DNA of 62,834 nucleotides from a virus, in IMG/VR virus record IMGVR_UViG_3300025626_000025, positions 1 through 62,834 of that record. The stretch is one strand, 5' to 3'. A program made the position numbers and the translations under genes. The notes beneath the pieces were generated by a model, which was not told the origin of the DNA, did no database searches, and saw only the letters and a list, made by a program, of their open reading frames with translations. This document shows, piece after piece, positions 1 to 62,834 of the stretch (position 1 is the first letter of the stretch; every line of letters begins with the position of its first letter).

Positions 1-1
1 T

Positions 2-55
2 CTTCCTAAGCCCACTAGAGTCTATCCTAGAGGCGATTGGTTGGTCGGCAGTTAA
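2..55 (+). CDS. possible 3' end of an upstream gene (partial)
   Basis: An open frame enters the window and stops at TAA (53-55), giving a tail that reads LPKPTRVYPRGDWLVGS. A second frame (3-86) is also open to a TAG and encodes 27 residues ending NTLDNFFV, so which frame is the real upstream gene cannot be settled here. Neither tail is recognisable. The next gene starts at 96 behind a G-rich stretch (GGGGG at 86-90), so the upstream gene is probably co-transcribed with it. Confidence 0.3.
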   Translation, partial: LPKPTRVYPRGDWLVGS

Positions 56-95
56 GATAAACACACTAGATAATTTCTTTGTATAGGGGGTCAAT

Positions 96-287
96 ATGAA
101 AGAAGAAGATTACACTCATCGACTGGGGTTATTGGAGGATCGACACAAGAACCTTCACTCTGTGATTGAAGCATTAGAAGCTGAAAAAGCACCTGATAAG
201 TACATCAAAAAATTTAAAGTTGACAAACTGAAATTAAAAGATGAGATTTCTATGATTCAAGAACGAATCAGCTTGCAAAAATCTTAA
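96..287 (+). CDS. DUF465 / YdcH-like small coiled-coil protein
   Basis: This 63-residue, highly charged, helical protein has the pattern of the YdcH/DUF465 family: an N-terminal LLEDRHKNLHSVIEALEAEK helix, a short link, then a Lys/Leu-rich helix with LKLKDEI. Members are about 60-75 residues long and form small helical hairpins; their role in phages is unknown. The start at 96 follows a GGGGG-containing leader and no competing start is better placed. The gene lies directly upstream of the exonuclease gene, and the promoter for that next gene overlaps its 3' end. Family assignment rests on pattern recognition only. Confidence 0.6.
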   Translation: MKEEDYTHRLGLLEDRHKNLHSVIEALEAEKAPDKYIKKFKVDKLKLKDEISMIQERISLQKS

Positions 288-301
288 TCATGTGGTATAA
301 T
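273..301 (+). promoter_or_regulatory. sigma-70-type promoter for the DexA-like exonuclease gene
   Basis: TTGCAA (273-278), a 17-bp spacer and a perfect TATAAT (296-301). The -35 box lies inside the end of the preceding gene, and the first downstream gene begins at 332. Confidence 0.6.
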
Positions 302-331
302 TAATGATAATAACCACAAGGAGATATGTTA

Positions 332-970
332 ATGGCAACGCATTTTATATTTGATTTTGAAACTATTGGTACTAACTCTCGTAAAATCCCTGCTATTGAT
401 GTTTCCTATACCACATTCGAATGGGGAAGGTTCACCGAGAACCCATACACATTTAAAGAATTGGTTCTTGGCATGGAACAAAATACATTTGATATTAAAG
501 ATCAAGTTGAGAACCATGGATGTGTATATAGTGCTAGTGACTTGCAGTGGTGGTTGGATCAACCAGCAGCGCTGAGGAAGAACTTGAAGCCATCGCCTGA
601 TAACATGAAAGCAGATCGATTTATCGAAACGCTAGTAGATTACTTACGAAAGAGTGACAAGATCGAATGTTGGTGGTCAAGAGGCAACACATTCGATCCC
701 ATAATTTTGGATCGTATTGCAGAGGACGCAGGCAAGCAACGTTTGCTTAGTCAATACTTAAAGCATTATGCTGTACGTGACACTCGTACATTCATCGATG
801 CAAAATTCAACTTCGATATCGATCCTAATGGGTTTGTGCCTGTTAAGGATGTAGCGAAGTGGGAATACAATTTTAACGCTCATGACAGTAAGCATGATGT
901 GGCGGCTGATATTCTACGGTTGCAATCAATTACTAGGGCAGAACATGATTTGGAGCAAACGGAAATATGA
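332..970 (+). CDS. dexA: DexA-like 3'-5' exonuclease (DEDD fold)
   Basis: This 212-residue protein resembles the T4 exonuclease A (DexA) family of DEDD-fold 3'-5' exonucleases. The Exo I motif is FIFDFET near residues 5-11, giving the metal-binding Asp8 and Glu10. An Exo II-like segment WSRGNTFDPIIL lies around residues 112-123, and an Exo III-like HDSKHDVAADILRL lies near the C terminus. In T4, DexA degrades single-stranded DNA. An in-frame ATG at 326 is only two bases from the AAGGAG ribosome site (318-323), whereas ATG 332 is eight bases away, so 332 is preferred. Its last four bases overlap the glycosyltransferase gene (ATGA), suggesting coupled translation. Substrate preference is inferred from the family. 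Confidence 0.75.
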   Translation: MATHFIFDFETIGTNSRKIPAIDVSYTTFEWGRFTENPYTFKELVLGMEQNTFDIKDQVENHGCVYSASDLQWWLDQPAALRKNLKPSPDNMKADRFIETLVDYLRKSDKIECWWSRGNTFDPIILDRIAEDAGKQRLLSQYLKHYAVRDTRTFIDAKFNFDIDPNGFVPVKDVAKWEYNFNAHDSKHDVAADILRLQSITRAEHDLEQTEI

Positions 971-1821
971 AACTACAAATATCCATCGAAGAACTTCGAA
1001 AACACAAAATCTTTATTGGAACACCAATGTATGGCGGCAACTGTAGTGGTTCGTACACAAAGGCATGCACTGACCTAGCTTTGATGGCAGGTGCTAATGG
1101 TATCGACGTTCGCTTCTACTACTTGTTCAATGAGAGTCTAATCCAAAGAGCAAGAAACTACGTTGTTGATGAGTTCTTACGCTCTGACTGTACACATCTT
1201 GTCTTTATTGATTCCGATATCGCATTTGACCCTCGTGACGTACTAGGTTTGATTGCAATTCAAGTATCTGATCCTAAGTTCAACATTGTGACAGGTCCTT
1301 ATCCCAAGAAAACTATTGCATGGGAGAAGGTAAAGAAAGCAGTTGAAATTGGCAAAGCAGATGATACACCATTTGCACTAGATCAGTATACAGCGGATTA
1401 TGTTTTTAATCCAATTAACAAACTTGCCAGTTTTAATCTTGCTGAGCCTTTGGAAGTTGGTGAGGCAGGGACAGGATTTATGTGTATTCCACGTGATACA
1501 CTAGAGAAATACAAAGAAGCATATCCATACTTGTCTTATAAGCCAGATCATATTAGAACTGACAACTTCGATGGCACACGTGAGATCACAGCATTCTTTG
1601 ACTGTATTATCGATCCTAAAACAAAACGCTATCTGAGCGAAGACTATTTCTTCTGCCAAAAGTCGCGTGAAATTGGTATGCAAGTATGGATGTGTCCATG
1701 GATGCAGATCAATCATATCGGCTCTTACATCTTTAAGGGCAACATGGCGGCTATTGGTTCACTAGGTGTATCAGCTACGGCTGATAAGTCAGCTAGTAAG
1801 AAATCTTATAAAAAAGATTGA
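967..1821 (+). CDS. GT-A-type glycosyltransferase
   Basis: This 284-residue protein has the look of phage glycosyltransferases with a GT-A fold. It opens with KIFIGTPMYGGNCSGSYT, has a region NESLIQRARNYVVDEFL, and then the metal-binding DXD-type motif in HLVFIDSDIAFDP (around residues 78-90). A later EDYFFCQKSREIG followed by MQINHIGSYIFKG is typical of the acceptor/metal C-terminal part, where the His would be the last ligand. Possible targets are modified phage DNA bases, virion proteins or host surface sugars; the sequence does not decide. It overlaps the exonuclease gene by four bases. Its TGA stop codon forms part of the TTGACA -35 box of the following clamp gene. Confidence 0.75.
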   Translation: MKLQISIEELRKHKIFIGTPMYGGNCSGSYTKACTDLALMAGANGIDVRFYYLFNESLIQRARNYVVDEFLRSDCTHLVFIDSDIAFDPRDVLGLIAIQVSDPKFNIVTGPYPKKTIAWEKVKKAVEIGKADDTPFALDQYTADYVFNPINKLASFNLAEPLEVGEAGTGFMCIPRDTLEKYKEAYPYLSYKPDHIRTDNFDGTREITAFFDCIIDPKTKRYLSEDYFFCQKSREIGMQVWMCPWMQINHIGSYIFKGNMAAIGSLGVSATADKSASKKSYKKD

Positions 1822-1849
1822 CAAGATTAATGATGTGTGTTAATCTTGT
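1818..1849 (+). promoter_or_regulatory. promoter of the clamp gene with embedded inverted repeat
   Basis: TTGACA (1818-1823) contains the TGA stop of the glycosyltransferase gene. A 17-bp spacer leads to TAATCT (1841-1846). A perfect 10-bp inverted repeat, ACAAGATTAA (1821-1830) and TTAATCTTGT (1840-1849), covers the spacer and the -10 box. This could be an operator or a cruciform/hairpin. Confidence 0.5.
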
Positions 1850-1877
1850 TAAATAAACAAAACTTGGAGACTATATA

Positions 1878-2540
1878 ATGAAATTTTCTGAACGAACTCT
1901 GACGATACTTAAGAGTTTTTCCACTATCAACAAGTCTATCTTGATGGAGCAAGGGAATACGCTTAAGACTATTACGCCAGAAAAAACCTTGATCGCAAAG
2001 GCGACTATTGCTGATAGCATTCCGTCCCAAGCGTGTATCTACGATTTATCACGATTTCTATCTATTTTGGGTCTTTATAATGATCCTGATGTAGAATTCC
2101 ATGATAAATACTTCGTGATTACTCAAGGCAAACAGCGTACTAAATATGTATTCGCAGACATCTCTATGATTCATGCGGCTCCTACCAAGGAGATTGAATT
2201 GCCGACTAAAGATGTTGAAGTGAATGTTACATGGAATGACCTTCAATCGGTAATCAAAGCGGCGGGTGTACTTCAATTCCAAGAAGTGGCATTTGTCGGA
2301 GAGGAAGGTAAGATTTACCTCAAGGCAATCAGCAGTACCGATACAGGGGCTGATGATTATGGTATTGAAATTGGTGAAACCAATGATACCTTTAAGGTTA
2401 TCATCAAGACAGAAAACCTTAAGCTATTGCCTCAAGACTATAGCGTAACTCTATGCGCAAAAGGCATTTCTGAGTTTAAAAGCCCAGATGCTACATACTA
2501 TGTGGCAATCGATACCAAATCAACTTATAATAAAGGATAG
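1878..2540 (+). CDS. 45: sliding clamp, DNA polymerase accessory protein (T4 gp45)
   Basis: At 220 residues this matches the T4 gp45 clamp (228 residues), which trimerises around DNA, tethers the replicative polymerase, and in T4 activates late transcription with gp33 and gp55. The N terminus MKFSERTLTILKSFSTINKSILMEQGNTLKTI and the pattern of two repeated clamp folds with a YFVITQGKQRTKYVFAD strand are typical of gp45. The start lies behind CTTGGAG (1863-1869). The immediately following genes encode its loader subunits, gp44 and gp62, as in T4. A promoter with an inverted repeat lies upstream. The many TATAAATA late promoters in this window fit a clamp-dependent late system. Confidence 0.88.
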   Translation: MKFSERTLTILKSFSTINKSILMEQGNTLKTITPEKTLIAKATIADSIPSQACIYDLSRFLSILGLYNDPDVEFHDKYFVITQGKQRTKYVFADISMIHAAPTKEIELPTKDVEVNVTWNDLQSVIKAAGVLQFQEVAFVGEEGKIYLKAISSTDTGADDYGIEIGETNDTFKVIIKTENLKLLPQDYSVTLCAKGISEFKSPDATYYVAIDTKSTYNKG

Positions 2541-2545
2541 ATAAT

Positions 2546-2806
2546 ATGAGTGAACAAGAGCAACAACAAGAACCTGTACAAATTTCATTGCAAGATATTG
2601 CAACTGTGGTACAATTGATCGACATCGTGAGTCGTCGTGGTGGCATCGAAGGCCGTGAACTAGCAGGTGTAGGTATGCTACGCAATAAGCTAGAGATGTT
2701 CCTACAGCAAAACGCACCGCAAGGTGAAGCACCTGAGGGTAACATGCCAGATGCACCAGCAGACGTCCCAGCAGATGCGCCAATGGCTGACAAAGTAGTC
2801 AGTTAA
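2546..2806 (+). CDS. hypothetical protein between gp45 and gp44
   Basis: This 86-residue protein starts five bases after the gp45 stop, behind AAAGGA. It is Glu/Gln-rich at the N terminus (SEQEQQQEPVQ), has a central helix LQDIATVVQLIDIVSRRGGIEGRELAGVGMLRNKLEMFL, and ends in an Ala/Pro/Asp-rich low-complexity tail. Small proteins with this central segment are common next to replication genes in marine T4-like phages, but I know of no function. Its position in the gp45-gp44-gp62 cluster suggests a replication or clamp-related role, which is inference only. Confidence 0.6.
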   Translation: MSEQEQQQEPVQISLQDIATVVQLIDIVSRRGGIEGRELAGVGMLRNKLEMFLQQNAPQGEAPEGNMPDAPADVPADAPMADKVVS

Positions 2807-2807
2807 G

Positions 2808-2848
2808 AATAAGCGATGTAGGCTCTCGCTATAAACCTACAACTTATT
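2808..2848 (+). promoter_or_regulatory. two-part hairpin in the leader of the gp44 gene
   Basis: AATAAG (2808-2813) pairs with CTTATT (2843-2848), and TGTAGG (2817-2822) pairs with CCTACA (2836-2841). The stem is followed by TTATATTATG, so it could be a weak terminator or an RNA structure controlling gp44 translation, for example as a repressor site. There is no strong ribosome site between this hairpin and the gp44 start. Confidence 0.45.
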
Positions 2849-2855
2849 TTATATT

Positions 2856-3827
2856 ATGATGAATGGTGATGACATGGCTATAGATGCAAAGACGAATGAA
2901 GTATTGTGGGTCGAGAAGTACAGACCACAGCGAGTAGATGATACGATCCTCAGCCCAAAGCTGAAGACAACTTTTAAGAAGTTTATCGAAGACGATAGTG
3001 TACCAAACCTTTTACTCTCTGGTGGCCCAGGTGTTGGTAAAACAACTGTCGCAAAAGCTATGCTTGATGAAATGGGTTGTGATTACATTATCAAGAACGG
3101 CTCTTTGGATATGAGCATCGACACCCTACGTTATGATATCTCTGCATATGCATCCGCTGTATCTCTTGCAGGTGGTCGTAAGTATGTGATCCTTGATGAA
3201 GCAGACTATCTAAGTGCTTCTAAAATCCAACCAGCACTACGCAACTTTATCGAAGAATACTCTTCAAACTGTGGGTTTATCTTCACTTGTAATTTTAAGA
3301 ACCGTATGATTGCGCCACTTCGTAGTCGTTTGTCTGAAGTAGACTTTACCATTCAGAATAGTGATAAGCCAAAACTAGCGGCTTCGTTCTACAAACGTGT
3401 ACTAGAAATCTTAAACAACGAACAGGTAGACTACGACAACAAGGTTGTTGCCAAGGTTGTGGAACAACACTTCCCTGATTTCCGTCGTGTTCTGACTGAA
3501 CTGCAATCATATGCGGCTGCTGGCAAAATTGATGAAGGTATCTTTGTTAATCTCAAGCAAGAGTCTCTTGAAGAAGCATTCCGTATGTTGAAGGTAAAAG
3601 ACTGGACTAATCTACGTAAATGGGTTGCAAAGAACTCTGACCAAGACATGAATGAGATGTTCCGTCGTATCTATGATATGGCACAAGATAAGGTCGAGTT
3701 GCGTAGTCTCCCAGGGTTTGTGGTGACTATTGCTGATTACATGGATAAGGCTACACGTTGCGCTGACCTAGAAATCAATATGGTTGCGTTTATGTCTGAA
3801 GTTATGATGGAAGCTGAGTACAAGTAA
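2856..3827 (+). CDS. 44: clamp loader large subunit, AAA+ ATPase (T4 gp44)
   Basis: This 323-residue AAA+ ATPase loads the gp45 clamp onto primer-template DNA together with gp62. Visible motifs, counting from ATG 2856, are the N-terminal VEKYRPQ, Walker A GGPGVGKT (56-63), Walker B YVILDEADYL (110-119) and the LRSRL arginine-finger motif around 155-159. Length and motif order agree with T4 gp44 (319 residues). The start could be 2856 or the in-frame ATG at 2874 (MAIDAKTNEVLWVEKYRPQ). The second gives a length closer to T4, but both have weak ribosome sites behind a leader hairpin. The stop overlaps the start of the next gene. Confidence 0.9.
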   Translation: MMNGDDMAIDAKTNEVLWVEKYRPQRVDDTILSPKLKTTFKKFIEDDSVPNLLLSGGPGVGKTTVAKAMLDEMGCDYIIKNGSLDMSIDTLRYDISAYASAVSLAGGRKYVILDEADYLSASKIQPALRNFIEEYSSNCGFIFTCNFKNRMIAPLRSRLSEVDFTIQNSDKPKLAASFYKRVLEILNNEQVDYDNKVVAKVVEQHFPDFRRVLTELQSYAAAGKIDEGIFVNLKQESLEEAFRMLKVKDWTNLRKWVAKNSDQDMNEMFRRIYDMAQDKVELRSLPGFVVTIADYMDKATRCADLEINMVAFMSEVMMEAEYK

Positions 3828-4036
3828 TGGGTTGGTGGAATAAACTCCCAACAGACAGCAAAGTTGTCTGTTGGGAGTGCAAAGAGAAAATACCAAAAAA
3901 AGATATTAACACAGTTAATGTCGATACACAGGATGGACAATTAAGCTTGAAACTTTGCGCATCCTGTGCTATACCGTTTAATGATATGTTGAAAGATTTG
4001 GAGAATACAATTGCCGAAAGAAATAACACCTTTTGA
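3827..4036 (+). CDS. small zinc-ribbon-like protein
   Basis: This 69-residue protein starts on the last base of the gp44 gene and overlaps the gp62 start by 26 bases, so the three are translationally linked. Two CXXC knuckles, CWEC near residues 15-18 and CASC near 44-47, suggest one zinc ion bound by four cysteines. The C-terminal helix ends LKDLENTIAERNNTF. Small zinc-ribbon proteins often bind nucleic acid or RNA polymerase, but nothing here identifies the target. T4 has no gene between 44 and 62, so this insertion inside the loader operon is notable. Confidence 0.65.
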   Translation: MGWWNKLPTDSKVVCWECKEKIPKKDINTVNVDTQDGQLSLKLCASCAIPFNDMLKDLENTIAERNNTF

Positions 4037-4406
4037 TTTCATGAATGCGGCTTCGTTCTCTAAGGACGATCTCATTAATGATCATGATATCCCAGAGCAA
4101 GCTGAAAAGCTGTACATACCTTATATTGTCAACCGTGGCTTCTCGAACTTCGAAGATACAATTCTACATGCAAATGAGATGAACATGCGCCCTGAGTTGT
4201 TTAATGGCGCTCAGTTCGACTACTATCGTGGGGCTTTGCGTAAACGTAAACGTTTCTCTAAGTGGAACAAACCAGATGTGGATAAAGACCTAGATGCACT
4301 CCAAGAAGTGTATGGTTGTAACCGCACTGTCGCTAAAATGTACAAGAAGGCGCTTAATGTTCAACAGATTGAACAAGTCCGTGCAAAGTTAGAAACAGGG
4401 GGGTAG
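4011..4406 (+). CDS. 62: clamp loader small subunit (T4 gp62)
   Basis: This 131-residue protein follows gp44 as in T4 and resembles marine-phage gp62 proteins. It begins PKEITPFDFMNAASFSK, contains YIPYIVNRGFSNFEDTILHANEMN, and ends with a basic helical region around FDYYRGALRKRKRFSKW. Gp62 completes the clamp loader with gp44 and has no ATPase motif. The start is TTG at 4011, placed by GGAG (4000-4003) seven bases upstream, and lies inside the zinc-ribbon gene. T4 gp62 is longer (187 residues), but short versions are usual in cyanophage-like genomes. Confidence 0.75.
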   Translation: MPKEITPFDFMNAASFSKDDLINDHDIPEQAEKLYIPYIVNRGFSNFEDTILHANEMNMRPELFNGAQFDYYRGALRKRKRFSKWNKPDVDKDLDALQEVYGCNRTVAKMYKKALNVQQIEQVRAKLETGG

Positions 4407-4496
4407 AGAAAAGCTAATTTAGATAAATATATCCGATGGTCGAAAAATTTGATGATCAGCATAACATAATAATAATAAAAAAAGGTGCTTTGGATT

Positions 4497-4901
4497 ATGA
4501 ACTCAGAAGATATATTTAAAGGCGTAGGTATTGAGATTACTCTCCCCACGCCAGATAGTTTCCTTAAGGTAAAAGAAACTCTCACACGAATTGGCATTTC
4601 GTCAAGAAAAGAAAAAACACTGTACCAAACTTGTCATATCTTGCATAAACAAGGTAGATATGCTATACTACACTTTAAGGAACTCTTCATACTAGATGGT
4701 AAGACAGATACCTTTATCGACGAAGACGCATCAAGAAGAAATACTATTGTTAATCTTTTAGAGGAGTGGGGATTGGTTGCTGTTGTTGAAACAGAGAAAG
4801 CCCAAGACCCTGTAGCTCAGCTAAATCAAATCAAAATCTTATCTCATAAAGAGAAAGGTAATTGGACTTTACAGCCCAAGTATAACATCGGAAAGAAGTG
4901 A
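4497..4901 (+). CDS. regA: RegA translational repressor of early genes
   Basis: This 134-residue protein aligns closely with T4 RegA, which binds early phage mRNAs near their start codons and blocks translation. Shared stretches are FLKVKETLTRIGI, KTLYQTCHILHKQG, ILHFKELF, RRNTIVNLLEEWGL and the C-terminal WTLQPKYNIG. GTG 4485 opens the frame, but ATG 4497 follows AAAGGTG (4481-4487) at good spacing and is preferred; the product then has about ten extra N-terminal residues compared with T4. The gene lies just after gp62, the T4 order. A GATAAATA late-promoter-like octamer lies at 4422-4429 in the 90-bp gap. Confidence 0.92.
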   Translation: MNSEDIFKGVGIEITLPTPDSFLKVKETLTRIGISSRKEKTLYQTCHILHKQGRYAILHFKELFILDGKTDTFIDEDASRRNTIVNLLEEWGLVAVVETEKAQDPVAQLNQIKILSHKEKGNWTLQPKYNIGKK

Positions 4902-4902
4902 A

Positions 4903-5409
4903 ATGAATATTTATAGAATGAATGAAAATGCAGAGCTACCTGAGTATGCTACTAAAGGCTCAGCTTGTTTTGATATTAAAGCATGTTTTAAGAATGGTGA
5001 TATGCTAAAGGGTTACAACTCTTGGAATAAGTCCCAAAATGTTGCAGTCAAGGGCGTGTCCACCGACAAAGATGCTTTTCAGTTGCCACCAGGAATTCGG
5101 GTTCTAATACCCACAGGATTGATTTTCGACGTACCAGAGAAACATGTTATGAAACTATACATTCGCTCTGGTTCAGCCTTCAAGAAAGGTTTGTCATTAG
5201 CAAATGGCACAGGTATTATTGATTCAGACTACACACTAGAAACGTTTGTTATGTTACAAAACAATACCGATAGTCTTGTCAAGATCACTAATGGTGATCG
5301 TGTAGCTCAAGGTTTAGTTGAAAAAGTTATCCAACAAAAATTTACAGAAACAACAAAACCAATGGAGTTGACAGAACGCGATGGGGGTTTCGGTTCAACA
5401 GGAGAATAA
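4903..5409 (+). CDS. dut: deoxyuridine 5'-triphosphate nucleotidohydrolase (dUTPase)
   Basis: This 168-residue trimeric-type dUTPase converts dUTP to dUMP, keeping uracil out of phage DNA and feeding dTMP synthesis. All five family motifs can be seen: GSACFDIKA (motif 1), IRSGSAFKKGL (2), NGTGIIDSDYTLE (3), NGDRVAQGLVEKV (4) and the C-terminal RDGGFGSTG (5). An insert of about 25 residues between motifs 1 and 2 (KNGDMLKGYNSWNKSQ) is longer than in bacterial Dut and common in phages. It starts one base after the regA stop, inside the same transcription unit. Confidence 0.92.
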   Translation: MNIYRMNENAELPEYATKGSACFDIKACFKNGDMLKGYNSWNKSQNVAVKGVSTDKDAFQLPPGIRVLIPTGLIFDVPEKHVMKLYIRSGSAFKKGLSLANGTGIIDSDYTLETFVMLQNNTDSLVKITNGDRVAQGLVEKVIQQKFTETTKPMELTERDGGFGSTGE

Positions 5410-5412
5410 GCT

Positions 5413-5730
5413 ATGCTTAAATACTTACTACCGATTACCCTACTTTCTGCAACAGTAGTTGTGGCTCAAGAACAAGAAGTGCCACCTTTCCAAGCAGTAC
5501 AATCTTGCGCAACGTTTGCCAACGTGGCAGAACAAACATCAAAATACGGCGAAACAATATTGTTTAATGGTAAGATGTTACAACAACACGCAAGTGGTCA
5601 ATTCGTGAATTCTGAAATGATTTTCACTACCAATCAAGATACAGGCACTTGGACTTTAGTTGCGTTGTATCAAAATGGTTGGGCATGCATGGTAGCTAAC
5701 GGTAGTGATTTTGTGCCATATACCAATTAA
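5413..5730 (+). CDS. small secreted protein with signal peptide
   Basis: This 105-residue protein begins with a clear Sec signal peptide, MLKYLLPITLLSATVVVAQ, with a likely cut after VVA. The mature part has two cysteines (CATFANVAEQ and WACMVANG) that could form a disulfide, and strands such as TTNQDTGTWTLVALYQNGWACM. Similar short periplasmic proteins of unknown role are found in marine phages. It is preceded by AGGAG and starts four bases after dut, so it is probably expressed with it. An envelope role, for example superinfection exclusion, is only a guess. Confidence 0.7.
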   Translation: MLKYLLPITLLSATVVVAQEQEVPPFQAVQSCATFANVAEQTSKYGETILFNGKMLQQHASGQFVNSEMIFTTNQDTGTWTLVALYQNGWACMVANGSDFVPYTN

Positions 5731-5754
5731 TTTGGTATTCTGGTGAAAATGTTT

Positions 5755-5762
5755 TATAAATA
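5755..5762 (+). promoter_or_regulatory. T4-type late promoter before hsp20
   Basis: Exact TATAAATA octamer, 60 bases before the Hsp20 start, in the gap after the secreted-protein gene. Confidence 0.7.
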
Positions 5763-5821
5763 ATTGCGTGATGCCTAATGGGTCACGCACATTAATCTTG
5801 CTTAATAAAGGAGATAGCAAA

Positions 5822-6265
5822 ATGAATACACGTAGAATTACAACTGATTTTTTAAATGATCCATTCTTAATCGGCTTTGACCGAATGATTGAAAGAATGA
5901 GAGACACAACCCCAAATCAACAGGCTTACCCACCCTACAACATCGTCAAGGTAGACGATGACCAATATGAATTGCAGTTAGCAATTGCTGGGTTCACCTA
6001 TGACGATCTTGATATTCAGATCAAAGAAGGGGTACTAACAATCGAAGGTAAACAGGAAGCCACAGATGAGAAGCATTACATCCATCGTGGAATTTCTGGA
6101 CGTTCCTTCTCAAGAGTTTTCACATTAGCTGATACAGTTGTTGTGATGGGCGCTGACCTTATTGATGGTATTTTAACCGTCAAGTTGGAAAACGTAATAC
6201 CAGAAGCAAAGAAACCTCGTAAAATTGAAATCAATCGTGCGGAACCTCAGCTTCTAAAGGGGTGA
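5822..6265 (+). CDS. Hsp20 / small heat-shock protein (alpha-crystallin type)
   Basis: This 147-residue IbpA-like small heat-shock protein holds unfolded proteins in an ATP-independent way. It has an N-terminal DPFLIGFDRMIERM, the alpha-crystallin core from about residue 36 (YPPYNIVKVDDDQYELQLAIAGF through DLDIQIKEGVLTIEGK), the GISGRSFSRVFTL segment, and DLIDGILTVKLENVIPE. An upstream in-frame ATG (5768) is ignored because AAAGGAG (5808-5814) lies just before 5822. Hsp20 genes are common in T4-like marine phages. Here the exact late-promoter octamer upstream suggests late expression, so it may assist virion assembly. A strong terminator follows. Confidence 0.9.
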   Translation: MNTRRITTDFLNDPFLIGFDRMIERMRDTTPNQQAYPPYNIVKVDDDQYELQLAIAGFTYDDLDIQIKEGVLTIEGKQEATDEKHYIHRGISGRSFSRVFTLADTVVVMGADLIDGILTVKLENVIPEAKKPRKIEINRAEPQLLKG

Positions 6266-6280
6266 TGTCCTAAGCATCAG

Positions 6281-6309
6281 TGGGAAGGCAACCGCCTTCC
6301 CATTTTTTT
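6281..6309 (+). terminator. rho-independent terminator after hsp20
   Basis: Perfect 9-bp stem TGGGAAGGC (6281-6289) / GCCTTCCCA (6294-6302), loop AACC, followed by seven T. Confidence 0.92.
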
Positions 6310-6335
6310 ATAATATGTGCTAATACCATATTTAC

Positions 6336-6364
6336 TTGACAGATTATAGTCATTATGATATAAT
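6336..6364 (+). promoter_or_regulatory. consensus sigma-70 promoter
   Basis: Perfect TTGACA (6336-6341), 17-bp spacer, perfect TATAAT (6359-6364), located just after a terminator and driving the metallophosphoesterase gene and those after it. Confidence 0.88.
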
Positions 6365-6401
6365 ATAGGTACATTTAAATTATGTAAGGAGATTAACACT
6401 A

Positions 6402-7181
6402 ATGGCAGGTAAAACAGCAGTTGTGTTTTCATGCGCCCATAGTGACCCTCAAGTTAGCAACGAGCGATTTGATTGGTTGGGCGAATTAATCTGGGACGTA
6501 AAACCTGACTACGTTGTAGATTTAGGTGACGGTGCAGATATGCGGTCACTGAACAGTTTTGATTCAGCCAAGGCTCCGAAGAATTTCGTAAGCCAAAGCT
6601 ATGAAGCAGACATTGAATGCTACAACGAAGCAATGGATCGTATGCGTATTAAGTTTAAAGCTAATAAACGCAAACGTCCTGCATATTACGGATTTGAAGG
6701 CAATCACGAGACTAGGATTAGAAGAGCTATCGCAATGGACCCTCGCATCGAAGGTGAGAAGTACGGTATTTCTTTCAAGCATCTTGGTACAGACACTTGG
6801 TTCGACGAATACCACGAGTATGAACATGACGCACCTGCTATCTATGATTATGATGGTGTTAGTTATGCTCATTTCTTTACTAATGGTTATCGTCCAATGT
6901 CTGGTGTAAACCATGCTGCGGGTATTCTAGCTAAGCGCTTTGGTAGCGCAACTTGTGGTCACAGTCATAAGCGTGATATGAAAATTCGAGATGATGTGCA
7001 TCCTTATGGCGCAATCGGCTTAGTTGCAGGTTGTTATAAAGGCGCACCAGAAGGTTGGGCTGGACAGATGAATAAAGAATGGTGGTCTGGCGTTGTTATC
7101 AAACGTGAAATCGAGAATGGCATGTATGAGCCAGAATTTGTTTCACAAGAAAGGCTAAAAACAACTTATGGTAAAAAGTGA
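6402..7181 (+). CDS. calcineurin-like metallophosphoesterase
   Basis: This 259-residue protein has the motif set of two-metal phosphoesterases: SCAHSDP (residues 10-16, the usual D-X-H site), VVDLGDGADM (GD motif), GFEGNHETR (GNHE motif) and ATCGHSHKRD (GHXH motif). The first motif lacks its usual Asp, with Cys11 in that place, so metal site 1 may be altered. Closely similar proteins occur in marine myoviruses; suggested substrates for the family are cyclic nucleotides, phosphoproteins or nucleic acid ends, but none can be picked here. A perfect sigma-70 promoter upstream suggests early expression. The last 14 bases overlap the next gene. Confidence 0.85.
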   Translation: MAGKTAVVFSCAHSDPQVSNERFDWLGELIWDVKPDYVVDLGDGADMRSLNSFDSAKAPKNFVSQSYEADIECYNEAMDRMRIKFKANKRKRPAYYGFEGNHETRIRRAIAMDPRIEGEKYGISFKHLGTDTWFDEYHEYEHDAPAIYDYDGVSYAHFFTNGYRPMSGVNHAAGILAKRFGSATCGHSHKRDMKIRDDVHPYGAIGLVAGCYKGAPEGWAGQMNKEWWSGVVIKREIENGMYEPEFVSQERLKTTYGKK

Positions 7182-7389
7182 AACCAAAACTAATCTGCGT
7201 TCGGCTCCTATGTCGAGCGCAGAAATCGAACGAATGGAAGATCGTGCGTCTGATGATGCCGATCAACTTCTAATTCAACAGTGGCTAGAAAAAAAAGGTA
7301 ATGTAATTAAAGTCTATGAAGATTCAGCAAGAACCGCTGAGGAAGATATCAATTACCTTTGGAAATCGAACAAAGCCAAAAAAACCTAA
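7168..7389 (+). CDS. hypothetical protein
   Basis: This 73-residue hydrophilic protein overlaps the end of the phosphoesterase gene by 14 bases, so its translation is probably coupled. It contains an acidic middle part (SSAEIERMEDRASDDADQLLIQQWLEKKG) and a basic C terminus (WKSNKAKKT). I do not recognise it. ATG 7168 is used because no better ribosome site precedes the later ATG at 7210; the start is uncertain. Confidence 0.5.
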   Translation: MVKSETKTNLRSAPMSSAEIERMEDRASDDADQLLIQQWLEKKGNVIKVYEDSARTAEEDINYLWKSNKAKKT

Positions 7390-7403
7390 CGGAGATTTAT
7401 ATT

Positions 7404-7778
7404 ATGAACGAACAAGCAAGTTATATCGACACGCTCTCAGAGATTACTGAACAAGATTATTGTGATCAAATGATGGCAAATACACTTGGCAGAAAGTGGC
7501 TAATTTGGCATAGAGAGAACCCAGCGTTCTTCGAACTATTTGAACAGTTCACCAAAGAAGCCATCAGAGCAGGTCACACACAACTCAGTGGTTGGTTGAT
7601 TATTAACCGTGTACGTTGGGAAACTGATGTTGTTACTACTGGCGACAAATACAAGATTTCTAACAATTACGTAGCATTGTTTGCACGTCTGTTTATGATC
7701 AAGTATCCAGAGTACATCGGTTTCTTCAAGACAAAGAAGATGTCAAGTATTCCAAATGACGTTTTCAATCCAGCATGA
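7404..7778 (+). CDS. conserved phage protein of unknown function
   Basis: This 124-residue protein has a compact, Trp- and aromatic-rich sequence (RKWLIWHRENPAFFELFEQFTKEAI, then GHTQLSGWLIINRVRWET). Proteins with this segment are frequent in phages and mobile elements; I know no function. The start at 7404 is chosen because CGGAGATTT (7390-7398) precedes it, while the in-frame ATG at 7359 has no ribosome site. The TGA stop shares bases with the ATG of the next gene, so the two are co-translated. Confidence 0.6.
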   Translation: MNEQASYIDTLSEITEQDYCDQMMANTLGRKWLIWHRENPAFFELFEQFTKEAIRAGHTQLSGWLIINRVRWETDVVTTGDKYKISNNYVALFARLFMIKYPEYIGFFKTKKMSSIPNDVFNPA

Positions 7779-7990
7779 AACCTAATACAAAATTCGAACT
7801 CAGCATAAGAGACATTGAAGTTATTGAATCTGCTTTAAGAAACAAGGCTGGTCGTAGAGGCTTGGCAATTGCTACAGGACATACATCTCAACAGATCGTA
7901 GACGAAATGCGAGAGATACAACAACTTCTTGGCAGAATACATGACCAGAAAGTTTGGTTTACACCAAAAGAATTTGTCCCAGGAGGATAA
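7775..7990 (+). CDS. small conserved phage protein
   Basis: This 71-residue protein starts within the stop of the previous gene (ATGA overlap). It is helical (IRDIEVIESALRNKAGR, then IVDEMREIQQLLGRIHDQK) and ends in WFTPKEFVPGG. Such two-helix proteins with the segment VIESALR..R occur widely in marine phages without an assigned role. Its last codons (GGAGGATAA) lead directly into a GATAAATA octamer. Confidence 0.55.
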   Translation: MKPNTKFELSIRDIEVIESALRNKAGRRGLAIATGHTSQQIVDEMREIQQLLGRIHDQKVWFTPKEFVPGG

Positions 7991-7993
7991 ATA
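7986..7993 (+). promoter_or_regulatory. late-promoter-like octamer
   Basis: GATAAATA overlaps the stop codon of the preceding gene, 48 bases before the start at 8041. A small inverted repeat GTTAC/GTAAC (7999-8013) lies between. It differs from TATAAATA at the first base. Confidence 0.4.
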
Positions 7994-8040
7994 AACCGTT
8001 ACATTAAGTAACATCACACATACACACAAAGGAGACTATT

Positions 8041-8262
8041 ATGTCTAATAAAAACCCATTTGAAATTCGTGCAGAAATGCTACAACTTGCTAAAGATTAT
8101 ATGGATCAACAATACCATATGAATGTCCAGTTCGCGGAGAACATGGTACAGCAAGGCAAACAAACCATGGAAGAAGCCAAAGAAACCTACAAGATGTATT
8201 CTATGGATGAACTCATGGATAAAGCCAAAGAGATGTACTCTTTCGTATCAAAGAAAGATTAA
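8041..8262 (+). CDS. conserved T4-like phage helical protein
   Basis: This 73-residue, fully helical protein begins MSNKNPFEIRAEMLQLAKDYMDQQY and continues with Gln- and Met-rich helices (NVQFAENMVQQGKQTMEEAKETYKMYSMDELMDKAKEMY). Proteins with the NPFEIR-EMLQLAKDY start are common in T4-like marine phages and have no known function. A strong AAAGGAG (8029-8035) precedes it. A terminator-like hairpin follows, so it is the last gene of its unit. Confidence 0.65.
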   Translation: MSNKNPFEIRAEMLQLAKDYMDQQYHMNVQFAENMVQQGKQTMEEAKETYKMYSMDELMDKAKEMYSFVSKKD

Positions 8263-8314
8263 TTGTGGCGGCTCTACGAAAGTATCCGCATTAAGACCCT
8301 ACCAAGGGCATAAA

Positions 8315-8348
8315 GGGGGTTGACAGCCCCCTTTTTTGATTCTATAAC
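8315..8348 (+). promoter_or_regulatory. fused terminator/promoter element 1
   Basis: Stem GGGGG (8315-8319) / CCCCC (8327-8331) with six T after it (8332-8337) is an intrinsic terminator for the preceding gene. Its loop contains TTGACA (8320-8325), and a TATAAC -10 box lies 17 bp later (8343-8348). The T-run sits in the promoter spacer. The downstream gene starts at 8378. Confidence 0.75.
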
Positions 8349-8377
8349 ATATTAGTAATCAAATGATGAGGTACATT

Positions 8378-8515
8378 ATGCAAGAATTCGAAACACTTCT
8401 TAAAAAAGCTTATATGACTGAAGGCGCAGATAAGTCTGTGGTTATTAAAGAGTTGTGGGCAAAGTTTCCTGAGTATTGTGAAATGATGGGTCTTACTGAC
8501 GGATTGAAAGGTTAA
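8378..8515 (+). CDS. short early protein (45 residues)
   Basis: A short gene whose product begins MQEFETLLKKAYMTEGADK and ends CEMMGLTDGLKG. GAGG (8368-8371) precedes ATG 8378 at good spacing, and a promoter lies 30 bases upstream, which supports it as a real gene in spite of its size. The sequence is helical and unrecognised. The stop at 8513-8515 is four bases before the next start, so the two are probably co-transcribed. Confidence 0.55.
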   Translation: MQEFETLLKKAYMTEGADKSVVIKELWAKFPEYCEMMGLTDGLKG

Positions 8516-8519
8516 TAAT

Positions 8520-8747
8520 ATGCGTGATGTTCGATATAAAGTTTCTTATGCTATAGCCGCTTTGGCTGAGCCAGAAGTTCGCACCTTTGATACTCATGAT
8601 GAGGCTACCGATTGGATTGATGAGTGCATCCAAGAGCAGATTGATTTTGCTCAAGATGATGCGAATGGAAACCTTACCGTTCGAGAAATTTGTGAAGTTC
8701 GTGATGACGTAATGTCTTTAATGCGTTTCGAAGAAGTTTTCCCTTGA
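8520..8747 (+). CDS. hypothetical early protein, paralogue of the next gene
   Basis: This 75-residue acidic protein is clearly related to the product of the next gene. Both share a YKVS start, then EPEVR-FDT-DEATDW and a LTV segment. The shared block at 8568-8615 matches 8869-8916 at 46 of 48 bases, so the duplication is recent. An AAAGG sequence (8507-8511) precedes the start. Its TGA stop (8745-8747) lies inside the TTGACA box of the promoter for the paralogue. Function unknown; a small alpha/beta fold is plausible. Confidence 0.6.
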   Translation: MRDVRYKVSYAIAALAEPEVRTFDTHDEATDWIDECIQEQIDFAQDDANGNLTVREICEVRDDVMSLMRFEEVFP

Positions 8748-8772
8748 CAACATCGAATCAATATGGTATACA
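8744..8772 (+). promoter_or_regulatory. sigma-70 promoter overlapping a stop codon
   Basis: TTGACA (8744-8749) contains the TGA stop of the preceding gene; 17-bp spacer; TATACA (8767-8772). Confidence 0.75.
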
Positions 8773-8802
8773 CTAAAGGTAACAAACAAAAGGATAGATA
8801 AA

Positions 8803-9060
8803 ATGAAAAAATATAAAGTTTCTAAAATGAAAAAATATAAAGTTTCTTTAAAAATAGCCGATACGTCTGAGCCAGAAGTTCGCATCTTTGATACTCAAGA
8901 TGAGGCTACCGATTGGGCGGGGGCGATTATCTTAGGGAAAATCGACATCATCCAAGAGCATGAGGGCAGAAAACTTACTGTTGCAGAATTTAACCAAGTT
9001 TTTAATTCAATGATGGAAAGTATGGTTCTCAGCGAATTAACAGTTGCTTACCCACAATAA
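8803..9060 (+). CDS. hypothetical early protein, tandem paralogue
   Basis: This 85-residue protein is a copy of the preceding gene product with a changed second half (SNMMES-type tail, ending VAYPQ). Its first eight residues are repeated in tandem (MKKYKVSK, MKKYKVSL), the result of a 24-bp duplication at 8803-8850. Initiation could occur at 8803 or 8827; AAAAGGA just upstream (about 8788-8794) favours 8803. It has its own promoter with the -35 box at the end of the parent gene. The duplication of both gene and promoter shows how this array grows. Function unknown. Confidence 0.6.
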   Translation: MKKYKVSKMKKYKVSLKIADTSEPEVRIFDTQDEATDWAGAIILGKIDIIQEHEGRKLTVAEFNQVFNSMMESMVLSELTVAYPQ

Positions 9061-9085
9061 AGGCAACAAAGAGAAAGTTGAAATT

Positions 9086-9298
9086 ATGATTAATGTAGGT
9101 GATATGGTTTGGAGTATGCGTCACGGATACGCTAACGTAACTGCGATTGAAATTGTTGAAGATATTTGCAGTGGCAGTAAGTATGGTGTGGATGTCCCGA
9201 AAGTTCCAAATACAATCAAAGACAACTGTATCTTTGATCTTGATAATGGTCATTGGGCATATGGTCATCAAGTCACCATTCTTGAAGAAAGTTGTTGA
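9086..9298 (+). CDS. hypothetical SH3/KOW-like small protein
   Basis: This 70-residue protein has an N-terminal VGDMVWSMRHGYANVTAIE pattern like small SH3/KOW-type beta barrels, then a cysteine-containing loop and a hydrophobic C terminus. TTG 9044 would open the frame inside the previous gene, but ATG 9086 is the better start, though its ribosome site (GAGAAAG) is weak. Its TGA stop (9296-9298) lies inside the -35 box of the next promoter. No function is known. Confidence 0.5.
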   Translation: MINVGDMVWSMRHGYANVTAIEIVEDICSGSKYGVDVPKVPNTIKDNCIFDLDNGHWAYGHQVTILEESC

Positions 9299-9323
9299 CA
9301 ACCAGTTAAGTTGATTCTATAAG
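9291..9323 (+). promoter_or_regulatory. sigma-70 promoter with stop codon and small hairpin
   Basis: TTGACA (9295-9300) includes the TGA stop of the preceding gene and overlaps a GTTG/CAAC hairpin (9291-9302). Spacer 17 bp; TATAAG (9318-9323). The sequence 9311-9345 is identical over 35 bases to 10701-10735. Confidence 0.75.
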
Positions 9324-9355
9324 TTATATGTAATCAAAACGAAAGTGAGAATAGA

Positions 9356-9721
9356 ATGTCTTTTGAAACCACAATGAACCACTTCTTCGCAATGAAAGAT
9401 GAACTGAACATGTCTACTGTTTGGAGTATCTACGAAGTCGGTCTTAAAGATTCAGATCACGCAATTCTTACCAACAAAGCACGTAAGGTTGTTTACGAAA
9501 CTGTCGATCCTAATGCTTCGCAAGAAGACTTGATGGCAGACATCAAAGATCGTGGTAAGCGCACTACCATCGAAGTTACTGCTTGGGCAGTAGACGGTAC
9601 AATCAAAGCATTGTGGAAAGCCGCTGAAACTTGCATCAAACTAAGTGGTACGCATCACGCTTACATTGAAAACTTTGAGATGCAAGAAGACGGTTCACTT
9701 AAACTCACAACAGGATCATAA
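9356..9721 (+). CDS. hypothetical early protein
   Basis: This 121-residue protein starts MSFETTMNHFFAMKDELNMSTVWSIYEVG. It is mixed alpha/beta with a central ITTIEVTAWAVDGTIKALWKAAE-like helical stretch. A GTGAGA ribosome site precedes it, and it has its own promoter with the repeated leader found before several genes in this array. I do not recognise a family. The next gene begins one base after its stop. Confidence 0.55.
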   Translation: MSFETTMNHFFAMKDELNMSTVWSIYEVGLKDSDHAILTNKARKVVYETVDPNASQEDLMADIKDRGKRTTIEVTAWAVDGTIKALWKAAETCIKLSGTHHAYIENFEMQEDGSLKLTTGS

Positions 9722-9722
9722 T

Positions 9723-9911
9723 ATGGCTTTTTGTTATAAAGATAAAACATTTTGCAACAGCGATTGCACAAACACACAATGTCATAGAAACTTTTCACCA
9801 CAAGTAAGTGCAGAAGCAGACGCTTGGGCAGAGTCATTTGGGCTTGATTATGCACCAATTGCCCTGTCAGACTTTTCAAATGATTGTGGTGATTACCAAA
9901 AAAAGAGTTGA
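9723..9911 (+). CDS. cysteine-rich small protein, possible zinc binder
   Basis: This 62-residue protein has a cysteine cluster at the N terminus (CYKDKTFCNSDCTNTQCHR, residues 4-22). Four Cys and one His in 19 residues suggest metal binding. The remainder, AEADAWAESFGLDYAPIALSDFSN, is acidic. Similar short proteins with FCYKD-TFC are found in many phages of enteric and marine bacteria, without a known role. ATG 9723 follows the preceding stop directly. The TGA stop lies in the TTGACA of the next promoter. Confidence 0.6.
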   Translation: MAFCYKDKTFCNSDCTNTQCHRNFSPQVSAEADAWAESFGLDYAPIALSDFSNDCGDYQKKS

Positions 9912-9936
9912 CAACCCCACCACGATTCGCTAAACA
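9908..9936 (+). promoter_or_regulatory. sigma-70-type promoter overlapping a stop codon
   Basis: TTGACA (9908-9913) holds the TGA stop at 9909-9911; 17-bp spacer; weak -10 TAAACA (9931-9936). Confidence 0.55.
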
Positions 9937-9963
9937 GTAAGAGTAACCTTGAAAGGATAAGCT

Positions 9964-10254
9964 ATGAATGACGAAATGAAAACTGAACTTGAAAATATCA
10001 CTTCTGATGTTGATACTGTAATTTCAAACCTCGACGCCGCAAAGCGTGAGTCACAGCGTAGCAATGATAATATCGATCTGTACGACGGTATGGAAGATGA
10101 AGATGAACAAAAGATCAATCATCTCCAAGATGCTCTTGCAGACGCCACACACGATCTTGATAGCGCAAAGGATCAGTTGATCAAAGTTGTTGGTTATCTC
10201 GAACGTTTGATTGAAGATAGCGAGATCGAAGCTATTATGAAAAACTTGGTTTAA
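9964..10254 (+). CDS. acidic coiled-coil early protein
   Basis: This 96-residue, strongly acidic protein is almost entirely helical with heptad-like spacing (LENITSDVDTVISNLDAAKRE; HLQDALADATHDLDSAKDQLIKVVGYLERLIED), which suggests a coiled coil. The charge and size resemble phage proteins that bind host factors or mimic DNA, but no family can be named. It starts behind AAAGGA (9952-9957) and ends in a fused terminator/promoter element. Confidence 0.55.
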   Translation: MNDEMKTELENITSDVDTVISNLDAAKRESQRSNDNIDLYDGMEDEDEQKINHLQDALADATHDLDSAKDQLIKVVGYLERLIEDSEIEAIMKNLV

Positions 10255-10262
10255 AAACAAAA

Positions 10263-10297
10263 AAGCCCTTGACTGGGCTTTCTTCTTTTGGTAATAA
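10263..10297 (+). promoter_or_regulatory. fused terminator/promoter element 2
   Basis: Stem AAGCCC (10263-10268) / GGGCTT (10275-10280) with a following T-rich run forms a terminator. Its six-base loop is exactly TTGACT (10269-10274), a -35 box, with TAATAA (10292-10297) 17 bp later. The next gene starts at 10328. Confidence 0.7.
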
Positions 10298-10327
10298 TAA
10301 GTGTAATCAAGAGAAAGAGACGAATCA

Positions 10328-10681
10328 ATGACTGTTTTAGTAAAAACCCCATGTGCCAGTGCTACTTTGAACTTCTTCGGTGTGACAGGCACTACATGGA
10401 ACGATAGAACAGGTAAGAACGTTTGGGACAATACCTTACGTCGTAATGGCTTTGCTGTTCGTAGTCGTTTGTCTGCTTTAGGTAGCGCAACCACTGTTGG
10501 AGCCGCTAGACCAAAGATCAGAAAAATCGCCTCTAAAGATAAAGACATCATTGCGTTTGTTGCAAGAGTTGATGGTCATGTATTAGTGATTGATAGAGAC
10601 GGTAACACTGTTGTCGATACCGATCCTAGAAAAAAAGACAAAAGAAAAATGTTTGGTTTTGTTGCTGTTTGGAAGAAATAG
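10328..10681 (+). CDS. hypothetical early protein
   Basis: This 117-residue basic protein begins MTVLVKTPCASATLNFFGVTGTTWNDRTGKNVW. It carries a strand-rich core (IIAFVARVDGHVLVIDRDGNTVVDTD) and a Lys/Arg-rich stretch (PRKKDKRKM) before FGFVAVWKK. The basic charge suggests nucleic-acid binding, but this is inference. The upstream promoter is hairpin-embedded and the next gene has a separate promoter, so it is a single-gene unit. Confidence 0.55.
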   Translation: MTVLVKTPCASATLNFFGVTGTTWNDRTGKNVWDNTLRRNGFAVRSRLSALGSATTVGAARPKIRKIASKDKDIIAFVARVDGHVLVIDRDGNTVVDTDPRKKDKRKMFGFVAVWKK

Positions 10682-10684
10682 TTC

Positions 10685-10713
10685 TTGACAGCAACCACCG
10701 TTGATTCTATAAG
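10685..10713 (+). promoter_or_regulatory. sigma-70 promoter with repeated leader
   Basis: TTGACA (10685-10690), 17-bp spacer, TATAAG (10708-10713). The stretch 10701-10735 is identical to 9311-9345 and close to 11084-11118. Confidence 0.8.
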
Positions 10714-10746
10714 TTATATGTAATCAAAACGAAAGAGACAGATCAG

Positions 10747-11058
10747 ATGACAAATTCTCCCGCGATGGAAAAAGCACTCAAGTCGATTGAAATGACATTT
10801 AACCCTGAGCGTAAAGCAATCACAGACAAGAAGATTGCAATGATCCGTACTGTGTCAATGTTAGCTGACCCTCGTTGGGCGTCTCGTGCGTGGAGTAATG
10901 TTGCTGACTATGACATCACTAACACTGATGATTTGGTTGCCGCTATGATAGAATTGCGTGATGCAGAAGAAGAGTTTGTTGGTCACGAATTTATTGTTGG
11001 TGCTGATTGGAATGTGCGTGATCTTAACCGTGCGGTAGAAAAAGTTGCCAATCTTTAA
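10747..11058 (+). CDS. hypothetical early protein
   Basis: This 103-residue protein reads MTNSPAMEKALKSIEMTFNPERKAITDKK and is mostly helical, with WASRAWSNVADYDITNTDDLVAAMIELRDAEEE and a C-terminal VEKVANL helix. No family is recognised. It is a single-gene unit between two promoters of the same repeated type. Confidence 0.55.
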   Translation: MTNSPAMEKALKSIEMTFNPERKAITDKKIAMIRTVSMLADPRWASRAWSNVADYDITNTDDLVAAMIELRDAEEEFVGHEFIVGADWNVRDLNRAVEKVANL

Positions 11059-11067
11059 AATAAAGGG

Positions 11068-11096
11068 TTGACAATAGGTTAACTTGATTCTATAAC
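11068..11096 (+). promoter_or_regulatory. sigma-70 promoter with repeated leader
   Basis: TTGACA (11068-11073), 17-bp spacer, TATAAC (11091-11096). The downstream leader (GTAATCAAAACGAAAGAGA) repeats that of the two promoters before it. Confidence 0.8.
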
Positions 11097-11128
11097 TAAT
11101 ATGTAATCAAAACGAAAGAGAAAAAATC

Positions 11129-11563
11129 ATGGCTTATATTTCACAAGAACGTAAAAAGCAACTAGCTCCTAATATCAAAGCAGTTCTTAAAAAGTATGGC
11201 GTTAAAGGTACTATTGGTATCAAACACCATATGTCACTTGTTGTTAACATCTCTGCTTCGCATTTCGATTTCGTTGGTATGCAGAACGCAAAAAACAAAG
11301 AGATTGCTGATCGTCGTGGCATGCCTTACTACGAAAACACCAATAAGTATATTCAAGTCAACACATATCACATCGACTCTCATTGGGATGATGAGGCAAA
11401 GAATTTCTTCAATGAGCTTGTAGAAGCCATGAAGGGTGACGAATGGTTTGACGAGTCTGATCTAATGTCAGATTATCACCATGTTGATTTTTATGTAGAT
11501 ATCAATGTTGGCAAGTGGAATAAGCCTTACGTTTGCACTCAACAAGAAGCCATGGCGGCTTAA
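11129..11563 (+). CDS. conserved phage protein, LPD29-like
   Basis: This 144-residue protein resembles small phage proteins sometimes linked to a domain of large polyvalent proteins (LPD29-like): MAYISQERKKQLAPNIKAVLKKYGVKGTIGIKHHMSLVVNI, then FNELVEAMKGDEWFDESD and DYHHVDFYVDINVGKWNKPY. The family occurs in phages and plasmids and has no proven function. It is transcribed from its own sigma-70 promoter. The domain name is from memory and should be treated as tentative. Confidence 0.5.
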   Translation: MAYISQERKKQLAPNIKAVLKKYGVKGTIGIKHHMSLVVNISASHFDFVGMQNAKNKEIADRRGMPYYENTNKYIQVNTYHIDSHWDDEAKNFFNELVEAMKGDEWFDESDLMSDYHHVDFYVDINVGKWNKPYVCTQQEAMAA

Positions 11564-11590
11564 AAGTTCTCCCTCGACGTGTTCTATTTG

Positions 11591-11598
11591 TATAAATA
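11591..11598 (+). promoter_or_regulatory. T4-type late promoter before the RelA/SpoT-like gene
   Basis: Exact TATAAATA, 33 bases before the start at 11631. It is the only exact late octamer seen inside the early-type gene array. Confidence 0.7.
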
Positions 11599-11630
11599 AC
11601 ACTATACTAAGTAGAACACATGAGGACGAT

Positions 11631-12491
11631 ATGCTAAACTTTAAAAGCTTTATTAACGAGAATTCAGCCGAATGGGGCGACATTGAAAACATTGATGCAA
11701 TCCTAGAAAGCATCTGTTTAGAGCTTCTTGCAGAAAATGGTTTGATTGAAAACCTAGACGACTCCTTAATTAAAAGACTTAGCAAGAAATTGAAGCCCGC
11801 CAAAAAGACATTTTGGGCTGATGAAAAAATCAAAGATTTTACTGGTAAGAACGACAAAGAAAAAGTCGTTGCGCTCTACCAAAAGTATGAGCCTATCATT
11901 AAAGACCGCCTCAAGAAATACGAATCTGGTTTGAAGACTGCGCTCAAGGGTGTTCAGAACGCGAAGATTATGGTTGATGTTAAGAAGCTTAGGGCATTCG
12001 TAAACAAGACTGTTGACCGTGGTAAAGACCCATCAAAGATGAATGATTGGTTGCGTGGTTCAATCCTAGTAAACGACGAAAAAGATATCGGTGTTGTTTC
12101 AAAAAACATTTTCAAAGCATTTAAATCAGTATCAGAGTTTGACCCAAAAGAACGTGGTGGCGACAAACAGTTTGGCTATTACGGTTCTGTACACTTTTCA
12201 GTTGACGTTGATGGTGTGAACACAGAAATTCAATTGATGACTAAGAAGCTTTATTCTGCAAAGAAAATTGCGGGTGGTCAGTATGATGACTTCAGATCAG
12301 CATCAGACGAAATCAAAGGTTCTAAAGAAACTCAAAAACTATTGCGTCACGGCAAGAGAGCATTTGACAAAGGCAACGCCAGAGGTGGTGGTGCAGGAAT
12401 CAATGTTGATAAGCAGAAATCAAAGTATATAAAGACTTCTGGATTGTCGCAAATGGATCGTCAGACACGAAGAAAGTTGAAGGGTAAGTAA
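11631..12491 (+). CDS. RelA/SpoT-like alarmone synthetase domain with capsid-targeting-like leader
   Basis: This 286-residue protein has the pattern of a RelA/SpoT nucleotidyltransferase (alarmone synthetase). VKKLRAFVNKTVDRG (117-131) and LRGSILVND (141-149) match the part between substrate-binding loop and core strand. FGYYGSVHFSV (181-191) matches the conserved GYxSxH, and NTEIQLMT (197-204) matches the EIQ strand that carries the catalytic Glu. It would transfer pyrophosphate from ATP to a nucleotide or, as in some toxic small synthetases, to tRNA. The N terminus MLNFKSFINEN looks like a T4 capsid-targeting peptide, with a prohead-protease-like INE site. GAGGA precedes ATG 11631. An HD-hydrolase gene follows 400 bases later. 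The C-terminal 65 residues are basic. Confidence 0.65.
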   Translation: MLNFKSFINENSAEWGDIENIDAILESICLELLAENGLIENLDDSLIKRLSKKLKPAKKTFWADEKIKDFTGKNDKEKVVALYQKYEPIIKDRLKKYESGLKTALKGVQNAKIMVDVKKLRAFVNKTVDRGKDPSKMNDWLRGSILVNDEKDIGVVSKNIFKAFKSVSEFDPKERGGDKQFGYYGSVHFSVDVDGVNTEIQLMTKKLYSAKKIAGGQYDDFRSASDEIKGSKETQKLLRHGKRAFDKGNARGGGAGINVDKQKSKYIKTSGLSQMDRQTRRKLKGK

Positions 12492-12497
12492 AAAAGA

Positions 12498-12528
12498 CCT
12501 TGACACCCAAGGTTGCATTGAGTATCTT
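12498..12528 (+). promoter_or_regulatory. sigma-70-type promoter in a hairpin
   Basis: Stem CCTTG (12498-12502) / CAAGG (12508-12512) overlaps TTGACA (12500-12505); 17-bp spacer; TATCTT (12523-12528). No T-run follows the stem, so it is a weak terminator at best. Confidence 0.5.
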
Positions 12529-12553
12529 TCTACAGTAAGAGAAAGAATTTGTT

Positions 12554-12886
12554 ATGGAAATAGAAGTAGATCATGAGGGTTTTGTATACTGCGTTGAAGC
12601 AGTAGATAACAAGATCGTCATGTATAAAAATGACATAGACGAATGGATGGGTGACATTGAACATATCAAGGTGTATACCATTGAAGGGGATACACCTAAC
12701 CCTGTTGGACTGTATCGTAAGCTGACAAAAGCTTTTGTAGAACTTGTTAAGGCTGATCGTGCAAAGTGGTATATGTTTGATGTGACTGATGAAAAACGTG
12801 CTAATCTGTATGAACGTGCAGGAAAACAAATTAAGGGGTACAGCTTTCAACGTGCTGATAAATGCTTCTATCTTTACAAGGAATAA
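12554..12886 (+). CDS. hypothetical protein between synthetase and hydrolase genes
   Basis: This 110-residue protein starts MEIEVDHEGFVYCVEAVDNKIVMYKNDIDEW and is mixed beta/alpha, ending GYSFQRADKCFYLYKE. I do not recognise a family. It lies between the RelA/SpoT-like and the HD-hydrolase genes and is driven by a promoter at 12500, probably with the hydrolase gene, since only three bases separate its stop from the next start. The ribosome site before it is weak (GAAAGAA). Confidence 0.5.
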   Translation: MEIEVDHEGFVYCVEAVDNKIVMYKNDIDEWMGDIEHIKVYTIEGDTPNPVGLYRKLTKAFVELVKADRAKWYMFDVTDEKRANLYERAGKQIKGYSFQRADKCFYLYKE

Positions 12887-12889
12887 GAA

Positions 12890-13477
12890 ATGAAAAGGTT
12901 CAAAGATTACGTCACGGAGCAATTAGCAGAGGCTAAGGGTGCAAGCTTGACGCAATCACAGAAAGCCATTAGGTTTGCGGCTAATGCTCATAGGAAGCAG
13001 ACTCGTACTGATGGCAAGTCTTACATTACCCACCCTGTAGAAGTTGCTAAAATTGTAAAGCAGTTTAAGAAGTCTCATAACATAGAAGCTTTGATCAGTG
13101 CCGCATACCTTCACGATACAGTAGAAGACACCGACACTGAGCAAGAAGACATCACAAAGATGTTTGGTGGCTTGGTAGCCTCTATGGTTAAAGAACTGAC
13201 TTCTGATGAACAAAGCAAAGAATTCAAAGCAAGTAAAGCAGATTACCTAAGTGCTAAAATGTCTAGCATGAGCAGTTGGGCTTTGGTTGTTAAGTTGGCA
13301 GATCGTCTTCACAACGTAAGTGATCTGAACACAGCAAAGACTAAAAAATGGGCATCGAATTATAAAAAACAAACCACTCAGATTATGGATGAATTGGAAA
13401 AGAACCGTACACTGACTGGAACTCACAGGAAGATGATAAAAGCTATCCGTGTGAAACTTAAGGAGTTTGAAGAATGA
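12890..13477 (+). CDS. SpoT/MESH1-like HD hydrolase with capsid-targeting-like leader
   Basis: This 195-residue HD-domain protein matches the (p)ppGpp hydrolase half of SpoT and the stand-alone MESH1 type. Visible motifs are AANAHRKQTRTDGKSYITHPVEVA (His34 and His48), AAYLHDTVEDTDT (His75-Asp76, the HD pair, with the Glu-Asp of VED), a FGGLVASMVKELT segment, and VVKLADRLHNV (Asp138, Asn142). It would remove the 3'-pyrophosphate of alarmones using a metal ion. The first 15 residues, MKRFKDYVTEQLAEA, do not belong to the HD fold and resemble a capsid-targeting sequence ending in the cleavage motif LAE. It lies close to a synthetase-like gene and overlaps the next start by four bases. Confidence 0.75.
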   Translation: MKRFKDYVTEQLAEAKGASLTQSQKAIRFAANAHRKQTRTDGKSYITHPVEVAKIVKQFKKSHNIEALISAAYLHDTVEDTDTEQEDITKMFGGLVASMVKELTSDEQSKEFKASKADYLSAKMSSMSSWALVVKLADRLHNVSDLNTAKTKKWASNYKKQTTQIMDELEKNRTLTGTHRKMIKAIRVKLKEFEE

Positions 13478-13884
13478 AAAATTTTAAACAACACTTGGCT
13501 GAGGCTGAAGCTAAATCATGTGACTTGATTGGCATGAAACAGATCAAGCAGTTTGAAAAGATTGTTGATCAACTCTTTAAGAAGTACGATATTGACTTCA
13601 ACTTCACACGACACTTTGCTGATCGTATGGGCGATGAACGTAATACTCCTTGTATTAGCCTTAAAGAATTGGCTGATTTCATCAAGAAGGTTTATGCACA
13701 GAAAGGCAAGTCTATTAAAGATGTTGCGGGTGCTGAGGCTGTTCTTAAAGACATCCAAAAAGATTTGAACATTCCAGTTGCAGTTACATATGACAGACGT
13801 AATGACGAATTCGACGTTGTTATGAAAACAATTATGCGCAAAAAGAATTTCAGAAGCCCAGATAAATTTATCAATTATAAGTAA
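13474..13884 (+). CDS. conserved phage protein with capsid-targeting-like leader
   Basis: This 136-residue protein starts MKNFKQHLAEAEAK, again with a prohead-protease-like LAE site, and overlaps the hydrolase gene (ATGA). The body has NFTRHFADRMGDERNTPCISLKELADFIKKVY followed by IPVAVTYDRRNDEFDVVMKTIMRKKNF. Such proteins, with a HF-DR-D-RN motif and a TIMRKK-F ending, are frequent in phages; the shape recalls small RNase-like folds such as RelE/BrnT types, but no activity is shown. It is the third neighbouring protein with this type of leader. Confidence 0.6.
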   Translation: MKNFKQHLAEAEAKSCDLIGMKQIKQFEKIVDQLFKKYDIDFNFTRHFADRMGDERNTPCISLKELADFIKKVYAQKGKSIKDVAGAEAVLKDIQKDLNIPVAVTYDRRNDEFDVVMKTIMRKKNFRSPDKFINYK

Positions 13885-13891
13885 AAAAGAC

Positions 13892-13920
13892 TTGACAAGT
13901 ATCACTATCTGTGGTATAAT
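13892..13920 (+). promoter_or_regulatory. perfect consensus sigma-70 promoter
   Basis: TTGACA (13892-13897), 17-bp spacer, TATAAT (13915-13920). No open reading frame follows before the next promoter at 14080, so it should drive a non-coding RNA. Confidence 0.88.
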
Positions 13921-13963
13921 AGGGTATCCCTTATGATAATAAATGATTCTATTTAAGAACTTA

Positions 13964-14044
13964 TGTCAGGTAGGTTTACTAATCCAATGGATATCTAGGC
14001 GTCATATCATGGATGATTAAGGTTCAATTCCTTAACTGACACCA
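13964..14044 (+). ncRNA. tRNA-like non-coding RNA
   Basis: Downstream of a perfect promoter lies an 81-base segment with tRNA features. TGTCAG (13964-13969) pairs with CTGACA (14036-14041), followed directly by CCA. A canonical T-arm is formed by TAAGG, loop TTCAATT and CCTTA. Between them GATAT (13990-13994) pairs with ATATC, and ATCCA pairs with TGGAT, giving a long middle arm. It is not a normal tRNA: the would-be anticodon loop has nine bases (CTAGGCGTC), the D-arm is poor, and CCA follows the acceptor stem without a discriminator base. It could be a degenerate tRNA, a tRNA mimic or another small RNA. Confidence 0.4.
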
Positions 14045-14075
14045 ATCTTAATTAAGTTAGAATAAAGTTACTTTA

Positions 14076-14108
14076 GTGCTTGACAGCACCCTTTTTTGAT
14101 TCTATAAC
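14076..14108 (+). promoter_or_regulatory. fused terminator/promoter element 3
   Basis: Stem GTGC (14076-14079) / GCAC (14086-14089), loop exactly TTGACA (14080-14085), T-run (14092-14097), then TATAAC (14103-14108) at 17 bp. It would end the tRNA-like transcript and start the next gene. The part from TTGACAG to TATAACATAT closely repeats element 1. Confidence 0.7.
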
Positions 14109-14143
14109 ATATGAGTAAGTTAATTAATCAGAAAGAAAACAAA

Positions 14144-14395
14144 ATGAACGTAACAGATATCAAGAACGCAATGATGACAATGACACAAACAGAGTTGTCA
14201 CAAATCATGAACATCGCACAACAGATCAAAGCGATTAGCGCTCAAGCCACTTTTAATGTTGGTGACTCAGTTTGGGTTGTTCAGAAAACAAAACGTACTC
14301 AAGGCGTCATCGAAAAGATGAACCCTAAGAAAGCTGTCGTGTCTATGCGTGGCTCACGTTACACTGTTCCTTTCTCAATGTTGGAAGCGGCATAA
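14144..14395 (+). CDS. small SH3-like phage protein
   Basis: This 83-residue protein has an N-terminal helix (MNVTDIKNAMMTMTQTELSQIMNIAQQIK) and a C-terminal small beta barrel (FNVGDSVWVVQKTKRTQGVIEKMNPKKAVVSMRGSRYTVP) like SH3/KOW folds. ATG 14111 opens the frame but lies only three bases after the -10 box and would be upstream of the transcript start, so 14144 is chosen. Similar proteins are common in T4-like phages; binding to RNA or to ribosomes is a fair guess from the fold, not shown. Confidence 0.6.
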   Translation: MNVTDIKNAMMTMTQTELSQIMNIAQQIKAISAQATFNVGDSVWVVQKTKRTQGVIEKMNPKKAVVSMRGSRYTVPFSMLEAA

Positions 14396-14400
14396 AAATA

Positions 14401-14434
14401 GGGGGTTGACACCCCCTTCTCAATTTGTTAATTT
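14401..14434 (+). promoter_or_regulatory. fused terminator/promoter element 4
   Basis: Stem GGGGG (14401-14405) / CCCCC (14412-14416) with loop exactly TTGACA (14406-14411). TTCT follows the stem, so the T-run is short. A -10-like TAATTT (14429-14434) lies at 17 bp. Confidence 0.6.
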
Positions 14435-14467
14435 AAGAAGTAAACAGAATCAGAGAGAGTTCTAAAC

Positions 14468-14761
14468 ATGTCAATCGCAAATATCATCAATGACCAAATC
14501 AAATGTCTTGACCCAATGGCCTTTTGGGCTTGGGGTACTAAGAACAAAGTTGCCTTGAGTGAAGGTCTTCAGTTTAAAACTAGTGGTATGGTTGGATGGA
14601 AAGGACAAGTGCAAATCACATTGAACGGTTCTGATCTATATGACATCGCATTCGTTCGGGTGCGGAAAGTAAAAGGAGAATACAAAGTAATCACCGATAA
14701 GAAGGTATCAGACATTTTTGTTGAAGACCTTGTTAATCAAATCGATATTCAAGTACGGTAA
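14468..14761 (+). CDS. conserved phage protein
   Basis: This 97-residue protein reads MSIANIINDQIKCLDPMAFWAWGTKNKVALSEGLQFKTSGMV, then GWKGQVQITLNGSDLYDIAFVRVRKVKGEY. Proteins with LDP-A--AWG and GLQFK-SGMV are widely shared by phages of gammaproteobacteria; I know of no demonstrated function. AGAGAGAG upstream is a modest ribosome site. It is probably co-transcribed with the next gene, which follows after 11 bases behind a strong ribosome site. Confidence 0.6.
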   Translation: MSIANIINDQIKCLDPMAFWAWGTKNKVALSEGLQFKTSGMVGWKGQVQITLNGSDLYDIAFVRVRKVKGEYKVITDKKVSDIFVEDLVNQIDIQVR

Positions 14762-14772
14762 GGAGTACATAT

Positions 14773-15108
14773 ATGAGTAAAATCCCTTTTGGAATTATCA
14801 TGCGTGGTCAGAAAGACTATGTGCATAGTGAATTGTCAAACTTCATTGAGTGTGCTGAAGGCATTGAGCCTAAGTCTCTGTGTGACAGCTACGTTGAGTT
14901 CCTTGACGAATTTCTGTCTGGTAACATTAAGAAGTCTACGATGGTAGACATTAATATTCTAAAAGAGTTCCGTGCTGATCTCGACAACCGTGCCGACATC
15001 GATTACCGTGAAGGACATTGGGATGATGAACCAACTATCTATGCGGGTGGTAAATACTTTGCCAAGATTGCAGATAAACTTAGGGCGCACATTAATTCTC
15101 ATACTTAA
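14773..15108 (+). CDS. hypothetical protein
   Basis: This 111-residue protein starts behind AAGGAG (14760-14765) and reads MSKIPFGIIMRGQKDYVHSELSNFIECAEGIEPKSLCDSYVEFLDEFLSG. The remainder is helical with an aromatic acidic patch (YREGHWDDEPTIYAGGKYF). Not recognised. It is the last plus-strand gene before the bidirectional terminator that separates the early-type array from the minus-strand tail operon. Confidence 0.55.
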   Translation: MSKIPFGIIMRGQKDYVHSELSNFIECAEGIEPKSLCDSYVEFLDEFLSGNIKKSTMVDINILKEFRADLDNRADIDYREGHWDDEPTIYAGGKYFAKIADKLRAHINSHT

Positions 15109-15134
15109 GCGTATCTCAAATACGTGATAGTCCT

Positions 15135-15171
15135 AAAAGGGTTGCTTTATTAAATTGCAACCCTTTTTTTA
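15135..15171. terminator. bidirectional rho-independent terminator
   Basis: Stem AAAAGGGTTGC (15135-15145) / GCAACCCTTTT (15157-15167) with an A/T-rich loop. T runs on follow on the plus strand and AAAA precedes the stem, so it works for both converging transcripts: the plus-strand array and the minus-strand tail operon. Confidence 0.88.
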
Positions 15172-17103
15172 TTTTGCGAAGTAAGGTAGGAAGTTTTGTG
15201 CAAACTCTGCATCTCTACCGCCACCACCAACAACTGCTAGACTATTTTGTGTTTGCGCACCTTGTACGTTGTTTACTGTAACTGGATTGCTCTGTTGTGC
15301 GTTAATTAGGGTTACGCCACTTGATGCGCTCAATTCGCCAACTGTTCCTATTCTTCGAGCCATTCCACCACCGTTTTGTGGTGATGCTTGGAAGTAAATA
15401 CCATCACTACCTTGGAAATAATTACCTTTGAAGTATGGGCTGTTATTTAATACATTATCAGGACCACTATAGCTACCCAAAGACATGCTACCTATTGATG
15501 TATTTCCTCTTTCAAGAACTCTTCCACCAGGTCTACCACCACCAGCAATATATTCTTGTTCGGCGGTAATTGCCGCACGTTCACTCTCTGGTAATGCGTC
15601 GAATGCTCTTCTTCTTTGGGTATCTTTGTCTTCCATGTATGCAATGTAAGCATCGTGCATCACTTCTATGATACCCTTTGCGATCAATCTATGTTCTTCT
15701 GTATTTAAGTAAGTATCCCCAGTAATTTCGTGGAAGATTGCAGTACCAGCAGCCGCGATGTCTAGCGGAAGTCCTGCCAAAGATGGGGCGGCAAGACTGC
15801 CACCTTCTAGTGCCGCAGATGTCCAATCACCTTTTGAAAGACTCCAAATCATAAACCCTAAACCAAGTAGTGTTCCCACAACTGGGAATGATTTTGCCAC
15901 AACACCAGGAATTTTTTGGATTGCTTTTCGTGCAATTGTTGCTTTATTAGCCTTTAAGAATTCGTCAGCAAGCATCTTTGGGGTTGGAGCGGCAACGGCG
16001 GGTATTTTAAACGCACCTGATGGCGTTCTGTCTGGCATTTGTATTCTAGGTGGTCCCATCGCTCTCAGTCTTGCATTCTCAGCCGCTGTTCTTGCATTGC
16101 CATGCAATACACCACCAGTCTTATTGCTCCTGTAAACGTCACTATCTGGATCGTAAGTAAAGTTTGGTTGTCTTGGTGAAGTAGTAACTACTTTTGGTGA
16201 AGGTTCATATGCATATGCACCAGTGCCAGATAATGCCGCTCTTTGGTTTGGAGAAAGATTGCCTCTTTTATTTGCATCAGCATCAGTTATTCTCTGTCTA
16301 TCCGCATCTGTATCTACTAAGCTGTTGAGAGTGGCTACGCCAACCCCAGCCCCAAGTAATGCTTTAAAGAATCTAGCTTTACCGCCAAACAATGCGCTTC
16401 CACCCATTAGCATTATGGCGGCTTTCATTGTTAGGTTGTACGCAGTCAACAATCCAATACTTGTTAGTACGCCAGTTACAATTGTTTCCCAATCAATACT
16501 CATAATCTTATCAAGCGTAGCTGTGAGTGAAGTTAAGCTTGCCGCTATCCCAGAAATAGATGTTGTTAGAGTAGCGAAAGTCTCTTTCATTTCGGTGAAA
16601 TTGATATCGCCCATTCCACGCGCAAAATTACCTACATTACTTTCAAACGCAGAGAACCCACCATTAGTTTTTTCATCAATAGCACCTTTGATTAAGTTAT
16701 ACCCAATAAACGCACCACCAGCCAACATTGCAACATTCTTAAGACTTTGCATAGTAAATGCTTTTCCAATAGCATCACCCATCTTATTAATGTTGGTATC
16801 ATCACGTCCTTTATTGGCGCTAGTATCAACAGAAGGTGGAGCTTCTTTTCTTTCAAGTTCATCAAACTGTTCTTGGTTTGCAAGTCTAGCATCAGCACGA
16901 TCAGCAAGACCTGCTTGTCTTTCAAGTAATGCTGTTTGTTCAGACATGTTTTTATTAATAGACGAAAAAAGACCATCAAATTTATCTAACTTAATGTTCA
17001 AGGAACGCACAGAATTGACACCACGGTTGCGAATTAGTTCGCCCTCATGTTTTAATTTGTCAACAATTGCTTGTGTCTCTGGTGATATTGCTGTGCTTGC
17101 CAT
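15169..17103 (-). CDS. 29: tail tape-measure / baseplate hub protein, gp29-like
   Basis: This 644-residue protein is placed like the T4 gp29 tape measure (590 residues): directly after the tail-chaperone-like gp26. The N-terminal half is helical and charged (IVDKLKHEGELIRNRG; LLERQAGLADRADARLANQEQFDELERKEAP). Hydrophobic stretches follow around residues 120-140 (MLAGGAFIGYNLIKGAI), 210-250 (VLTSIGLLTAYNLTMKAAIMLMGGSALFGG) and 415-430 (PVVGTLLGLGFMIWSLS), as expected for a protein that passes into the host membrane during ejection. The C-terminal part is Gly/Asn/Gln-rich. TAGGAAAA precedes the start and contains the stop of the frameshift product. Length would set the tail-tube length. Confidence 0.65.
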   Translation of the reverse strand: MASTAISPETQAIVDKLKHEGELIRNRGVNSVRSLNIKLDKFDGLFSSINKNMSEQTALLERQAGLADRADARLANQEQFDELERKEAPPSVDTSANKGRDDTNINKMGDAIGKAFTMQSLKNVAMLAGGAFIGYNLIKGAIDEKTNGGFSAFESNVGNFARGMGDINFTEMKETFATLTTSISGIAASLTSLTATLDKIMSIDWETIVTGVLTSIGLLTAYNLTMKAAIMLMGGSALFGGKARFFKALLGAGVGVATLNSLVDTDADRQRITDADANKRGNLSPNQRAALSGTGAYAYEPSPKVVTTSPRQPNFTYDPDSDVYRSNKTGGVLHGNARTAAENARLRAMGPPRIQMPDRTPSGAFKIPAVAAPTPKMLADEFLKANKATIARKAIQKIPGVVAKSFPVVGTLLGLGFMIWSLSKGDWTSAALEGGSLAAPSLAGLPLDIAAAGTAIFHEITGDTYLNTEEHRLIAKGIIEVMHDAYIAYMEDKDTQRRRAFDALPESERAAITAEQEYIAGGGRPGGRVLERGNTSIGSMSLGSYSGPDNVLNNSPYFKGNYFQGSDGIYFQASPQNGGGMARRIGTVGELSASSGVTLINAQQSNPVTVNNVQGAQTQNSLAVVGGGGRDAEFAQNFLPYFAK

Positions 17104-17110
17104 GATTTTC

Positions 17111-17290
17111 CTACTTATTTTTCTCTTGTTGTTGTTCTAAATAATCTACTAACATTCCAAAGTACAAATCGCGTTCATAAGGTAGCATGCTTTCTAGCTC
17201 CGTTATTGAGTATTTATGATGTTGTGCCATGGAGAACATCATTTTATAGTAATCGCCCAACGTTATGTGACACAGCGCTAGATAAAAAAA
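17111..17290 (-). CDS. -1 frameshift extension of the gp26-like tail chaperone
   Basis: At the end of the gp26-like gene seven T in a row (plus-strand A, 17284-17290) form the heptamer T TTT TTT, a canonical -1 slippery site, just two codons before the stop. The -1 frame then stays open for 57 codons from TAT (17284) to TAG (17111-17113), starting YLALCHITLGDYYKMMF and including HHKYSITELESMLPYERDLY and LVDYLEQQQEKNK. The fusion would have 289 residues. The arrangement chaperone, frameshifted extension, tape measure mirrors lambda G, T, H. Independent start at an internal ATG cannot be excluded, but the uninterrupted frame from the slippery site favours frameshifting. Confidence 0.72.
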   Translation of the reverse strand, partial: FFYLALCHITLGDYYKMMFSMAQHHKYSITELESMLPYERDLYFGMLVDYLEQQQEKNK

Positions 17291-17979
17291 CTTCTGATGC
17301 CCTCCACAACAAATGTTTTATCATCACCATTCTTGTTTTTGTACGGCATAGTGTGTCTGAGTTTCGGCATGCTATCAAAGAACTTTTGAATTCCTTTGAC
17401 AACCTCACCACTAACATTTTCCATAAAGTCATCAATTTCTTTGTCGGTGTAGTCTTTAAAGCTATGTACTTCATCTTCAGAAACAACTGCATCTAAACAT
17501 GATATCATAATAAAGTAACTTGCTAGGGGATCGTTCGTGTCGATTGACGTGATCTTAATAAACTCATCAATACTAGGGTATTTTAATAGTAGTGTGTATT
17601 CTTCATTAATTGGAACTTTTTTAGTGTGCAATTCATCAAGTTCGATTGACACCTTGTCAATGTCTAAAACAAGCTTTACTTCTTCTGATGTGTCAGGATC
17701 AACAACCTCAAAGGTAACCTCATTATCTACTGATCTTGCTCTTAGTAGTAGAAGAAGATATTCCAAGTCAAACATTGCGATATCAGAAATATCTTTATTG
17801 AGTACGCAGTTGTTAACAATTTGTTTTATTGCCAACACTTGTTGCATTGCATCGTCAGATTCTCCAGCAACCAACATAATTTTTTCTTCTTTTACAGTAA
17901 AAGGTCTGTATGTAATCTTTTCCCCTGTAGAAGGCAATTTTGCCTCAAACATAGGTAGATCAATTTTGGGTAGTGCCAT
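17278..17979 (-). CDS. 26: baseplate hub / tail assembly chaperone, T4 gp26-like
   Basis: This 233-residue protein resembles T4 gp26 (208 residues), needed for assembly of the central baseplate hub. It begins MALPKIDLPMFEAKLPSTGEKITYRPFTVKEEKIMLVAGE, a typical opening for this family, with VDNEVTFEVVDPDTSEEVKLVLDIDKVSIE in the middle and a helical C terminus with DYTDKEIDDFMENVSGEV. AAGGAT lies upstream of the start. The 3' end carries a seven-T slippery site that would fuse a 57-residue extension. Position just before the tape-measure gene supports a tail-chaperone role. Confidence 0.8.
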   Translation of the reverse strand: MALPKIDLPMFEAKLPSTGEKITYRPFTVKEEKIMLVAGESDDAMQQVLAIKQIVNNCVLNKDISDIAMFDLEYLLLLLRARSVDNEVTFEVVDPDTSEEVKLVLDIDKVSIELDELHTKKVPINEEYTLLLKYPSIDEFIKITSIDTNDPLASYFIMISCLDAVVSEDEVHSFKDYTDKEIDDFMENVSGEVVKGIQKFFDSMPKLRHTMPYKNKNGDDKTFVVEGIRSFFI

Positions 17980-18002
17980 GATATAGGTATCCTTCTAAGT
18001 TA

Positions 18003-18797
18003 TCAGTTAAATGTACGCTGAGCCAGATTACCGATTTGGTTGGCTTTTCTTGATACATTGTTAAAGTCATTATTTAGTTTTGTGAATTTGTTTACAGCGT
18101 CTTGAACACCTCGTGGTACAAGGTTTGCTCCTATCATTTGACCCAGTTCACCGATGTTGTCGATTAAGTCTATGAGTCCATTTCCACGGTTGAAACGTGA
18201 TGAAGGAGAACCAACTCTCTCACCACTAAATTGTATTCTGTCATATTGGAAGCTAACTGGAAGAACCGCAAAGCTATCAGTGTTTTCCCACGCCAAGTCT
18301 ACATCTCCCATCATACCGGGAAATGCATTATCTAAAATGGTTTCGTAATATCTACCAGTATCAAGATAGTCAGCCGAATAGTGTTTAATTATGATACGAC
18401 AAGCGTATTCATCTTTGTAGCCAATTTCAAATGGAAGCATGCCATCAACTTGGGCAAAAGCACCCCCTGCTGTAGAGTAGTTTACAATTCTCTGCGCCCA
18501 CGAATGGAAGAATGTCAATATCTGTGCATCAGAGTCTAGCATAAAGATTGCTTGTACTGGTTCTGGGTTTAAACTAGTTGGCATCATCTTTCTTTGTTGT
18601 GCCACTGCTTCGTATGAAGCCATGCCTATCGTAATTCCTGGGATTGCCACGTTCTTACAGAAGAATGTCATATCTCTTGAATCCGCTGAGGAAGTGGAGT
18701 ATGGAAAGTTTACGATGGTAACTTCAAATAAAGAACTTCTTGAAGGACCGCCAAAGCGATCCATCTGGGTTTTAAAATCTGATATACTAAAAGCCAT
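18003..18797 (-). CDS. 54: tail-tube-like protein, gp54-like baseplate-tube junction
   Basis: This 264-residue protein has the T4 gp19/gp54 tube-fold pattern: LFEVTIVNFPYS near the start, FFCKNVAIPGITIG, a central IKHYSADY, and a late ENTDSFAVLPVSFQYDRIQFSG strand pair. Gp54 sits on the baseplate and starts polymerisation of the tail tube. Its place in the operon near gp26 and the tape measure, and divergent to gp48, fits gp54 better than the tube protein gp19. The frame is open from 18893, but ATG 18797 follows AAAGGGCAG at proper spacing and overlaps the end of the preceding gene. Confidence 0.6.
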   Translation of the reverse strand: MAFSISDFKTQMDRFGGPSRSSLFEVTIVNFPYSTSSADSRDMTFFCKNVAIPGITIGMASYEAVAQQRKMMPTSLNPEPVQAIFMLDSDAQILTFFHSWAQRIVNYSTAGGAFAQVDGMLPFEIGYKDEYACRIIIKHYSADYLDTGRYYETILDNAFPGMMGDVDLAWENTDSFAVLPVSFQYDRIQFSGERVGSPSSRFNRGNGLIDLIDNIGELGQMIGANLVPRGVQDAVNKFTKLNNDFNNVSRKANQIGNLAQRTFN

Positions 18798-19414
18798 TAT
18801 CTGCCCTTTATAATTGCTCTGGAATCTTTCCAGACTTGTGCTTTGGTTGCTCCAACAAACTTCTGGCTTGGTAAGAACAATGCGATATCCCACTCTGTGG
18901 GTTGAATATACACAAACTTTGTTCTGACTTGGCTCATCAAGTAGTGTTTTACTGTGGGCTTAAACATGTTAAACTTTGCCGCGCCCGATAGTATATCATA
19001 ATTAATTTTTAGTTTAGTCGCTTCCGTATAATTCTTGTTGTTTGCTGTGTCGTATAGAGCATCCATTAATTTTGCTCTTAACACAGGTGGTAAATAGTGA
19101 AGGTTGATTCCCAAGAAACCACCCTTTGCTTTATTTATGGGAAAAATGAGAGGATAGTTGTCATAATACGGCAATTTAGACTTATCGCCTTTGTGTTTAG
19201 GATCGTACATGAACGTATACATGTTACCTAACCTAAATCTGTTTTCATAACGATCTCTGCCCATCTCTTTGATGAGTTTGGTTCCCTCAGCTTGTTTCAT
19301 TGTAACTGCCTTGGCTTGGTCACGATACCAATTACGTGCTTCTTGGGTACGTGCTGGCATCTGTCCAGATCGTATACCTTTCAAGAGGATATCGTCGAAT
19401 ACTTTTGCTACCAT
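18797..19414 (-). CDS. conserved T4-like virion assembly protein
   Basis: This 205-residue basic protein contains GNMYTFMYDPKHKGDKSKLPYYDNYPLIFPI, GGFLGINLHYLPPVLRAKLMDALYD, LKINYDILSGAAKF, FKPTVKHYLMSQVRTKFVYI and EWDIALFLPSQKF. The same series of motifs is found in many marine T4-like phages beside gp4, so it is probably a structural or assembly protein, but I cannot assign it to a T4 gene with confidence. A DNA-end or head-to-tail role is possible from context. It starts just after the gp4 stop and shares its last base with the next start. Confidence 0.6.
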   Translation of the reverse strand: MVAKVFDDILLKGIRSGQMPARTQEARNWYRDQAKAVTMKQAEGTKLIKEMGRDRYENRFRLGNMYTFMYDPKHKGDKSKLPYYDNYPLIFPINKAKGGFLGINLHYLPPVLRAKLMDALYDTANNKNYTEATKLKINYDILSGAAKFNMFKPTVKHYLMSQVRTKFVYIQPTEWDIALFLPSQKFVGATKAQVWKDSRAIIKGR

Positions 19415-19415
19415 T

Positions 19416-19874
19416 TTATTTTATTCCTAGTTCTCTTTCCGTCATAATTTCAAATTGCCACCCACGCTGTGCGCAAAATTTCCTAGCGGCTTTCCATTTA
19501 GCGTCATTAATACCCCAAGTCTTAACCTCGTTCAAATACTTCCTTGATATCCTACCAGTCTTGGTAGCGTTCTTCTTAGACCTATCAGGTGGTCTTGTTT
19601 GTGCATAAGGTTTAATTTCAATCATTACAGTTGCAGACTTACCATCACCAATCTTTTTATTGACAATTACATCAGGATAGTACCTATGGCGTCTTCCGTC
19701 AATAGGAGACATGTAAGGAACTACGACTTCTTCCGACTGCCACCATATCACATCAGGGTGTATATCCACATATCTAAAGAATTTAAACTCCCACATAGAC
19801 CTATAAATGATCTTTGTGGGGTCACCCTTGTACTTAGAGGGGTTTTTTGGACGAAATCTACCACTATGTGCCAT
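19416..19874 (-). CDS. 4: head completion protein, T4 gp4 (gp50)
   Basis: This 152-residue protein aligns well with T4 gp4, which acts after DNA packaging to make heads able to join tails. Shared features are GRFRPKNPSKYKGDPTKIIYRSMWE, the strand set WWQSEEVVVPYMSPIDGRRHRYYPDVIV, MIEIKP, RKYLNEVKTW, KWKAARKFC and a final FEIMTE. The PDVIV and IEIKP pair resembles the catalytic core of PD-(D/E)XK nucleases. It is the first gene of the minus-strand operon, 50 bases downstream of a minus-strand late promoter. Confidence 0.88.
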   Translation of the reverse strand: MAHSGRFRPKNPSKYKGDPTKIIYRSMWEFKFFRYVDIHPDVIWWQSEEVVVPYMSPIDGRRHRYYPDVIVNKKIGDGKSATVMIEIKPYAQTRPPDRSKKNATKTGRISRKYLNEVKTWGINDAKWKAARKFCAQRGWQFEIMTERELGIK

Positions 19875-19903
19875 TATATAATAAAATTAACCTCTCGATT
19901 TAA

Positions 19904-19911
19904 TATAAATA
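19904..19911 (+). promoter_or_regulatory. T4-type late promoter, plus strand (gp48 operon)
   Basis: Exact TATAAATA, 46 bases before the gp48 start. It lies 16 bases to the left of the minus-strand late promoter, so the two transcripts should start within a few bases of each other and cross the opposite promoter. Confidence 0.75.
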
Positions 19912-19926
19912 GACTTATACATGTAG

Positions 19927-19934
19927 TATTTATA
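19927..19934 (-). promoter_or_regulatory. T4-type late promoter, minus strand (gp4 operon)
   Basis: TATTTATA on the plus strand is TATAAATA on the minus strand, 53 bases before the gp4 start at 19874. Confidence 0.75.
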
Positions 19935-19956
19935 AGAAAATAGGCAGGGATTCTCA

Positions 19957-20985
19957 ATGTTCGGCGGCACAAAACATAATAGACCAGAAGTGTTCGAAAG
20001 ACGCCAAGCTGGTCAAAGTAAGACTTCATACCAATCATTCCCAGCACAACCCCATCCACATAGCATGTTGATGGTGTTTAAAAAATACGACTATGCCAAG
20101 CTTCAAAACGGATTTAACAGGCGAGAAGCAACTGGCGTCACACGTTCTGGAAGAGCATCTGGCGTAGGTTTAAGGTCTTCTAATTCTATCGAACTGCCGT
20201 TTCCAAAACAACTTACAGATGGAACTGATTTGAGAATAAATGGTTTTGAACGTGATCCCTTCACAGAGACAATTGCAAGTAAACTAGCATCTTTCTCTGC
20301 TGGTGGTGATGTTGGAGATGTCCCTGGTTTGATACAATCAACAGGTGCTGGTTTGATGAGTGCTTTATCTGGTGGAAATGTTGGTGGTGGTCTTAGTAAC
20401 GTCGCAAGTCAATTTTTGGGTACTTCCATTAAAGATGTTGCATCAGGCGCTCAGTATCTATTGCGAAATAGTCCATTGATGTCTGGTACAGTAGGGAAGT
20501 CTGTTGATATTGCTACGAACCAAACATTGAACCCACGTGAAACTCTTGCCTTTGAGGGTGTCAATTTGAGAAGTCATCAGTTTTCTTGGGAATTGTATCC
20601 AAATAATGCTACTGACTCAGAGCGTATCCGCAACATTGTTGGTATGATCAAAAAGAATTCTTTGCCTACAGTCACTGATTTGGCAGGCATACCCAAAGCT
20701 TTCCTACAATACCCATCTACAGTTGATCTGTATTTGCTTGGTGTTAATGAAGACCATTTCATTAAATTTAAAACATCTATGGTAACTCAATTTACTGTTG
20801 ACTATGGTTCTGGTGGTGGCGTTGCTATCATGAAGGGTGGTAAGCCAGCAGGAGTTCAAATCCAATTATCATTCCAAGAACTAGAAATCGAAACCGCACA
20901 TGATTATGGCGTAGGGTCTAACGAAATACAACAATCGGTTCTGAGGGGACAATCAACAGGCGGTAGAGGTAGCGAAAATGGCTAA
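19957..20985 (+). CDS. 48: baseplate tail-tube cap, T4 gp48
   Basis: This 342-residue protein matches T4 gp48 (364 residues), which caps the baseplate hub and, with gp54, starts the tail tube. Typical segments are the Ala/Gly-rich middle (TGAGLMSALSGGNVGGGLSNVASQFLG), then NQTLNPRETLAFEGVNLRSHQFSWELYPNNATDSERIRNIVGMIKKNSLP, and the C-terminal VQIQLSFQELEIETAHDY strand. It is first in the plus-strand baseplate operon and overlaps gp53 by eight bases. Confidence 0.82.
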   Translation: MFGGTKHNRPEVFERRQAGQSKTSYQSFPAQPHPHSMLMVFKKYDYAKLQNGFNRREATGVTRSGRASGVGLRSSNSIELPFPKQLTDGTDLRINGFERDPFTETIASKLASFSAGGDVGDVPGLIQSTGAGLMSALSGGNVGGGLSNVASQFLGTSIKDVASGAQYLLRNSPLMSGTVGKSVDIATNQTLNPRETLAFEGVNLRSHQFSWELYPNNATDSERIRNIVGMIKKNSLPTVTDLAGIPKAFLQYPSTVDLYLLGVNEDHFIKFKTSMVTQFTVDYGSGGGVAIMKGGKPAGVQIQLSFQELEIETAHDYGVGSNEIQQSVLRGQSTGGRGSENG

Positions 20986-21352
20986 ATATTTTGAACAATT
21001 TCCTTTGATAAATTACGAAGGTAGGCTAGTGCGTGACATTACACGTAGAAGTAGCTTTACTAAAGAAGTTTCTACAAACCCACTTCTACATTTGCCTTAC
21101 ACCATTAAAGAAGGTCAAAGACCAGAAGATATTGCTGAGTTCTATTATGGGTCTACTGATTACACATGGTTGGTATATCATTCTAATAACATAACTGATC
21201 CATATCACGAGTGGCCTAAATCAGAAGCAGATTTTAATAACTATCTGATCGATAAGTATGGTGAACAATCAGGTTTGGTTGGCGAAGATATTGTTGACTG
21301 GACTAGAGACGATAATGATGAAAACATCATTTATTATTATAAAGAGGTTTAA
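20978..21352 (+). CDS. 53: baseplate wedge subunit, T4 gp53
   Basis: This 124-residue protein carries the gp53/LysM-like core: PLLHLPYTIKEGQRPEDIAEFYYGSTDYTWLVYHSNNITDPYHEWP. Gp53 joins adjacent baseplate wedges to close the hexagon. The N terminus INYEGRLVRDITRRSSF is also typical. It is shorter than T4 gp53 (196 residues), as in cyanophages. It overlaps the end of gp48, and three bases separate it from the next gene. Confidence 0.82.
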   Translation: MAKYFEQFPLINYEGRLVRDITRRSSFTKEVSTNPLLHLPYTIKEGQRPEDIAEFYYGSTDYTWLVYHSNNITDPYHEWPKSEADFNNYLIDKYGEQSGLVGEDIVDWTRDDNDENIIYYYKEV

Positions 21353-21355
21353 GAC

Positions 21356-21613
21356 ATGGCAGTAGATATTGTAAAACTAGCCCCAGAATCCTTCAGAACA
21401 ATCTATCTTCGTAAAGAGGATCGTATTATCTTGCGTACTGAGCAAGGTCGTAAAATTATTATTAAAAGAATTATTCCAGATGAGTGGAAGCCTTGGAAAA
21501 TCTACGACCAAGAACTCGCGGATAACAATAATAAGAAAGAGATATTCTTAGTTGATAACCAATTCTTGCCACAAATATCTGCTAACTTCATCAAGAAAAT
21601 GGGTAATAGATAA
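21356..21613 (+). CDS. small protein between gp53 and gp27
   Basis: This 85-residue basic protein reads MAVDIVKLAPESFRTIYLRKEDRIILRTEQGRKIIIKRIIPDEWKPWKIYDQEL and ends NFIKKMGNR. It shares its last base with the gp27 start. It may be a small baseplate component or assembly factor; I do not recognise a T4 counterpart. Similar short genes occupy this place in some marine T4-like genomes. Confidence 0.5.
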   Translation: MAVDIVKLAPESFRTIYLRKEDRIILRTEQGRKIIIKRIIPDEWKPWKIYDQELADNNNKKEIFLVDNQFLPQISANFIKKMGNR

Positions 21614-22998
21614 TGGCAGGAACTGGTAGTGGCGATTTTGCTCCATCAGTCTGTGAAGTTTTAAACGCAGTTATAACTTCGCATTCTGGAAATAAGAAAA
21701 CAGATATAGCACAGATGGTGACTAAGTTCGAGATTAATCAATCTATGAACTCAATGAGCTATTATGGTTCTATTACTGTGCAAGATAGCATTGGTCTACT
21801 CGAAACCTTTCCATTGAGATCAGAAGAAACACTTGATCTTAAAATCAAGGGATATGATTTAAACACTGAAGTCAATATGAAAACTCACATATTCAGAATT
21901 GACAACATCCAAGCCAGTGAGAGTTCTGGTCAAGTGATATATGACATCAATTTCGTTTCTAATATTTCTTACAACGCATCCAAAAGAAAGATTACTAAAG
22001 CTTACCAAAGTTCCATTAGTGATATTAGCAAAAAAGTTTTCAATACATATTTTGCAAGTTTGGGTAACACTAGATATTTGGACGATAATAACAGAACCCT
22101 TGAGTTTGCTACTGCAAGGCATACTATTTCTGAAGAGCCAGATAGAAGTCTCTTTGTTCAGCCCACGGCAAACATGGTAAAATGTGTCATCCCAAATATG
22201 ATACCAACTGAAGCTATGCATTTCCTATATACGCAAGCATACCAACCAGAGACACCTTCAAACTCGTTTAAATTTTTCGAGACACTAAAGAACTTTTATT
22301 TTGCGTCGGATGAATACTTCATTAAGACTGCCCAGAGAAAAGACCTTGTTAATCTATTTTATGCCCCAGCTTCATCAGTTGATGGCACTAAACCTACTGA
22401 TCAAACAAATAGGGTTGAAGAGATAAGAATTGTCTCTAAGGGAATTGATACTGCTTCTGATATATTCTCAGGTGGTTACAAAAATAGAGTTATGGAACTT
22501 GATCTGGTGAGAAGACAGGTAGTCATGAATGAATTCGATTATTCTAAAGATGCAAGCTATATCGACATGTCGGGAAATCCACGCAATCTTGCTGATAACC
22601 CACATACAGCACAATTCAGAGAAGACACATTTACTGAAGAAAACGCAAGAGATTTTACTGTATTCAAAGATTACCAACAAGTTGGAGATATACCTAGTTC
22701 TTTGCATACAGATAGGTATATGCCACAAATCATTTCAAACAGACTTTCATATCACGAACACCTTCACGCCACTATAGTGAGTTGTTCCATGAAAGGTAGA
22801 ATAGACATTATGCCAGGAATGATCGTAAATTTAGACATTAAGTCTTTGGATGGTATCAGCAATCTATCAAGAAATGCGACTCTTAGTGGTAGATACATGG
22901 TAGAGACAACTCGACATATACGTGATGATGAAAATGTATTAAATGCAACGCTTACATTAGTTAAGTTTGATTGGAGTAAAGGTGAAGTAGATGTCTGA
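21613..22998 (+). CDS. 27: baseplate central hub protein, T4 gp27-like
   Basis: This 461-residue protein is in the place and has the size of gp27-like hub proteins (T4 gp27: 391 residues), which form the trimeric ring connecting tube and spike. Features include MVTKFEINQSMNSMSYYGSITVQDSIGLLE, LDLKIKGYD, THIFRIDNIQASESSGQVIYDINFVS, and a VgrG-like late strand HEHLHATIVSCSMKGRIDIMPGMIVNLDI. Its last eight bases overlap the spike gene, as gp27 and gp5 must form one complex. Confidence 0.82.
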   Translation: MAGTGSGDFAPSVCEVLNAVITSHSGNKKTDIAQMVTKFEINQSMNSMSYYGSITVQDSIGLLETFPLRSEETLDLKIKGYDLNTEVNMKTHIFRIDNIQASESSGQVIYDINFVSNISYNASKRKITKAYQSSISDISKKVFNTYFASLGNTRYLDDNNRTLEFATARHTISEEPDRSLFVQPTANMVKCVIPNMIPTEAMHFLYTQAYQPETPSNSFKFFETLKNFYFASDEYFIKTAQRKDLVNLFYAPASSVDGTKPTDQTNRVEEIRIVSKGIDTASDIFSGGYKNRVMELDLVRRQVVMNEFDYSKDASYIDMSGNPRNLADNPHTAQFREDTFTEENARDFTVFKDYQQVGDIPSSLHTDRYMPQIISNRLSYHEHLHATIVSCSMKGRIDIMPGMIVNLDIKSLDGISNLSRNATLSGRYMVETTRHIRDDENVLNATLTLVKFDWSKGEVDV

Positions 22999-24385
22999 TT
23001 ATGGATTAGGAATTAAAGACCCATTATGGTTTGTTGGGGTTATCGAAGATAATGATGATCCACGTAAAGAGGGTCGGGTTAAAGTAAGAGCCTTTGGTAT
23101 TCATGGAACTAATAGGGATGTTGCTACAGAGGACTTACCTTGGGCTATATGTATCCACGGCGGTTACGACGTTAATATTGTGCCAAAGACAAACTCTTGG
23201 GTATTTGGTTTCTTCATTGATGGACGTGGCGCACAACAGCCAATGATAATTGGTGTGATACCATCACAGATGACTAAAGTTATGAACCCTGAGGTGGATG
23301 GATGGGGTGCGTTACCAAGAGATAATGCCGCATTACGTGCAGAAGGTTCAGACCCAGAAAGTTTTGGTCAACCTCAACAGCACAGACTTGTTCGTGGCGA
23401 GTACATTGATGAGACTTATGTTCTGCAACAGCAAACTATGCGTACTAGAGATGTGAGAGTTGGTGGAGATGATAGTGATTCAAGAACGTGGTCAGAACCC
23501 CCAACAGCATACAACGCAACATATGGATTTAACAGAGTTATTCATTCTGGTGCAAACTCGATTGAAATAGATAGCACCCCTGGTTCTGAGAGAATTATGA
23601 TCTGGCACACGTCGGGGTCTTATGTTCAAGTAGATAGTCAGGGTACAAAAACAGATAAATCAGTTAGTGATAAGTATGAAGTAAACGATAGGAACCAACA
23701 CGTAGTTGTTGGTGGCATGAGTACAGTTACAATTAACGGCAACAGCTACGTACATGTAAACGGCAATAAAATCGAAGAGATAAATGGCGACTTTCAACAG
23801 TTAGTACATGGCAATCATCTCCTTTCTGTTGGTGGTCAATCGACACTGCAAGCAGGCAACCAAGTACAAATTCGTGGTGCTGATGTTAAGATGGAAGCTA
23901 ATGTGGGTACTATGTCGATTAAAGCTGAGAAAGAACTACAGACTGAGGCTGGTATTGGTTGGTACGCCAAAGCACCATTCGTTTGGGCAGAAGCAACACA
24001 AAATATGAATGTCAAGGGCAATAACATGAATTTGTTTGCCACGACAGAAATGAACATCAAGTCGGCTGATCTTAATATCATTGGTACAGGCACTACTGAT
24101 ATGAGAGGTGGTGTACTAACACTTGGTTCGGACGGTAAGTTGTCTGTTAGAGGAACAACTGTTTACGTGGATGATGTTGTTCGCATGGCTGAGGGTGGAG
24201 CAGATACCGCACATGCTGATGGCGACATTGCAACCGCTGAGGCTTCTAAGGGTGCAAGTAAGGTGGAAGCACCAGAACCAGTGACATTAAGTACAGATGT
24301 AGCCCCCGCAGACCTTCCTTCTGCTAGTGGCGAAGGAATTGCATCACAAGATGATGGTTCTGATGATGGTGGGACGCTTGTTTGA
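22991..24385 (+). CDS. 5: baseplate spike, gp5-like, without lysozyme domain
   Basis: This 464-residue protein has an N-terminal OB fold (LWFVGVIEDNDDPRKEGRVKVRAFGIHG to FGFFIDGRGAQQPMIIGVIP) like T4 gp5 and VgrG. A beta-helix spike follows (repeats such as SYVQVDSQGTKTDKS, HVVVGGMSTVTINGNSYVHVNGN and MKAEANVGTMSIKAEKELQTEAG). No region matches the lysozyme domain that T4 gp5 carries between these parts. The C terminus is Ala/Asp/Ser-rich and disordered-looking. The peptidoglycan-cutting function is probably supplied by the M15 peptidase domain of the next gene product. Confidence 0.82.
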   Translation: MSDYGLGIKDPLWFVGVIEDNDDPRKEGRVKVRAFGIHGTNRDVATEDLPWAICIHGGYDVNIVPKTNSWVFGFFIDGRGAQQPMIIGVIPSQMTKVMNPEVDGWGALPRDNAALRAEGSDPESFGQPQQHRLVRGEYIDETYVLQQQTMRTRDVRVGGDDSDSRTWSEPPTAYNATYGFNRVIHSGANSIEIDSTPGSERIMIWHTSGSYVQVDSQGTKTDKSVSDKYEVNDRNQHVVVGGMSTVTINGNSYVHVNGNKIEEINGDFQQLVHGNHLLSVGGQSTLQAGNQVQIRGADVKMEANVGTMSIKAEKELQTEAGIGWYAKAPFVWAEATQNMNVKGNNMNLFATTEMNIKSADLNIIGTGTTDMRGGVLTLGSDGKLSVRGTTVYVDDVVRMAEGGADTAHADGDIATAEASKGASKVEAPEPVTLSTDVAPADLPSASGEGIASQDDGSDDGGTLV

Positions 24386-24386
24386 T

Positions 24387-24394
24387 GATAAATA
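24387..24394 (+). promoter_or_regulatory. late-promoter-like octamer
   Basis: GATAAATA starts just after the stop codon of the spike gene, 29 bases before the start at 24423. Confidence 0.45.
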
Positions 24395-24422
24395 TAAGTA
24401 ACAGAGACTAGGGAAAGCAGTA

Positions 24423-26147
24423 ATGGAAAAGAACTTAACCAATCGTGATTGGTGTTTAAGTCCAGATGAAGAAAAGGTGTTTAAAGCCTCGCCTCAGGCG
24501 TTGGCTAATTCTAATGGTGAACTCACTTTATCCCAAATTGAAGTTTTTGAAAATTCGTTCGCAAAAAATATAGTTGCTGATTCTGAAAGTAATCCTATTG
24601 TCTTGGCGGTTAATAAATACGGCGACACATTTGCGGATAACCTAAACCTAATAAACAATACCATCAACACGAATACCTTCGTGACTGCGAATATTCAAAA
24701 TTATACATTGCTCCAAACAAGAATTTTAAATGGTCCAATATCTCAAATTGAATTTGCACAGTTTCTTAAAGAATATAACTATTCGCCCATATCAGCTAAC
24801 TTCTCTGCAAATCAAAATCCCCCTAAGTTTTTAAGAGAGCTTGATGACTTCTACAGAGGAAGTTATGCAGATTCTGTTCTGGGTGGATTTTGTTCATTAA
24901 TGCCCAACGTATTTGGCGCAATAGGCGGTTTCTTTATTATTATTGGTCAAGTTGAGGGTCTTATTGGTGATGCTCTTAGTTTCATCTCTAAAATTAGGAA
25001 CATCGAAGACCCACTCAAAGCTTTGTTTGAAGCAATTAAAGTAAAGGCTCTCATAGAAGCAATTAAAAAGAAAATAACTGATGCGGTTATGGGTACTATA
25101 AATAAGATCAAGGACGCCATACAAAACTTTAATATGGCTGACATTATGGGTAATGTAGAAAGCTTTATTCAAGACAAGATTGTCGGTAAAGTTGAAGCAG
25201 TTAAAGACCAGATTGGTAGATTTTTTTCTGAAGAGAATTTAAATAAAATACAATCTAAACTAAAAGGTATGATTGATTATGCAGTTGGTTTGTTTGATAA
25301 CCCATCCTTAGAAGAGATCATGTTTTTGATGGCACGTATTTGTGGTTTTGCTGCTGGTGTAGAAGCTATTATTAAAGGAGTTAAATCTCCTCTTGATGCC
25401 ATTGCAGATGAATACGAAACTGCGCGCAACACAATCAGGTCTGCTACTGGTCAAGTAACTAGTAGAATAGTTGAGGCTGGTGGTATTAGGTTTAGTGATG
25501 AAGAAAGAGCTAGAAGAACAAGAGAAGCATATGACGTGTGGACAGCACCAAATGACGATATTGTTACGACTTCACTTCCTGATGTCGATCTTGAAACTGA
25601 CGCGACACGACCACCGCCAATGCAAGTGCCAGACTGGATAGCCTCGCAAGAAGGTTATGGTAGAGAGTACATACCAACTTGGGATGAGATTAAAAACAAT
25701 AACCATCCTGTATTCAATCCAGTTGGTGGTTGGGTGCGCAATATTTGGCCAGGCGAAAGTGAACCAATTCTTGGCTCCTTGGGTTGGACTGGTGGTGAAC
25801 ATACTATGACGACAAAGATATATATTTTGAGACTGAATAAAAGAATGAATGAATTGCACCCAGGGTTTGGTTCGTTTAGAATAAACAGCCTTTATAGAAA
25901 TGAAAAATACCAAAGGTATTTGAGAGATATAAAAAAATATCCTGGCGTTGCGCTACATTCTCAACATTTGTTGGGCAAAGCTGTAGATATTGCTGTTAGT
26001 AGTTGGACTAGACAAATGCGAACCGACTTGGTGAATGAAGGTAGGAAAATAGGATTTACTAGTTTCGGATACTATCGTAGCAAGAATTTCATCCACTTAG
26101 ATTGGAGAGCGCAAAGTGATGCGAGAACTTGGGGAACAAGATGGTAG
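24423..26147 (+). CDS. virion protein with C-terminal M15 peptidase domain
   Basis: This 574-residue protein ends in a peptidase M15-type domain: LHSQHLLGKAVDIAV gives His515 and Asp522, and FGYYRSKNFIHLDWR gives His558, the usual zinc ligands, with Asp560 beside. Such domains cut peptide cross-links of peptidoglycan. The middle part (residues about 160-330) has amphipathic and hydrophobic helices (FGAIGGFFIIIGQVEGLIGDALSF), which might contact membranes. Placed between the gp5-like spike and gp25, it is probably a baseplate hub component that opens the cell wall during infection. Three bases after the GATAAATA block comes AGTAACAG, with GGGAAAG as a weak ribosome site. Confidence 0.75.
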   Translation: MEKNLTNRDWCLSPDEEKVFKASPQALANSNGELTLSQIEVFENSFAKNIVADSESNPIVLAVNKYGDTFADNLNLINNTINTNTFVTANIQNYTLLQTRILNGPISQIEFAQFLKEYNYSPISANFSANQNPPKFLRELDDFYRGSYADSVLGGFCSLMPNVFGAIGGFFIIIGQVEGLIGDALSFISKIRNIEDPLKALFEAIKVKALIEAIKKKITDAVMGTINKIKDAIQNFNMADIMGNVESFIQDKIVGKVEAVKDQIGRFFSEENLNKIQSKLKGMIDYAVGLFDNPSLEEIMFLMARICGFAAGVEAIIKGVKSPLDAIADEYETARNTIRSATGQVTSRIVEAGGIRFSDEERARRTREAYDVWTAPNDDIVTTSLPDVDLETDATRPPPMQVPDWIASQEGYGREYIPTWDEIKNNNHPVFNPVGGWVRNIWPGESEPILGSLGWTGGEHTMTTKIYILRLNKRMNELHPGFGSFRINSLYRNEKYQRYLRDIKKYPGVALHSQHLLGKAVDIAVSSWTRQMRTDLVNEGRKIGFTSFGYYRSKNFIHLDWRAQSDARTWGTRW

Positions 26148-26557
26148 TAAATTTAATATCAAATAGACAGAAGAAGATTTCAATTTATTCTGATTTCAAG
26201 AAAGACCTTGAGATCAGCCCATTGTCTCAAGACTTAACAGTATTCAAAGATGAAGATAGTGTTAAGGAATCTATACGAAACATTCTTCTCACTGATCGTG
26301 GCGAAAGACTTATGCAACCAACAATTGGCGGCAATCTTAGAGCTATGTTGTTCGAGAACATCACTCCAGGAGTTTTGACTCTAATCGAAGACCAAGTACG
26401 CACAACCCTTGAGTTGCACGAACCAAGGGCAGAGATAATTGATGTGGAAGTTTCGTCAAACCTAGACGATAATGTAGTCAGAATTAGAATTCAATTTTAT
26501 ATTTTAAATAATCAACAACCTATATCAGTTGATGTATTTTTAGAGAGGACCAGATAA
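26141..26557 (+). CDS. 25: baseplate wedge protein, T4 gp25
   Basis: This 138-residue protein belongs to the gp25/GpW family, shared by contractile tails and type VI secretion (TssE). It shows SIYSDFKKDLEISPLSQDLTVFKDEDSVKESIRNILLTDRGERLMQPTIGGNLRAMLFE, including the conserved LLT-RGER-M-P--G core. Gp25 joins the wedge to the sheath and helps start sheath assembly. TTG 26129 opens the frame but ATG 26141 behind GGGGAA is preferred. It overlaps the end of the M15 protein gene and directly abuts gp6. Confidence 0.9.
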   Translation: MVVNLISNRQKKISIYSDFKKDLEISPLSQDLTVFKDEDSVKESIRNILLTDRGERLMQPTIGGNLRAMLFENITPGVLTLIEDQVRTTLELHEPRAEIIDVEVSSNLDDNVVRIRIQFYILNNQQPISVDVFLERTR

Positions 26558-28348
26558 ATGGTTAAGCTAAACATTTCAGAATTAGACTTTGAAGCAGTAA
26601 AGGAACAATTCAAAGATTATCTGCAAACTCAGACACAGTTCAAAGACTATAACTTCGATGGGTCGAACATGTCTGTGATGCTTGACGTCTTGGCTTACAA
26701 CACATTCCAAAACAACTTCTATACCAACATGGCAATTAACGAGATGTTCCTTGACTCTGCCGTGATGCGCAACTCTGTTGTTTCACATGCCAAAGAATTG
26801 AACTACCTTCCACGAAGCCGAAGATCAGCAAAAGCTGTTGTGGCAGTTACATTCACAGATTCGACAGCGACAGGACAATCTATTACGATACCACAGTATC
26901 AGCCATTTACAACCATACACAATGGTGAAAACTTTGAGTTTGTTACTAATCAAGCATATGTTGCTAAGAAAACTGCGCCTAATACATTCGTAGCAGAGAA
27001 CGTAGAAATCTTTGAAGGTCAAATGTTGGCGAGTTTCGAACGTGAAGGCTTCTTTGTTGACGAAGATGGTATCCTACGTGTGGTACTCTCGAATGAAAAT
27101 TCTGACACAGAATCCATTGCAGTGTTTGTTGACGCTGAAGCTACAGAAAACGAAAACGTATTCTTGCGTAAGAATGACATCTTTGGTGTTGGGGCAACAG
27201 ATAAAGTATTCTACATCGAACCATATTACGATGGTCGTTATACAATTTATTTCGGAAACAATGTTTTTGGCTTCCAACCAGAAGAGTTTGAGGACATTAG
27301 AGTAAGATACAGAATTACTTCTGGTACTGAAGGTAACGGTGCTAAGTCATTCTCAATGGCTACTAGCTTCGGTAGTGCCGTAGTGACAACCACGCAAAAT
27401 GCTGCTGGTGGTGCTGAGAGAGAAAGCATCGAAAGCATTAGATACTTTGCCCCCAAAAGTTTGCAAATTCAAGAACGTGCGGTTACAACATCTGATTACG
27501 AAATTCTTTTGAAAACACAATTCCCAGAAATCCAAGCAGTTGCGGCTTATGGCGGTGAAGACCTTGACCCACCAAAGTTTGGTAAGGTTGCTATTTCTGT
27601 ATACCTTGGACAAGGACAAGAAAGTCTTTCTAACACACTTTCAAATACATATATTGAATATCTTAGAGAAAGAAGTCCACTTGCAATTGAACCTATATTC
27701 GTTGCAACTAAATTCATGTATGGTTGTGCGGTTGTTGACTTGTATTACAATCCTAAGCTAACACGCAAGTCTTCTGGTGACATCGAAACACTAGCGAGAA
27801 ATGCCATTGCGGATTATAACACACAGTATCTTGATGACTTCAATACTCAGTTAAGAGTTTCTGCCCTTTCAGCGGCAATAGACAATATCGACATTTCTGT
27901 GACAAGTAACGACATTTCTGTAATGCCTTACATCGAATACTCTCCAGCAACTAACGTATCTCTAAATCCAACATTTAAATTTGTTGCTAAGTTGATCAAA
28001 CCTTATCCTTTTGATGAGGAAAGAGGATTTGAGACATACAAACCAGCAATTAAAACTGGTGTATTCTCGTATAACGGATCAAATGTTTACTTGCAAGATG
28101 ATGGTGTTGGCAAAATTCAAATCATTACGAGTGATGTTGCTAACCCTAAAGTGGTTAAGCCTTCTATTGGTACTGTAGACTACGATACAGGAGAAGTCAA
28201 CTTGGTGGGCTTCATCACAGACGGATATACTGGTTCTGGTATTAAATTCATGGCTAGTACAGTAAAGAACGATATTACTGCCCCGAATGGTAGAATATTT
28301 ACTGTGAAAGACACAGACGTAACAATCAATCTAATTGAGATGAAATAA
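26558..28348 (+). CDS. 6: baseplate wedge protein, T4 gp6
   Basis: This 596-residue protein matches T4 gp6 (660 residues), which forms the continuous ring of the baseplate wedges and belongs to the gpJ family. Typical parts are LNISELDFEAVKEQFKDYLQTQTQFKDYNFDGSNMSVMLDVLAYNTFQNNFYTNMAINEMFLDSAVMRNSVVSHAKELNYLPRSRRSA, and RAVTTSDYEILLKTQFPEIQAVAAYGGEDLDPP. It begins on the base after the gp25 stop and shares its final base with the next gene. Confidence 0.92.
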   Translation: MVKLNISELDFEAVKEQFKDYLQTQTQFKDYNFDGSNMSVMLDVLAYNTFQNNFYTNMAINEMFLDSAVMRNSVVSHAKELNYLPRSRRSAKAVVAVTFTDSTATGQSITIPQYQPFTTIHNGENFEFVTNQAYVAKKTAPNTFVAENVEIFEGQMLASFEREGFFVDEDGILRVVLSNENSDTESIAVFVDAEATENENVFLRKNDIFGVGATDKVFYIEPYYDGRYTIYFGNNVFGFQPEEFEDIRVRYRITSGTEGNGAKSFSMATSFGSAVVTTTQNAAGGAERESIESIRYFAPKSLQIQERAVTTSDYEILLKTQFPEIQAVAAYGGEDLDPPKFGKVAISVYLGQGQESLSNTLSNTYIEYLRERSPLAIEPIFVATKFMYGCAVVDLYYNPKLTRKSSGDIETLARNAIADYNTQYLDDFNTQLRVSALSAAIDNIDISVTSNDISVMPYIEYSPATNVSLNPTFKFVAKLIKPYPFDEERGFETYKPAIKTGVFSYNGSNVYLQDDGVGKIQIITSDVANPKVVKPSIGTVDYDTGEVNLVGFITDGYTGSGIKFMASTVKNDITAPNGRIFTVKDTDVTINLIEMK

Positions 28349-30585
28349 TGTCAGAAATCGAAAAGAAAATAGCATTTAAGATACCTCAACAGTTTCCTGC
28401 GATATATCGTGAGGAAAATGCTGAGTTGGTTCAGCTTGTACAGGACTACTATGAGTTCTTAGAAACTACACCTAATCAGGGTATCTACAACTCAAGACGT
28501 ATGTTTGAATATAGAGATATTTCGACTACTCTTAATAGTATGATTATTTTCTTCCAGAAGAAGTTCTTGAGCGATCTTCCAATGCTCGAAGACTCTAGTG
28601 TAAGAATTGTAGTTAAGAACATCTTAGACCTTTACAGAAGAAAAGGTTCTGAGAGTGGTATCATTATATTCTTTAGACTTTTTTATGACGAAGATGTTGA
28701 GATCAACAATCCAGCACAATTTGTTTTGAAACCATCCGACTCTAAATGGCAGACTGGTACATATCTTCAGATGGTTCCTAATAGTGGGGTTTTCTATGGA
28801 AGAGATGATGATGTCTATTACCAGTACAGTGATCTATTAGCTAAGAATATTGTAGGTTCTACGTCAAATGCTAAGGCGGCTGTAGATAAGATTAACTTCA
28901 TTCTATTAAACGGAACACTAACTCCAATCCTCTATCTTACTAACGTAAGAGGTATGTTTGCCAAGTACGATAATATCATGGCTAGAATTGATGGTCAAGA
29001 CATTTCGTTTGGTGTTTTGAATGGTTCTGCTTCGGCAATGCACATCGACTTGGATTATGGTGGTACGACAGGTAATGCTATCGGTGATCAATTCTCTATT
29101 GAAAGTGAATATGGTAATGGCGGTAAAGTTATCGTAACTGATACCGAAGACGAATTTACAGGCATCGTTGATTACACATTGACAGATGGGGGCTTTGGTT
29201 ATACGATACAGAATACTAGACTAGAAGTCTCTAATCAAGTTCTTGTGTTGGACAACCCAGACTTTAGCTTTACAAACATGGAAAGACTTACTGACACTGG
29301 TGGCAACATAGGTACAGTAATTGGTCAGAACGCATCAGCCGTTGGTATTAAGATGGATGATGGGGATGAGTTTAATATTAGCAGAGCTATTACTACATTA
29401 GATAGAACACCAAACGTGACTATCAGCGGCATCTACACAGTTTCTGCAAAGAACAATAGCTCTCCAGGTGATTTGTATCCAGACACTACTTTAGACACTG
29501 ATGTTAAGGTAGAGAGCCTTTCCAATATTGAAACTGTTAATCTAATTACTGATTTGATGTCACCATTTTTGTCAGTTGCAATTGATGCAACGAATTATAA
29601 CGATCCCCCAGCAACAGCAACAATGAGCGGCACGGCTGATCCAGTTAATTTAAGCACACCTTTAAATCAAGCATTCAACCTCTCGCCATTTGAAATTGGT
29701 ACTATTGATTCATTTGTGAACGTCAACCCAGGCGAAGACTATACAAACGACGTGTTCTCGTTAGTGCGCGATCCAGTTATGATTGCATTTGATAGATATG
29801 AGCAAATTCTAATCATGCCAGTTCTTAGTGCTTCGTTCTCTGTTGGTGATGCAATATCACAATCTGACAGTGGAGTGAATGGTGTTATCACAGGCATCGA
29901 TACAGATCGTTCTTTTATTAAAGTCAGACCTTATGCTTATTATGGTTTTGAAACAACTCCTATTCAACACAAGGGTACTAGCTATAGTGTCACGGCATCT
30001 GAAAGAGATTACACATCAGAAGCATTTGGCGCTAATGCGGATATGAGATCGAAAACGCAGTTTGCCACAGGAAGAATTTCGGCAGTTAAGGTTAACAATT
30101 CTGGGTTTGGTTACCTAGATGGCGAAACTGTTTTCCTTGTAAACGATGCTGGCGAGAAACAAGCAAGAGGCACACTCAAAGCTGATTCTCAAGGCATTAC
30201 AGCAGGTTTCTGGGGTAGCGAAACAAGTCATATCAACGGTTACAAAGACGGTAAATATTACGACTCTCGCAATAAAATACACGACAGTAATCTATACCAA
30301 GAATTCTCATATGAAATTTTATCCACGGTTGATCTTAGCGTATACGAAGAAACTCTTAAAAAGAACGTCCACCTTGCTGGTACGAGACTTTTTGGTAGGT
30401 TCGTTTACAAGAAGAAAGCAGAAGTTGGTTTGGGACATAGGTTCTATGTTTCTAAGAAAGAAGACCAACTAATTGGTGGACCTGAGATCGTGGGTCCGAA
30501 CCAACCAGACGTAGCAATTAAATACTCATCAGATAGAACTACTATTTCTGTAGATACAGTTAACCTCAAAGCTGACGTAGTATAA
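28348..30585 (+). CDS. large baseplate wedge protein following gp6 (gp7-position)
   Basis: This 745-residue protein occupies the place of T4 gp7. It starts with FKIPQQFPAIYREENAELVQLVQDYYEFLE, has DISTTLNSMIIFFQKKFLSDLP and RKGSESGIIIFFRLFYDEDVEI, and repeats of the beta-type SGFGYLDGETVFL near the C terminus. These motifs are shared by structural proteins of marine T4-like phages but are not clearly similar to T4 gp7 (1032 residues) in sequence. A role as wedge component is inferred from position. The start codon shares the last base of gp6. Confidence 0.65.
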   Translation: MSEIEKKIAFKIPQQFPAIYREENAELVQLVQDYYEFLETTPNQGIYNSRRMFEYRDISTTLNSMIIFFQKKFLSDLPMLEDSSVRIVVKNILDLYRRKGSESGIIIFFRLFYDEDVEINNPAQFVLKPSDSKWQTGTYLQMVPNSGVFYGRDDDVYYQYSDLLAKNIVGSTSNAKAAVDKINFILLNGTLTPILYLTNVRGMFAKYDNIMARIDGQDISFGVLNGSASAMHIDLDYGGTTGNAIGDQFSIESEYGNGGKVIVTDTEDEFTGIVDYTLTDGGFGYTIQNTRLEVSNQVLVLDNPDFSFTNMERLTDTGGNIGTVIGQNASAVGIKMDDGDEFNISRAITTLDRTPNVTISGIYTVSAKNNSSPGDLYPDTTLDTDVKVESLSNIETVNLITDLMSPFLSVAIDATNYNDPPATATMSGTADPVNLSTPLNQAFNLSPFEIGTIDSFVNVNPGEDYTNDVFSLVRDPVMIAFDRYEQILIMPVLSASFSVGDAISQSDSGVNGVITGIDTDRSFIKVRPYAYYGFETTPIQHKGTSYSVTASERDYTSEAFGANADMRSKTQFATGRISAVKVNNSGFGYLDGETVFLVNDAGEKQARGTLKADSQGITAGFWGSETSHINGYKDGKYYDSRNKIHDSNLYQEFSYEILSTVDLSVYEETLKKNVHLAGTRLFGRFVYKKKAEVGLGHRFYVSKKEDQLIGGPEIVGPNQPDVAIKYSSDRTTISVDTVNLKADVV

Positions 30586-30588
30586 ACA

Positions 30589-30596
30589 GATAAATA
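30589..30596 (+). promoter_or_regulatory. late-promoter-like octamer
   Basis: GATAAATA, four bases after the stop of the wedge gene and 25 bases before the next start; AGGAG (30611-30615) is the ribosome site of that gene. Confidence 0.45.
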
Positions 30597-30620
30597 AGTA
30601 AAAAGACTTTAGGAGCAAAC

Positions 30621-31370
30621 ATGGCTAAGCAAATTGTAAATACAGGTACTGCCGATAACGACGGTACAGGCGATCCGTTAAGAAACGCATTCCAAAAGGT
30701 AAATGCAAACTTCACCGAATTGTATAACGCTGATGCGGCGGCATTTTCTGGTAGTTATACTGATTTGTCTGATAAGCCAACGAGCATCGAAGATTTTAGT
30801 ATCACGGATGGCTCGAACAACCAAATTTTGGCTACTGACGGAAGTGGTAATTTCTCTTTCGTTGATCAGGTTGGTGCGGTTTCAATCCAAGATAGTACAG
30901 TCACAGGTTCGTTTACATACGGACAGGTAAACAGTCTTGACCAAGTAATCCCCTTTGTCATAAACGATACAATTTCTGCGACACTACAGGATGTCATCCC
31001 ACCATCTAACGTTGCCAACAGTGAAATTCTTGGTGTTGTGTATACCAAAATATTGGACAGATATACGAGTGGCGGTAAAATTCTTCTAACTCTAATAGCT
31101 AATACTAATGGGAACGATGAATACAGAACGATGGAAGTTTTGTTCAGCCGTGTAGAAGGTGGAACATATGATGTCATGGAAATGGGTGTAGGTTCTGAAG
31201 ATATATTCAATAGTGTAGAAGTTGCAGAGACAGTTAATAATGGTGTAATAACATTTACTGTTACAGTCAAGGCTCCAAACTCAGGCATACCTAATAACAC
31301 TTTCGTGAGATGTGTAGGTCAAATTACCTATACAAGTGTTCCAATATTCGTAACAGCGTCAGGATACTAA
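30621..31370 (+). CDS. fibre-type virion protein with NDGTGDPLR motif
   Basis: This 249-residue protein begins with KQIVNTGTADNDGTGDPLRNAFQKVNANFTELYNADAA, a motif block found at the start of many fibre or baseplate-edge proteins of marine phages. A strand-rich C-terminal half follows (NDEYRTMEVLFSRVEGGTYDVMEMGVGSEDIFNSVEVAETVNNGVITFTVTVKAP), which looks like a jelly-roll head domain. It is probably part of a short fibre or whisker. One base separates it from the next gene. Confidence 0.6.
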   Translation: MAKQIVNTGTADNDGTGDPLRNAFQKVNANFTELYNADAAAFSGSYTDLSDKPTSIEDFSITDGSNNQILATDGSGNFSFVDQVGAVSIQDSTVTGSFTYGQVNSLDQVIPFVINDTISATLQDVIPPSNVANSEILGVVYTKILDRYTSGGKILLTLIANTNGNDEYRTMEVLFSRVEGGTYDVMEMGVGSEDIFNSVEVAETVNNGVITFTVTVKAPNSGIPNNTFVRCVGQITYTSVPIFVTASGY

Positions 31371-31371
31371 G

Positions 31372-31947
31372 ATGGCAAAACCAATGAACATTAATAACTA
31401 TAATAACGACAAAATCATTGTCAACGCAACGGCAAACTCTGTTATCTTGACACACAGCGGTGTGAATAAAATGGAAACGACTGCCGCTGGGGTGAATATT
31501 ACAGGCGCAATCTATGTCAACGGTTCAGAATTTACTGGTGGCGGTGGTGGAAGTGAAGGTTCAAGTCTTCAGTCAAGATCAAGTAAAGTAGGAACCACAC
31601 CTTCATTGGCTGATGGTGCTACAAACAATCTTGATATCGTAGGCTTTAAAGGATACGCACTACTATCGATCACAACTGACAAAGCGGCTTGGGTGAGAAT
31701 TTATTCAAACGGTACAAGCAGAACTTCCGATGCATCCAGACTTGAGACGGCAGACCCATCACCAGATGCTGGTGTTATCGCAGAGGTAATCACAACAGGT
31801 GCAGAGACTGTTTTGATGTCTCCATCTGCAATGGGTTTTAACATGGAAGCAACTCCAACAACTAATATTCCATGTGCAGTTACTAACAAATCTGGATCGG
31901 CGGGAACGGTTGTTGTCACATTAAACGTACTTCAATTGGAGGCATAA
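31372..31947 (+). CDS. virion structural protein, conserved in marine phages
   Basis: This 191-residue protein has a short N-terminal fibre-like part (INNYNNDKIIVNATANSVILTHSG, VNITGAIYVNGSEFTGGGGG) and a globular C-terminal domain: GFKGYALLSITTDKAAWVRIYSNGTSRTSDASRLETADPSPDAGVIAEVIT. This domain, with a DPSPDAGVIAEV core, is found at the ends of baseplate or fibre proteins of many marine myoviruses. Its function is unknown; host recognition is possible. It lies between the previous fibre gene and the subtilase gene. Confidence 0.6.
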   Translation: MAKPMNINNYNNDKIIVNATANSVILTHSGVNKMETTAAGVNITGAIYVNGSEFTGGGGGSEGSSLQSRSSKVGTTPSLADGATNNLDIVGFKGYALLSITTDKAAWVRIYSNGTSRTSDASRLETADPSPDAGVIAEVITTGAETVLMSPSAMGFNMEATPTTNIPCAVTNKSGSAGTVVVTLNVLQLEA

Positions 31948-31948
31948 T

Positions 31949-34525
31949 ATGCCGTTGCATGAGTATATCGTCACCTTGCATAACAAGGATGATCTCGAAG
32001 AATTCTATGGTGACATTGAAGCGCAGGAAAGTGCGGCTCATGTATATGACGTTGAGCCTTCTTTTCCAAAACGTGCTGTTGAAGTTGCAAACAGAAGAGT
32101 AATAAGCCGTAACACGCATTACATGCTAACTCACGAAGAAGCACAAGAGTTGAAGAACGATCCTAGAGTATGGGACGTCGAACTTGCTGAGATGATTGAT
32201 CTTACCACAAGACCTGCTGGTTGGAAAATGGTAAACGAGAAATTCTCAAAGGATTGGTTTACAGACGCAACAGACCACAACTGGGGATTGTTGAGACACA
32301 GCGAAGATGCCAACAGAGCTAATTGGGGTTCTAACGGAACTAATACTTACATTGATGATCTAACAGTCACTGCCTCAGGTAAAAATGTTGATGTTGTTAT
32401 TGTTGATGGACACATCGACCCAGCACATCCAGAATTTAAACCAAGAGAGACAGCACACTTCAAAGGCAACTTAGTAAACGACAACACAAACAGTGCATTA
32501 TTTGATAGGTCAGTTACTGTCAATGGGTTAAAAATTGTTATTGCAGGTGCTGCTGGTGGTCAAATTGCTGTACCAGATGAATGGGCTAGAAAGACAGCAA
32601 GGGTTGTCGATCTAATGATCGATCCAGATGGCAACAATGTCAACTTAGATGCTCAAAAGAAATTAATATCCACTCTAAAAGGAGAGCCAGGCACTACGCA
32701 TGCAGGTTTACCTACAGCACAACGTGTTGCTTATGGCGGCGGTGGACAGTATGAACCAAACTTCTTGCTTGATGAAAACATTAACTCTTATGTGGGGTAT
32801 CAAAATTTCTTAGATACACACGTTCATAACGATATGGTTTGGTATAGAAACGTTTCTGGTCCGTCACCATCTGTTGGTGATACTGATGTGGAAGAAATCG
32901 TAGAACACCTTATGCACACAATCCATTTATTTGGTTTGCCAGGTGCGGTTGATGGTTCAGACGTAGCATTGAATTGGGTTGCATCTGAAAACTCTGGTTT
33001 TGCTAATACAGCTTTACATCTTGCTATGTCAGAAGCTATTAATGGTAGTTACTTTGATCCTACAGATTATGCACCTAACTGGAATACAAATGCTGAACAA
33101 GCAGAAGTAGCTTACAAAGAATATCTATATCTTCTTAACTTTAATATGTGGGAGATGAGTGAATTCTGGGATGGGGGTAGTCTCGCACCAGAATGGGCTG
33201 ACACTATGAGAACGCCAAGTAATATTCAGACGTACAACCCATTAGGATATGCTCTGTTTAATACATACATCGATCCAGTGTTGACAAAGCCAAACTTCAC
33301 TACATTAAGAAGTATATTCCAAGATAACGATGCAGGCGTTTCTGGTTATGCTGTGTCATCTCGTGTAAAACAATTCAACTGGTTCTCATTGACAAATTCA
33401 GTGACTGGTGGTAGTAATGGGACTTACACATATACACCTTACATTGACAGTGGCAACGCTGAAAGAACAGGTGATAACAACCATGGCACACACTGCGCAG
33501 GAACAGTCGCTGGGAACTCACAGGGGTGGGCTAGAGACGCAGACATCTATAATATAAGTCCGTATGGTACTAACCCAAACTCGCTCTCATCGTCGCTTAT
33601 GTGGGATTATATACGTGCTTGGCATAATAGCAAACCTATTAATCCAGAGACTGGTCGTAGAAATCCTACTGTTACAAACAACAGTTATGGCTCTACTATC
33701 ACGACAAATTACAATGGTAGTTACACAACAGGTCAAGTTACAAGGGCAAACTATCGTGGGACTGACTTTAACCCAGGTCGTTCTTTGACAACGCAAGAAT
33801 TACGTGATCGTGGGTTTTACGCTCCAACTCTACAGATGGACATCCCAAACTACTTCACCTCTCGCAATGCTGATATGCAAGATGCTATTGATGATGGCAT
33901 TATTATTGTTGCATCTGCTGGTAATGCTTCTTGGAAGACAGTAAACTCATCTGATCAAGATTATAATAATACATATAACATGGTTTTCAATGGCTTTGAT
34001 TATACTTGGAATTTGCACAGAGGTACTGGTTCTGGTGCAGGTTATGCCCCTGTAATTAACGTTGGCGCAACATCGAATGATGTCAATGAAGACAAGGCTA
34101 ACTTTAGTAACTGTGGTAATCAGGTAGATATTTTCGCTGCTGGTGAAGGCATCCAAAGTAGTTTGTTGTCTGGTGGTGTCGATGATCCTAGAGATGACAA
34201 TTATGATCTTGGTAAGTATCAAGGAACGAGTATGTCAGGACCTCAGGTTGCTGGTGTTGTTGCTATTTTGGCAGAGAGTTGGCCTAATATGACACAAGCA
34301 GAGGCTCAGCAATGGCTTATAGATAACGCCAATTCAGATCAAATGGCTGACACTGAAGCAGATGATCCAATGGATAGAGATAGTCTTCAAGGCGCTCCGA
34401 ATAAATACTTGAGATGGATTAACCAAAGAGCAATTACTGGAACAACTTTTCCCCAAAAAAACTTTAGAAAAAGACCAACTTCTGGAAAAACACACCCACG
34501 TCCACGTATTCGTAGAAGAGGTTGA
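31949..34525 (+). CDS. virion-region subtilisin-like serine protease with large insert
   Basis: This 858-residue subtilase (S8 family) has the full catalytic set: Asp153 in VVIVDGH, His512 in NNHGTHCAGT, oxyanion Asn659 in ASAGNA and Ser761 in GTSMSGPQVAG. Between Asp and His is an insert of about 300 residues, far longer than usual, with a helical EEIVEHLMHTIHLFG (315-329). The N-terminal 90 residues (YIVTLHNKDDLEEFYGDIEAQ) resemble an I9-type propeptide. There is no signal peptide. Its location inside the baseplate/fibre block, one base after a structural gene, suggests a virion-bound protease that processes fibres or degrades host surface proteins. The C terminus is basic (RPRIRRRG). Confidence 0.8.
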   Translation: MPLHEYIVTLHNKDDLEEFYGDIEAQESAAHVYDVEPSFPKRAVEVANRRVISRNTHYMLTHEEAQELKNDPRVWDVELAEMIDLTTRPAGWKMVNEKFSKDWFTDATDHNWGLLRHSEDANRANWGSNGTNTYIDDLTVTASGKNVDVVIVDGHIDPAHPEFKPRETAHFKGNLVNDNTNSALFDRSVTVNGLKIVIAGAAGGQIAVPDEWARKTARVVDLMIDPDGNNVNLDAQKKLISTLKGEPGTTHAGLPTAQRVAYGGGGQYEPNFLLDENINSYVGYQNFLDTHVHNDMVWYRNVSGPSPSVGDTDVEEIVEHLMHTIHLFGLPGAVDGSDVALNWVASENSGFANTALHLAMSEAINGSYFDPTDYAPNWNTNAEQAEVAYKEYLYLLNFNMWEMSEFWDGGSLAPEWADTMRTPSNIQTYNPLGYALFNTYIDPVLTKPNFTTLRSIFQDNDAGVSGYAVSSRVKQFNWFSLTNSVTGGSNGTYTYTPYIDSGNAERTGDNNHGTHCAGTVAGNSQGWARDADIYNISPYGTNPNSLSSSLMWDYIRAWHNSKPINPETGRRNPTVTNNSYGSTITTNYNGSYTTGQVTRANYRGTDFNPGRSLTTQELRDRGFYAPTLQMDIPNYFTSRNADMQDAIDDGIIIVASAGNASWKTVNSSDQDYNNTYNMVFNGFDYTWNLHRGTGSGAGYAPVINVGATSNDVNEDKANFSNCGNQVDIFAAGEGIQSSLLSGGVDDPRDDNYDLGKYQGTSMSGPQVAGVVAILAESWPNMTQAEAQQWLIDNANSDQMADTEADDPMDRDSLQGAPNKYLRWINQRAITGTTFPQKNFRKRPTSGKTHPRPRIRRRG

Positions 34526-34535
34526 TGCAATTGCT

Positions 34536-34543
34536 TATAAATA
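34536..34543 (+). promoter_or_regulatory. T4-type late promoter before gp8
   Basis: Exact TATAAATA between the subtilase stop and the gp8 start at 34569. Confidence 0.7.
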
Positions 34544-34568
34544 TTAGAAAAGAACAGGTGCAGGTGAT

Positions 34569-36212
34569 ATGACTGAGGTATTGACAAGTAAATTAAAAAG
34601 TGATACAACTAGAATGTTCTATGCAGACATTTTAGATAATGATTTTTATGTATTCGTATCTTCTGTATTTCAAGGTACGGATCGTATCTCTGCGACTGAC
34701 TCCCAAGGCAGTAAAAATCAATTTTTAGAAAATACAGTTTTTGGTAAGAAAGTTCTTGGTTCAGATACTAAATTCATGATCAAGTACCATCCTTGGCAGA
34801 AAGATCAAGTTTACGTTCAGTACGACGACCAGAAGGATATGACTGACGAAAAGTTCTATTCAGTTGTCGGACCTACAAACAATGACACTGGCGATTATCG
34901 TGTGTTCAAATGCTTGTTCAATAATAACGACGGAAAATCTACAGCACCCCCAAACTGGAACCCATTCACTGAAGGGCAAATATACAGAACAGCCGACAAT
35001 TATGTTTGGAAGTTTATGTATGCAATCACCCCATCAGAATTCGAAGCATACAACGCAGTTGGTTTTATTCCTCTTGCGGCTGATGTAGTAGTCAATCCAG
35101 ACCCAAATGCTGATGCTAACAATGTTGTTTATGGCTCAGAAATTAGTGATATTTTCGTTGAAAATCCTGTTGACAATGCTGGATACCCATCTATCAGTGG
35201 CTTCCTCATGGCGGCTCCTAGTAACGATGGTACATTAACAGTAAGAGCCACAGGTATAAATCAAATCAAAAACTTCTACACTGGCATGTCGATATATGTG
35301 ACTAACCCAGATGGTGGACCGTCAAACCTTTACGTGATCACCTCTTACGAATTTCAAATAGGAGTTCAATACGGTAAGATTGGAGTTGAGGGAACACCTC
35401 TCGCTGATGGTGTGTTGAATGGCTCCACATTTACTATCGTACCAACGTGTGTTATAAAAGGTGACGGTACTGGTGCGAAGGCGCTTCCTAATGTCATAAA
35501 TGGCAACATTTCTTCTCTGTTGATTCTAGAACAAGGTTCTGGTTACACAAATGTGACAGCATCGATTACTGATCCTACATTTGACTTTGATCCAGAAGAC
35601 CCGATTTCTATTGACGTAAGAGCTATTCTAAGACCAGTTCTTTCTCCAAAGGGTGGTCATGGATGGAACATGATTGATGAAATGCATTGTCGCCATATCC
35701 TACTCTATGGCTATATCACAGAAGCCAATAACAATAGAATTGGTGCAACGAACACTTACTCACATCTTGGGGTTATTAAAAATCCAGAGTTCTTGAGTGC
35801 TTCGGCAAATAGCGCAAACACACCAACAGTGTTTGACAACAGAATTGCAATCACTACTGATCAGTTTGCCTTTGCAACTGTTGACGCTTTGTTAACACAG
35901 GTTGATAGTGACAACAACGTTACTTTTGCAGGTAAGGTACATGAAGTAGACGCTACTTCGAATACTGTATACCTATCTAGCTACATGGGACCATACCAAA
36001 ACATTGCGGATAGCGACACCTCATTCGACAACACTGTTAAATTGGTCAATCCACAAGGACAACGAATTACCATAAATAGTCCACAAGCCAATAATACAAT
36101 CATGTCTGATTACGTTCAACGTAGCGGAGAAGTTTATTTCATGGAAGATTTTGTTCCTCTCGCAAGGACAGAAACGTCAAGAGAAGAATACAAATTAGTA
36201 TTAGAATTTTAA
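34569..36212 (+). CDS. 8: baseplate wedge protein, T4 gp8-like
   Basis: This 547-residue protein keeps the gp8 pattern: an N-terminal TSKLKSDTTRMFYADI, the central DYRVFKCLFNNN and RTADNYVWKFMYAITPSEFEAY, and the C-terminal QRSGEVYFMEDFVPLARTETSREEYKLVLEF, like the GEMIYMENRPPI ending of T4 gp8. It is about 210 residues longer than T4 gp8; the extra part lies in the middle (IFVENPVDNAGYPSISGF and following), as in cyanophages. In T4, gp8 dimers link wedge proteins gp10, gp7 and gp6. Confidence 0.8.
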   Translation: MTEVLTSKLKSDTTRMFYADILDNDFYVFVSSVFQGTDRISATDSQGSKNQFLENTVFGKKVLGSDTKFMIKYHPWQKDQVYVQYDDQKDMTDEKFYSVVGPTNNDTGDYRVFKCLFNNNDGKSTAPPNWNPFTEGQIYRTADNYVWKFMYAITPSEFEAYNAVGFIPLAADVVVNPDPNADANNVVYGSEISDIFVENPVDNAGYPSISGFLMAAPSNDGTLTVRATGINQIKNFYTGMSIYVTNPDGGPSNLYVITSYEFQIGVQYGKIGVEGTPLADGVLNGSTFTIVPTCVIKGDGTGAKALPNVINGNISSLLILEQGSGYTNVTASITDPTFDFDPEDPISIDVRAILRPVLSPKGGHGWNMIDEMHCRHILLYGYITEANNNRIGATNTYSHLGVIKNPEFLSASANSANTPTVFDNRIAITTDQFAFATVDALLTQVDSDNNVTFAGKVHEVDATSNTVYLSSYMGPYQNIADSDTSFDNTVKLVNPQGQRITINSPQANNTIMSDYVQRSGEVYFMEDFVPLARTETSREEYKLVLEF

Positions 36213-36224
36213 GGAACCTCACAC

Positions 36225-39200
36225 ATGCCAATTAATACAAATCTTAATATTGCTCCATACTTTGATGACTTTGGTTTGGAAAAGCAGTTCTACAAGATTC
36301 TCTTCAAGCCAGCATATGCCGTACAGGCAAGAGAACTCACTCAATTGCAAACCATTTTGCAAAACCAAGTTGAACAATTTGGTGATAACGTCTATAAAGA
36401 AGGTAGCATTATCAAGGGTTGTAACTTCACAAACCTAAATGGATTGCAATTTGTCAAGCTAACTGACAAAACTGGGTTTGATCCAGAAAGCTACAGACCA
36501 GTAACAGCCGATGAAATTGTATCTGGCGTAACTAAGTCTATCGACACAAAGTATGAAGTTGAAGGTGCGATCACTGGGCTTAAAGCTTCTATTATCGTTA
36601 CAGACAGAGGTTTCGAGACACGTCCACCAAACCTAAACACTTTGTATATTAACTATTTGAATACAAACGAAACAAGCAACTACAAGACATTTATTTCTGG
36701 TGAAGAACTTACAATTAATCGTTACAAGTACGATGGTTCAACACTAATCCAGACTGATCTTAGTGTCGCAACAATCAACGTAACACAGCTTCCAACACCA
36801 ACAGGCAAATCGTTTGGTATTCAAGCGGCGGCTGGTGTTGTATTCCAAAAAGGTCACTTCCTATTTGCAGATGAGCAAACACTTGTTGTTTCTAAGTACG
36901 ACAATCAACCAGATGATGTTTCGGTTGGTTATGAAGTAGTAGAAACTCTAGTATCTTCATTGCAAGACGAAAGCCTTTACGACAATGCTAACGGAAGCAC
37001 AAACGAAAACGCTCCAGGTGCAGACAGACTTAAAATGGTTCCTTCACTGGTTGTAAAATCAACAGCGGTTGCTGATGTTGATGCGAACTTCTTTACATTA
37101 ATTCGTTATCAAAACGGATCGGCTGTTTCTATCAGAGACGTTTCCCAGTTCAATTCAATTGCCGAAGAAATGGCTAAGCGTACTTACGAAGAAAGCGGAG
37201 ACTACATTGTTGAGAACTTCAAGGTAACAACAGAACGCCGTGGCACAGACTTAAAGGCGTTAGTTGGTAAAGGTTCAGCATACGTCAAAGGTTATAGAGT
37301 AGAAAATCGTGGCAACGTCGATATCACTATCGATCCAGTCATAACAACAAACATTCAACAAAACCAATCGATATCTCTTAATTATGGTGGATATGTTGAT
37401 ATTGTTTCGATCAATGGCACAGTTGCCACTGATTATAGTGCAGTTGATCTTCAACTCGCTGGTGGTACACAAATTGGTTCAGCTTTCGTAAAGAATATTA
37501 CACCGACTAAACTATACATTTTTGGCGCAAGTATCACAGACCCAACTAAAACTTTTGCTGATGTTGAGCGTATTGTTTCTACAGGTGGTTCGATTAGTAT
37601 CGCGGCTAACTCCATGATTAAAGACACTGGAAATTCTTCTATGGTCTTCAATACTGGTACAAGAAGCCTAAAAGAAATTACTGATGTTTCGGTTCCTGTG
37701 CGCACACAAAGTAGCGTTTCAGTTGTAAGCAACTCTATTACTATCAACGCACAACCAGGTGATGACTTCGCTTGTGATAACAGTGACATTGTTGTAGTAG
37801 ATGCGTCGAACTCTTTGATTGCAGTAACAAGCTATAGCACATCTCTAAACAACTCAATTCTTACTATCAACCTAGCGGCGGGATCAGACCCAGCAGCCGA
37901 CGTTTATTACAACAAAAGAATTGTTTCTACTCAGCCATTCAACAAACTGTCGGTAAACCCATACATCAAAGTAGTATGGAACAATGGTCAATCGAAATAC
38001 AGCTTGGGCTTCCCAGATGTATATGCAATTGATAGTGTTGAAGACAGCACAGGCAAAGACTGGACAGACACTTTCCGTTTGGTAAGAAACGCCCAAGACA
38101 ACTTCTATGACCTTTCTTACATGGAAGTTATTCCAGGAAGAGCCAAACCTTCAAGTGGCACATTGACAGTTAAACTAAAAGTTTTCAAAATAAACAACGC
38201 AACAGGTATCAACTTCTTTGCGGTAAACAGTTATCCTATCGATGATGTAACTGCTATTCTTCCTGATGGCAAAATTAGATCATCTGACGTACCAACTTAC
38301 ATCTCTACAAGTGGCAATGCGTATCCTCTAAGAGAGTGTCTTGACTTTAGACCATACGCTGACTTAGGTGCTGGCGCAAGCTATACAGCATTGACAGAAG
38401 GCGCGGCATCTGTAGTAACAGCGGCTGTTGGTGCAGTACAACCATCATTCACAGGTTCTTTTGTTATCCCACAGCTTAACGGAAACGTAACCGCTGATGT
38501 AGAACACTACTTGGGAAGAATTGATGCCATTACGATGGATTCTTATGGTAAGTCTGCCATCGTTAAAGGTGAAGAAGATGAACGTCCAGTGCCACCTAAG
38601 GTTGGTGCTGATCAACTTGTTATATCTGAGATTACTATTCCAGGTTATCCTATGTTGTCTGCGCAAGAAGGTGCTGATCAACAGAAAGCTTACTATGCAG
38701 TTAGCACTAAGGCTAGAGGTGTTAAGAATTACACTATGCGTGATATTGCGAAGATGGATAGAAAACTTGATGCGATGGAATATTACATCAGCCTAAACCA
38801 ACTAGAGCAATCAACACAAAACTTGAATGTTCTTGACGAAAACGGTTTGACAAGATTTAAAAACGGCTTCCTAGTTGACCCATTCAATGACACATCTATC
38901 GCTGATGTGGCAAACCCAGAGTATCAAGCGGCTGTTCACTCAGATACGAAAAGTCTTAGCCCAGCGCTTAACACTTTCCCTCTTGACTTGAAGTATAAGT
39001 CTGGTACAAGTGCAACAATCTTCCCTACAACTGAAGATGCGGAAGTTGCGACACTAAGCAGAAATGCACATACAAAATTGTTGGGTCAGCCATATGCGAC
39101 CAACTTTAGAAACTGTGTATCTAACTTCTGGAAATATGATGGTGTTGGTTCATTGTCACCAAGTCATGACATGGCGCAAGATACAGTAACAAACCCAGTT

Positions 39201-41564
39201 ACTCTTGATATCGATCTAGTATCACCATTCCGTGATTTTGTCGATAACCTACAACAATTTATTCCTTTGACAGTGCAGAATAACCAATCTACATCTACTA
39301 CAAGAACACATCTTGGTGGAAGACAGTGGAGTATCCAAGATACTATTACAACTGCTACAACTGCATTAAATGTTAATGAAACAACCGCTAATCAGTCAGT
39401 GGGCGACTTCGTTTCTAACTTCGAATTCCAACCTTACATGCGTTCTCGTGAGATTAGGGTGTTCGCTGCTGGGCTTCGTCCTAACACACGTCACTACTTC
39501 TTCTTTGATGGGGTGGATGTGAATGAATTTGTACGCCCAGGCACAAATGCTACCGCAAGCAGAAATGTTAGACGTGCTGGCGAAAAAGGTGGGGCTGTTA
39601 CAACAGATGCTAATGGTGTAATTCGTGCGGTATTTGAATTGCCAAGTGGAACATTCTTTGTTGGCGACAGAGTTCTAACTGTAGTTGATGTTAATCAGTA
39701 TTCGAGTATTGAATCCGCATCTACTTCTATAATTGATTTGGAGTATCATGCATACAACATCTCAGTTGAGAAAAGCGCATTAACAGCTTCCACTAGAATT
39801 CCAGATAGTGATGTTGGAACAGAAATTACTACAAGAACACTTCCAGCACGTACAGTAACAATTGACCCTCTCGCCCAGACATTCTTTATCAAAAAGGGTA
39901 TGGGACGTGGCTCAAATAGTGTATTCGTATCTAAAGTTGACCTCTTCTTCAAACGTAAGAGTGCTGTTAACGGTGCTACAGTTATGTTGCGTGAAGTTGT
40001 TAACGGCTACCCAGCATCACAGGTATTGCCTTTCTCCAAAATACACCTCACACCAAATCAAATTAATGTGAGTGATGACGCATCCGCTGTGACAACTATT
40101 GATTTTGATGCCCCAGTCAGAATGGACGTCGAGAAAGAATACTCAGTAGTAATCATGCCAGATGCTAACGATCCAAATTACCTAGTGTTCACATCAAAAG
40201 TTGGTGGACTAGACTTGACACCGGGAGCTACACAAGGCCAATCAGTTGTACAAGACTGGGGTGATGGGGTTCTATTCTCATCCACAAACAACAGAGCATG
40301 GAAATCATACCAAGACGAAGACTTGAAATTCAACCTCTACAGACATGATTTTAATGCAGATACAGGTTCGGTTACATTTACAAACGACGACCACGAGTTC
40401 TTTACATTGAGCGATTGGGATGGCAAGTTTACTTCTGGCGAAGAAGTTTATGAAGAAAAAGCCTTGACAGGTTCTACATCTGCAAACATCTCTATGCCTA
40501 TCAATGGAACTACGATTACAGGTACTTCACTTAACGACAGTTTTGCTGCTGGTGATAAAATCTTGGTGACGAATGTTGGTGGATCAAGAGACGAAATCTT
40601 TGAAGTTGTAAGTGTTGATACTCCTACGACAATCACAGTAGATCGTCCTGTTGACTTTACAGTTGGCGCAGGGACATGTAAATCCATTGTTGTGGGTACT
40701 ATTGTCCATTACAACGCACTTGAGCGTTCACAGATGTTCTTATCTGGCTCATCAGCAACTAATTCTAAGCCATTTACGGTGGGTGGTACTATTACAGGAT
40801 TTATCAGTGGTAGAACAGCTACTATTGGGACTATCGACAACATCAACCTCAGCTATATCCAACCGCTGATCATGAAGTCAAACGACTCTATCACTTCTAC
40901 AAAGTTGAGTGGTACATTCACAGACCCAGCAGACACACTAACGTCATACAATATGCCAATGAAATTTGGTGGTAATAATACGTTTGGTCGTAAGGGTGTA
41001 GTTCTATTCAGTAAATCGAACGATACTGTTGGGGCTAAACCATTCGACATTACTGTAGCAATGGCAAATGCTTCCAACTCTACATCTACGCCGATTGTTG
41101 ATTTAGAAACTGCTTCCCTTTTGGCTTACCAATATAAAGCAACTAATGATGCGGCTACTACTTCTAAGTATATTTCAAAAACAATCGAACTAAACGAAGA
41201 TTTGGATGCTGAAGATATCAATGTGTTGTTGACAGGTTATCGTCCAAGTGGTTCAGATATCAAAGTCTACATCAGACCACAGAACGTATACGACAGTGCT
41301 TCTTTCAATACCATTCCTTGGACTGAGTTAGAACTGACTGAAGGTGTTAATGTATTCTCTTCGGATGTCAACAAAGATGACTACCGTGAATTCAAGTTTG
41401 AACTGGCGGCGGCTAATAAAGATGCATCTGGCGTGTTAGAATACACTAGTGGTTCTGGTACTTTTGCAGGGTACAGGAAGTTTGCTATCAGAATTGACAT
41501 GCTCACTTCTGATATCAGCAAATGTCCAACTGTACGTGATTATAGAGCGTTGGCATTGACATAA
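36225..41564 (+). CDS. giant baseplate protein, DUF4815 type
   Basis: This 1,779-residue protein begins with the DUF4815 signature: NIAPYFDDFGLEKQFYKILFKPAYAVQARELTQLQTILQNQVEQFGDNVYKEGSIIKGC. Later landmarks are PLRECLDFRPYAD, YYISLNQLEQSTQNLNVLDENGLTRFKNGFLVDPF, the FEFQPYMRSREIRVFAAGLRPNTRHYFFFDG region, and IDPLAQTFFIKKGMGRGSNSVFVSKVDLFFKRK. Proteins of this kind are found in marine T4-like phages at the periphery of the baseplate and may replace T4 gp10/gp7 functions, including attachment of fibres. It is translated 12 bases after gp8 behind AAGGAA and overlaps the next start by one base. Confidence 0.75.
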   Translation: MPINTNLNIAPYFDDFGLEKQFYKILFKPAYAVQARELTQLQTILQNQVEQFGDNVYKEGSIIKGCNFTNLNGLQFVKLTDKTGFDPESYRPVTADEIVSGVTKSIDTKYEVEGAITGLKASIIVTDRGFETRPPNLNTLYINYLNTNETSNYKTFISGEELTINRYKYDGSTLIQTDLSVATINVTQLPTPTGKSFGIQAAAGVVFQKGHFLFADEQTLVVSKYDNQPDDVSVGYEVVETLVSSLQDESLYDNANGSTNENAPGADRLKMVPSLVVKSTAVADVDANFFTLIRYQNGSAVSIRDVSQFNSIAEEMAKRTYEESGDYIVENFKVTTERRGTDLKALVGKGSAYVKGYRVENRGNVDITIDPVITTNIQQNQSISLNYGGYVDIVSINGTVATDYSAVDLQLAGGTQIGSAFVKNITPTKLYIFGASITDPTKTFADVERIVSTGGSISIAANSMIKDTGNSSMVFNTGTRSLKEITDVSVPVRTQSSVSVVSNSITINAQPGDDFACDNSDIVVVDASNSLIAVTSYSTSLNNSILTINLAAGSDPAADVYYNKRIVSTQPFNKLSVNPYIKVVWNNGQSKYSLGFPDVYAIDSVEDSTGKDWTDTFRLVRNAQDNFYDLSYMEVIPGRAKPSSGTLTVKLKVFKINNATGINFFAVNSYPIDDVTAILPDGKIRSSDVPTYISTSGNAYPLRECLDFRPYADLGAGASYTALTEGAASVVTAAVGAVQPSFTGSFVIPQLNGNVTADVEHYLGRIDAITMDSYGKSAIVKGEEDERPVPPKVGADQLVISEITIPGYPMLSAQEGADQQKAYYAVSTKARGVKNYTMRDIAKMDRKLDAMEYYISLNQLEQSTQNLNVLDENGLTRFKNGFLVDPFNDTSIADVANPEYQAAVHSDTKSLSPALNTFPLDLKYKSGTSATIFPTTEDAEVATLSRNAHTKLLGQPYATNFRNCVSNFWKYDGVGSLSPSHDMAQDTVTNPVTLDIDLVSPFRDFVDNLQQFIPLTVQNNQSTSTTRTHLGGRQWSIQDTITTATTALNVNETTANQSVGDFVSNFEFQPYMRSREIRVFAAGLRPNTRHYFFFDGVDVNEFVRPGTNATASRNVRRAGEKGGAVTTDANGVIRAVFELPSGTFFVGDRVLTVVDVNQYSSIESASTSIIDLEYHAYNISVEKSALTASTRIPDSDVGTEITTRTLPARTVTIDPLAQTFFIKKGMGRGSNSVFVSKVDLFFKRKSAVNGATVMLREVVNGYPASQVLPFSKIHLTPNQINVSDDASAVTTIDFDAPVRMDVEKEYSVVIMPDANDPNYLVFTSKVGGLDLTPGATQGQSVVQDWGDGVLFSSTNNRAWKSYQDEDLKFNLYRHDFNADTGSVTFTNDDHEFFTLSDWDGKFTSGEEVYEEKALTGSTSANISMPINGTTITGTSLNDSFAAGDKILVTNVGGSRDEIFEVVSVDTPTTITVDRPVDFTVGAGTCKSIVVGTIVHYNALERSQMFLSGSSATNSKPFTVGGTITGFISGRTATIGTIDNINLSYIQPLIMKSNDSITSTKLSGTFTDPADTLTSYNMPMKFGGNNTFGRKGVVLFSKSNDTVGAKPFDITVAMANASNSTSTPIVDLETASLLAYQYKATNDAATTSKYISKTIELNEDLDAEDINVLLTGYRPSGSDIKVYIRPQNVYDSASFNTIPWTELELTEGVNVFSSDVNKDDYREFKFELAAANKDASGVLEYTSGSGTFAGYRKFAIRIDMLTSDISKCPTVRDYRALALT

Positions 41565-41746
41565 TGAACTCGTTTATTAGACATGAAAACTCAAGAGCGG
41601 TACTCAATACTGATGTTGCCGCTTTGAATAAATATAAACAAGAAAGAGCGCTTCACACAAAAGTGACGAAGTTAAGCAATGAAGTAAATTCAATCAGAGA
41701 ACTTCTAGTGCAAGTTTGTGATAGATTAGATCGGATAGAGAAGTAA
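41564..41746 (+). CDS. small coiled-coil protein
   Basis: This 60-residue protein shares one base with the DUF4815-type gene and ends two bases before the next start. It is basic then heptad-patterned (LHTKVTKLSNEVNSIRELLVQVCDRLDRIEK), suggesting a coiled coil. Small proteins with this design sit at this place in several marine T4-like phages; they may be baseplate linkers. No function is known. Confidence 0.55.
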   Translation: MNSFIRHENSRAVLNTDVAALNKYKQERALHTKVTKLSNEVNSIRELLVQVCDRLDRIEK

Positions 41747-41747
41747 G

Positions 41748-42917
41748 ATGGCAAAATCAAGTATACAGAACATCACGTCAACTCAAACCTTCCAGAACTG
41801 GTTTGATAAAACCAATGAAATGGTCGGTCTGTTTCGTGACCAAGCAGTAACCGCATCAGCACTTGGTGATGTCACTACTGGTGATGCTTTCATTCAAGGT
41901 GACTTTCAAGCTAATAACCTAATCGCAGACACAGAACTTAAGATGGATACTGTTTCATCTTTTACTAATGCAGGTACTATTGGCTTCAATTCCCCAATCC
42001 AAATTAATGGCACAACTGCGCAAGAAGTCACTACTTTCTCATATGATAACGGTGGCGCACAGACAAGATATACTGATACTGCTATTTCTTGGGATGTAGG
42101 TTTTAACAATTCTGATGAGGCCGCATTTATCATCGACACAGGAACTGGTTTGCCTAAATTCAAACTTACTCCTGCAGGCACAATGTACGGTTATGACATG
42201 ATCCTAACTGGTTCTTTTGAGGCCGATACAATTACAGCCAATACAATTACTGGTGATGTGACAGCAAACAACATCGTTTCAAATACATTGACAAGTGATA
42301 CTTTCATCGGTAAATTAATTGGTGATGTATATGCCCCAGGTGGAACTACAAAGGTATTTGAAAACGGTAACGGTGCAGAAATTCCAGCGACATTTACTGG
42401 TAACGTGAATGGTACAGTAAGTTCGTTAACCAACCACAAAACCACCAACTTGGCTGAAGGCACAAATCTTTACTTTACAACTACTAGAGCTAGGGGCGCA
42501 CTCAGCGCGGGTACTGGCGTTGGCTTTGCTGCGGGTGTTATTAGCATCGGTCAAAGCGTTGCTACTTCTGATAGTGTAACGTTTGGTGGCGTTAATGTCG
42601 ATGGAGCTATTGTTGCGACAGGAAACATTACAGCTTATGGTTCAGTATCAGACAGAAACTTGAAAGAGAACATCGTACCTATTACGAATGCTCTTGATAA
42701 AGTATCTCAGCTTGGCGGTTATGACTTTAACTATATTGGGGATGATACGCCTATGACTGGTGTAATGGCTCAAGAGTTGCAAGAAGTTCTTCCGGGTGCG
42801 GTATACACTACAACTGATCCAAAAACAGGCGAAGAAACTCTTGCAGTCCGTCATGGTAATGTAATCGGTCTACTTATCGAAGCCATTAAGGAATTGCAAG
42901 AAAAAGTGGGTAAATAA
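41748..42917 (+). CDS. tail fibre protein with S74 intramolecular chaperone
   Basis: This 389-residue protein ends with a peptidase S74 (intramolecular chaperone) domain: SDRNLKENIVPITNALDKVSQLGGYDFNYIGDD through TGVMAQELQEVLPGAV and LLIEAIKELQEKVG. In this family the domain folds the trimeric fibre and then cuts itself off just before the Ser of SDRNLKEN (near residue 303). The N-terminal part is repeat-like (ITANTITGDVTANNIVSNTLTSDTFIGKL), typical of a beta-helical fibre shaft. A second fibre gene with the same type of C terminus lies at 56003-60712. Confidence 0.82.
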   Translation: MAKSSIQNITSTQTFQNWFDKTNEMVGLFRDQAVTASALGDVTTGDAFIQGDFQANNLIADTELKMDTVSSFTNAGTIGFNSPIQINGTTAQEVTTFSYDNGGAQTRYTDTAISWDVGFNNSDEAAFIIDTGTGLPKFKLTPAGTMYGYDMILTGSFEADTITANTITGDVTANNIVSNTLTSDTFIGKLIGDVYAPGGTTKVFENGNGAEIPATFTGNVNGTVSSLTNHKTTNLAEGTNLYFTTTRARGALSAGTGVGFAAGVISIGQSVATSDSVTFGGVNVDGAIVATGNITAYGSVSDRNLKENIVPITNALDKVSQLGGYDFNYIGDDTPMTGVMAQELQEVLPGAVYTTTDPKTGEETLAVRHGNVIGLLIEAIKELQEKVGK

Positions 42918-42920
42918 GAC

Positions 42921-43808
42921 ATGCCTATCAAAGTATCAGGTCCCCTAACAATCAAAGACATTGCTGATGAATTTGGTGGTGCTGAGCCGCACAGCCTAAG
43001 CGAATATTATCGTGGTGGTACTAGAGTTCCTAATGCGAACATCAATTCTAACGTCCCAACGTCAGGTGCTATTTCCGTAGGAGACTTCTACGGTGCAAGT
43101 AAGGTTATCTACCTCACACTCGACATGTATGGTGGCGGTGGAGCAGGTGGGAATGGCTATGAAGACGGTGGCGACCCTAACACAAGATCAGGTGATGGTC
43201 AAGCAACAGGCATTCTATTAAAATCTGATTACGACAATAACGTGTTCAATTTCATTACGAGCGCATCAGGCGGTACTGCTGGGCTACATGGTACACTTGG
43301 CGCTACAGCAGGTGGTACTGGTACAGTAGGTTCTTTTGGTACTGGTGGTAACGTAGGTGGTGCATTAAATACAGCCGCTCCAGCAGCAGATTTTTCAAAA
43401 TTTGGTTCTGGTGGCGGTGGTGGCGGCGGTGACTTAGGTTCTTCTGGTGGTAGTTTCTTTGGTATCATTTCGTATGGTGGTGGAGACAATGCAGGTAAAG
43501 CTGGGGCTGGTGGTTCTGCAGGCGCAACAAGCCTTCAAACAATAGAAATAGATACTGGCGTTGAATACGTTCTTATGGTTGGTGCTGGTGGCGCACAGCA
43601 AAGTGGTTTCGGTAACCATCTAGGTGCTAGTGGTGTTCCGGGATATCTAAGATACAAAGTTTCGACAGATGGAAATAGTAATCCTTGGACGCAAATTTTA
43701 GAACCTTCAAGAGTTAATAATAACGCGGCTGATTACACATTGAGAAGAGCATATTCGTTTAAGCTAAATGACAGTGGCGCTCCGTTAGCACCTACATTGA
43801 TAAGTTAG
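42921..43808 (+). CDS. glycine-rich fibre tip / adhesin-like protein
   Basis: This 295-residue protein starts with VSGPLTIKDIADEFGGAEPHSLSEYYRGGTRVPNANINSNVPTSGAISVGDFYGASK, a block common to marine phage tip proteins. It then has a long glycine-rich region (GGGGAGGNGYEDGG, FGSGGGGGGGDLGSSGG, AGAGGSAGATSL), similar in style to the polyglycine domains of T-even adhesin gp38. It probably binds the receptor or sits at a fibre end. Glycine-rich segments of this kind vary quickly between related phages. Confidence 0.65.
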   Translation: MPIKVSGPLTIKDIADEFGGAEPHSLSEYYRGGTRVPNANINSNVPTSGAISVGDFYGASKVIYLTLDMYGGGGAGGNGYEDGGDPNTRSGDGQATGILLKSDYDNNVFNFITSASGGTAGLHGTLGATAGGTGTVGSFGTGGNVGGALNTAAPAADFSKFGSGGGGGGGDLGSSGGSFFGIISYGGGDNAGKAGAGGSAGATSLQTIEIDTGVEYVLMVGAGGAQQSGFGNHLGASGVPGYLRYKVSTDGNSNPWTQILEPSRVNNNAADYTLRRAYSFKLNDSGAPLAPTLIS

Positions 43809-43815
43809 GGATAAG

Positions 43816-44412
43816 ATGAGCATTTACCAAAAATTAAAGGGTTTTTACCCAGAATTAGACAGAGCAATCGATATTGTCCCAGAGGATAGGGTTTGGAGAT
43901 TTCTCTTTACACGTCGTGGCGAAAAGATGCACGTCACATGTGCTATACACGTAAATAGTGATGACGACATTACATTGTTCGAGAAACTTTGTGGATTTTC
44001 GTTATCAAAAGAAATATATGAGACTATAAATGGGCGTATTCATCACATCGGTGTTGATTTGACAGCATTAGAAGATAAATCTTGTAGGGTATACACTCAT
44101 GATATAAATACAACTGGAAGCACAGAAATCGAAGGTTGTGGGTACTATGTAAACCCACAAAATGGCGAAGTCCTTGGTTCCAAAATCTACTGGCGAAATC
44201 ACGAAGCGGAATGTTTCGAAGTAGAGTATTACGATGCGGAATTTAATCTCGTAGATGAGAATAAAGAAGTATTTAATACTGACCAAGAATTTTGGAATGG
44301 TCCTAGTGAAATTGTAGATTTAGCAAAATCAATAAATGCCAGATACACTTTCTCAAGGAAAGAAAATAAAGACCAAGCTTACTTGATAATGGGGATTAAA
44401 CCTCAAAATTAA
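43816..44412 (+). CDS. hypothetical protein in the fibre region
   Basis: This 198-residue protein reads MSIYQKLKGFYPELDRAIDIVPEDRVWRFLFTRRGEKMHVTCAIHV and contains a mixed alpha/beta body with YYVNPQNGEVLGSKIYWRNHEAECFEVEYYDAEFNLVDEN. It does not look like a fibre repeat protein. It lies between the glycine-rich protein gene and the giant repeat-protein gene, with an exact late promoter shortly after it, so it is the last gene of its late block. Not recognised. Confidence 0.55.
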   Translation: MSIYQKLKGFYPELDRAIDIVPEDRVWRFLFTRRGEKMHVTCAIHVNSDDDITLFEKLCGFSLSKEIYETINGRIHHIGVDLTALEDKSCRVYTHDINTTGSTEIEGCGYYVNPQNGEVLGSKIYWRNHEAECFEVEYYDAEFNLVDENKEVFNTDQEFWNGPSEIVDLAKSINARYTFSRKENKDQAYLIMGIKPQN

Positions 44413-44434
44413 GGCAGTCTTCAAAGCTTATTGT

Positions 44435-44442
44435 TATAAATA
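44435..44442 (+). promoter_or_regulatory. T4-type late promoter before the giant repeat protein
   Basis: Exact TATAAATA, 37 bases before the start at 44479. Confidence 0.7.
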
Positions 44443-44478
44443 AAAGAAATAAGAAAAAAAAGATAAGGGTATCGCAGA

Positions 44479-47400
44479 ATGTCGTTGATTTCAGAACTAG
44501 GTCCGATAACAGGCGCAAACACCAGATCAGAAGATTTGTTTGTTGTTGTAAACCTGATACAGGGCGATGATGGTACAAAAAACATCACACGCAAAGAACT
44601 CGTTCAAGCGTTACAATATGAAATATTCAATAGGATCACCATCACAGGTGGTGTTATCTCTAATGTGCAAATGTCATCTTCCACCCTCACAAGTGTGGAA
44701 ATCTTTGACTCTGTATACAACGGTGGTCGTGTAACAGGTTCTAATATTGATGCTGTTGTCATGGTGGACTCTACTGCCAACAATATTGCCATAACATCTT
44801 CGGAGATCAGTCTTTCTGATTTCTCTGATGGTACTGGTAATAACAATATCTTTACAAACACTACTATAGATCAGGGAACCATCCTTGATACTTCTGCCAA
44901 CAACATGGCAATACTAAACTCTGACTTCTCTGATGGTACTGGTAATAATAACATCTTTACCAACTCTCAGATTGATAATTCGAGTTTTGCTAACGTTTCG
45001 ATTGAAGGCGGTACTGCTAACAACCTAATTCTCACAAACGTCGTTATCGATGAGATCGTACTTGAAGATGCGCTGATGTCAAACTCAGTTATCATCACTA
45101 CTGATTTCTCTAACGGCACAATTCGTGACACAGCAATTTCTGGCAATACAACTATTGTTGGCGCAGACTTCTCTAATGGTGATATCCGCGACACAGACTT
45201 AGATAACGTTACGATAACAAATTCACGTTTCGCAAATGGTCTTATCTGGGATACTGTAACAAGTAACTCTTCTATTATCGACTCTACTGCAAACAACATG
45301 GTAATGACAAGTTCTATTATCAATGACAGTTCTGCAAACAATATGTCTCTTCTTAACTCAGACTTCTCTGATGGAACAGGCAACAATAACATCTTTACAA
45401 ACACCACTATCGACCAAGGCACTATCCAGAACTCTACTATTGCTAATTCAGAATTCCAAGGTACGATGGACGGTGTGGTTGCACAGAACTTGCAAATCAC
45501 AAGTTCGTCTGCATCAGGGCTAGACGCAACCAAGTCTACATTTGATGGCGGTGCTATTACAGACTCAACAGTTGCTAACTCAGTAGTCGAAGGCTCTGAG
45601 CTAATTGACTTCGACATGAATTTGACAAAAACATTTGAGCCTAAACTAGACGAAGACAGCTATTTTGCGCTGAAGAACGTCAAAACTGGCGAAACTGAAA
45701 AGATGACTTATCGTCAGCTTTACAACGAAGTTTCTAAAAACACAGAAAAAGCGCTTAAAGTTCACGTTGCTGTTGACGGTGATGACAAATATCCAGGAAC
45801 TATCCTACAGCCTGTCAGAACCCTTGCACGTGCCTCTGAACTTGCTATTGAAAAAGCAGGTGGTGATGTAAACCGTAACGATATCGACAACGCAGTCCAC
45901 ATCTCAGTCGGTCCAGGCGCATACTATGTTGATGAGCCAATCGTTCTTCCAGATGATTGTGCATTAACATCTACCGCAGGTCAGTACGCTACAGTAATTC
46001 GTAAGAAACCAGGATACGAAAGAACAAACGGTATTCTAGTTGGTTCTGGTTGTTACGTTCAAGGTTTCGCATATATGGACTTTGAAGTTGATAACTTTGA
46101 TTATCCAGAAGGTGGTTTCGCTATTGCTTACCGCCCAGGTGCGTTGCTAAGACGTTCGCCATACATTCGAGATAGTTCACAGCTTTCTAACTTTAACCGT
46201 CTTGATGTTGAACCAACACTAAACCCATTCAACTCTAAAGGTGGTATTCTCGACCTTGGACAAGAATTCTATTTGGTTGCTGGACACTCAGCACAAAACC
46301 AATTTGAAATTGATGACGAAGTAACATTCTCATCTGGTGCTACAGGTTTCATTTCATACATTGCTGATATTGACAGCAACAGACAAATCTATGTTCGTAA
46401 CCTTAAAGGTAACGTAGAAGTTGGAGATATCCTTTACGCCCAACGTGGTGGTACAGGTACTATCGAAAGCATCGGTATTGACGATTTCCCTAACAGGGCA
46501 GTTGGACGTGGTGGTGGTTGTTTACTTGCAGACAGAGCATTGCTAGACACAGACTCACTCTACACATACGTACTATGTTTTGGTTTCACGCCTCGTACTC
46601 AAAACGGTACAGGTTACGTTGCTAAAAACGGTGCTGGTGTTAACGGTATTGGTTCCTTGTCAATCTTTACACGCCAAGCGTTCTTTGCGCTTAATGGTGG
46701 TCAGATGACTTTGAACAACTCTGGTACACAGTTCGGTGACATCTCAATGAGAGCTAAAGGCTCTACAACTATTATTAGACCAGCAGAAGGTGATGATAAC
46801 TTATTCTTCGCTAACACTACATTTGCTGATGCAATCATGGATGCAAAAGACGATATCCTTGATAACATGGTAGACTTCCTAACAGCTAACACAACTACAG
46901 GTTTTGATGGCGCTCCAGGACTTGGTTACCAAGGCTACAACGCAGACAAGTGTTTCCGTGACACAGGTATTATCATCGACAACACAGGTTTTGATGTTGC
47001 GACAGGTAGTAACTATTGGGGTCGTTTGAGTGGTATCACATATAGCTCTCCTATCTCACAAGTGGTTAAGGCTGAACAACTTACAGAAACAGTAGGTTCT
47101 ATTGAACATCTTAAAGAAGGTATTCTTGATATCTTCGGAAACGCATCCGCTGACGTAACAAATCGTATTAGCACATCCTTGGATGAGACTCTAAACATTC
47201 TTAAGAATGGCGAAGAAGCGGCTAACCCGATTATCTGGACAGATTACAACGATGACGAAAACAAAACAAAAGAATATGCTCGTGTAAACATCCAAGACAA
47301 CAAAGACCTTATCATTGATGGTATGATTGATTGGATCGAAAATAACGATGAATTCTTTGCATACGATAGTGGCAAGTGCGCTCGTGACATCGAAGAATAC

Positions 47401-50400
47401 ATCTTGCCAGCAGTTAAGTGGGACTCTATCCTAGACACCAACTACAACTCTGTAACAGCAGGTAATGCTTACTACTTCAAGCAAAGTGCGGCTGTAATTG
47501 GCAACCAAAGAAACGAAACAGTTGCGGCATACGAAAGACTTCGCAAAACAACTGACGATCTAATCCAAGCAAACTCTGCTTTGGGTGCGACAAGAGCATA
47601 CTCTAAGTTCAACACAATTGTAGATATTCTTGCTAATAATGGTTCTAAGTTCACACCAACTAATGCTACATACGATCCAACTACTGGTGAGTTTGTCATC
47701 ACGATAGAAGGACATGGATTGACTGTAGGCAGAACAGTAACATTTGCTGACAACTCCTTCACATTCACTTGTGATACAGATGGCAACAAAGTTCAAATTA
47801 GCCACCCAAGACCTTCTGATCCTTCATATAGATCATCGGTTCCTATTATTGCTACGACATTAGACACGATTACTGTCAACACTGGCACAACAGGATACAA
47901 AGGTGTTCATACTTTTGTGGAAGCAACACGCAACGCAGTATCTGTTGTTGGTGAAGAGATCACATTCAGTAATGATGCATCTATTCCATTGGATCAAAGA
48001 AACGCACGTATTCAACTTCAGAACAACAAATCCTTCATCCAAGATACGATGATGGATTGGGCTGATGATAACTTCTTCATGTACGACAGCATTAAATGTC
48101 AGCGTGACACGAATGAATATATCATGCCAGCTATCCAACGTGATATGCTGACTGGTTCCAACTTCATGGCAATTCAATCTGGAAAAGCTTATCGTGGTAA
48201 AACATCCGAATTCTTACTTGACGAACAATTACCTCAGACATTGGGTGCATTTGAACACCTAAAAATTGAGACTGCCGATATCCTTACAGATGCGGCATCG
48301 ATCAAACGTTCTAATGACTCATTCGATGAGTTTATGGGCATTATGCAAACTGAAGGTAAAGCATATACACCTACAGACGCATCTTACGACCCAGTATCTG
48401 GCATATTCTCTGTGACTATTCAAGACCACTCTTTTGAGGTTGGTGATGAGGTTCTTCTTGCAAAAGAAGGCATCACATTTAGCTGTGCGAATACTGCAAC
48501 TGGCGAAGAAATCTTCATCAGTCACCCAAGAGTTACTGACGGACCTTATAGAACACCACAGACAATCACTGCAAAGACTGATACTACAATCACAATGAAT
48601 GTTGGTAATGCAGGTGGTTATACAGGCGTACATACTTTCGCAAGAGCGAAGGCAGGTTCTGTACAAGAAGTTGCAGTTCTTAACGGAACATTCACTCCTT
48701 CGACAGCTACTTATGACCCAGCAACAGGGATCACAGAGATCACTATTGGGGCGCACGAGTTTGTAATCGGTGACAAAATCATAATCGAAGAGGGTGGCAT
48801 TACATTCTCTTGCGATAATGCAGGTGTAATCGGAGAAGCGGCTTACCCAAGAGCAACAGACCCAGCATACAAAAAAGCATTGACAATCTCCTCAGTAACT
48901 GCTACAACTATTACAGTTAATGTTGGTGACGGTGGTGGTTACCTTGGTGTGCATACATTCGTGAGTGCATTGCCAAACGGCATCAAAACAGCTACTATGT
49001 ACACAGGCACAGTAACACCAACAGATGTTGACTATGACCCAGTAAGTGGTGACATGACATTGACAATTGGTTCGCACAGCCTTCCAGAAGGTAAGTGGAT
49101 TACAATTGCCCCTAAGTCCATCACATTGTCTTGTGCAAACACAGAAGCTGGAACAACAGTAGAAATCAGCCATCCAAGAGAAGGTGAGCCTTGCTTCAAG
49201 TCTCCTGTAAGAATTACAGGCGTAACTGGGTCAACAATCACTGTTAATGTTGGTAACGCAGGTGGATACTCAGCGGCACACACATTTGTAAGTGCAGATG
49301 CCGATTGCATCGACACTAACGGTCTTTATTGGACTGACCCAGCTAAGAAACCAGAAATCGTTTCAGTAACAAGTGCAACATACAATCCTAATGATGGAGC
49401 GTTCGTTGTAACTGCAACAGCACACGGTCTTGCTACTGGTGATCACGTTCAACTTAAGCCTCACAGCTTCAAGTTCTCTTGTGATAATGGCGGCGTTGCA
49501 GAAGCTACATATCCAAGAATTGGTGACCCTGCATACGATCTCCCATTGATGATCACAGTAACTGACGTAGATACATTCTCTGTCAATGTTGGTGATGGTG
49601 GGACTTACACAGGTGTACACACATTCATTAGTGCTGAAGCTGACTGTCTTGTTAAAGTCACTGCGACTACACAAGGTGAATATGCGGCTAGACAACTAGC
49701 GGCTAACAAAACATTCATCCAAAATGATCTTGATGCTTGGTTGAGAAGCGAATATTTTGTCTACAATAAAGAACTATGTCAACGTGATACAGGCTACATC
49801 ATTGATGCAGTTGTAAGAGATATCATTACAGGTTCGAACGTAAACGCAGTAAACTCAGGTCTTGCATATCGTACTGGTAATGCTTCAGCAGAATCTGTAA
49901 TTGCAAACGAATTGACACAAACAGTAGCGGCATTTAATTGGTTGAAAGCAGAAGTAGCTGGCGACATGACAGATGCTACAGCAATCTCTCGTTCAAATGC
50001 GGCATTCGATGAAATCATCGACATCATGCAGAATGATAAAGTAGCGGCTGATGCACTCGACTATGGTACAACATGGGTTTCTGACGAAGCTTATGAAGCT
50101 AAAGCGGCTATCCAAGCTAACAAAGCATTCATCCAAGACGAAGTAACAGCATGGATTGCGGCTAACCACCCTGATCTTACATACGATGTTGCGAAATGTG
50201 AGCGTGATGTTGGTTACTTTGCTGACACAATCTCATGGGATGTACAGCATGGTTCGAATGCGGCTACAGCACAAAACGCAAGACTTTACTTCGATGCGGC
50301 GGTTGGTATCCTTCCTGAGGATCAAAGAACTCCGACAGCGGAAACATTCGAATTTGTTTCTCACATCATGGGTCAAATCGTAAGAAACGAAGTAGTCACA

Positions 50401-53400
50401 CCGTTGCAAGTTGTAACAACACAAACAAGAGAAATTAACACTCTTAGCACTCCTACTGATGCTACATACGATCACGTAACAGGAGTTATGAACCTTACTA
50501 TCGGCGCACACACATATGCTGTTGGTGATAGAGTTGTAATTGCAGAAAATGGCATTACATTATCATGTCCAACATCAGATGTTGATCCTACGCCAATCAA
50601 CATTAGTCATCCACGCCCGACTGATCCAATCTTCAACACCCCAGTAGTAATTACTGCCGTTGATGCAACATCGATCACAATGAATGTTGGTGCTGCTGGT
50701 GTTGACAAAGTTCATACTTTCGTAAGTGCAACGGCTGATTGTGTAAGTAATGCAACTATGCAACCTACATATACACCTACAGATGGTTCATACGATCCAG
50801 TATCTGGTGCTTTCTCAGTAGAGATTGGTGTCCATAGGTTGGTTGCTGGAGATTACATCATTGTTGACCAAGAAGGTATTACATTCTCTTGCCCAACATC
50901 AGATGTTGATCCTACACCTATTAATATTAGTCATCCAAGAACAACTGATCCTTGGTTTAACACACCACTAGAAATCTTGTCGGTAACGGCTACTGGCATC
51001 ACAATGAATGCTGGTGGTGCGAATGGTTATGCTAAGCCACACACATTTGTGAGTGCAACAGCAAACTCATTCAGAAAAGCTTCTGTGCCAGCAGTTTCTG
51101 CTAAAGTACAAGAACTTTGGGAAATCGTTTCGGATGTAGTTCGTGCTAACGATATCACAAACATTCCAACACTTGTTGAGCCTACTGGTGGATACAACTC
51201 CGCTACTGAAACAGATGCGCAGTTGGTCAGAGGAACAAAAGAGAAATACAAGCAAGAAATCACTGACTTCTTGCGCGAAGAGTACAATGCTCTTGGTTAC
51301 GATACAGCACTATGCTACCGTGACACAGGCTACATCATCGATGCAGTTGCAGAAGACTTGAAATATGGCGGTAATGCTGGAACAATTAATGCGGCTTCCT
51401 ACTATTGGGATGCGGCTCTTAACATCTTGCCATACGATCAGCGTATGCCTACAAGATTAGCATATCTACACCTTGCTGATGTTGTTGAAGATGTTATCAC
51501 AGAAGAAGTTGTTCTTCCAGTATTTGGTGCGTCATTCACACCAACTGATGCTACATACGACCCAACAACTGGCGTCTTTGTTGCAACAATTGGAGCGCAT
51601 ACATTAACTTCCGATGATCACATCTGGTTCACACCATCTGGAATTACATTCTCATGTGATACAGGTAGTGGTCCACAAAATGATGCGGCTCCACAAGCAG
51701 GGCATCCATTCTTTAACAAAGCATGTCCAATTACTTCTGTAACTGGAACTACCATCACATTGCAAGTTGGTGTGGCAGGGTCTTATACAGGCGCACACAC
51801 TTTCGTAAGCGCACTAGCAGATGCTATTAAAGAAGTCAAGGGAAATATCCTACCACAAAATCTCTCAAATGTTGCGGGTAATGCTACAATTGCGGCTGAA
51901 GGTAAAGCACTTGTCACCATCATAGCTGACCTAGTAGACGATGAGCCAGAGATTGAAGGTTTGGGTGGTTCTAAAGACGATGTTCTTAAGAAACGTAGAG
52001 AATTGCCAACAGTAACAGGCAATCCTATTATGTCTCCATCAAGAACATTTGCTAGGGAAGCACTACAAAGAAATAGAACATTCATCCAAGACGAAGTTGT
52101 TGCTTTCGTTGAGGACGAATTCTACACATTCGATGAAGAAAAGTGCGCAAGAGATGCGGGCTTCATCATTGATGCTGTAAGAAGAGATGTTCAAACAGGT
52201 TCCACATACAATGGTAAGTATGTTGGCAAAGCATATCGTAACGGTATGGCTGGCGCTCAAGAAGTTATTGAGGAACAGCTTGCTGAAACGATAGAAGGAA
52301 TCCGCTATATACAAAAAGACATCGAAGCAAAGCTAAGCGGTGTAGCACTTACTAGAGCAAACGGTTCCTTCAACAATATTATCGACGTGATGACAAATGA
52401 CTTCACGGCTGATGGCACTAACTACAACTACGGTGTTGGACAAGTAGAAGCATTTGCTAAGAATGCATCTGATGGTATGAGAGTCAATAGAGACTTCTTA
52501 CAAGCAGAAGCAACAGCATGGGTAAATGTTAACTATCCTTCATTGACATACGATCAAGCTAAATGTCGCAGAGACACAGGCTACATGGTTGATGCTATAA
52601 CTTATGATGTCAGACATGGCACAAACACAGCTATGTTGGACGTTGCTAAACTTTATTTTGAAAACGGACTTTCAGCATTGTCAGTAGCACAAAGAGCGCC
52701 TACAGTTGCTCTCTATGCTCACCTTGCGACTGTTACAAGAGCGCTTCTTCTTAAGCAACCAGTAACACCAACAGCGGGCAATGTGTACGCACAAAGCGCA
52801 GTATTTGGCAATGTTAACGCAGATTTCGCATCTCAAGCGAGAGACTTGTGGTCTGTAGTTTCAGACTTGATTACTGATAACTCGCTGATCAACATCCCAG
52901 CAGCTATCGAAGTATCAACTGGTGAAAACTACGATTACAACGACGAAGCTACTTTGATTGGAAATCAGAAAGCGACACTTGCCGCATCTATCACTACTTA
53001 CCTTAAAGATAGGTTCTCTTATCTTGAGTATAGCAGAGAAAGATGTCGCCGTGATACAGGTTATATGGTTGACGCAATCAGCCACGATATCCAATACGGT
53101 GGCAACAGCGCAATCTGGAATAATGCTCAGATTCACTTTAAAGATGGCGTAAACGTATTGCCTCTTGAACAGAGAGAAGCTTCTAAGAAGGCATTCACAC
53201 ACATGGCACAAGTTGTACATGATGTGATCCGTCAGATTGATGTTCCATTGAGAACAGGTAGAGTTTACACACCAAACTCAGCAACTTACAATGCTTTAGA
53301 TGGTGAAATGGTTATCACTCTTAGTGGTGGACACGACTTCAAAGTTGGCGACTACGTTATGTTCCCAACTAACTCTTTCACATTCTCTTGTTTAGATGCA

Positions 53401-55581
53401 AGTGGTGCGGCGGTAGAAATCAGTCACCCAAGAACAACTGATCCATTACATAACAGCCCAATCAAAATTAATGCAATTTCTGATATAACCATTACTGTAA
53501 ATGCAGGTTCTGGTGGTACAGGGGCGCAGAAAGCACATACATTCGTAAGTGCGGCTAAAGGTGCTGTTGTAGAAGTTAGAGGAAATACAATTAGACAAGA
53601 CAAGACTTCTCTTGTAGCTAGACGCTACATTGCTAAAGAAGCTAAAGACTTGGCAATAGTAGTTGCAAACGTTGTTGCTCAAACTAACCCAACTAACTTA
53701 CCAGTTCTCGTTGAACCAAATCGTGAATGGATGGTTGGCTCAGCAATCGAAGCTTCTATCGATACTGTTAGCGATAATAAAGCAACTCTTACTGAAGGCT
53801 TGATCAGCTTTATTTCAAAAACATATAACGGTCTAAGCTATCCTAAGCAGAAATGTCGTAGAGATGTTGGTATTATCGTTGATGCACTATCACACGATGT
53901 TCAATACGGAACAAACTATGCATCATTGCTAAATGCTAACTTGTACTTCGACAATTCAACAAGTGTTCTTCCATTCGATCAAAGAACTCAAACTGCCGAT
54001 TTCTTCTACGAAATGGGTATGTTGGTAGAAAAAGTTGTACAAGAAACTGCTACTGGTCAAAACGTTGTTGGTACACCAGCAACTGCGACTGAAGGCACTA
54101 CAGTTCAAATGCTTGTGAGAATTATCGAAAATGCAATCCGTCGTAATGGCTTGGATGGCATCCCTGATATTCAAGAGCCAGATACTTCTTGGGTAGATGC
54201 TTCTCTGATTTGGATGGGCGAAGAAATCGATGACAATCTTGATAATCTAAGTGATGATATCACAACATGGATTAACAAAGAATTCAGTGTTCTTGATTAC
54301 AACAAAGCTAAATGTCGCAGAGACAGTGTATACATCTTGGATGCGTTCAGCTACGACCTTAACTACGGTGGTAACTCGGCTTCCAGATGGAATGCAGACT
54401 TCTACTTCTGGAATAACATTCTAAGAATTCCAGAAGATCAGCGTGTTGCAACTGCTAAAGCATACCGTAAAATCGGTGAACTTGCTCAATTGGCAGTTAA
54501 AGGTGAACTACCTGGACAGGTTGTAAGACAGGGTGTTGGTGGTGATGCTGAAGCACAACAAGCATATGATTTAGGCTTGATCTTCTACAATGCACTATTT
54601 AACAACTCATCACAGAACCTTGGACCTCTTACTGAGCCTAATTATGTAATTGGCACAGATAAAGAATACAGCTTTGCTAAGGATATTCTAAGAAACAACA
54701 GAACATTCTTGCAACGTGAAGTTCAGCGTTTCATTACTTCTGAGTACAAATTTATCGATTTGCCTAAAACTTATCGTGATGGTGGAAACTTGCTACAGAT
54801 TTTGGCGAATGACTTCTCATTCATCGATCCAGCAAATAACATCGAAGGTACTGATAGAGCGATGAGATCGTTTGCGGCGGCATTGTTTAACATTAACCAA
54901 CAACACGTATTCCCAGTGTTTAACCCACCAGCATCATTTACTGATTGGAGAAAACTACGCTTTAAAGGTACAGTTGCAAACGTAACAGCTAGAGATGCTT
55001 TGACTGGGATGAAACGTTGGGATGCATATATCATTCCTACGACAGGTGGAGCGAACCCAGATAACAATAACTATCTTGGAACTATCTATCACTGGTCTGG
55101 TACAGCATGGGTTACTGTTGGTGCAAATAACTCTGATCTGCTTTATTCTTTCTATAAGGCTTGGGAACAGATGAAAACTTATATAAATACTAATATCGCT
55201 CCAGACCAAGCACATAGGAATATGGTGACAGAATTGATTGATAACGTACTTACAAAAAGTGTACTTACACCAGACTTCCTAGTCTTTGGTTCGTTAGTTG
55301 AATCTATTGCTCACCAGTTTAATGGTGCATCGGCAGGTGTTAACAGAAACGCTCTACCGTTGAACTTTAGAAACATCGGTGCGGCTATCGGTGCTACTGC
55401 ATCTGTCCTTTCAGAGGATGGCGGTAGAATTAGATGGTCTGGATCAGACGAATTAAACAACCAGTATTTCGCAAGAGGGTTGAAAATTAACGGTAGAACA
55501 GGTCGTATTGAAGGACGTCCATTCACATCGTCAGTTAGAAAACTCGCACGAAGGGCTTCAAATTCAAGGGCATCTCTATAA
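44479..55581 (+). CDS. giant modular virion protein (3,700 residues)
   Basis: One uninterrupted gene of 11.1 kb. The N terminus (ISELGPITGANTRSEDLFVVVNL..GTKNITRKELVQALQ) is typical of marine T4-like structural proteins. It then has: pentapeptide-like repeats (SDFSDGTGNNNIFTN, three copies); a beta-helix part near residues 430-560 (HVAVDGDDKYPGTILQPVRTLARA..); eleven copies of a helical module with CxRDxGYIIDAV..D; nine copies of a beta module (TPTDATYDP-TG ... ITFSC ... HPR-TDP ... HTFVSA) inserted among them; and a conserved end (RIRWSGSDELNNQYFARGLKINGRTGRIEGRPFTSS). It is probably a long fibre or baseplate-edge protein. Repeats differ enough to be old duplications. Confidence 0.75.
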   Translation: MSLISELGPITGANTRSEDLFVVVNLIQGDDGTKNITRKELVQALQYEIFNRITITGGVISNVQMSSSTLTSVEIFDSVYNGGRVTGSNIDAVVMVDSTANNIAITSSEISLSDFSDGTGNNNIFTNTTIDQGTILDTSANNMAILNSDFSDGTGNNNIFTNSQIDNSSFANVSIEGGTANNLILTNVVIDEIVLEDALMSNSVIITTDFSNGTIRDTAISGNTTIVGADFSNGDIRDTDLDNVTITNSRFANGLIWDTVTSNSSIIDSTANNMVMTSSIINDSSANNMSLLNSDFSDGTGNNNIFTNTTIDQGTIQNSTIANSEFQGTMDGVVAQNLQITSSSASGLDATKSTFDGGAITDSTVANSVVEGSELIDFDMNLTKTFEPKLDEDSYFALKNVKTGETEKMTYRQLYNEVSKNTEKALKVHVAVDGDDKYPGTILQPVRTLARASELAIEKAGGDVNRNDIDNAVHISVGPGAYYVDEPIVLPDDCALTSTAGQYATVIRKKPGYERTNGILVGSGCYVQGFAYMDFEVDNFDYPEGGFAIAYRPGALLRRSPYIRDSSQLSNFNRLDVEPTLNPFNSKGGILDLGQEFYLVAGHSAQNQFEIDDEVTFSSGATGFISYIADIDSNRQIYVRNLKGNVEVGDILYAQRGGTGTIESIGIDDFPNRAVGRGGGCLLADRALLDTDSLYTYVLCFGFTPRTQNGTGYVAKNGAGVNGIGSLSIFTRQAFFALNGGQMTLNNSGTQFGDISMRAKGSTTIIRPAEGDDNLFFANTTFADAIMDAKDDILDNMVDFLTANTTTGFDGAPGLGYQGYNADKCFRDTGIIIDNTGFDVATGSNYWGRLSGITYSSPISQVVKAEQLTETVGSIEHLKEGILDIFGNASADVTNRISTSLDETLNILKNGEEAANPIIWTDYNDDENKTKEYARVNIQDNKDLIIDGMIDWIENNDEFFAYDSGKCARDIEEYILPAVKWDSILDTNYNSVTAGNAYYFKQSAAVIGNQRNETVAAYERLRKTTDDLIQANSALGATRAYSKFNTIVDILANNGSKFTPTNATYDPTTGEFVITIEGHGLTVGRTVTFADNSFTFTCDTDGNKVQISHPRPSDPSYRSSVPIIATTLDTITVNTGTTGYKGVHTFVEATRNAVSVVGEEITFSNDASIPLDQRNARIQLQNNKSFIQDTMMDWADDNFFMYDSIKCQRDTNEYIMPAIQRDMLTGSNFMAIQSGKAYRGKTSEFLLDEQLPQTLGAFEHLKIETADILTDAASIKRSNDSFDEFMGIMQTEGKAYTPTDASYDPVSGIFSVTIQDHSFEVGDEVLLAKEGITFSCANTATGEEIFISHPRVTDGPYRTPQTITAKTDTTITMNVGNAGGYTGVHTFARAKAGSVQEVAVLNGTFTPSTATYDPATGITEITIGAHEFVIGDKIIIEEGGITFSCDNAGVIGEAAYPRATDPAYKKALTISSVTATTITVNVGDGGGYLGVHTFVSALPNGIKTATMYTGTVTPTDVDYDPVSGDMTLTIGSHSLPEGKWITIAPKSITLSCANTEAGTTVEISHPREGEPCFKSPVRITGVTGSTITVNVGNAGGYSAAHTFVSADADCIDTNGLYWTDPAKKPEIVSVTSATYNPNDGAFVVTATAHGLATGDHVQLKPHSFKFSCDNGGVAEATYPRIGDPAYDLPLMITVTDVDTFSVNVGDGGTYTGVHTFISAEADCLVKVTATTQGEYAARQLAANKTFIQNDLDAWLRSEYFVYNKELCQRDTGYIIDAVVRDIITGSNVNAVNSGLAYRTGNASAESVIANELTQTVAAFNWLKAEVAGDMTDATAISRSNAAFDEIIDIMQNDKVAADALDYGTTWVSDEAYEAKAAIQANKAFIQDEVTAWIAANHPDLTYDVAKCERDVGYFADTISWDVQHGSNAATAQNARLYFDAAVGILPEDQRTPTAETFEFVSHIMGQIVRNEVVTPLQVVTTQTREINTLSTPTDATYDHVTGVMNLTIGAHTYAVGDRVVIAENGITLSCPTSDVDPTPINISHPRPTDPIFNTPVVITAVDATSITMNVGAAGVDKVHTFVSATADCVSNATMQPTYTPTDGSYDPVSGAFSVEIGVHRLVAGDYIIVDQEGITFSCPTSDVDPTPINISHPRTTDPWFNTPLEILSVTATGITMNAGGANGYAKPHTFVSATANSFRKASVPAVSAKVQELWEIVSDVVRANDITNIPTLVEPTGGYNSATETDAQLVRGTKEKYKQEITDFLREEYNALGYDTALCYRDTGYIIDAVAEDLKYGGNAGTINAASYYWDAALNILPYDQRMPTRLAYLHLADVVEDVITEEVVLPVFGASFTPTDATYDPTTGVFVATIGAHTLTSDDHIWFTPSGITFSCDTGSGPQNDAAPQAGHPFFNKACPITSVTGTTITLQVGVAGSYTGAHTFVSALADAIKEVKGNILPQNLSNVAGNATIAAEGKALVTIIADLVDDEPEIEGLGGSKDDVLKKRRELPTVTGNPIMSPSRTFAREALQRNRTFIQDEVVAFVEDEFYTFDEEKCARDAGFIIDAVRRDVQTGSTYNGKYVGKAYRNGMAGAQEVIEEQLAETIEGIRYIQKDIEAKLSGVALTRANGSFNNIIDVMTNDFTADGTNYNYGVGQVEAFAKNASDGMRVNRDFLQAEATAWVNVNYPSLTYDQAKCRRDTGYMVDAITYDVRHGTNTAMLDVAKLYFENGLSALSVAQRAPTVALYAHLATVTRALLLKQPVTPTAGNVYAQSAVFGNVNADFASQARDLWSVVSDLITDNSLINIPAAIEVSTGENYDYNDEATLIGNQKATLAASITTYLKDRFSYLEYSRERCRRDTGYMVDAISHDIQYGGNSAIWNNAQIHFKDGVNVLPLEQREASKKAFTHMAQVVHDVIRQIDVPLRTGRVYTPNSATYNALDGEMVITLSGGHDFKVGDYVMFPTNSFTFSCLDASGAAVEISHPRTTDPLHNSPIKINAISDITITVNAGSGGTGAQKAHTFVSAAKGAVVEVRGNTIRQDKTSLVARRYIAKEAKDLAIVVANVVAQTNPTNLPVLVEPNREWMVGSAIEASIDTVSDNKATLTEGLISFISKTYNGLSYPKQKCRRDVGIIVDALSHDVQYGTNYASLLNANLYFDNSTSVLPFDQRTQTADFFYEMGMLVEKVVQETATGQNVVGTPATATEGTTVQMLVRIIENAIRRNGLDGIPDIQEPDTSWVDASLIWMGEEIDDNLDNLSDDITTWINKEFSVLDYNKAKCRRDSVYILDAFSYDLNYGGNSASRWNADFYFWNNILRIPEDQRVATAKAYRKIGELAQLAVKGELPGQVVRQGVGGDAEAQQAYDLGLIFYNALFNNSSQNLGPLTEPNYVIGTDKEYSFAKDILRNNRTFLQREVQRFITSEYKFIDLPKTYRDGGNLLQILANDFSFIDPANNIEGTDRAMRSFAAALFNINQQHVFPVFNPPASFTDWRKLRFKGTVANVTARDALTGMKRWDAYIIPTTGGANPDNNNYLGTIYHWSGTAWVTVGANNSDLLYSFYKAWEQMKTYINTNIAPDQAHRNMVTELIDNVLTKSVLTPDFLVFGSLVESIAHQFNGASAGVNRNALPLNFRNIGAAIGATASVLSEDGGRIRWSGSDELNNQYFARGLKINGRTGRIEGRPFTSSVRKLARRASNSRASL

Positions 55582-56003
55582 TGGCTATTACAACAATTAC
55601 AACATCACAAGCGCCTGATGCTAAACCAGTCGCCAAGTCTTTCACATTGTCTACCAACTGGCAAACAATGATTGAAGTACCAAATTATGAAGTCCCAGAG
55701 CTAGTCTTTGGGGGTTCAACTACTATTGAACCAGGCGTTGGCGAAGTTATTTCGCCTCTGATCTTGTGCAATATCACAGCGAATACAGTAAGTGTTGATG
55801 TGAGAACGCACAGAGAAGATATTAACGCTGAATTCTATCTCATTAGAAATTTGCAACTCCCAGCATATGATACTATCCCATTACCGCTTAACGGTCAATT
55901 CTTTAAGTCAGGTGATCTGCTAGAATTAAAATGTTCAGACAACTTAGCAGTACATGCAACGCTATCATTTACTCTAGGACAATCTGAAGAGGATGATGTA
56001 TAA
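55581..56003 (+). CDS. small virion protein between the two fibre genes
   Basis: This 140-residue strand-rich protein shares single bases with both neighbours. It reads QTMIEVPNYEVPELVFGGSTTIEPGVGEVISPLILCNITANTVSVDVRTHREDINAEFYLIRNLQLPAYDTIPLPLNGQFFKSGDLLELKCS, a jelly-roll-like pattern found in marine phage structural proteins next to fibre genes. It may join fibre parts. No T4 counterpart is recognised. Confidence 0.6.
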   Translation: MAITTITTSQAPDAKPVAKSFTLSTNWQTMIEVPNYEVPELVFGGSTTIEPGVGEVISPLILCNITANTVSVDVRTHREDINAEFYLIRNLQLPAYDTIPLPLNGQFFKSGDLLELKCSDNLAVHATLSFTLGQSEEDDV

Positions 56004-59000
56004 TGCCGTTTAAATCTATAAGTGGAAGTAGGATAATTGGTCAGGGTCAGCCGCAGGCAGTCCCCATCCAACTTGATCCAGCCCCATACAAAGGTGCTAT
56101 AGCTTATGGAAGCGATGGCTTAATATATGTATCGAATGGTACGGCATGGAATGCTGTTGGTTCTGGTATTCAAGGTACAACTGGCATCCAAGGCGATGAT
56201 GGTATTCAAGGTTTACAAGGTACGTATGGTCCAGGTTTTGACGTTATTGGTTCTGTACCAGATGTTGACACAGGTGGCGATCCACAAGCAACTCTTAATA
56301 CTGCATTTCCTAGTGTCACAACTGGTCAAGCGGCTATTGATGAGGCTGATGATGAACTTTGGGTATATGATGGAACTAACTGGGTAAATGTTGGTTCTTT
56401 TAGAGGTGTACAAGGTTTCCAAGGCGATACAGGCGTACAGGGTCTACAAGGTACAATCGGTGAAGAAGGTATTCAAGGTTCTCGTGGTTTCCGTGGTAAT
56501 CAGGGCGTACAGGGTCCTCAGGGAACAACTGGTATTCAAGGTGTTCAAGGTATCCAAGGAAATCAAGGCGTCCAAGGTGTACAGGGCGTTCAAGGCGTTC
56601 AAGGAAATCAAGGCGTTCAAGGTCTACTTGGTAACCAAGGTGTTCAAGGTCCTCAGTCTATCCAAGGTACTACTGGTATCCAAGGTGATGTAGGATTTCA
56701 AGGTTTCTCAGGCGATGACTCAGGGATGGTTGTTCAATATAATGTAGGACACACATTTGCAGAACCAAGTCCAGCTACTTCTGGATTTATGGTATTCAAT
56801 TCTCCAGCAGCCGATACTGGCGCATTAACTGGTGCAACTAAACTTTGGATTGCTGATAGCGATACATTTAATATTGATTTAACAGCTTACTTTAACGCTA
56901 TAGGTTCATCTAGCTCTACTAATAAAGGTTATATGAAATTCACATTACGTGATAATCCTAGTAAGTATGCGATATTCTCAATACAGGGACTTACTGATGA
57001 TGGCAATTACTTTGATTTAGATGTTACTTATTTAAGTGGTAATGGTCTAAAAGAAGATTTCGTTGCTGAGGATTTACCTTCTAACCCAGGTACATATATT
57101 TCACTACCATGTATCGTAGCATTTGATATATCAGGTGATCGTGGCTTCCAAGGCGTCCAAGGTGTTCAAGGCATTCAAGGCACAACTGGTATTCAAGGTG
57201 ACTTGGGTTTCCAAGGTGTTCAAGGTCCACAATCTATTCAAGGTACGCAAGGAATTCAAGGAATACAGGGTGATACTGGTTTCCAAGGGACACAAGGTGT
57301 TCAAGGATTGCAAGGCGTTCAAGGTGTACAATCAGTACAGGGTGTACAAGGCGCACAGGGTACAAATGGTATCCAAGGTACACAAGGTACACAAGGCATC
57401 CAGTCAGTTCAAGGTATTCAAGGCGTTCAAGGCGTTCAAGGTGGCGCTGGTTTCCAAGGCGCACAAGGTACACAGGGAAATCAAGGTGTTCAAGGTGCAG
57501 TTGGTCATTACGGTGGTCTTACATATGAGTGGGACTTCTTAAACGAGCAAACTCCTTCTACATTCCCAGGAACTAGCAAATGGAAATTGAACAACACAGA
57601 TATTACTCTGGCAACAGTTTTAACACTTGACGACATTCCTTTAAATAACTATACTAATGATATTGACGAAGTGTTCGACTGGTTACAGACCATTCCAGCA
57701 GGATCAGGCTCAAAGGGTCTTATTGTTCTTGAATCATTTGATGATGGCAATGGCCCAGGTGGTCACCACCAAGCTGTATATGAATTCACAAACTTTACTT
57801 GGGATGGTGTAGGCAAAACATTTGGTTGGTTTGACATTGTTTATGTAGGTCAATATGGACTGCCTAATAACGATTGGCAAACAGATGTTATTGACACATC
57901 ACATCCTTCCAAAACATTAATCAACTTTGTTCCTCGTGGCGAAGCTGGCTCACAGGGTACTCAAGGCGTACAAGGTGTTCAAGGCATCCAAGGCGTACAA
58001 GGTGTTCAAGGTGTACAGGGTCCACAATCTATTCAAGGTACAACTGGTATTCAAGGTTCGCAAGGCACACAAGGTGCTGAGGGCGCTAGAACATTCGTAG
58101 TAACAAACAGTGGAACGTCAGATTATCTTATCGATGGCGTGGCTGATCCAACTATTCACCTTATTCGTGGCTTTACATATATCTTTAATGTTAACGCTGT
58201 TGGGCATCCATTCGAAATTAGAGTTTCTAATGGTGGTGCGGCATTCAACGATGGTGTTACTAATAACGGCGAAGACAATGGGCTGATTTACTTCAGAGTT
58301 CCATTTGATGCTCCTGCATCTCTTTACTATCAATGCCAAGTTCACGCATCTATGGGTGGTGTTATTGTTACTTCCGACTTGGGACCTCAAGGTACTCAGG
58401 GCGTTCAAGGCATCCAAGGCGTTCAAGGCGTACAGGGTCTTCAAGGCTTCCAAGGTGCTGGTAACCAAGGTACAACTGGCTCACAGGGTGTTCTTGGTTT
58501 GCAAGGTGACGATGGCGTACAGGGTTTCCCTGGCCCAATCGGACCTCAAGGCGTTCAAGGAACGACTGGTAGCCAAGGTACACTTGGTTTGCAGGGTCAA
58601 ACTGGTTCATTCGGCGGTGTTACATTCGACTACACATTTAGCACGAATACAGCCGCAACTGATCCGGGCGTTGGTACTCTTAAATTTAACAACACAGTTT
58701 TATCAAGTGCTTCGATATTGTTCATGGACGATAGAGATGATAACTTTACAGATATTCAACCGTTCCTAAGAACTATTGATGACTCAACAGCTACTATTAA
58801 AGGTCACTTTAAAGTATCTATAAATGGAGAACCGCAAAACTTTGCAATCTATACGATTGATGGCTTGACAGAGGCTGCTGGTTACTTTGCAATTGACGCT
58901 TCTTATATATCTGGTTCTGTGGCAAACTTCGCTGATGGCGCAGATGTTGTTATCACATTCGCAAGAACTGGTGATGTAGGACCTGTTGGTTCACAGGGTG

Positions 59001-60712
59001 TTCAAGGTATTCAAGGTGACTTAGGTGTCCAAGGTATTTCTGGATTTGTCGGTTCTGTTGGTGCGCAAGGTGCGCAGGGCGTTCAAGGATTGCAGGGAAC
59101 TCAAGGTTTCCAAGGTGACTTGGGTTCTCAGGGTATCCAAGGTGGCGGTGGCTTCCAAGGTGCAGATGGACAACAAGGTGACGAAGGTGAAGTCGGTGGA
59201 GATGGAGCGCAGGGTATCCAAGGTAGCTTTGGTTTACAAGGCGGCGATGGCTTCCAAGGTGTTCAAGGTCTTCAAGGCGAACGTGGACTAGACGGTATCG
59301 GTGCAACTGGTATCCAAGGTAACGATGGTGTTCAAGGTATTCAAGGTTCTCAAGCGGCACAAGGTATCCAAGGTGATACAGGTCCGATTGGTATTGGTCT
59401 ACAAGGTATGCAAGGCGCACAAGGTTTCCAAGGTGCTGAAGGCTTCCAAGGATTTGGTGGTTTCCAAGGTATTTCTGGTGAAGGTAATCAGGGTATTCAA
59501 GGTACTAACGGCTTCCAAGGCTTCCAAGGTGACAATGGCTTCCAAGGTTCGACTGGTGCGGGCAACCAAGGTACTCAAGGTTTCCAAGGTGCTGCTGGTA
59601 TTGGGGATGAAGGTCTTCAAGGTATCGGTGGTTTCCAAGGTACTCAAGGACTTGTTGGTGGCGATGGTGGAACTGGTTTACAGGGTTACACAGGTTTCCA
59701 AGGCGCACAGGGCTTCCAAGGACTTGTTGGTGGAACTGGTGACGGTGGTTCGCAGGGTACTCAGGGCGTTCAAGGCGACTTGGGCGAAACTGGTCCGCAA
59801 GGTACTACTGGGCAAGGCGTACAAGGTATGCAAGGCATCCAAGGTATCCAAGGTGACTTAGGTTTCCAAGGTGCTATCGGTGGTGGTGTACAGGGCTTCC
59901 AAGGTGCTACAGGTATTCAAGGGGACTACGGTTTCCAAGGTACACAGGGTGTGCAAGGTCCAGGTAACGAAGGTGGTGTTGGCAACCTACAAAACATCCA
60001 CACATCTCCATTACAAGACACTGCATTGTTTATCCCATTCTTTGAAGCTGGTGCTGACCAAAGACAGCTACTTGCTACATTGGGACCTAACCCAGGTGGT
60101 GAACAAAACTTCTTCTACACCTCTAACGTAGATGAACTTAGCGTTGAAAACATTGACGTGGCGGGTAACCTTACTGTTGGTGGCGCTCTTACAGCGGCAT
60201 CGTTGAGTGGTGTTACTTCTGACATGAACTTGCCAAATGACACATACTTCGGTTTCGGTGATACTAATGCAACAAAGATTGGGCTTGACACTACAGGTTC
60301 TGGCGCATTCTTAATTGACTGTGATACGACTGTAGCAACCGCTGTTGTTATTGAAAACAGATCAAGTGGTACTGCAATCTTTACTTTCGACACTACAACA
60401 GGCGACTTCACTGCAACTGGTGATATCATCACAAACTCTGATGCTAGATTGAAAGAGAATGTCGAGATTGTTGGGGAAGCACTTAGCAAAGTGAATAACA
60501 TGAGAGGCGTTTACTTCAACAAGAAAACACAACCAGACGTAAGAAAGATTGGTTTGATTGCTCAAGAAGTCGAAAATGTTATCCCAGAAGCAGTTATAAC
60601 TGATGACAGCGATGAGCAAATTAAGAGTGTTGCCTACGGCGCATTGGTTGGTTTGTTGATTGAAGCAATTAAAGACTTGGATGAGAAAGTAGAAGAGATC
60701 AAAGTCCAATAA
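56003..60712 (+). CDS. collagen-like tail fibre with cupredoxin-like insert and S74 chaperone
   Basis: This 1,569-residue fibre is dominated by Gly-X-Gln collagen-like triplets (GIQGVQGVQG style) in several long blocks, broken by globular beta inserts at about residues 245-375, 510-650, 690-795 and 870-990. The insert at 690-795 resembles a cupredoxin: RGFTYIFNVNAVGHPFEIRV and YYQCQVHASMGG place His735, Cys778, His781 and Met784 like a type-1 copper site. The C terminus is a peptidase S74 intramolecular chaperone (SDARLKENVEIVGEALSKVNNMRGVYFNKK, IGLIAQEVENVIPEAV, LLIEAIKDLDEKVEE). Two lines of shaft, tip and folding domain are thus visible. It is followed by a strong terminator. Confidence 0.85.
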   Translation: MPFKSISGSRIIGQGQPQAVPIQLDPAPYKGAIAYGSDGLIYVSNGTAWNAVGSGIQGTTGIQGDDGIQGLQGTYGPGFDVIGSVPDVDTGGDPQATLNTAFPSVTTGQAAIDEADDELWVYDGTNWVNVGSFRGVQGFQGDTGVQGLQGTIGEEGIQGSRGFRGNQGVQGPQGTTGIQGVQGIQGNQGVQGVQGVQGVQGNQGVQGLLGNQGVQGPQSIQGTTGIQGDVGFQGFSGDDSGMVVQYNVGHTFAEPSPATSGFMVFNSPAADTGALTGATKLWIADSDTFNIDLTAYFNAIGSSSSTNKGYMKFTLRDNPSKYAIFSIQGLTDDGNYFDLDVTYLSGNGLKEDFVAEDLPSNPGTYISLPCIVAFDISGDRGFQGVQGVQGIQGTTGIQGDLGFQGVQGPQSIQGTQGIQGIQGDTGFQGTQGVQGLQGVQGVQSVQGVQGAQGTNGIQGTQGTQGIQSVQGIQGVQGVQGGAGFQGAQGTQGNQGVQGAVGHYGGLTYEWDFLNEQTPSTFPGTSKWKLNNTDITLATVLTLDDIPLNNYTNDIDEVFDWLQTIPAGSGSKGLIVLESFDDGNGPGGHHQAVYEFTNFTWDGVGKTFGWFDIVYVGQYGLPNNDWQTDVIDTSHPSKTLINFVPRGEAGSQGTQGVQGVQGIQGVQGVQGVQGPQSIQGTTGIQGSQGTQGAEGARTFVVTNSGTSDYLIDGVADPTIHLIRGFTYIFNVNAVGHPFEIRVSNGGAAFNDGVTNNGEDNGLIYFRVPFDAPASLYYQCQVHASMGGVIVTSDLGPQGTQGVQGIQGVQGVQGLQGFQGAGNQGTTGSQGVLGLQGDDGVQGFPGPIGPQGVQGTTGSQGTLGLQGQTGSFGGVTFDYTFSTNTAATDPGVGTLKFNNTVLSSASILFMDDRDDNFTDIQPFLRTIDDSTATIKGHFKVSINGEPQNFAIYTIDGLTEAAGYFAIDASYISGSVANFADGADVVITFARTGDVGPVGSQGVQGIQGDLGVQGISGFVGSVGAQGAQGVQGLQGTQGFQGDLGSQGIQGGGGFQGADGQQGDEGEVGGDGAQGIQGSFGLQGGDGFQGVQGLQGERGLDGIGATGIQGNDGVQGIQGSQAAQGIQGDTGPIGIGLQGMQGAQGFQGAEGFQGFGGFQGISGEGNQGIQGTNGFQGFQGDNGFQGSTGAGNQGTQGFQGAAGIGDEGLQGIGGFQGTQGLVGGDGGTGLQGYTGFQGAQGFQGLVGGTGDGGSQGTQGVQGDLGETGPQGTTGQGVQGMQGIQGIQGDLGFQGAIGGGVQGFQGATGIQGDYGFQGTQGVQGPGNEGGVGNLQNIHTSPLQDTALFIPFFEAGADQRQLLATLGPNPGGEQNFFYTSNVDELSVENIDVAGNLTVGGALTAASLSGVTSDMNLPNDTYFGFGDTNATKIGLDTTGSGAFLIDCDTTVATAVVIENRSSGTAIFTFDTTTGDFTATGDIITNSDARLKENVEIVGEALSKVNNMRGVYFNKKTQPDVRKIGLIAQEVENVIPEAVITDDSDEQIKSVAYGALVGLLIEAIKDLDEKVEEIKVQ

Positions 60713-60734
60713 GATTTCTGTATCTATTGATGAA

Positions 60735-60772
60735 ATAGGGGGGTCTAAGCTTTTAGTACCCCCCTATTTTTT
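60735..60772 (+). terminator. strong terminator after the collagen-like fibre gene
   Basis: Ten-bp stem ATAGGGGGGT (60735-60744) / ACCCCCCTAT (60758-60767), with a smaller CTAA/TTAG stem in the loop, followed by six T. Confidence 0.9.
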
Positions 60773-60779
60773 ATAAATA
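60772..60779 (+). promoter_or_regulatory. T4-type late promoter touching the terminator
   Basis: Exact TATAAATA. Its first T is the last T of the terminator T-run, so end of one transcript and start of the next are directly joined. Next gene starts at 60814. Confidence 0.75.
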
Positions 60780-60813
60780 GAATAAAGCCAATAATACATA
60801 AAAGAGATTTAAA

Positions 60814-61140
60814 ATGGGATCAAAAGCAAATATATACATCGATCAGGGAACTGACTTTCGTATCTCGTTAGAGTTGTTCGACGGTGACGATGACGATTTG
60901 GTAATCAACACCTTCAGTTTTTTTGCTGACCTAAGAAAAATGTACTCTTCCAAGAGAACAGCAGAGTTTACAATAGAAAAAAACGAAAATGATATCACTC
61001 TAGTTCTGGATGCAGAAACGACTGCCAATCTAAGACCTGGAAAATACGAATATGATGTGCTGATGAGAAAATCAAGTGGTGAGATGTCTAAGATAGTTGA
61101 AGGATTAGCTATTGTTATTCCAACCATCACGGAGGTATAA
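60814..61140 (+). CDS. small virion protein, BppU-N-like fold
   Basis: This 108-residue protein reads KANIYIDQGTDFRISLELFDGDDDDLVINTFSFFADLRKMYSSKRTAEFTIEKNENDITLVLDAETTANLRPGKYEYDVLMRKSSGE. It has the strand order of the small immunoglobulin-like N-terminal domains of phage baseplate upper proteins (for example BppU). Such one-domain proteins occur next to fibre genes in marine myoviruses. Three bases separate it from the next gene. The fold call is by pattern only. Confidence 0.6.
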   Translation: MGSKANIYIDQGTDFRISLELFDGDDDDLVINTFSFFADLRKMYSSKRTAEFTIEKNENDITLVLDAETTANLRPGKYEYDVLMRKSSGEMSKIVEGLAIVIPTITEV

Positions 61141-61143
61141 CTT

Positions 61144-62834
61144 GTGAGTATTAAAGTTAAAGTTGGTCAGACTAAGAACATTCGAATAGTCGCGGCGGCT
61201 GAGAAAAAACCACTCATTGTACCAGATTCAATTACAATGGGTATCGACACAGTAGGTAGATACGTCGCTCAAATTGATGCTGGCGCAGGCATTATTGTAT
61301 CCCCAGAGAATAATGTAGAGACAGCAAACCTCGTAATTAGTCACAGCGATACTTCTTCGCAGTTAAGTTCTAACAATGATGGGCTGACTTTTGCAGGAAA
61401 TATTGACCTCGACACATTTGGTCACGTAACTCAATTTTATAACAGTTCATTAAACCCAATAAACTTCTCATCTACCAACAATGTAATTTCGGCAGATGAT
61501 ATTACGTTTGGTAACACAGCCATCACTTTGGGTGGTACTACTAACGAGATTATCGGTCTTGATAAGATTGATGCAGGTGGATTGGTATTAGAACTCAATA
61601 CAATCACAAGCCAAGGCGATGTTGTATTACAGCCAGCAGCGAACAACGTTGTAAATGTAGATAATTCACGCATCACAAATGTTCTTGATCCGATTGATGG
61701 TAAAGATGCTATCAACAAAGGCTACCTTGAATTTGAATTAGAACGTGTAGAGAACACCGTTAAGATCGTTGATGATCCGATTATTGGAACTGATGCGACA
61801 AACAAACGGTACGTGGACAATTTGGTTCAAGGTTTTGTTGTTAGACCACAAGCATTAGCGGCTACTACAGAAGACTTGGGTGCTACGTTTGAGGCTGGCA
61901 ATACTACAGTAACAGCAACTCTTACTATTCCACCAGTTAATTTCTTGTACGTTGACGATGTTACTACTTGGTCACTTGGTAAAAACCTTGTTGTTAAAGA
62001 TCAGATAAATGCTCGTGAAAACGGTTCTTATGACCTTATCCAAGTTGGTTCTGCAAACACAGAATGGGTATTTGAAAGAAGTAACTTCTCTACCAATAAA
62101 GAGCTACCAGGATCATATGAGTTTATAACAGACGGTACTGTTAATGGTGGTACAGGTTGGGTTACTACTGTTAATGACGCATCAAGCTTTAATGTTAACA
62201 CAGATGACGTTAATTGGGTTCAATTCCAAGGTGAAGGTACTTTCACTGCTGGGTCTGGGCTAACCCTTAATGGTACTCAGTTTAATGTTGCACAACAGCT
62301 ACCGCTAACACAGATCGACCCAGTTAGTGACACTCTTACTATAAGTGGTACAGGTTCTTTAATCCTTCCGCAAGGTGAAACAGCCGATAGACCTTCAAAT
62401 GCTACTGGTTCTATTAGATTTAATTCGGCTGATGGTCAGTTTGAAGGATATGATGGTATTGCTTGGTCTGGTCTTGGTGGTGTTATTGACGTTGATCAAA
62501 ACACTAAGATTACGGCTGAGGATAGCCCAGGTGCTGATAACAACCAACTTAAATTCTTTACTGGTGGCTCTATTGCCGCTATGTTCGATCTATCTAACCA
62601 AGCAAACTTCTATGGAAATGTAGATGTTAGTTATGGTAATTTAATTGTAAATGCTATTGCAAGTAATGCATCCCCTTCTGCGGCTAACACATACGATCTT
62701 GGTACGAATAGTCAAAATTGGAGAACATTGTATGTTGATAACATTACCTCTGATGATCAAGTAATTAAATTTGATACTACAGGCGCTCTTGTTCTTCCAT
62801 CTGGTACTGAGGCTCAAAGACCTACTGAACAAGT
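61144..62834 (+). CDS. tail fibre protein, cut by the window end
   Basis: An open frame starting at GTG 61144, three bases after the previous stop and behind GGAGG (61130-61134), runs 563 codons to the end of the window without a stop. The N terminus VSIKVKVGQTKNIRIVAAAEKKP is followed by fibre-type strands, LDPIDGKDAINKGYLEFELERVENT and VVDDPIIGTDATNKRYVDNL (a fibre motif found in T4 gp12/gp37 relatives). Later repeats of the type ILPQGETADRPSNATGSIRFNSADGQFEGYDGIAW and VLPSGTEAQRPTEQ occur. It is probably a long fibre. Length and C-terminal domain cannot be seen. Confidence 0.72.
   Translation, partial: MSIKVKVGQTKNIRIVAAAEKKPLIVPDSITMGIDTVGRYVAQIDAGAGIIVSPENNVETANLVISHSDTSSQLSSNNDGLTFAGNIDLDTFGHVTQFYNSSLNPINFSSTNNVISADDITFGNTAITLGGTTNEIIGLDKIDAGGLVLELNTITSQGDVVLQPAANNVVNVDNSRITNVLDPIDGKDAINKGYLEFELERVENTVKIVDDPIIGTDATNKRYVDNLVQGFVVRPQALAATTEDLGATFEAGNTTVTATLTIPPVNFLYVDDVTTWSLGKNLVVKDQINARENGSYDLIQVGSANTEWVFERSNFSTNKELPGSYEFITDGTVNGGTGWVTTVNDASSFNVNTDDVNWVQFQGEGTFTAGSGLTLNGTQFNVAQQLPLTQIDPVSDTLTISGTGSLILPQGETADRPSNATGSIRFNSADGQFEGYDGIAWSGLGGVIDVDQNTKITAEDSPGADNNQLKFFTGGSIAAMFDLSNQANFYGNVDVSYGNLIVNAIASNASPSAANTYDLGTNSQNWRTLYVDNITSDDQVIKFDTTGALVLPSGTEAQRPTEQ

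Follow-up and report, generated by a model that had tools for sequence, protein, structure and literature searches.

Probable T4-type capsid-targeting leaders on predicted alarmone-family enzymes of an aquatic T4-like phage

Packaged phage proteins, established or predicted, are known already from the internal proteins of T4, from T4 Alt and from the polyvalent proteins. In the T4 leader, residues 4 and 7 govern targeting and residues 8 and 10 processing, and gp21 cuts after L/I-x-E (PMC9026906). IP1–3 of T4 are small inhibitors of a nuclease, GmrSD (PMC12373910). Virion-delivered RelA/SpoT domains have been predicted earlier in MuF-type polyvalent proteins (Iyer et al., 2017; PMC5512222). Virion enzymes of aquatic phages have also been noted before, and were left unexplained or suspected to be contaminants. 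The novelty lies in how these elements are combined: enzymes of the alarmone family carry T4-type leaders, the phages are aquatic and T4-like, and similar sites occur where the domains of polyproteins join. In a search confined to the open literature, no paper was found that connects capsid-targeting leaders to either cyanophages or alarmone enzymes.

The DNA analysed, referred to below as the window, is a stretch of 62,834 nt (positions 1–62,834 of IMG/VR record IMGVR_UViG_3300025626_000025) in which 61 genes were counted; its source is a T4-like, aquatic phage. The original prediction described three adjacent genes whose products begin with capsid-targeting-like peptides. The three ORFs and their N termini were confirmed from the ORF translations, and the three leader genes are neighbours (Table 1), but they are not strictly adjacent, as a further ORF separates the synthetase-like gene from the HD gene. 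The same leader was sought in the other genes of the window and was found in none besides these three. Megablast of the region against phages gave no match. Scans of viral contigs recovered 72 loci for the third protein, 515 for the HD protein, of which 80 were kept, and 11 for the synthetase-like protein; for the last two, single-protein scans found only near-identical contigs, and alignment-based scans found the rest.

Table 1. Features of the leader locus in the window
Feature	Position	Strand	Basis
T4-type late promoter TATAAATA, 32 nt upstream of the first leader gene	11591..11598	+	Exact motif
Leader 1, MLNFKSFINE; predicted cut after I-N-E (next residue N)	11631..11660	+	Sequence
Synthetase-like protein, RelA/SpoT fold, 286 aa, conserved D139 and E199	11631..12491	+	Profile, AF2/Foldseek, alignment
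Sigma70-like promoter, TTGACA-17-TATCTT, upstream of the middle ORF	12500..12528	+	Consensus match only
Leaderless 110-aa ORF between leader genes 1 and 2, no function assigned	12554..12886	+	ORF call; place kept in L004 and L058
Leader 2, MKRFKDYVTEQLAE; predicted cut after L-A-E (residue 14; next residue A)	12890..12931	+	Sequence
HD hydrolase, MESH1/SpoT type, 195 aa, all active-site motifs	12890..13477	+	PF13328, MESH1 profile, alignment
Leader 3, MKNFKQHLAE; predicted cut after L-A-E (next residue A)	13474..13503	+	Sequence
Third protein ('P4' domain), 136 aa, fold unassigned	13474..13884	+	Family search

The leaders of 10 residues match the register of T4 IPIII (MKTYQEFIAE), with an aromatic residue at position 4 (F in all three), an aromatic residue or His at 7, L/I/V at 8 and E at 10. 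The key residues of a T4-type internal protein (4, 7, 8 and 10) are thus in place, and a predicted L/I/V-x-E cleavage site is found in all three leader proteins. It had been proposed that the leaders end in LAE or INE. This is true of the first and third proteins, but residues 8–10 of the HD protein read V-T-E, and the canonical L-A-E lies at residues 12–14; the near-identical relative L058 has V-T-D instead of V-T-E and retains LAE↓A (the arrow marks the cut). The leader had also been described as amphipathic. This is weak evidence, as the hydrophobic moment is not above background, T4 IPIII itself included, and the amphipathic helix was dropped as support.

Many genes of such phages begin with MK and often have F/Y and K close behind, so that chance or N-terminal codon bias might be taken as the cause of three look-alike starts. 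Across the window, six relatives and part of T4, a strict leader regex matched none of 5,204 internal Met residues; at the 95% upper bound of that rate, three leaders in the 61 window genes have P ~7e-6. Judged by position-wise N-terminal composition, 0.10 leaders were expected and 14 seen among 981 genes of the window and its relatives. When N termini were picked by residues 1–7 alone, L/I/V/M stood at position 8 in 73–82% and E at position 10 in 56–64%; given residues 4, 5 and 7, E at position 10 reaches 50%, against a background of 4.7%. The link between residues 1–7 and L/I-x-E at 8–10 is not circular, because the cleavage site was not used in selection. The leader is also kept in many homologs. 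Chance is already contradicted by the internal-Met, residue 1–7 and composition tests, and is almost certainly not the explanation.

The protease named in the original prediction, gp21, was found in relatives but not in the window. It is encoded in 5/5 of the searched relatives longer than 100 kb, the shorter fragments being without it, and also in phiM12, Melnitz, V45v66, SRB7757, OLIVR5 and a Vibrio phage, with T4 as the positive control. No gp21 was found in the window (62.8 kb) or in a near-identical 80 kb contig; both are fragments, and the absence from the window may be what is expected of one. The N-terminal maturation sites of gp23 in these phages align with T4 FLTE↓A. Read from the alignment, they would be SLTE↓A, QLTE↓A, LLME↓T, MLNE↓T, LLGE↓A, LLQE↓A and FLVE↓A, so that the major capsid protein of the relatives appears to mature at L-x-E↓A/T/S. 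The leaders are therefore in line with the cleavage preference expected of the protease in this group. The gp21 of SRB7757 (PV062637.1, 3493–5046) matches in two separate pieces of one 583-aa frame; an intein or another insert may lie between them.

The HD protein matches HD_4 of Pfam (PF13328, 5e-20), and its family profile matches MESH1 in the PDB (3nr1, 2e-28) as well as small alarmone hydrolases, one of which acts on (p)ppApp. The HxxQxR, HD, ED and DRxxN motifs of a MESH1-like domain are present, and the proposed identity holds at family level (MESH1/SpoT type). Leaderless homologs in Vibrio, Burkholderia, Agrobacterium and huge phages begin at the domain itself, which supports the view that the leader is an add-on to domains that occur elsewhere without it; some of these, in Vibrio phages, lack the leader where gp21 is present. 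In leader-tagged relatives a second L-N-E often precedes the HD domain (MKSFKKYIAEDTLNESALKAL...). Among 39 distinct upstream sequences, 38 have phi-x-E before the HD domain at one fixed spot, a count that does not represent independent events, as the homologs share ancestry. It ends 4 residues before the HD anchor in 35/39 and 5 residues before it in 3/39, with a variable middle residue. Twelve of the 39 are proteins of 378–1002 aa in which the HD domain lies at residue 36–711. The sole exception is the window's own HD type, where phi-x-E lies 11 residues before the anchor, not 4. Our best guess is that the HD protein would most likely break down a (p)ppNpp-type alarmone of the host at the onset of infection, or else blunt a defence that uses alarmones. 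A role in counter-defence has been suggested for alarmone enzymes of the HD type in jumbo phages (PMC7824862).

The third protein is a member of a family found widely among phages. Its AF2 model (pLDDT 57) was unusable, and a profile search of the PDB found nothing convincing. In relatives the P4 domain is either standalone with a leader or a polyprotein domain with phi-x-E before it; the E lies 12–16 residues before the anchor in leader-tagged copies and most polyproteins, and 9 residues before it in a divergent group. Fixed phi-x-E junctions are what release by a prohead protease would select, the cases being linked by shared ancestry and so not independent. The three window proteins are separate, but in some relatives several effector domains share one chain, as in polyvalent proteins; L065 is an example.

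Polyproteins of 600–1300 aa with an NMNAT-like HxGH domain first occur in L065, L051, L061, L030, L024, L242 and others. Small modules recur in them, for example CWDGYKQVGMKKKGGKMVPNCVPEE, HGAGDEGTDKLTKKYKKDTPG and KPAPGDxxAKTKxSKHTKKYKxMFGE, with phi-x-E between modules. Other leader-tagged cargo includes a SprT-like peptidase (PF10263; L004:3197–3958), a DUF6267 protein with a KxDG ligase-like motif (L102:5168–6403), a Zeta-toxin-like kinase (PF06414; L010:6541–7464) and a HAD-like phosphatase (L188:4360–4965).

The published virion proteome of S-CREM2 lists 52 virion proteins with coordinates (PMC10665884). Among 217 testable CDSs, leaders with residue 5 left free begin 5/50 virion proteins and 1/167 others (p=0.003, partly post hoc, since the regex was widened after the virion list had been seen). 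The initial regex missed four of these five leaders, which have variants at residue 5, L at 4, F at 8 or a GTG start; the widened form matches 1/3,607 internal M/V. The five listed proteins are the SAM hydrolase gp6, gp13, the APH-like kinase gp14, gp136 and the NMNAT-like gp154. A Cas9-like protein on the same list, gp12 (L244:7704–10313), carries FASFMAE↓A, a leader-like sequence, some 18 residues past the annotated start, which may be misannotated. S-SZBM1 gives a mixed picture: the published list of 30 virion proteins includes its NMNAT (MRFRQFIIE↓A) but not the leader ORFs gp191 and gp192. The authors of the S-CREM2 study consider that such virion enzymes are possibly lysate carry-over (PMC10665884), and those of the S-SCSM1 study likewise allow this. 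Homologs of the virion NMNAT (~30–45% identity) are fused with the P4 domain in twelve relatives and with HD in others, and the L065 chain holds NMNAT, P4 and HD together. Because of these fusions, the window's HD and P4 families are tied to a class of virion proteins.

The synthetase-like protein matches RelA_SpoT (PF04607) at E=7e-4, a weak match below the Pfam cut-off, and the family profile finds RSH enzymes in the PDB at 7e-5. The AF2 model is moderate (mean pLDDT 69; 78–92 over residues 81–170), and with it Foldseek finds RelP, RelQ, Tas1 and CapRel, the best hits being small alarmone synthetases (SAS) with TM 0.57–0.63 on the target. The pair expected to be catalytic, D139 and E199, does not vary in the family alignment. 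An SAS fold with the catalytic Asp and Glu is thus predicted, from a weak sequence match and the structure match, and the proposed synthetase-like identity holds at family level. The homolog in L154/L004 starts MKSFKAFMAE, and in distant phages (L160, L159 and SRB7757) the homologs begin with a leader-like stretch that ends in L-x-E. Nitratidesulfovibrio SRB7757 and Variovorax V45v66, two distant phages, each encode a leader-tagged DnaJ-domain protein close to the RelA/SpoT-like gene (L142:7028–8101, leader MKSFKEYISE↓A; L141, minus strand near 3756, MNRYESYLRE). Like SRB7757, the Sinorhizobium phage phiM12 is an isolate that carries a synthetase homolog; phiM12 also has the P4 domain. The synthetase-like protein would be the rarer, optional cargo and, as partner of the HD protein, might make or transfer a pyrophosphate for an opposite or toxic purpose.

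The exact late promoter proposed upstream of the first gene is present. The window holds 11 copies of TATAAATA against 3.6 expected, and the motif is also found between a divergent gp4-like gene and the baseplate genes. Its position upstream of the synthetase gene is conserved in L058 and L004, and it precedes 18% of leader genes versus 7% of other genes. Late production, as first proposed, would fit the promoter before the first gene, but the predicted sigma70-like promoter (Table 1) leaves room for earlier expression of the HD gene and the last gene, which may thus not be confined to the late phase; a similar sequence is present in L058, and TTGACA occurs at the same place in L004. The leader locus lies a few kb from gp2, gp4 and baseplate genes, and T4 ipI is likewise a few kb from the gp2/gp4 region. 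In L004 (64–85% identical) the order synthetase–ORF–HD–SprT–P4 is kept, with a leader of its own on every protein but that of the ORF, and the leaderless ORF is conserved in place in both L004 and L058. Downstream, window positions 13892–14090 contain a perfect sigma70-like promoter (TTGACA-17-TATAAT with TG), and the non-coding sequence behind it shows a tRNA-like end, GGTTCAATTCCTTAACTGACACCA, and a terminator-like hairpin. ARAGORN and Rfam called nothing in this stretch; the matching place in L004 looks like tRNA genes.

The proximity of the synthetase and HD genes could also indicate an intracellular toxin–antitoxin pair (a toxSAS with a small alarmone hydrolase) whose packaging is incidental or absent. 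The predicted synthetase fold matches Tas1, CapRel and SAS enzymes, the HD profile matches small alarmone hydrolases, the (p)ppApp hydrolase among them, and toxic synthetases often have small alarmone hydrolases as neighbours (PMC9765508). However, such a pair leaves unexplained the leaders on both proteins and on an unrelated third; a leaderless ORF stands between the two genes; most relatives have HD without the synthetase (at least 80 HD versus 11 synthetase loci); the first gene has a late promoter; and PADLOC finds no defence-system match. We consider this account improbable, but it is compatible with packaging, as the pair itself could be packaged.

It is very likely that the three proteins are T4-type internal head proteins: targeted by the leader, cut by a gp21-family protease, kept in the head and able to enter the cell with the DNA. 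The leader proteins would be made late. By analogy with T4 and from the comparisons above, the leader of ~10 residues would take each protein into the prohead core, and a gp21-family prohead protease would cut after (L/I/V)-x-E; the mature protein would stay in the head and might then enter the cell along with the DNA. The original prediction of capsid targeting is supported by gp21 in relatives, the gp23 sites, the link between leader and site, modularity, the phi-x-E junctions and the S-CREM2 virion mass spectrometry. The leader register, the protease in relatives and the matching gp23 and junction sites come from comparison, and the published mass spectrometry places leader proteins of a related phage in virions; together these strongly support packaging as the predicted fate. 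For the window's own phage we infer packaging, cleavage, injection and function by analogy. Both alarmone-family enzymes probably travel in the virion and may be delivered to the host together with the DNA.

The leader might instead be a core-binding peptide, the proteins staying in the head for assembly or DNA organization with no action in the host. T4 IPIII also affects head morphogenesis (PMC9026906), but the enzymatic, variable cargo (SprT-like, DnaJ, HAD-like, Zeta-like and NMNAT-like) fits host-directed effectors better, and we think a purely assembly-related role unlikely. There is about an even chance that aquatic T4-like phages widely share a general T4-type cargo system, whose prohead protease would both mature the capsid and free enzymes that are injected to reset host nucleotide signalling and defence before phage expression. 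The enzyme set considered here, drawn from leader-tagged proteins and polyproteins, comprises HD alarmone hydrolases, SAS-like synthetases, NMNAT-like, SprT-like and J-domain proteins and kinases.

If the packaging reading is correct, (p)ppGpp-type signalling enzymes would be delivered at time zero, ahead of the host response, which would bear on the defeat of the stringent response and of alarmone-based defences by phages. The leader would also allow the virion cargo of abundant aquatic phages to be predicted from sequence by a simple rule.

The locus resembles T4 IPI, IPII and IPIII in the 10-residue leader register, the L/I-x-E site and the T4-type late promoter. The T4 proteins differ in being small nuclease inhibitors, whereas the window's cargo is enzyme-like and related to alarmone metabolism, and relatives add whole polyproteins. 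T4 Alt, an ADP-ribosyltransferase, is likewise an enzyme in the head that is gp21-processed and injected; its fold is unrelated, and the window's leader is of the IP kind. Polyvalent/MuF proteins are also predicted to be packaged and injected, some have RelA/SpoT domains, and they are multidomain like the polyprotein relatives of the window's proteins. They are, however, MuF or portal fusions with their own peptidases, whereas the window has T4-type leaders and its relatives have phi-x-E sites for the prohead protease. The NMNAT, kinase and SAM hydrolase of S-CREM2, S-SZBM1 and S-SCSM1 are similar in being non-structural virion enzymes, those of S-CREM2 leader-tagged, and homologs of the NMNAT share a chain with HD and P4 domains; in the available parts of those papers, however, no alarmone enzyme is reported and the leader is not mentioned. 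Finally, MESH1 and the small alarmone hydrolases share the HD domain and its motifs with the window's hydrolase, and RelP, RelQ, Tas1 and CapRel share the SAS fold with conserved D and E, but these enzymes have no capsid leader.
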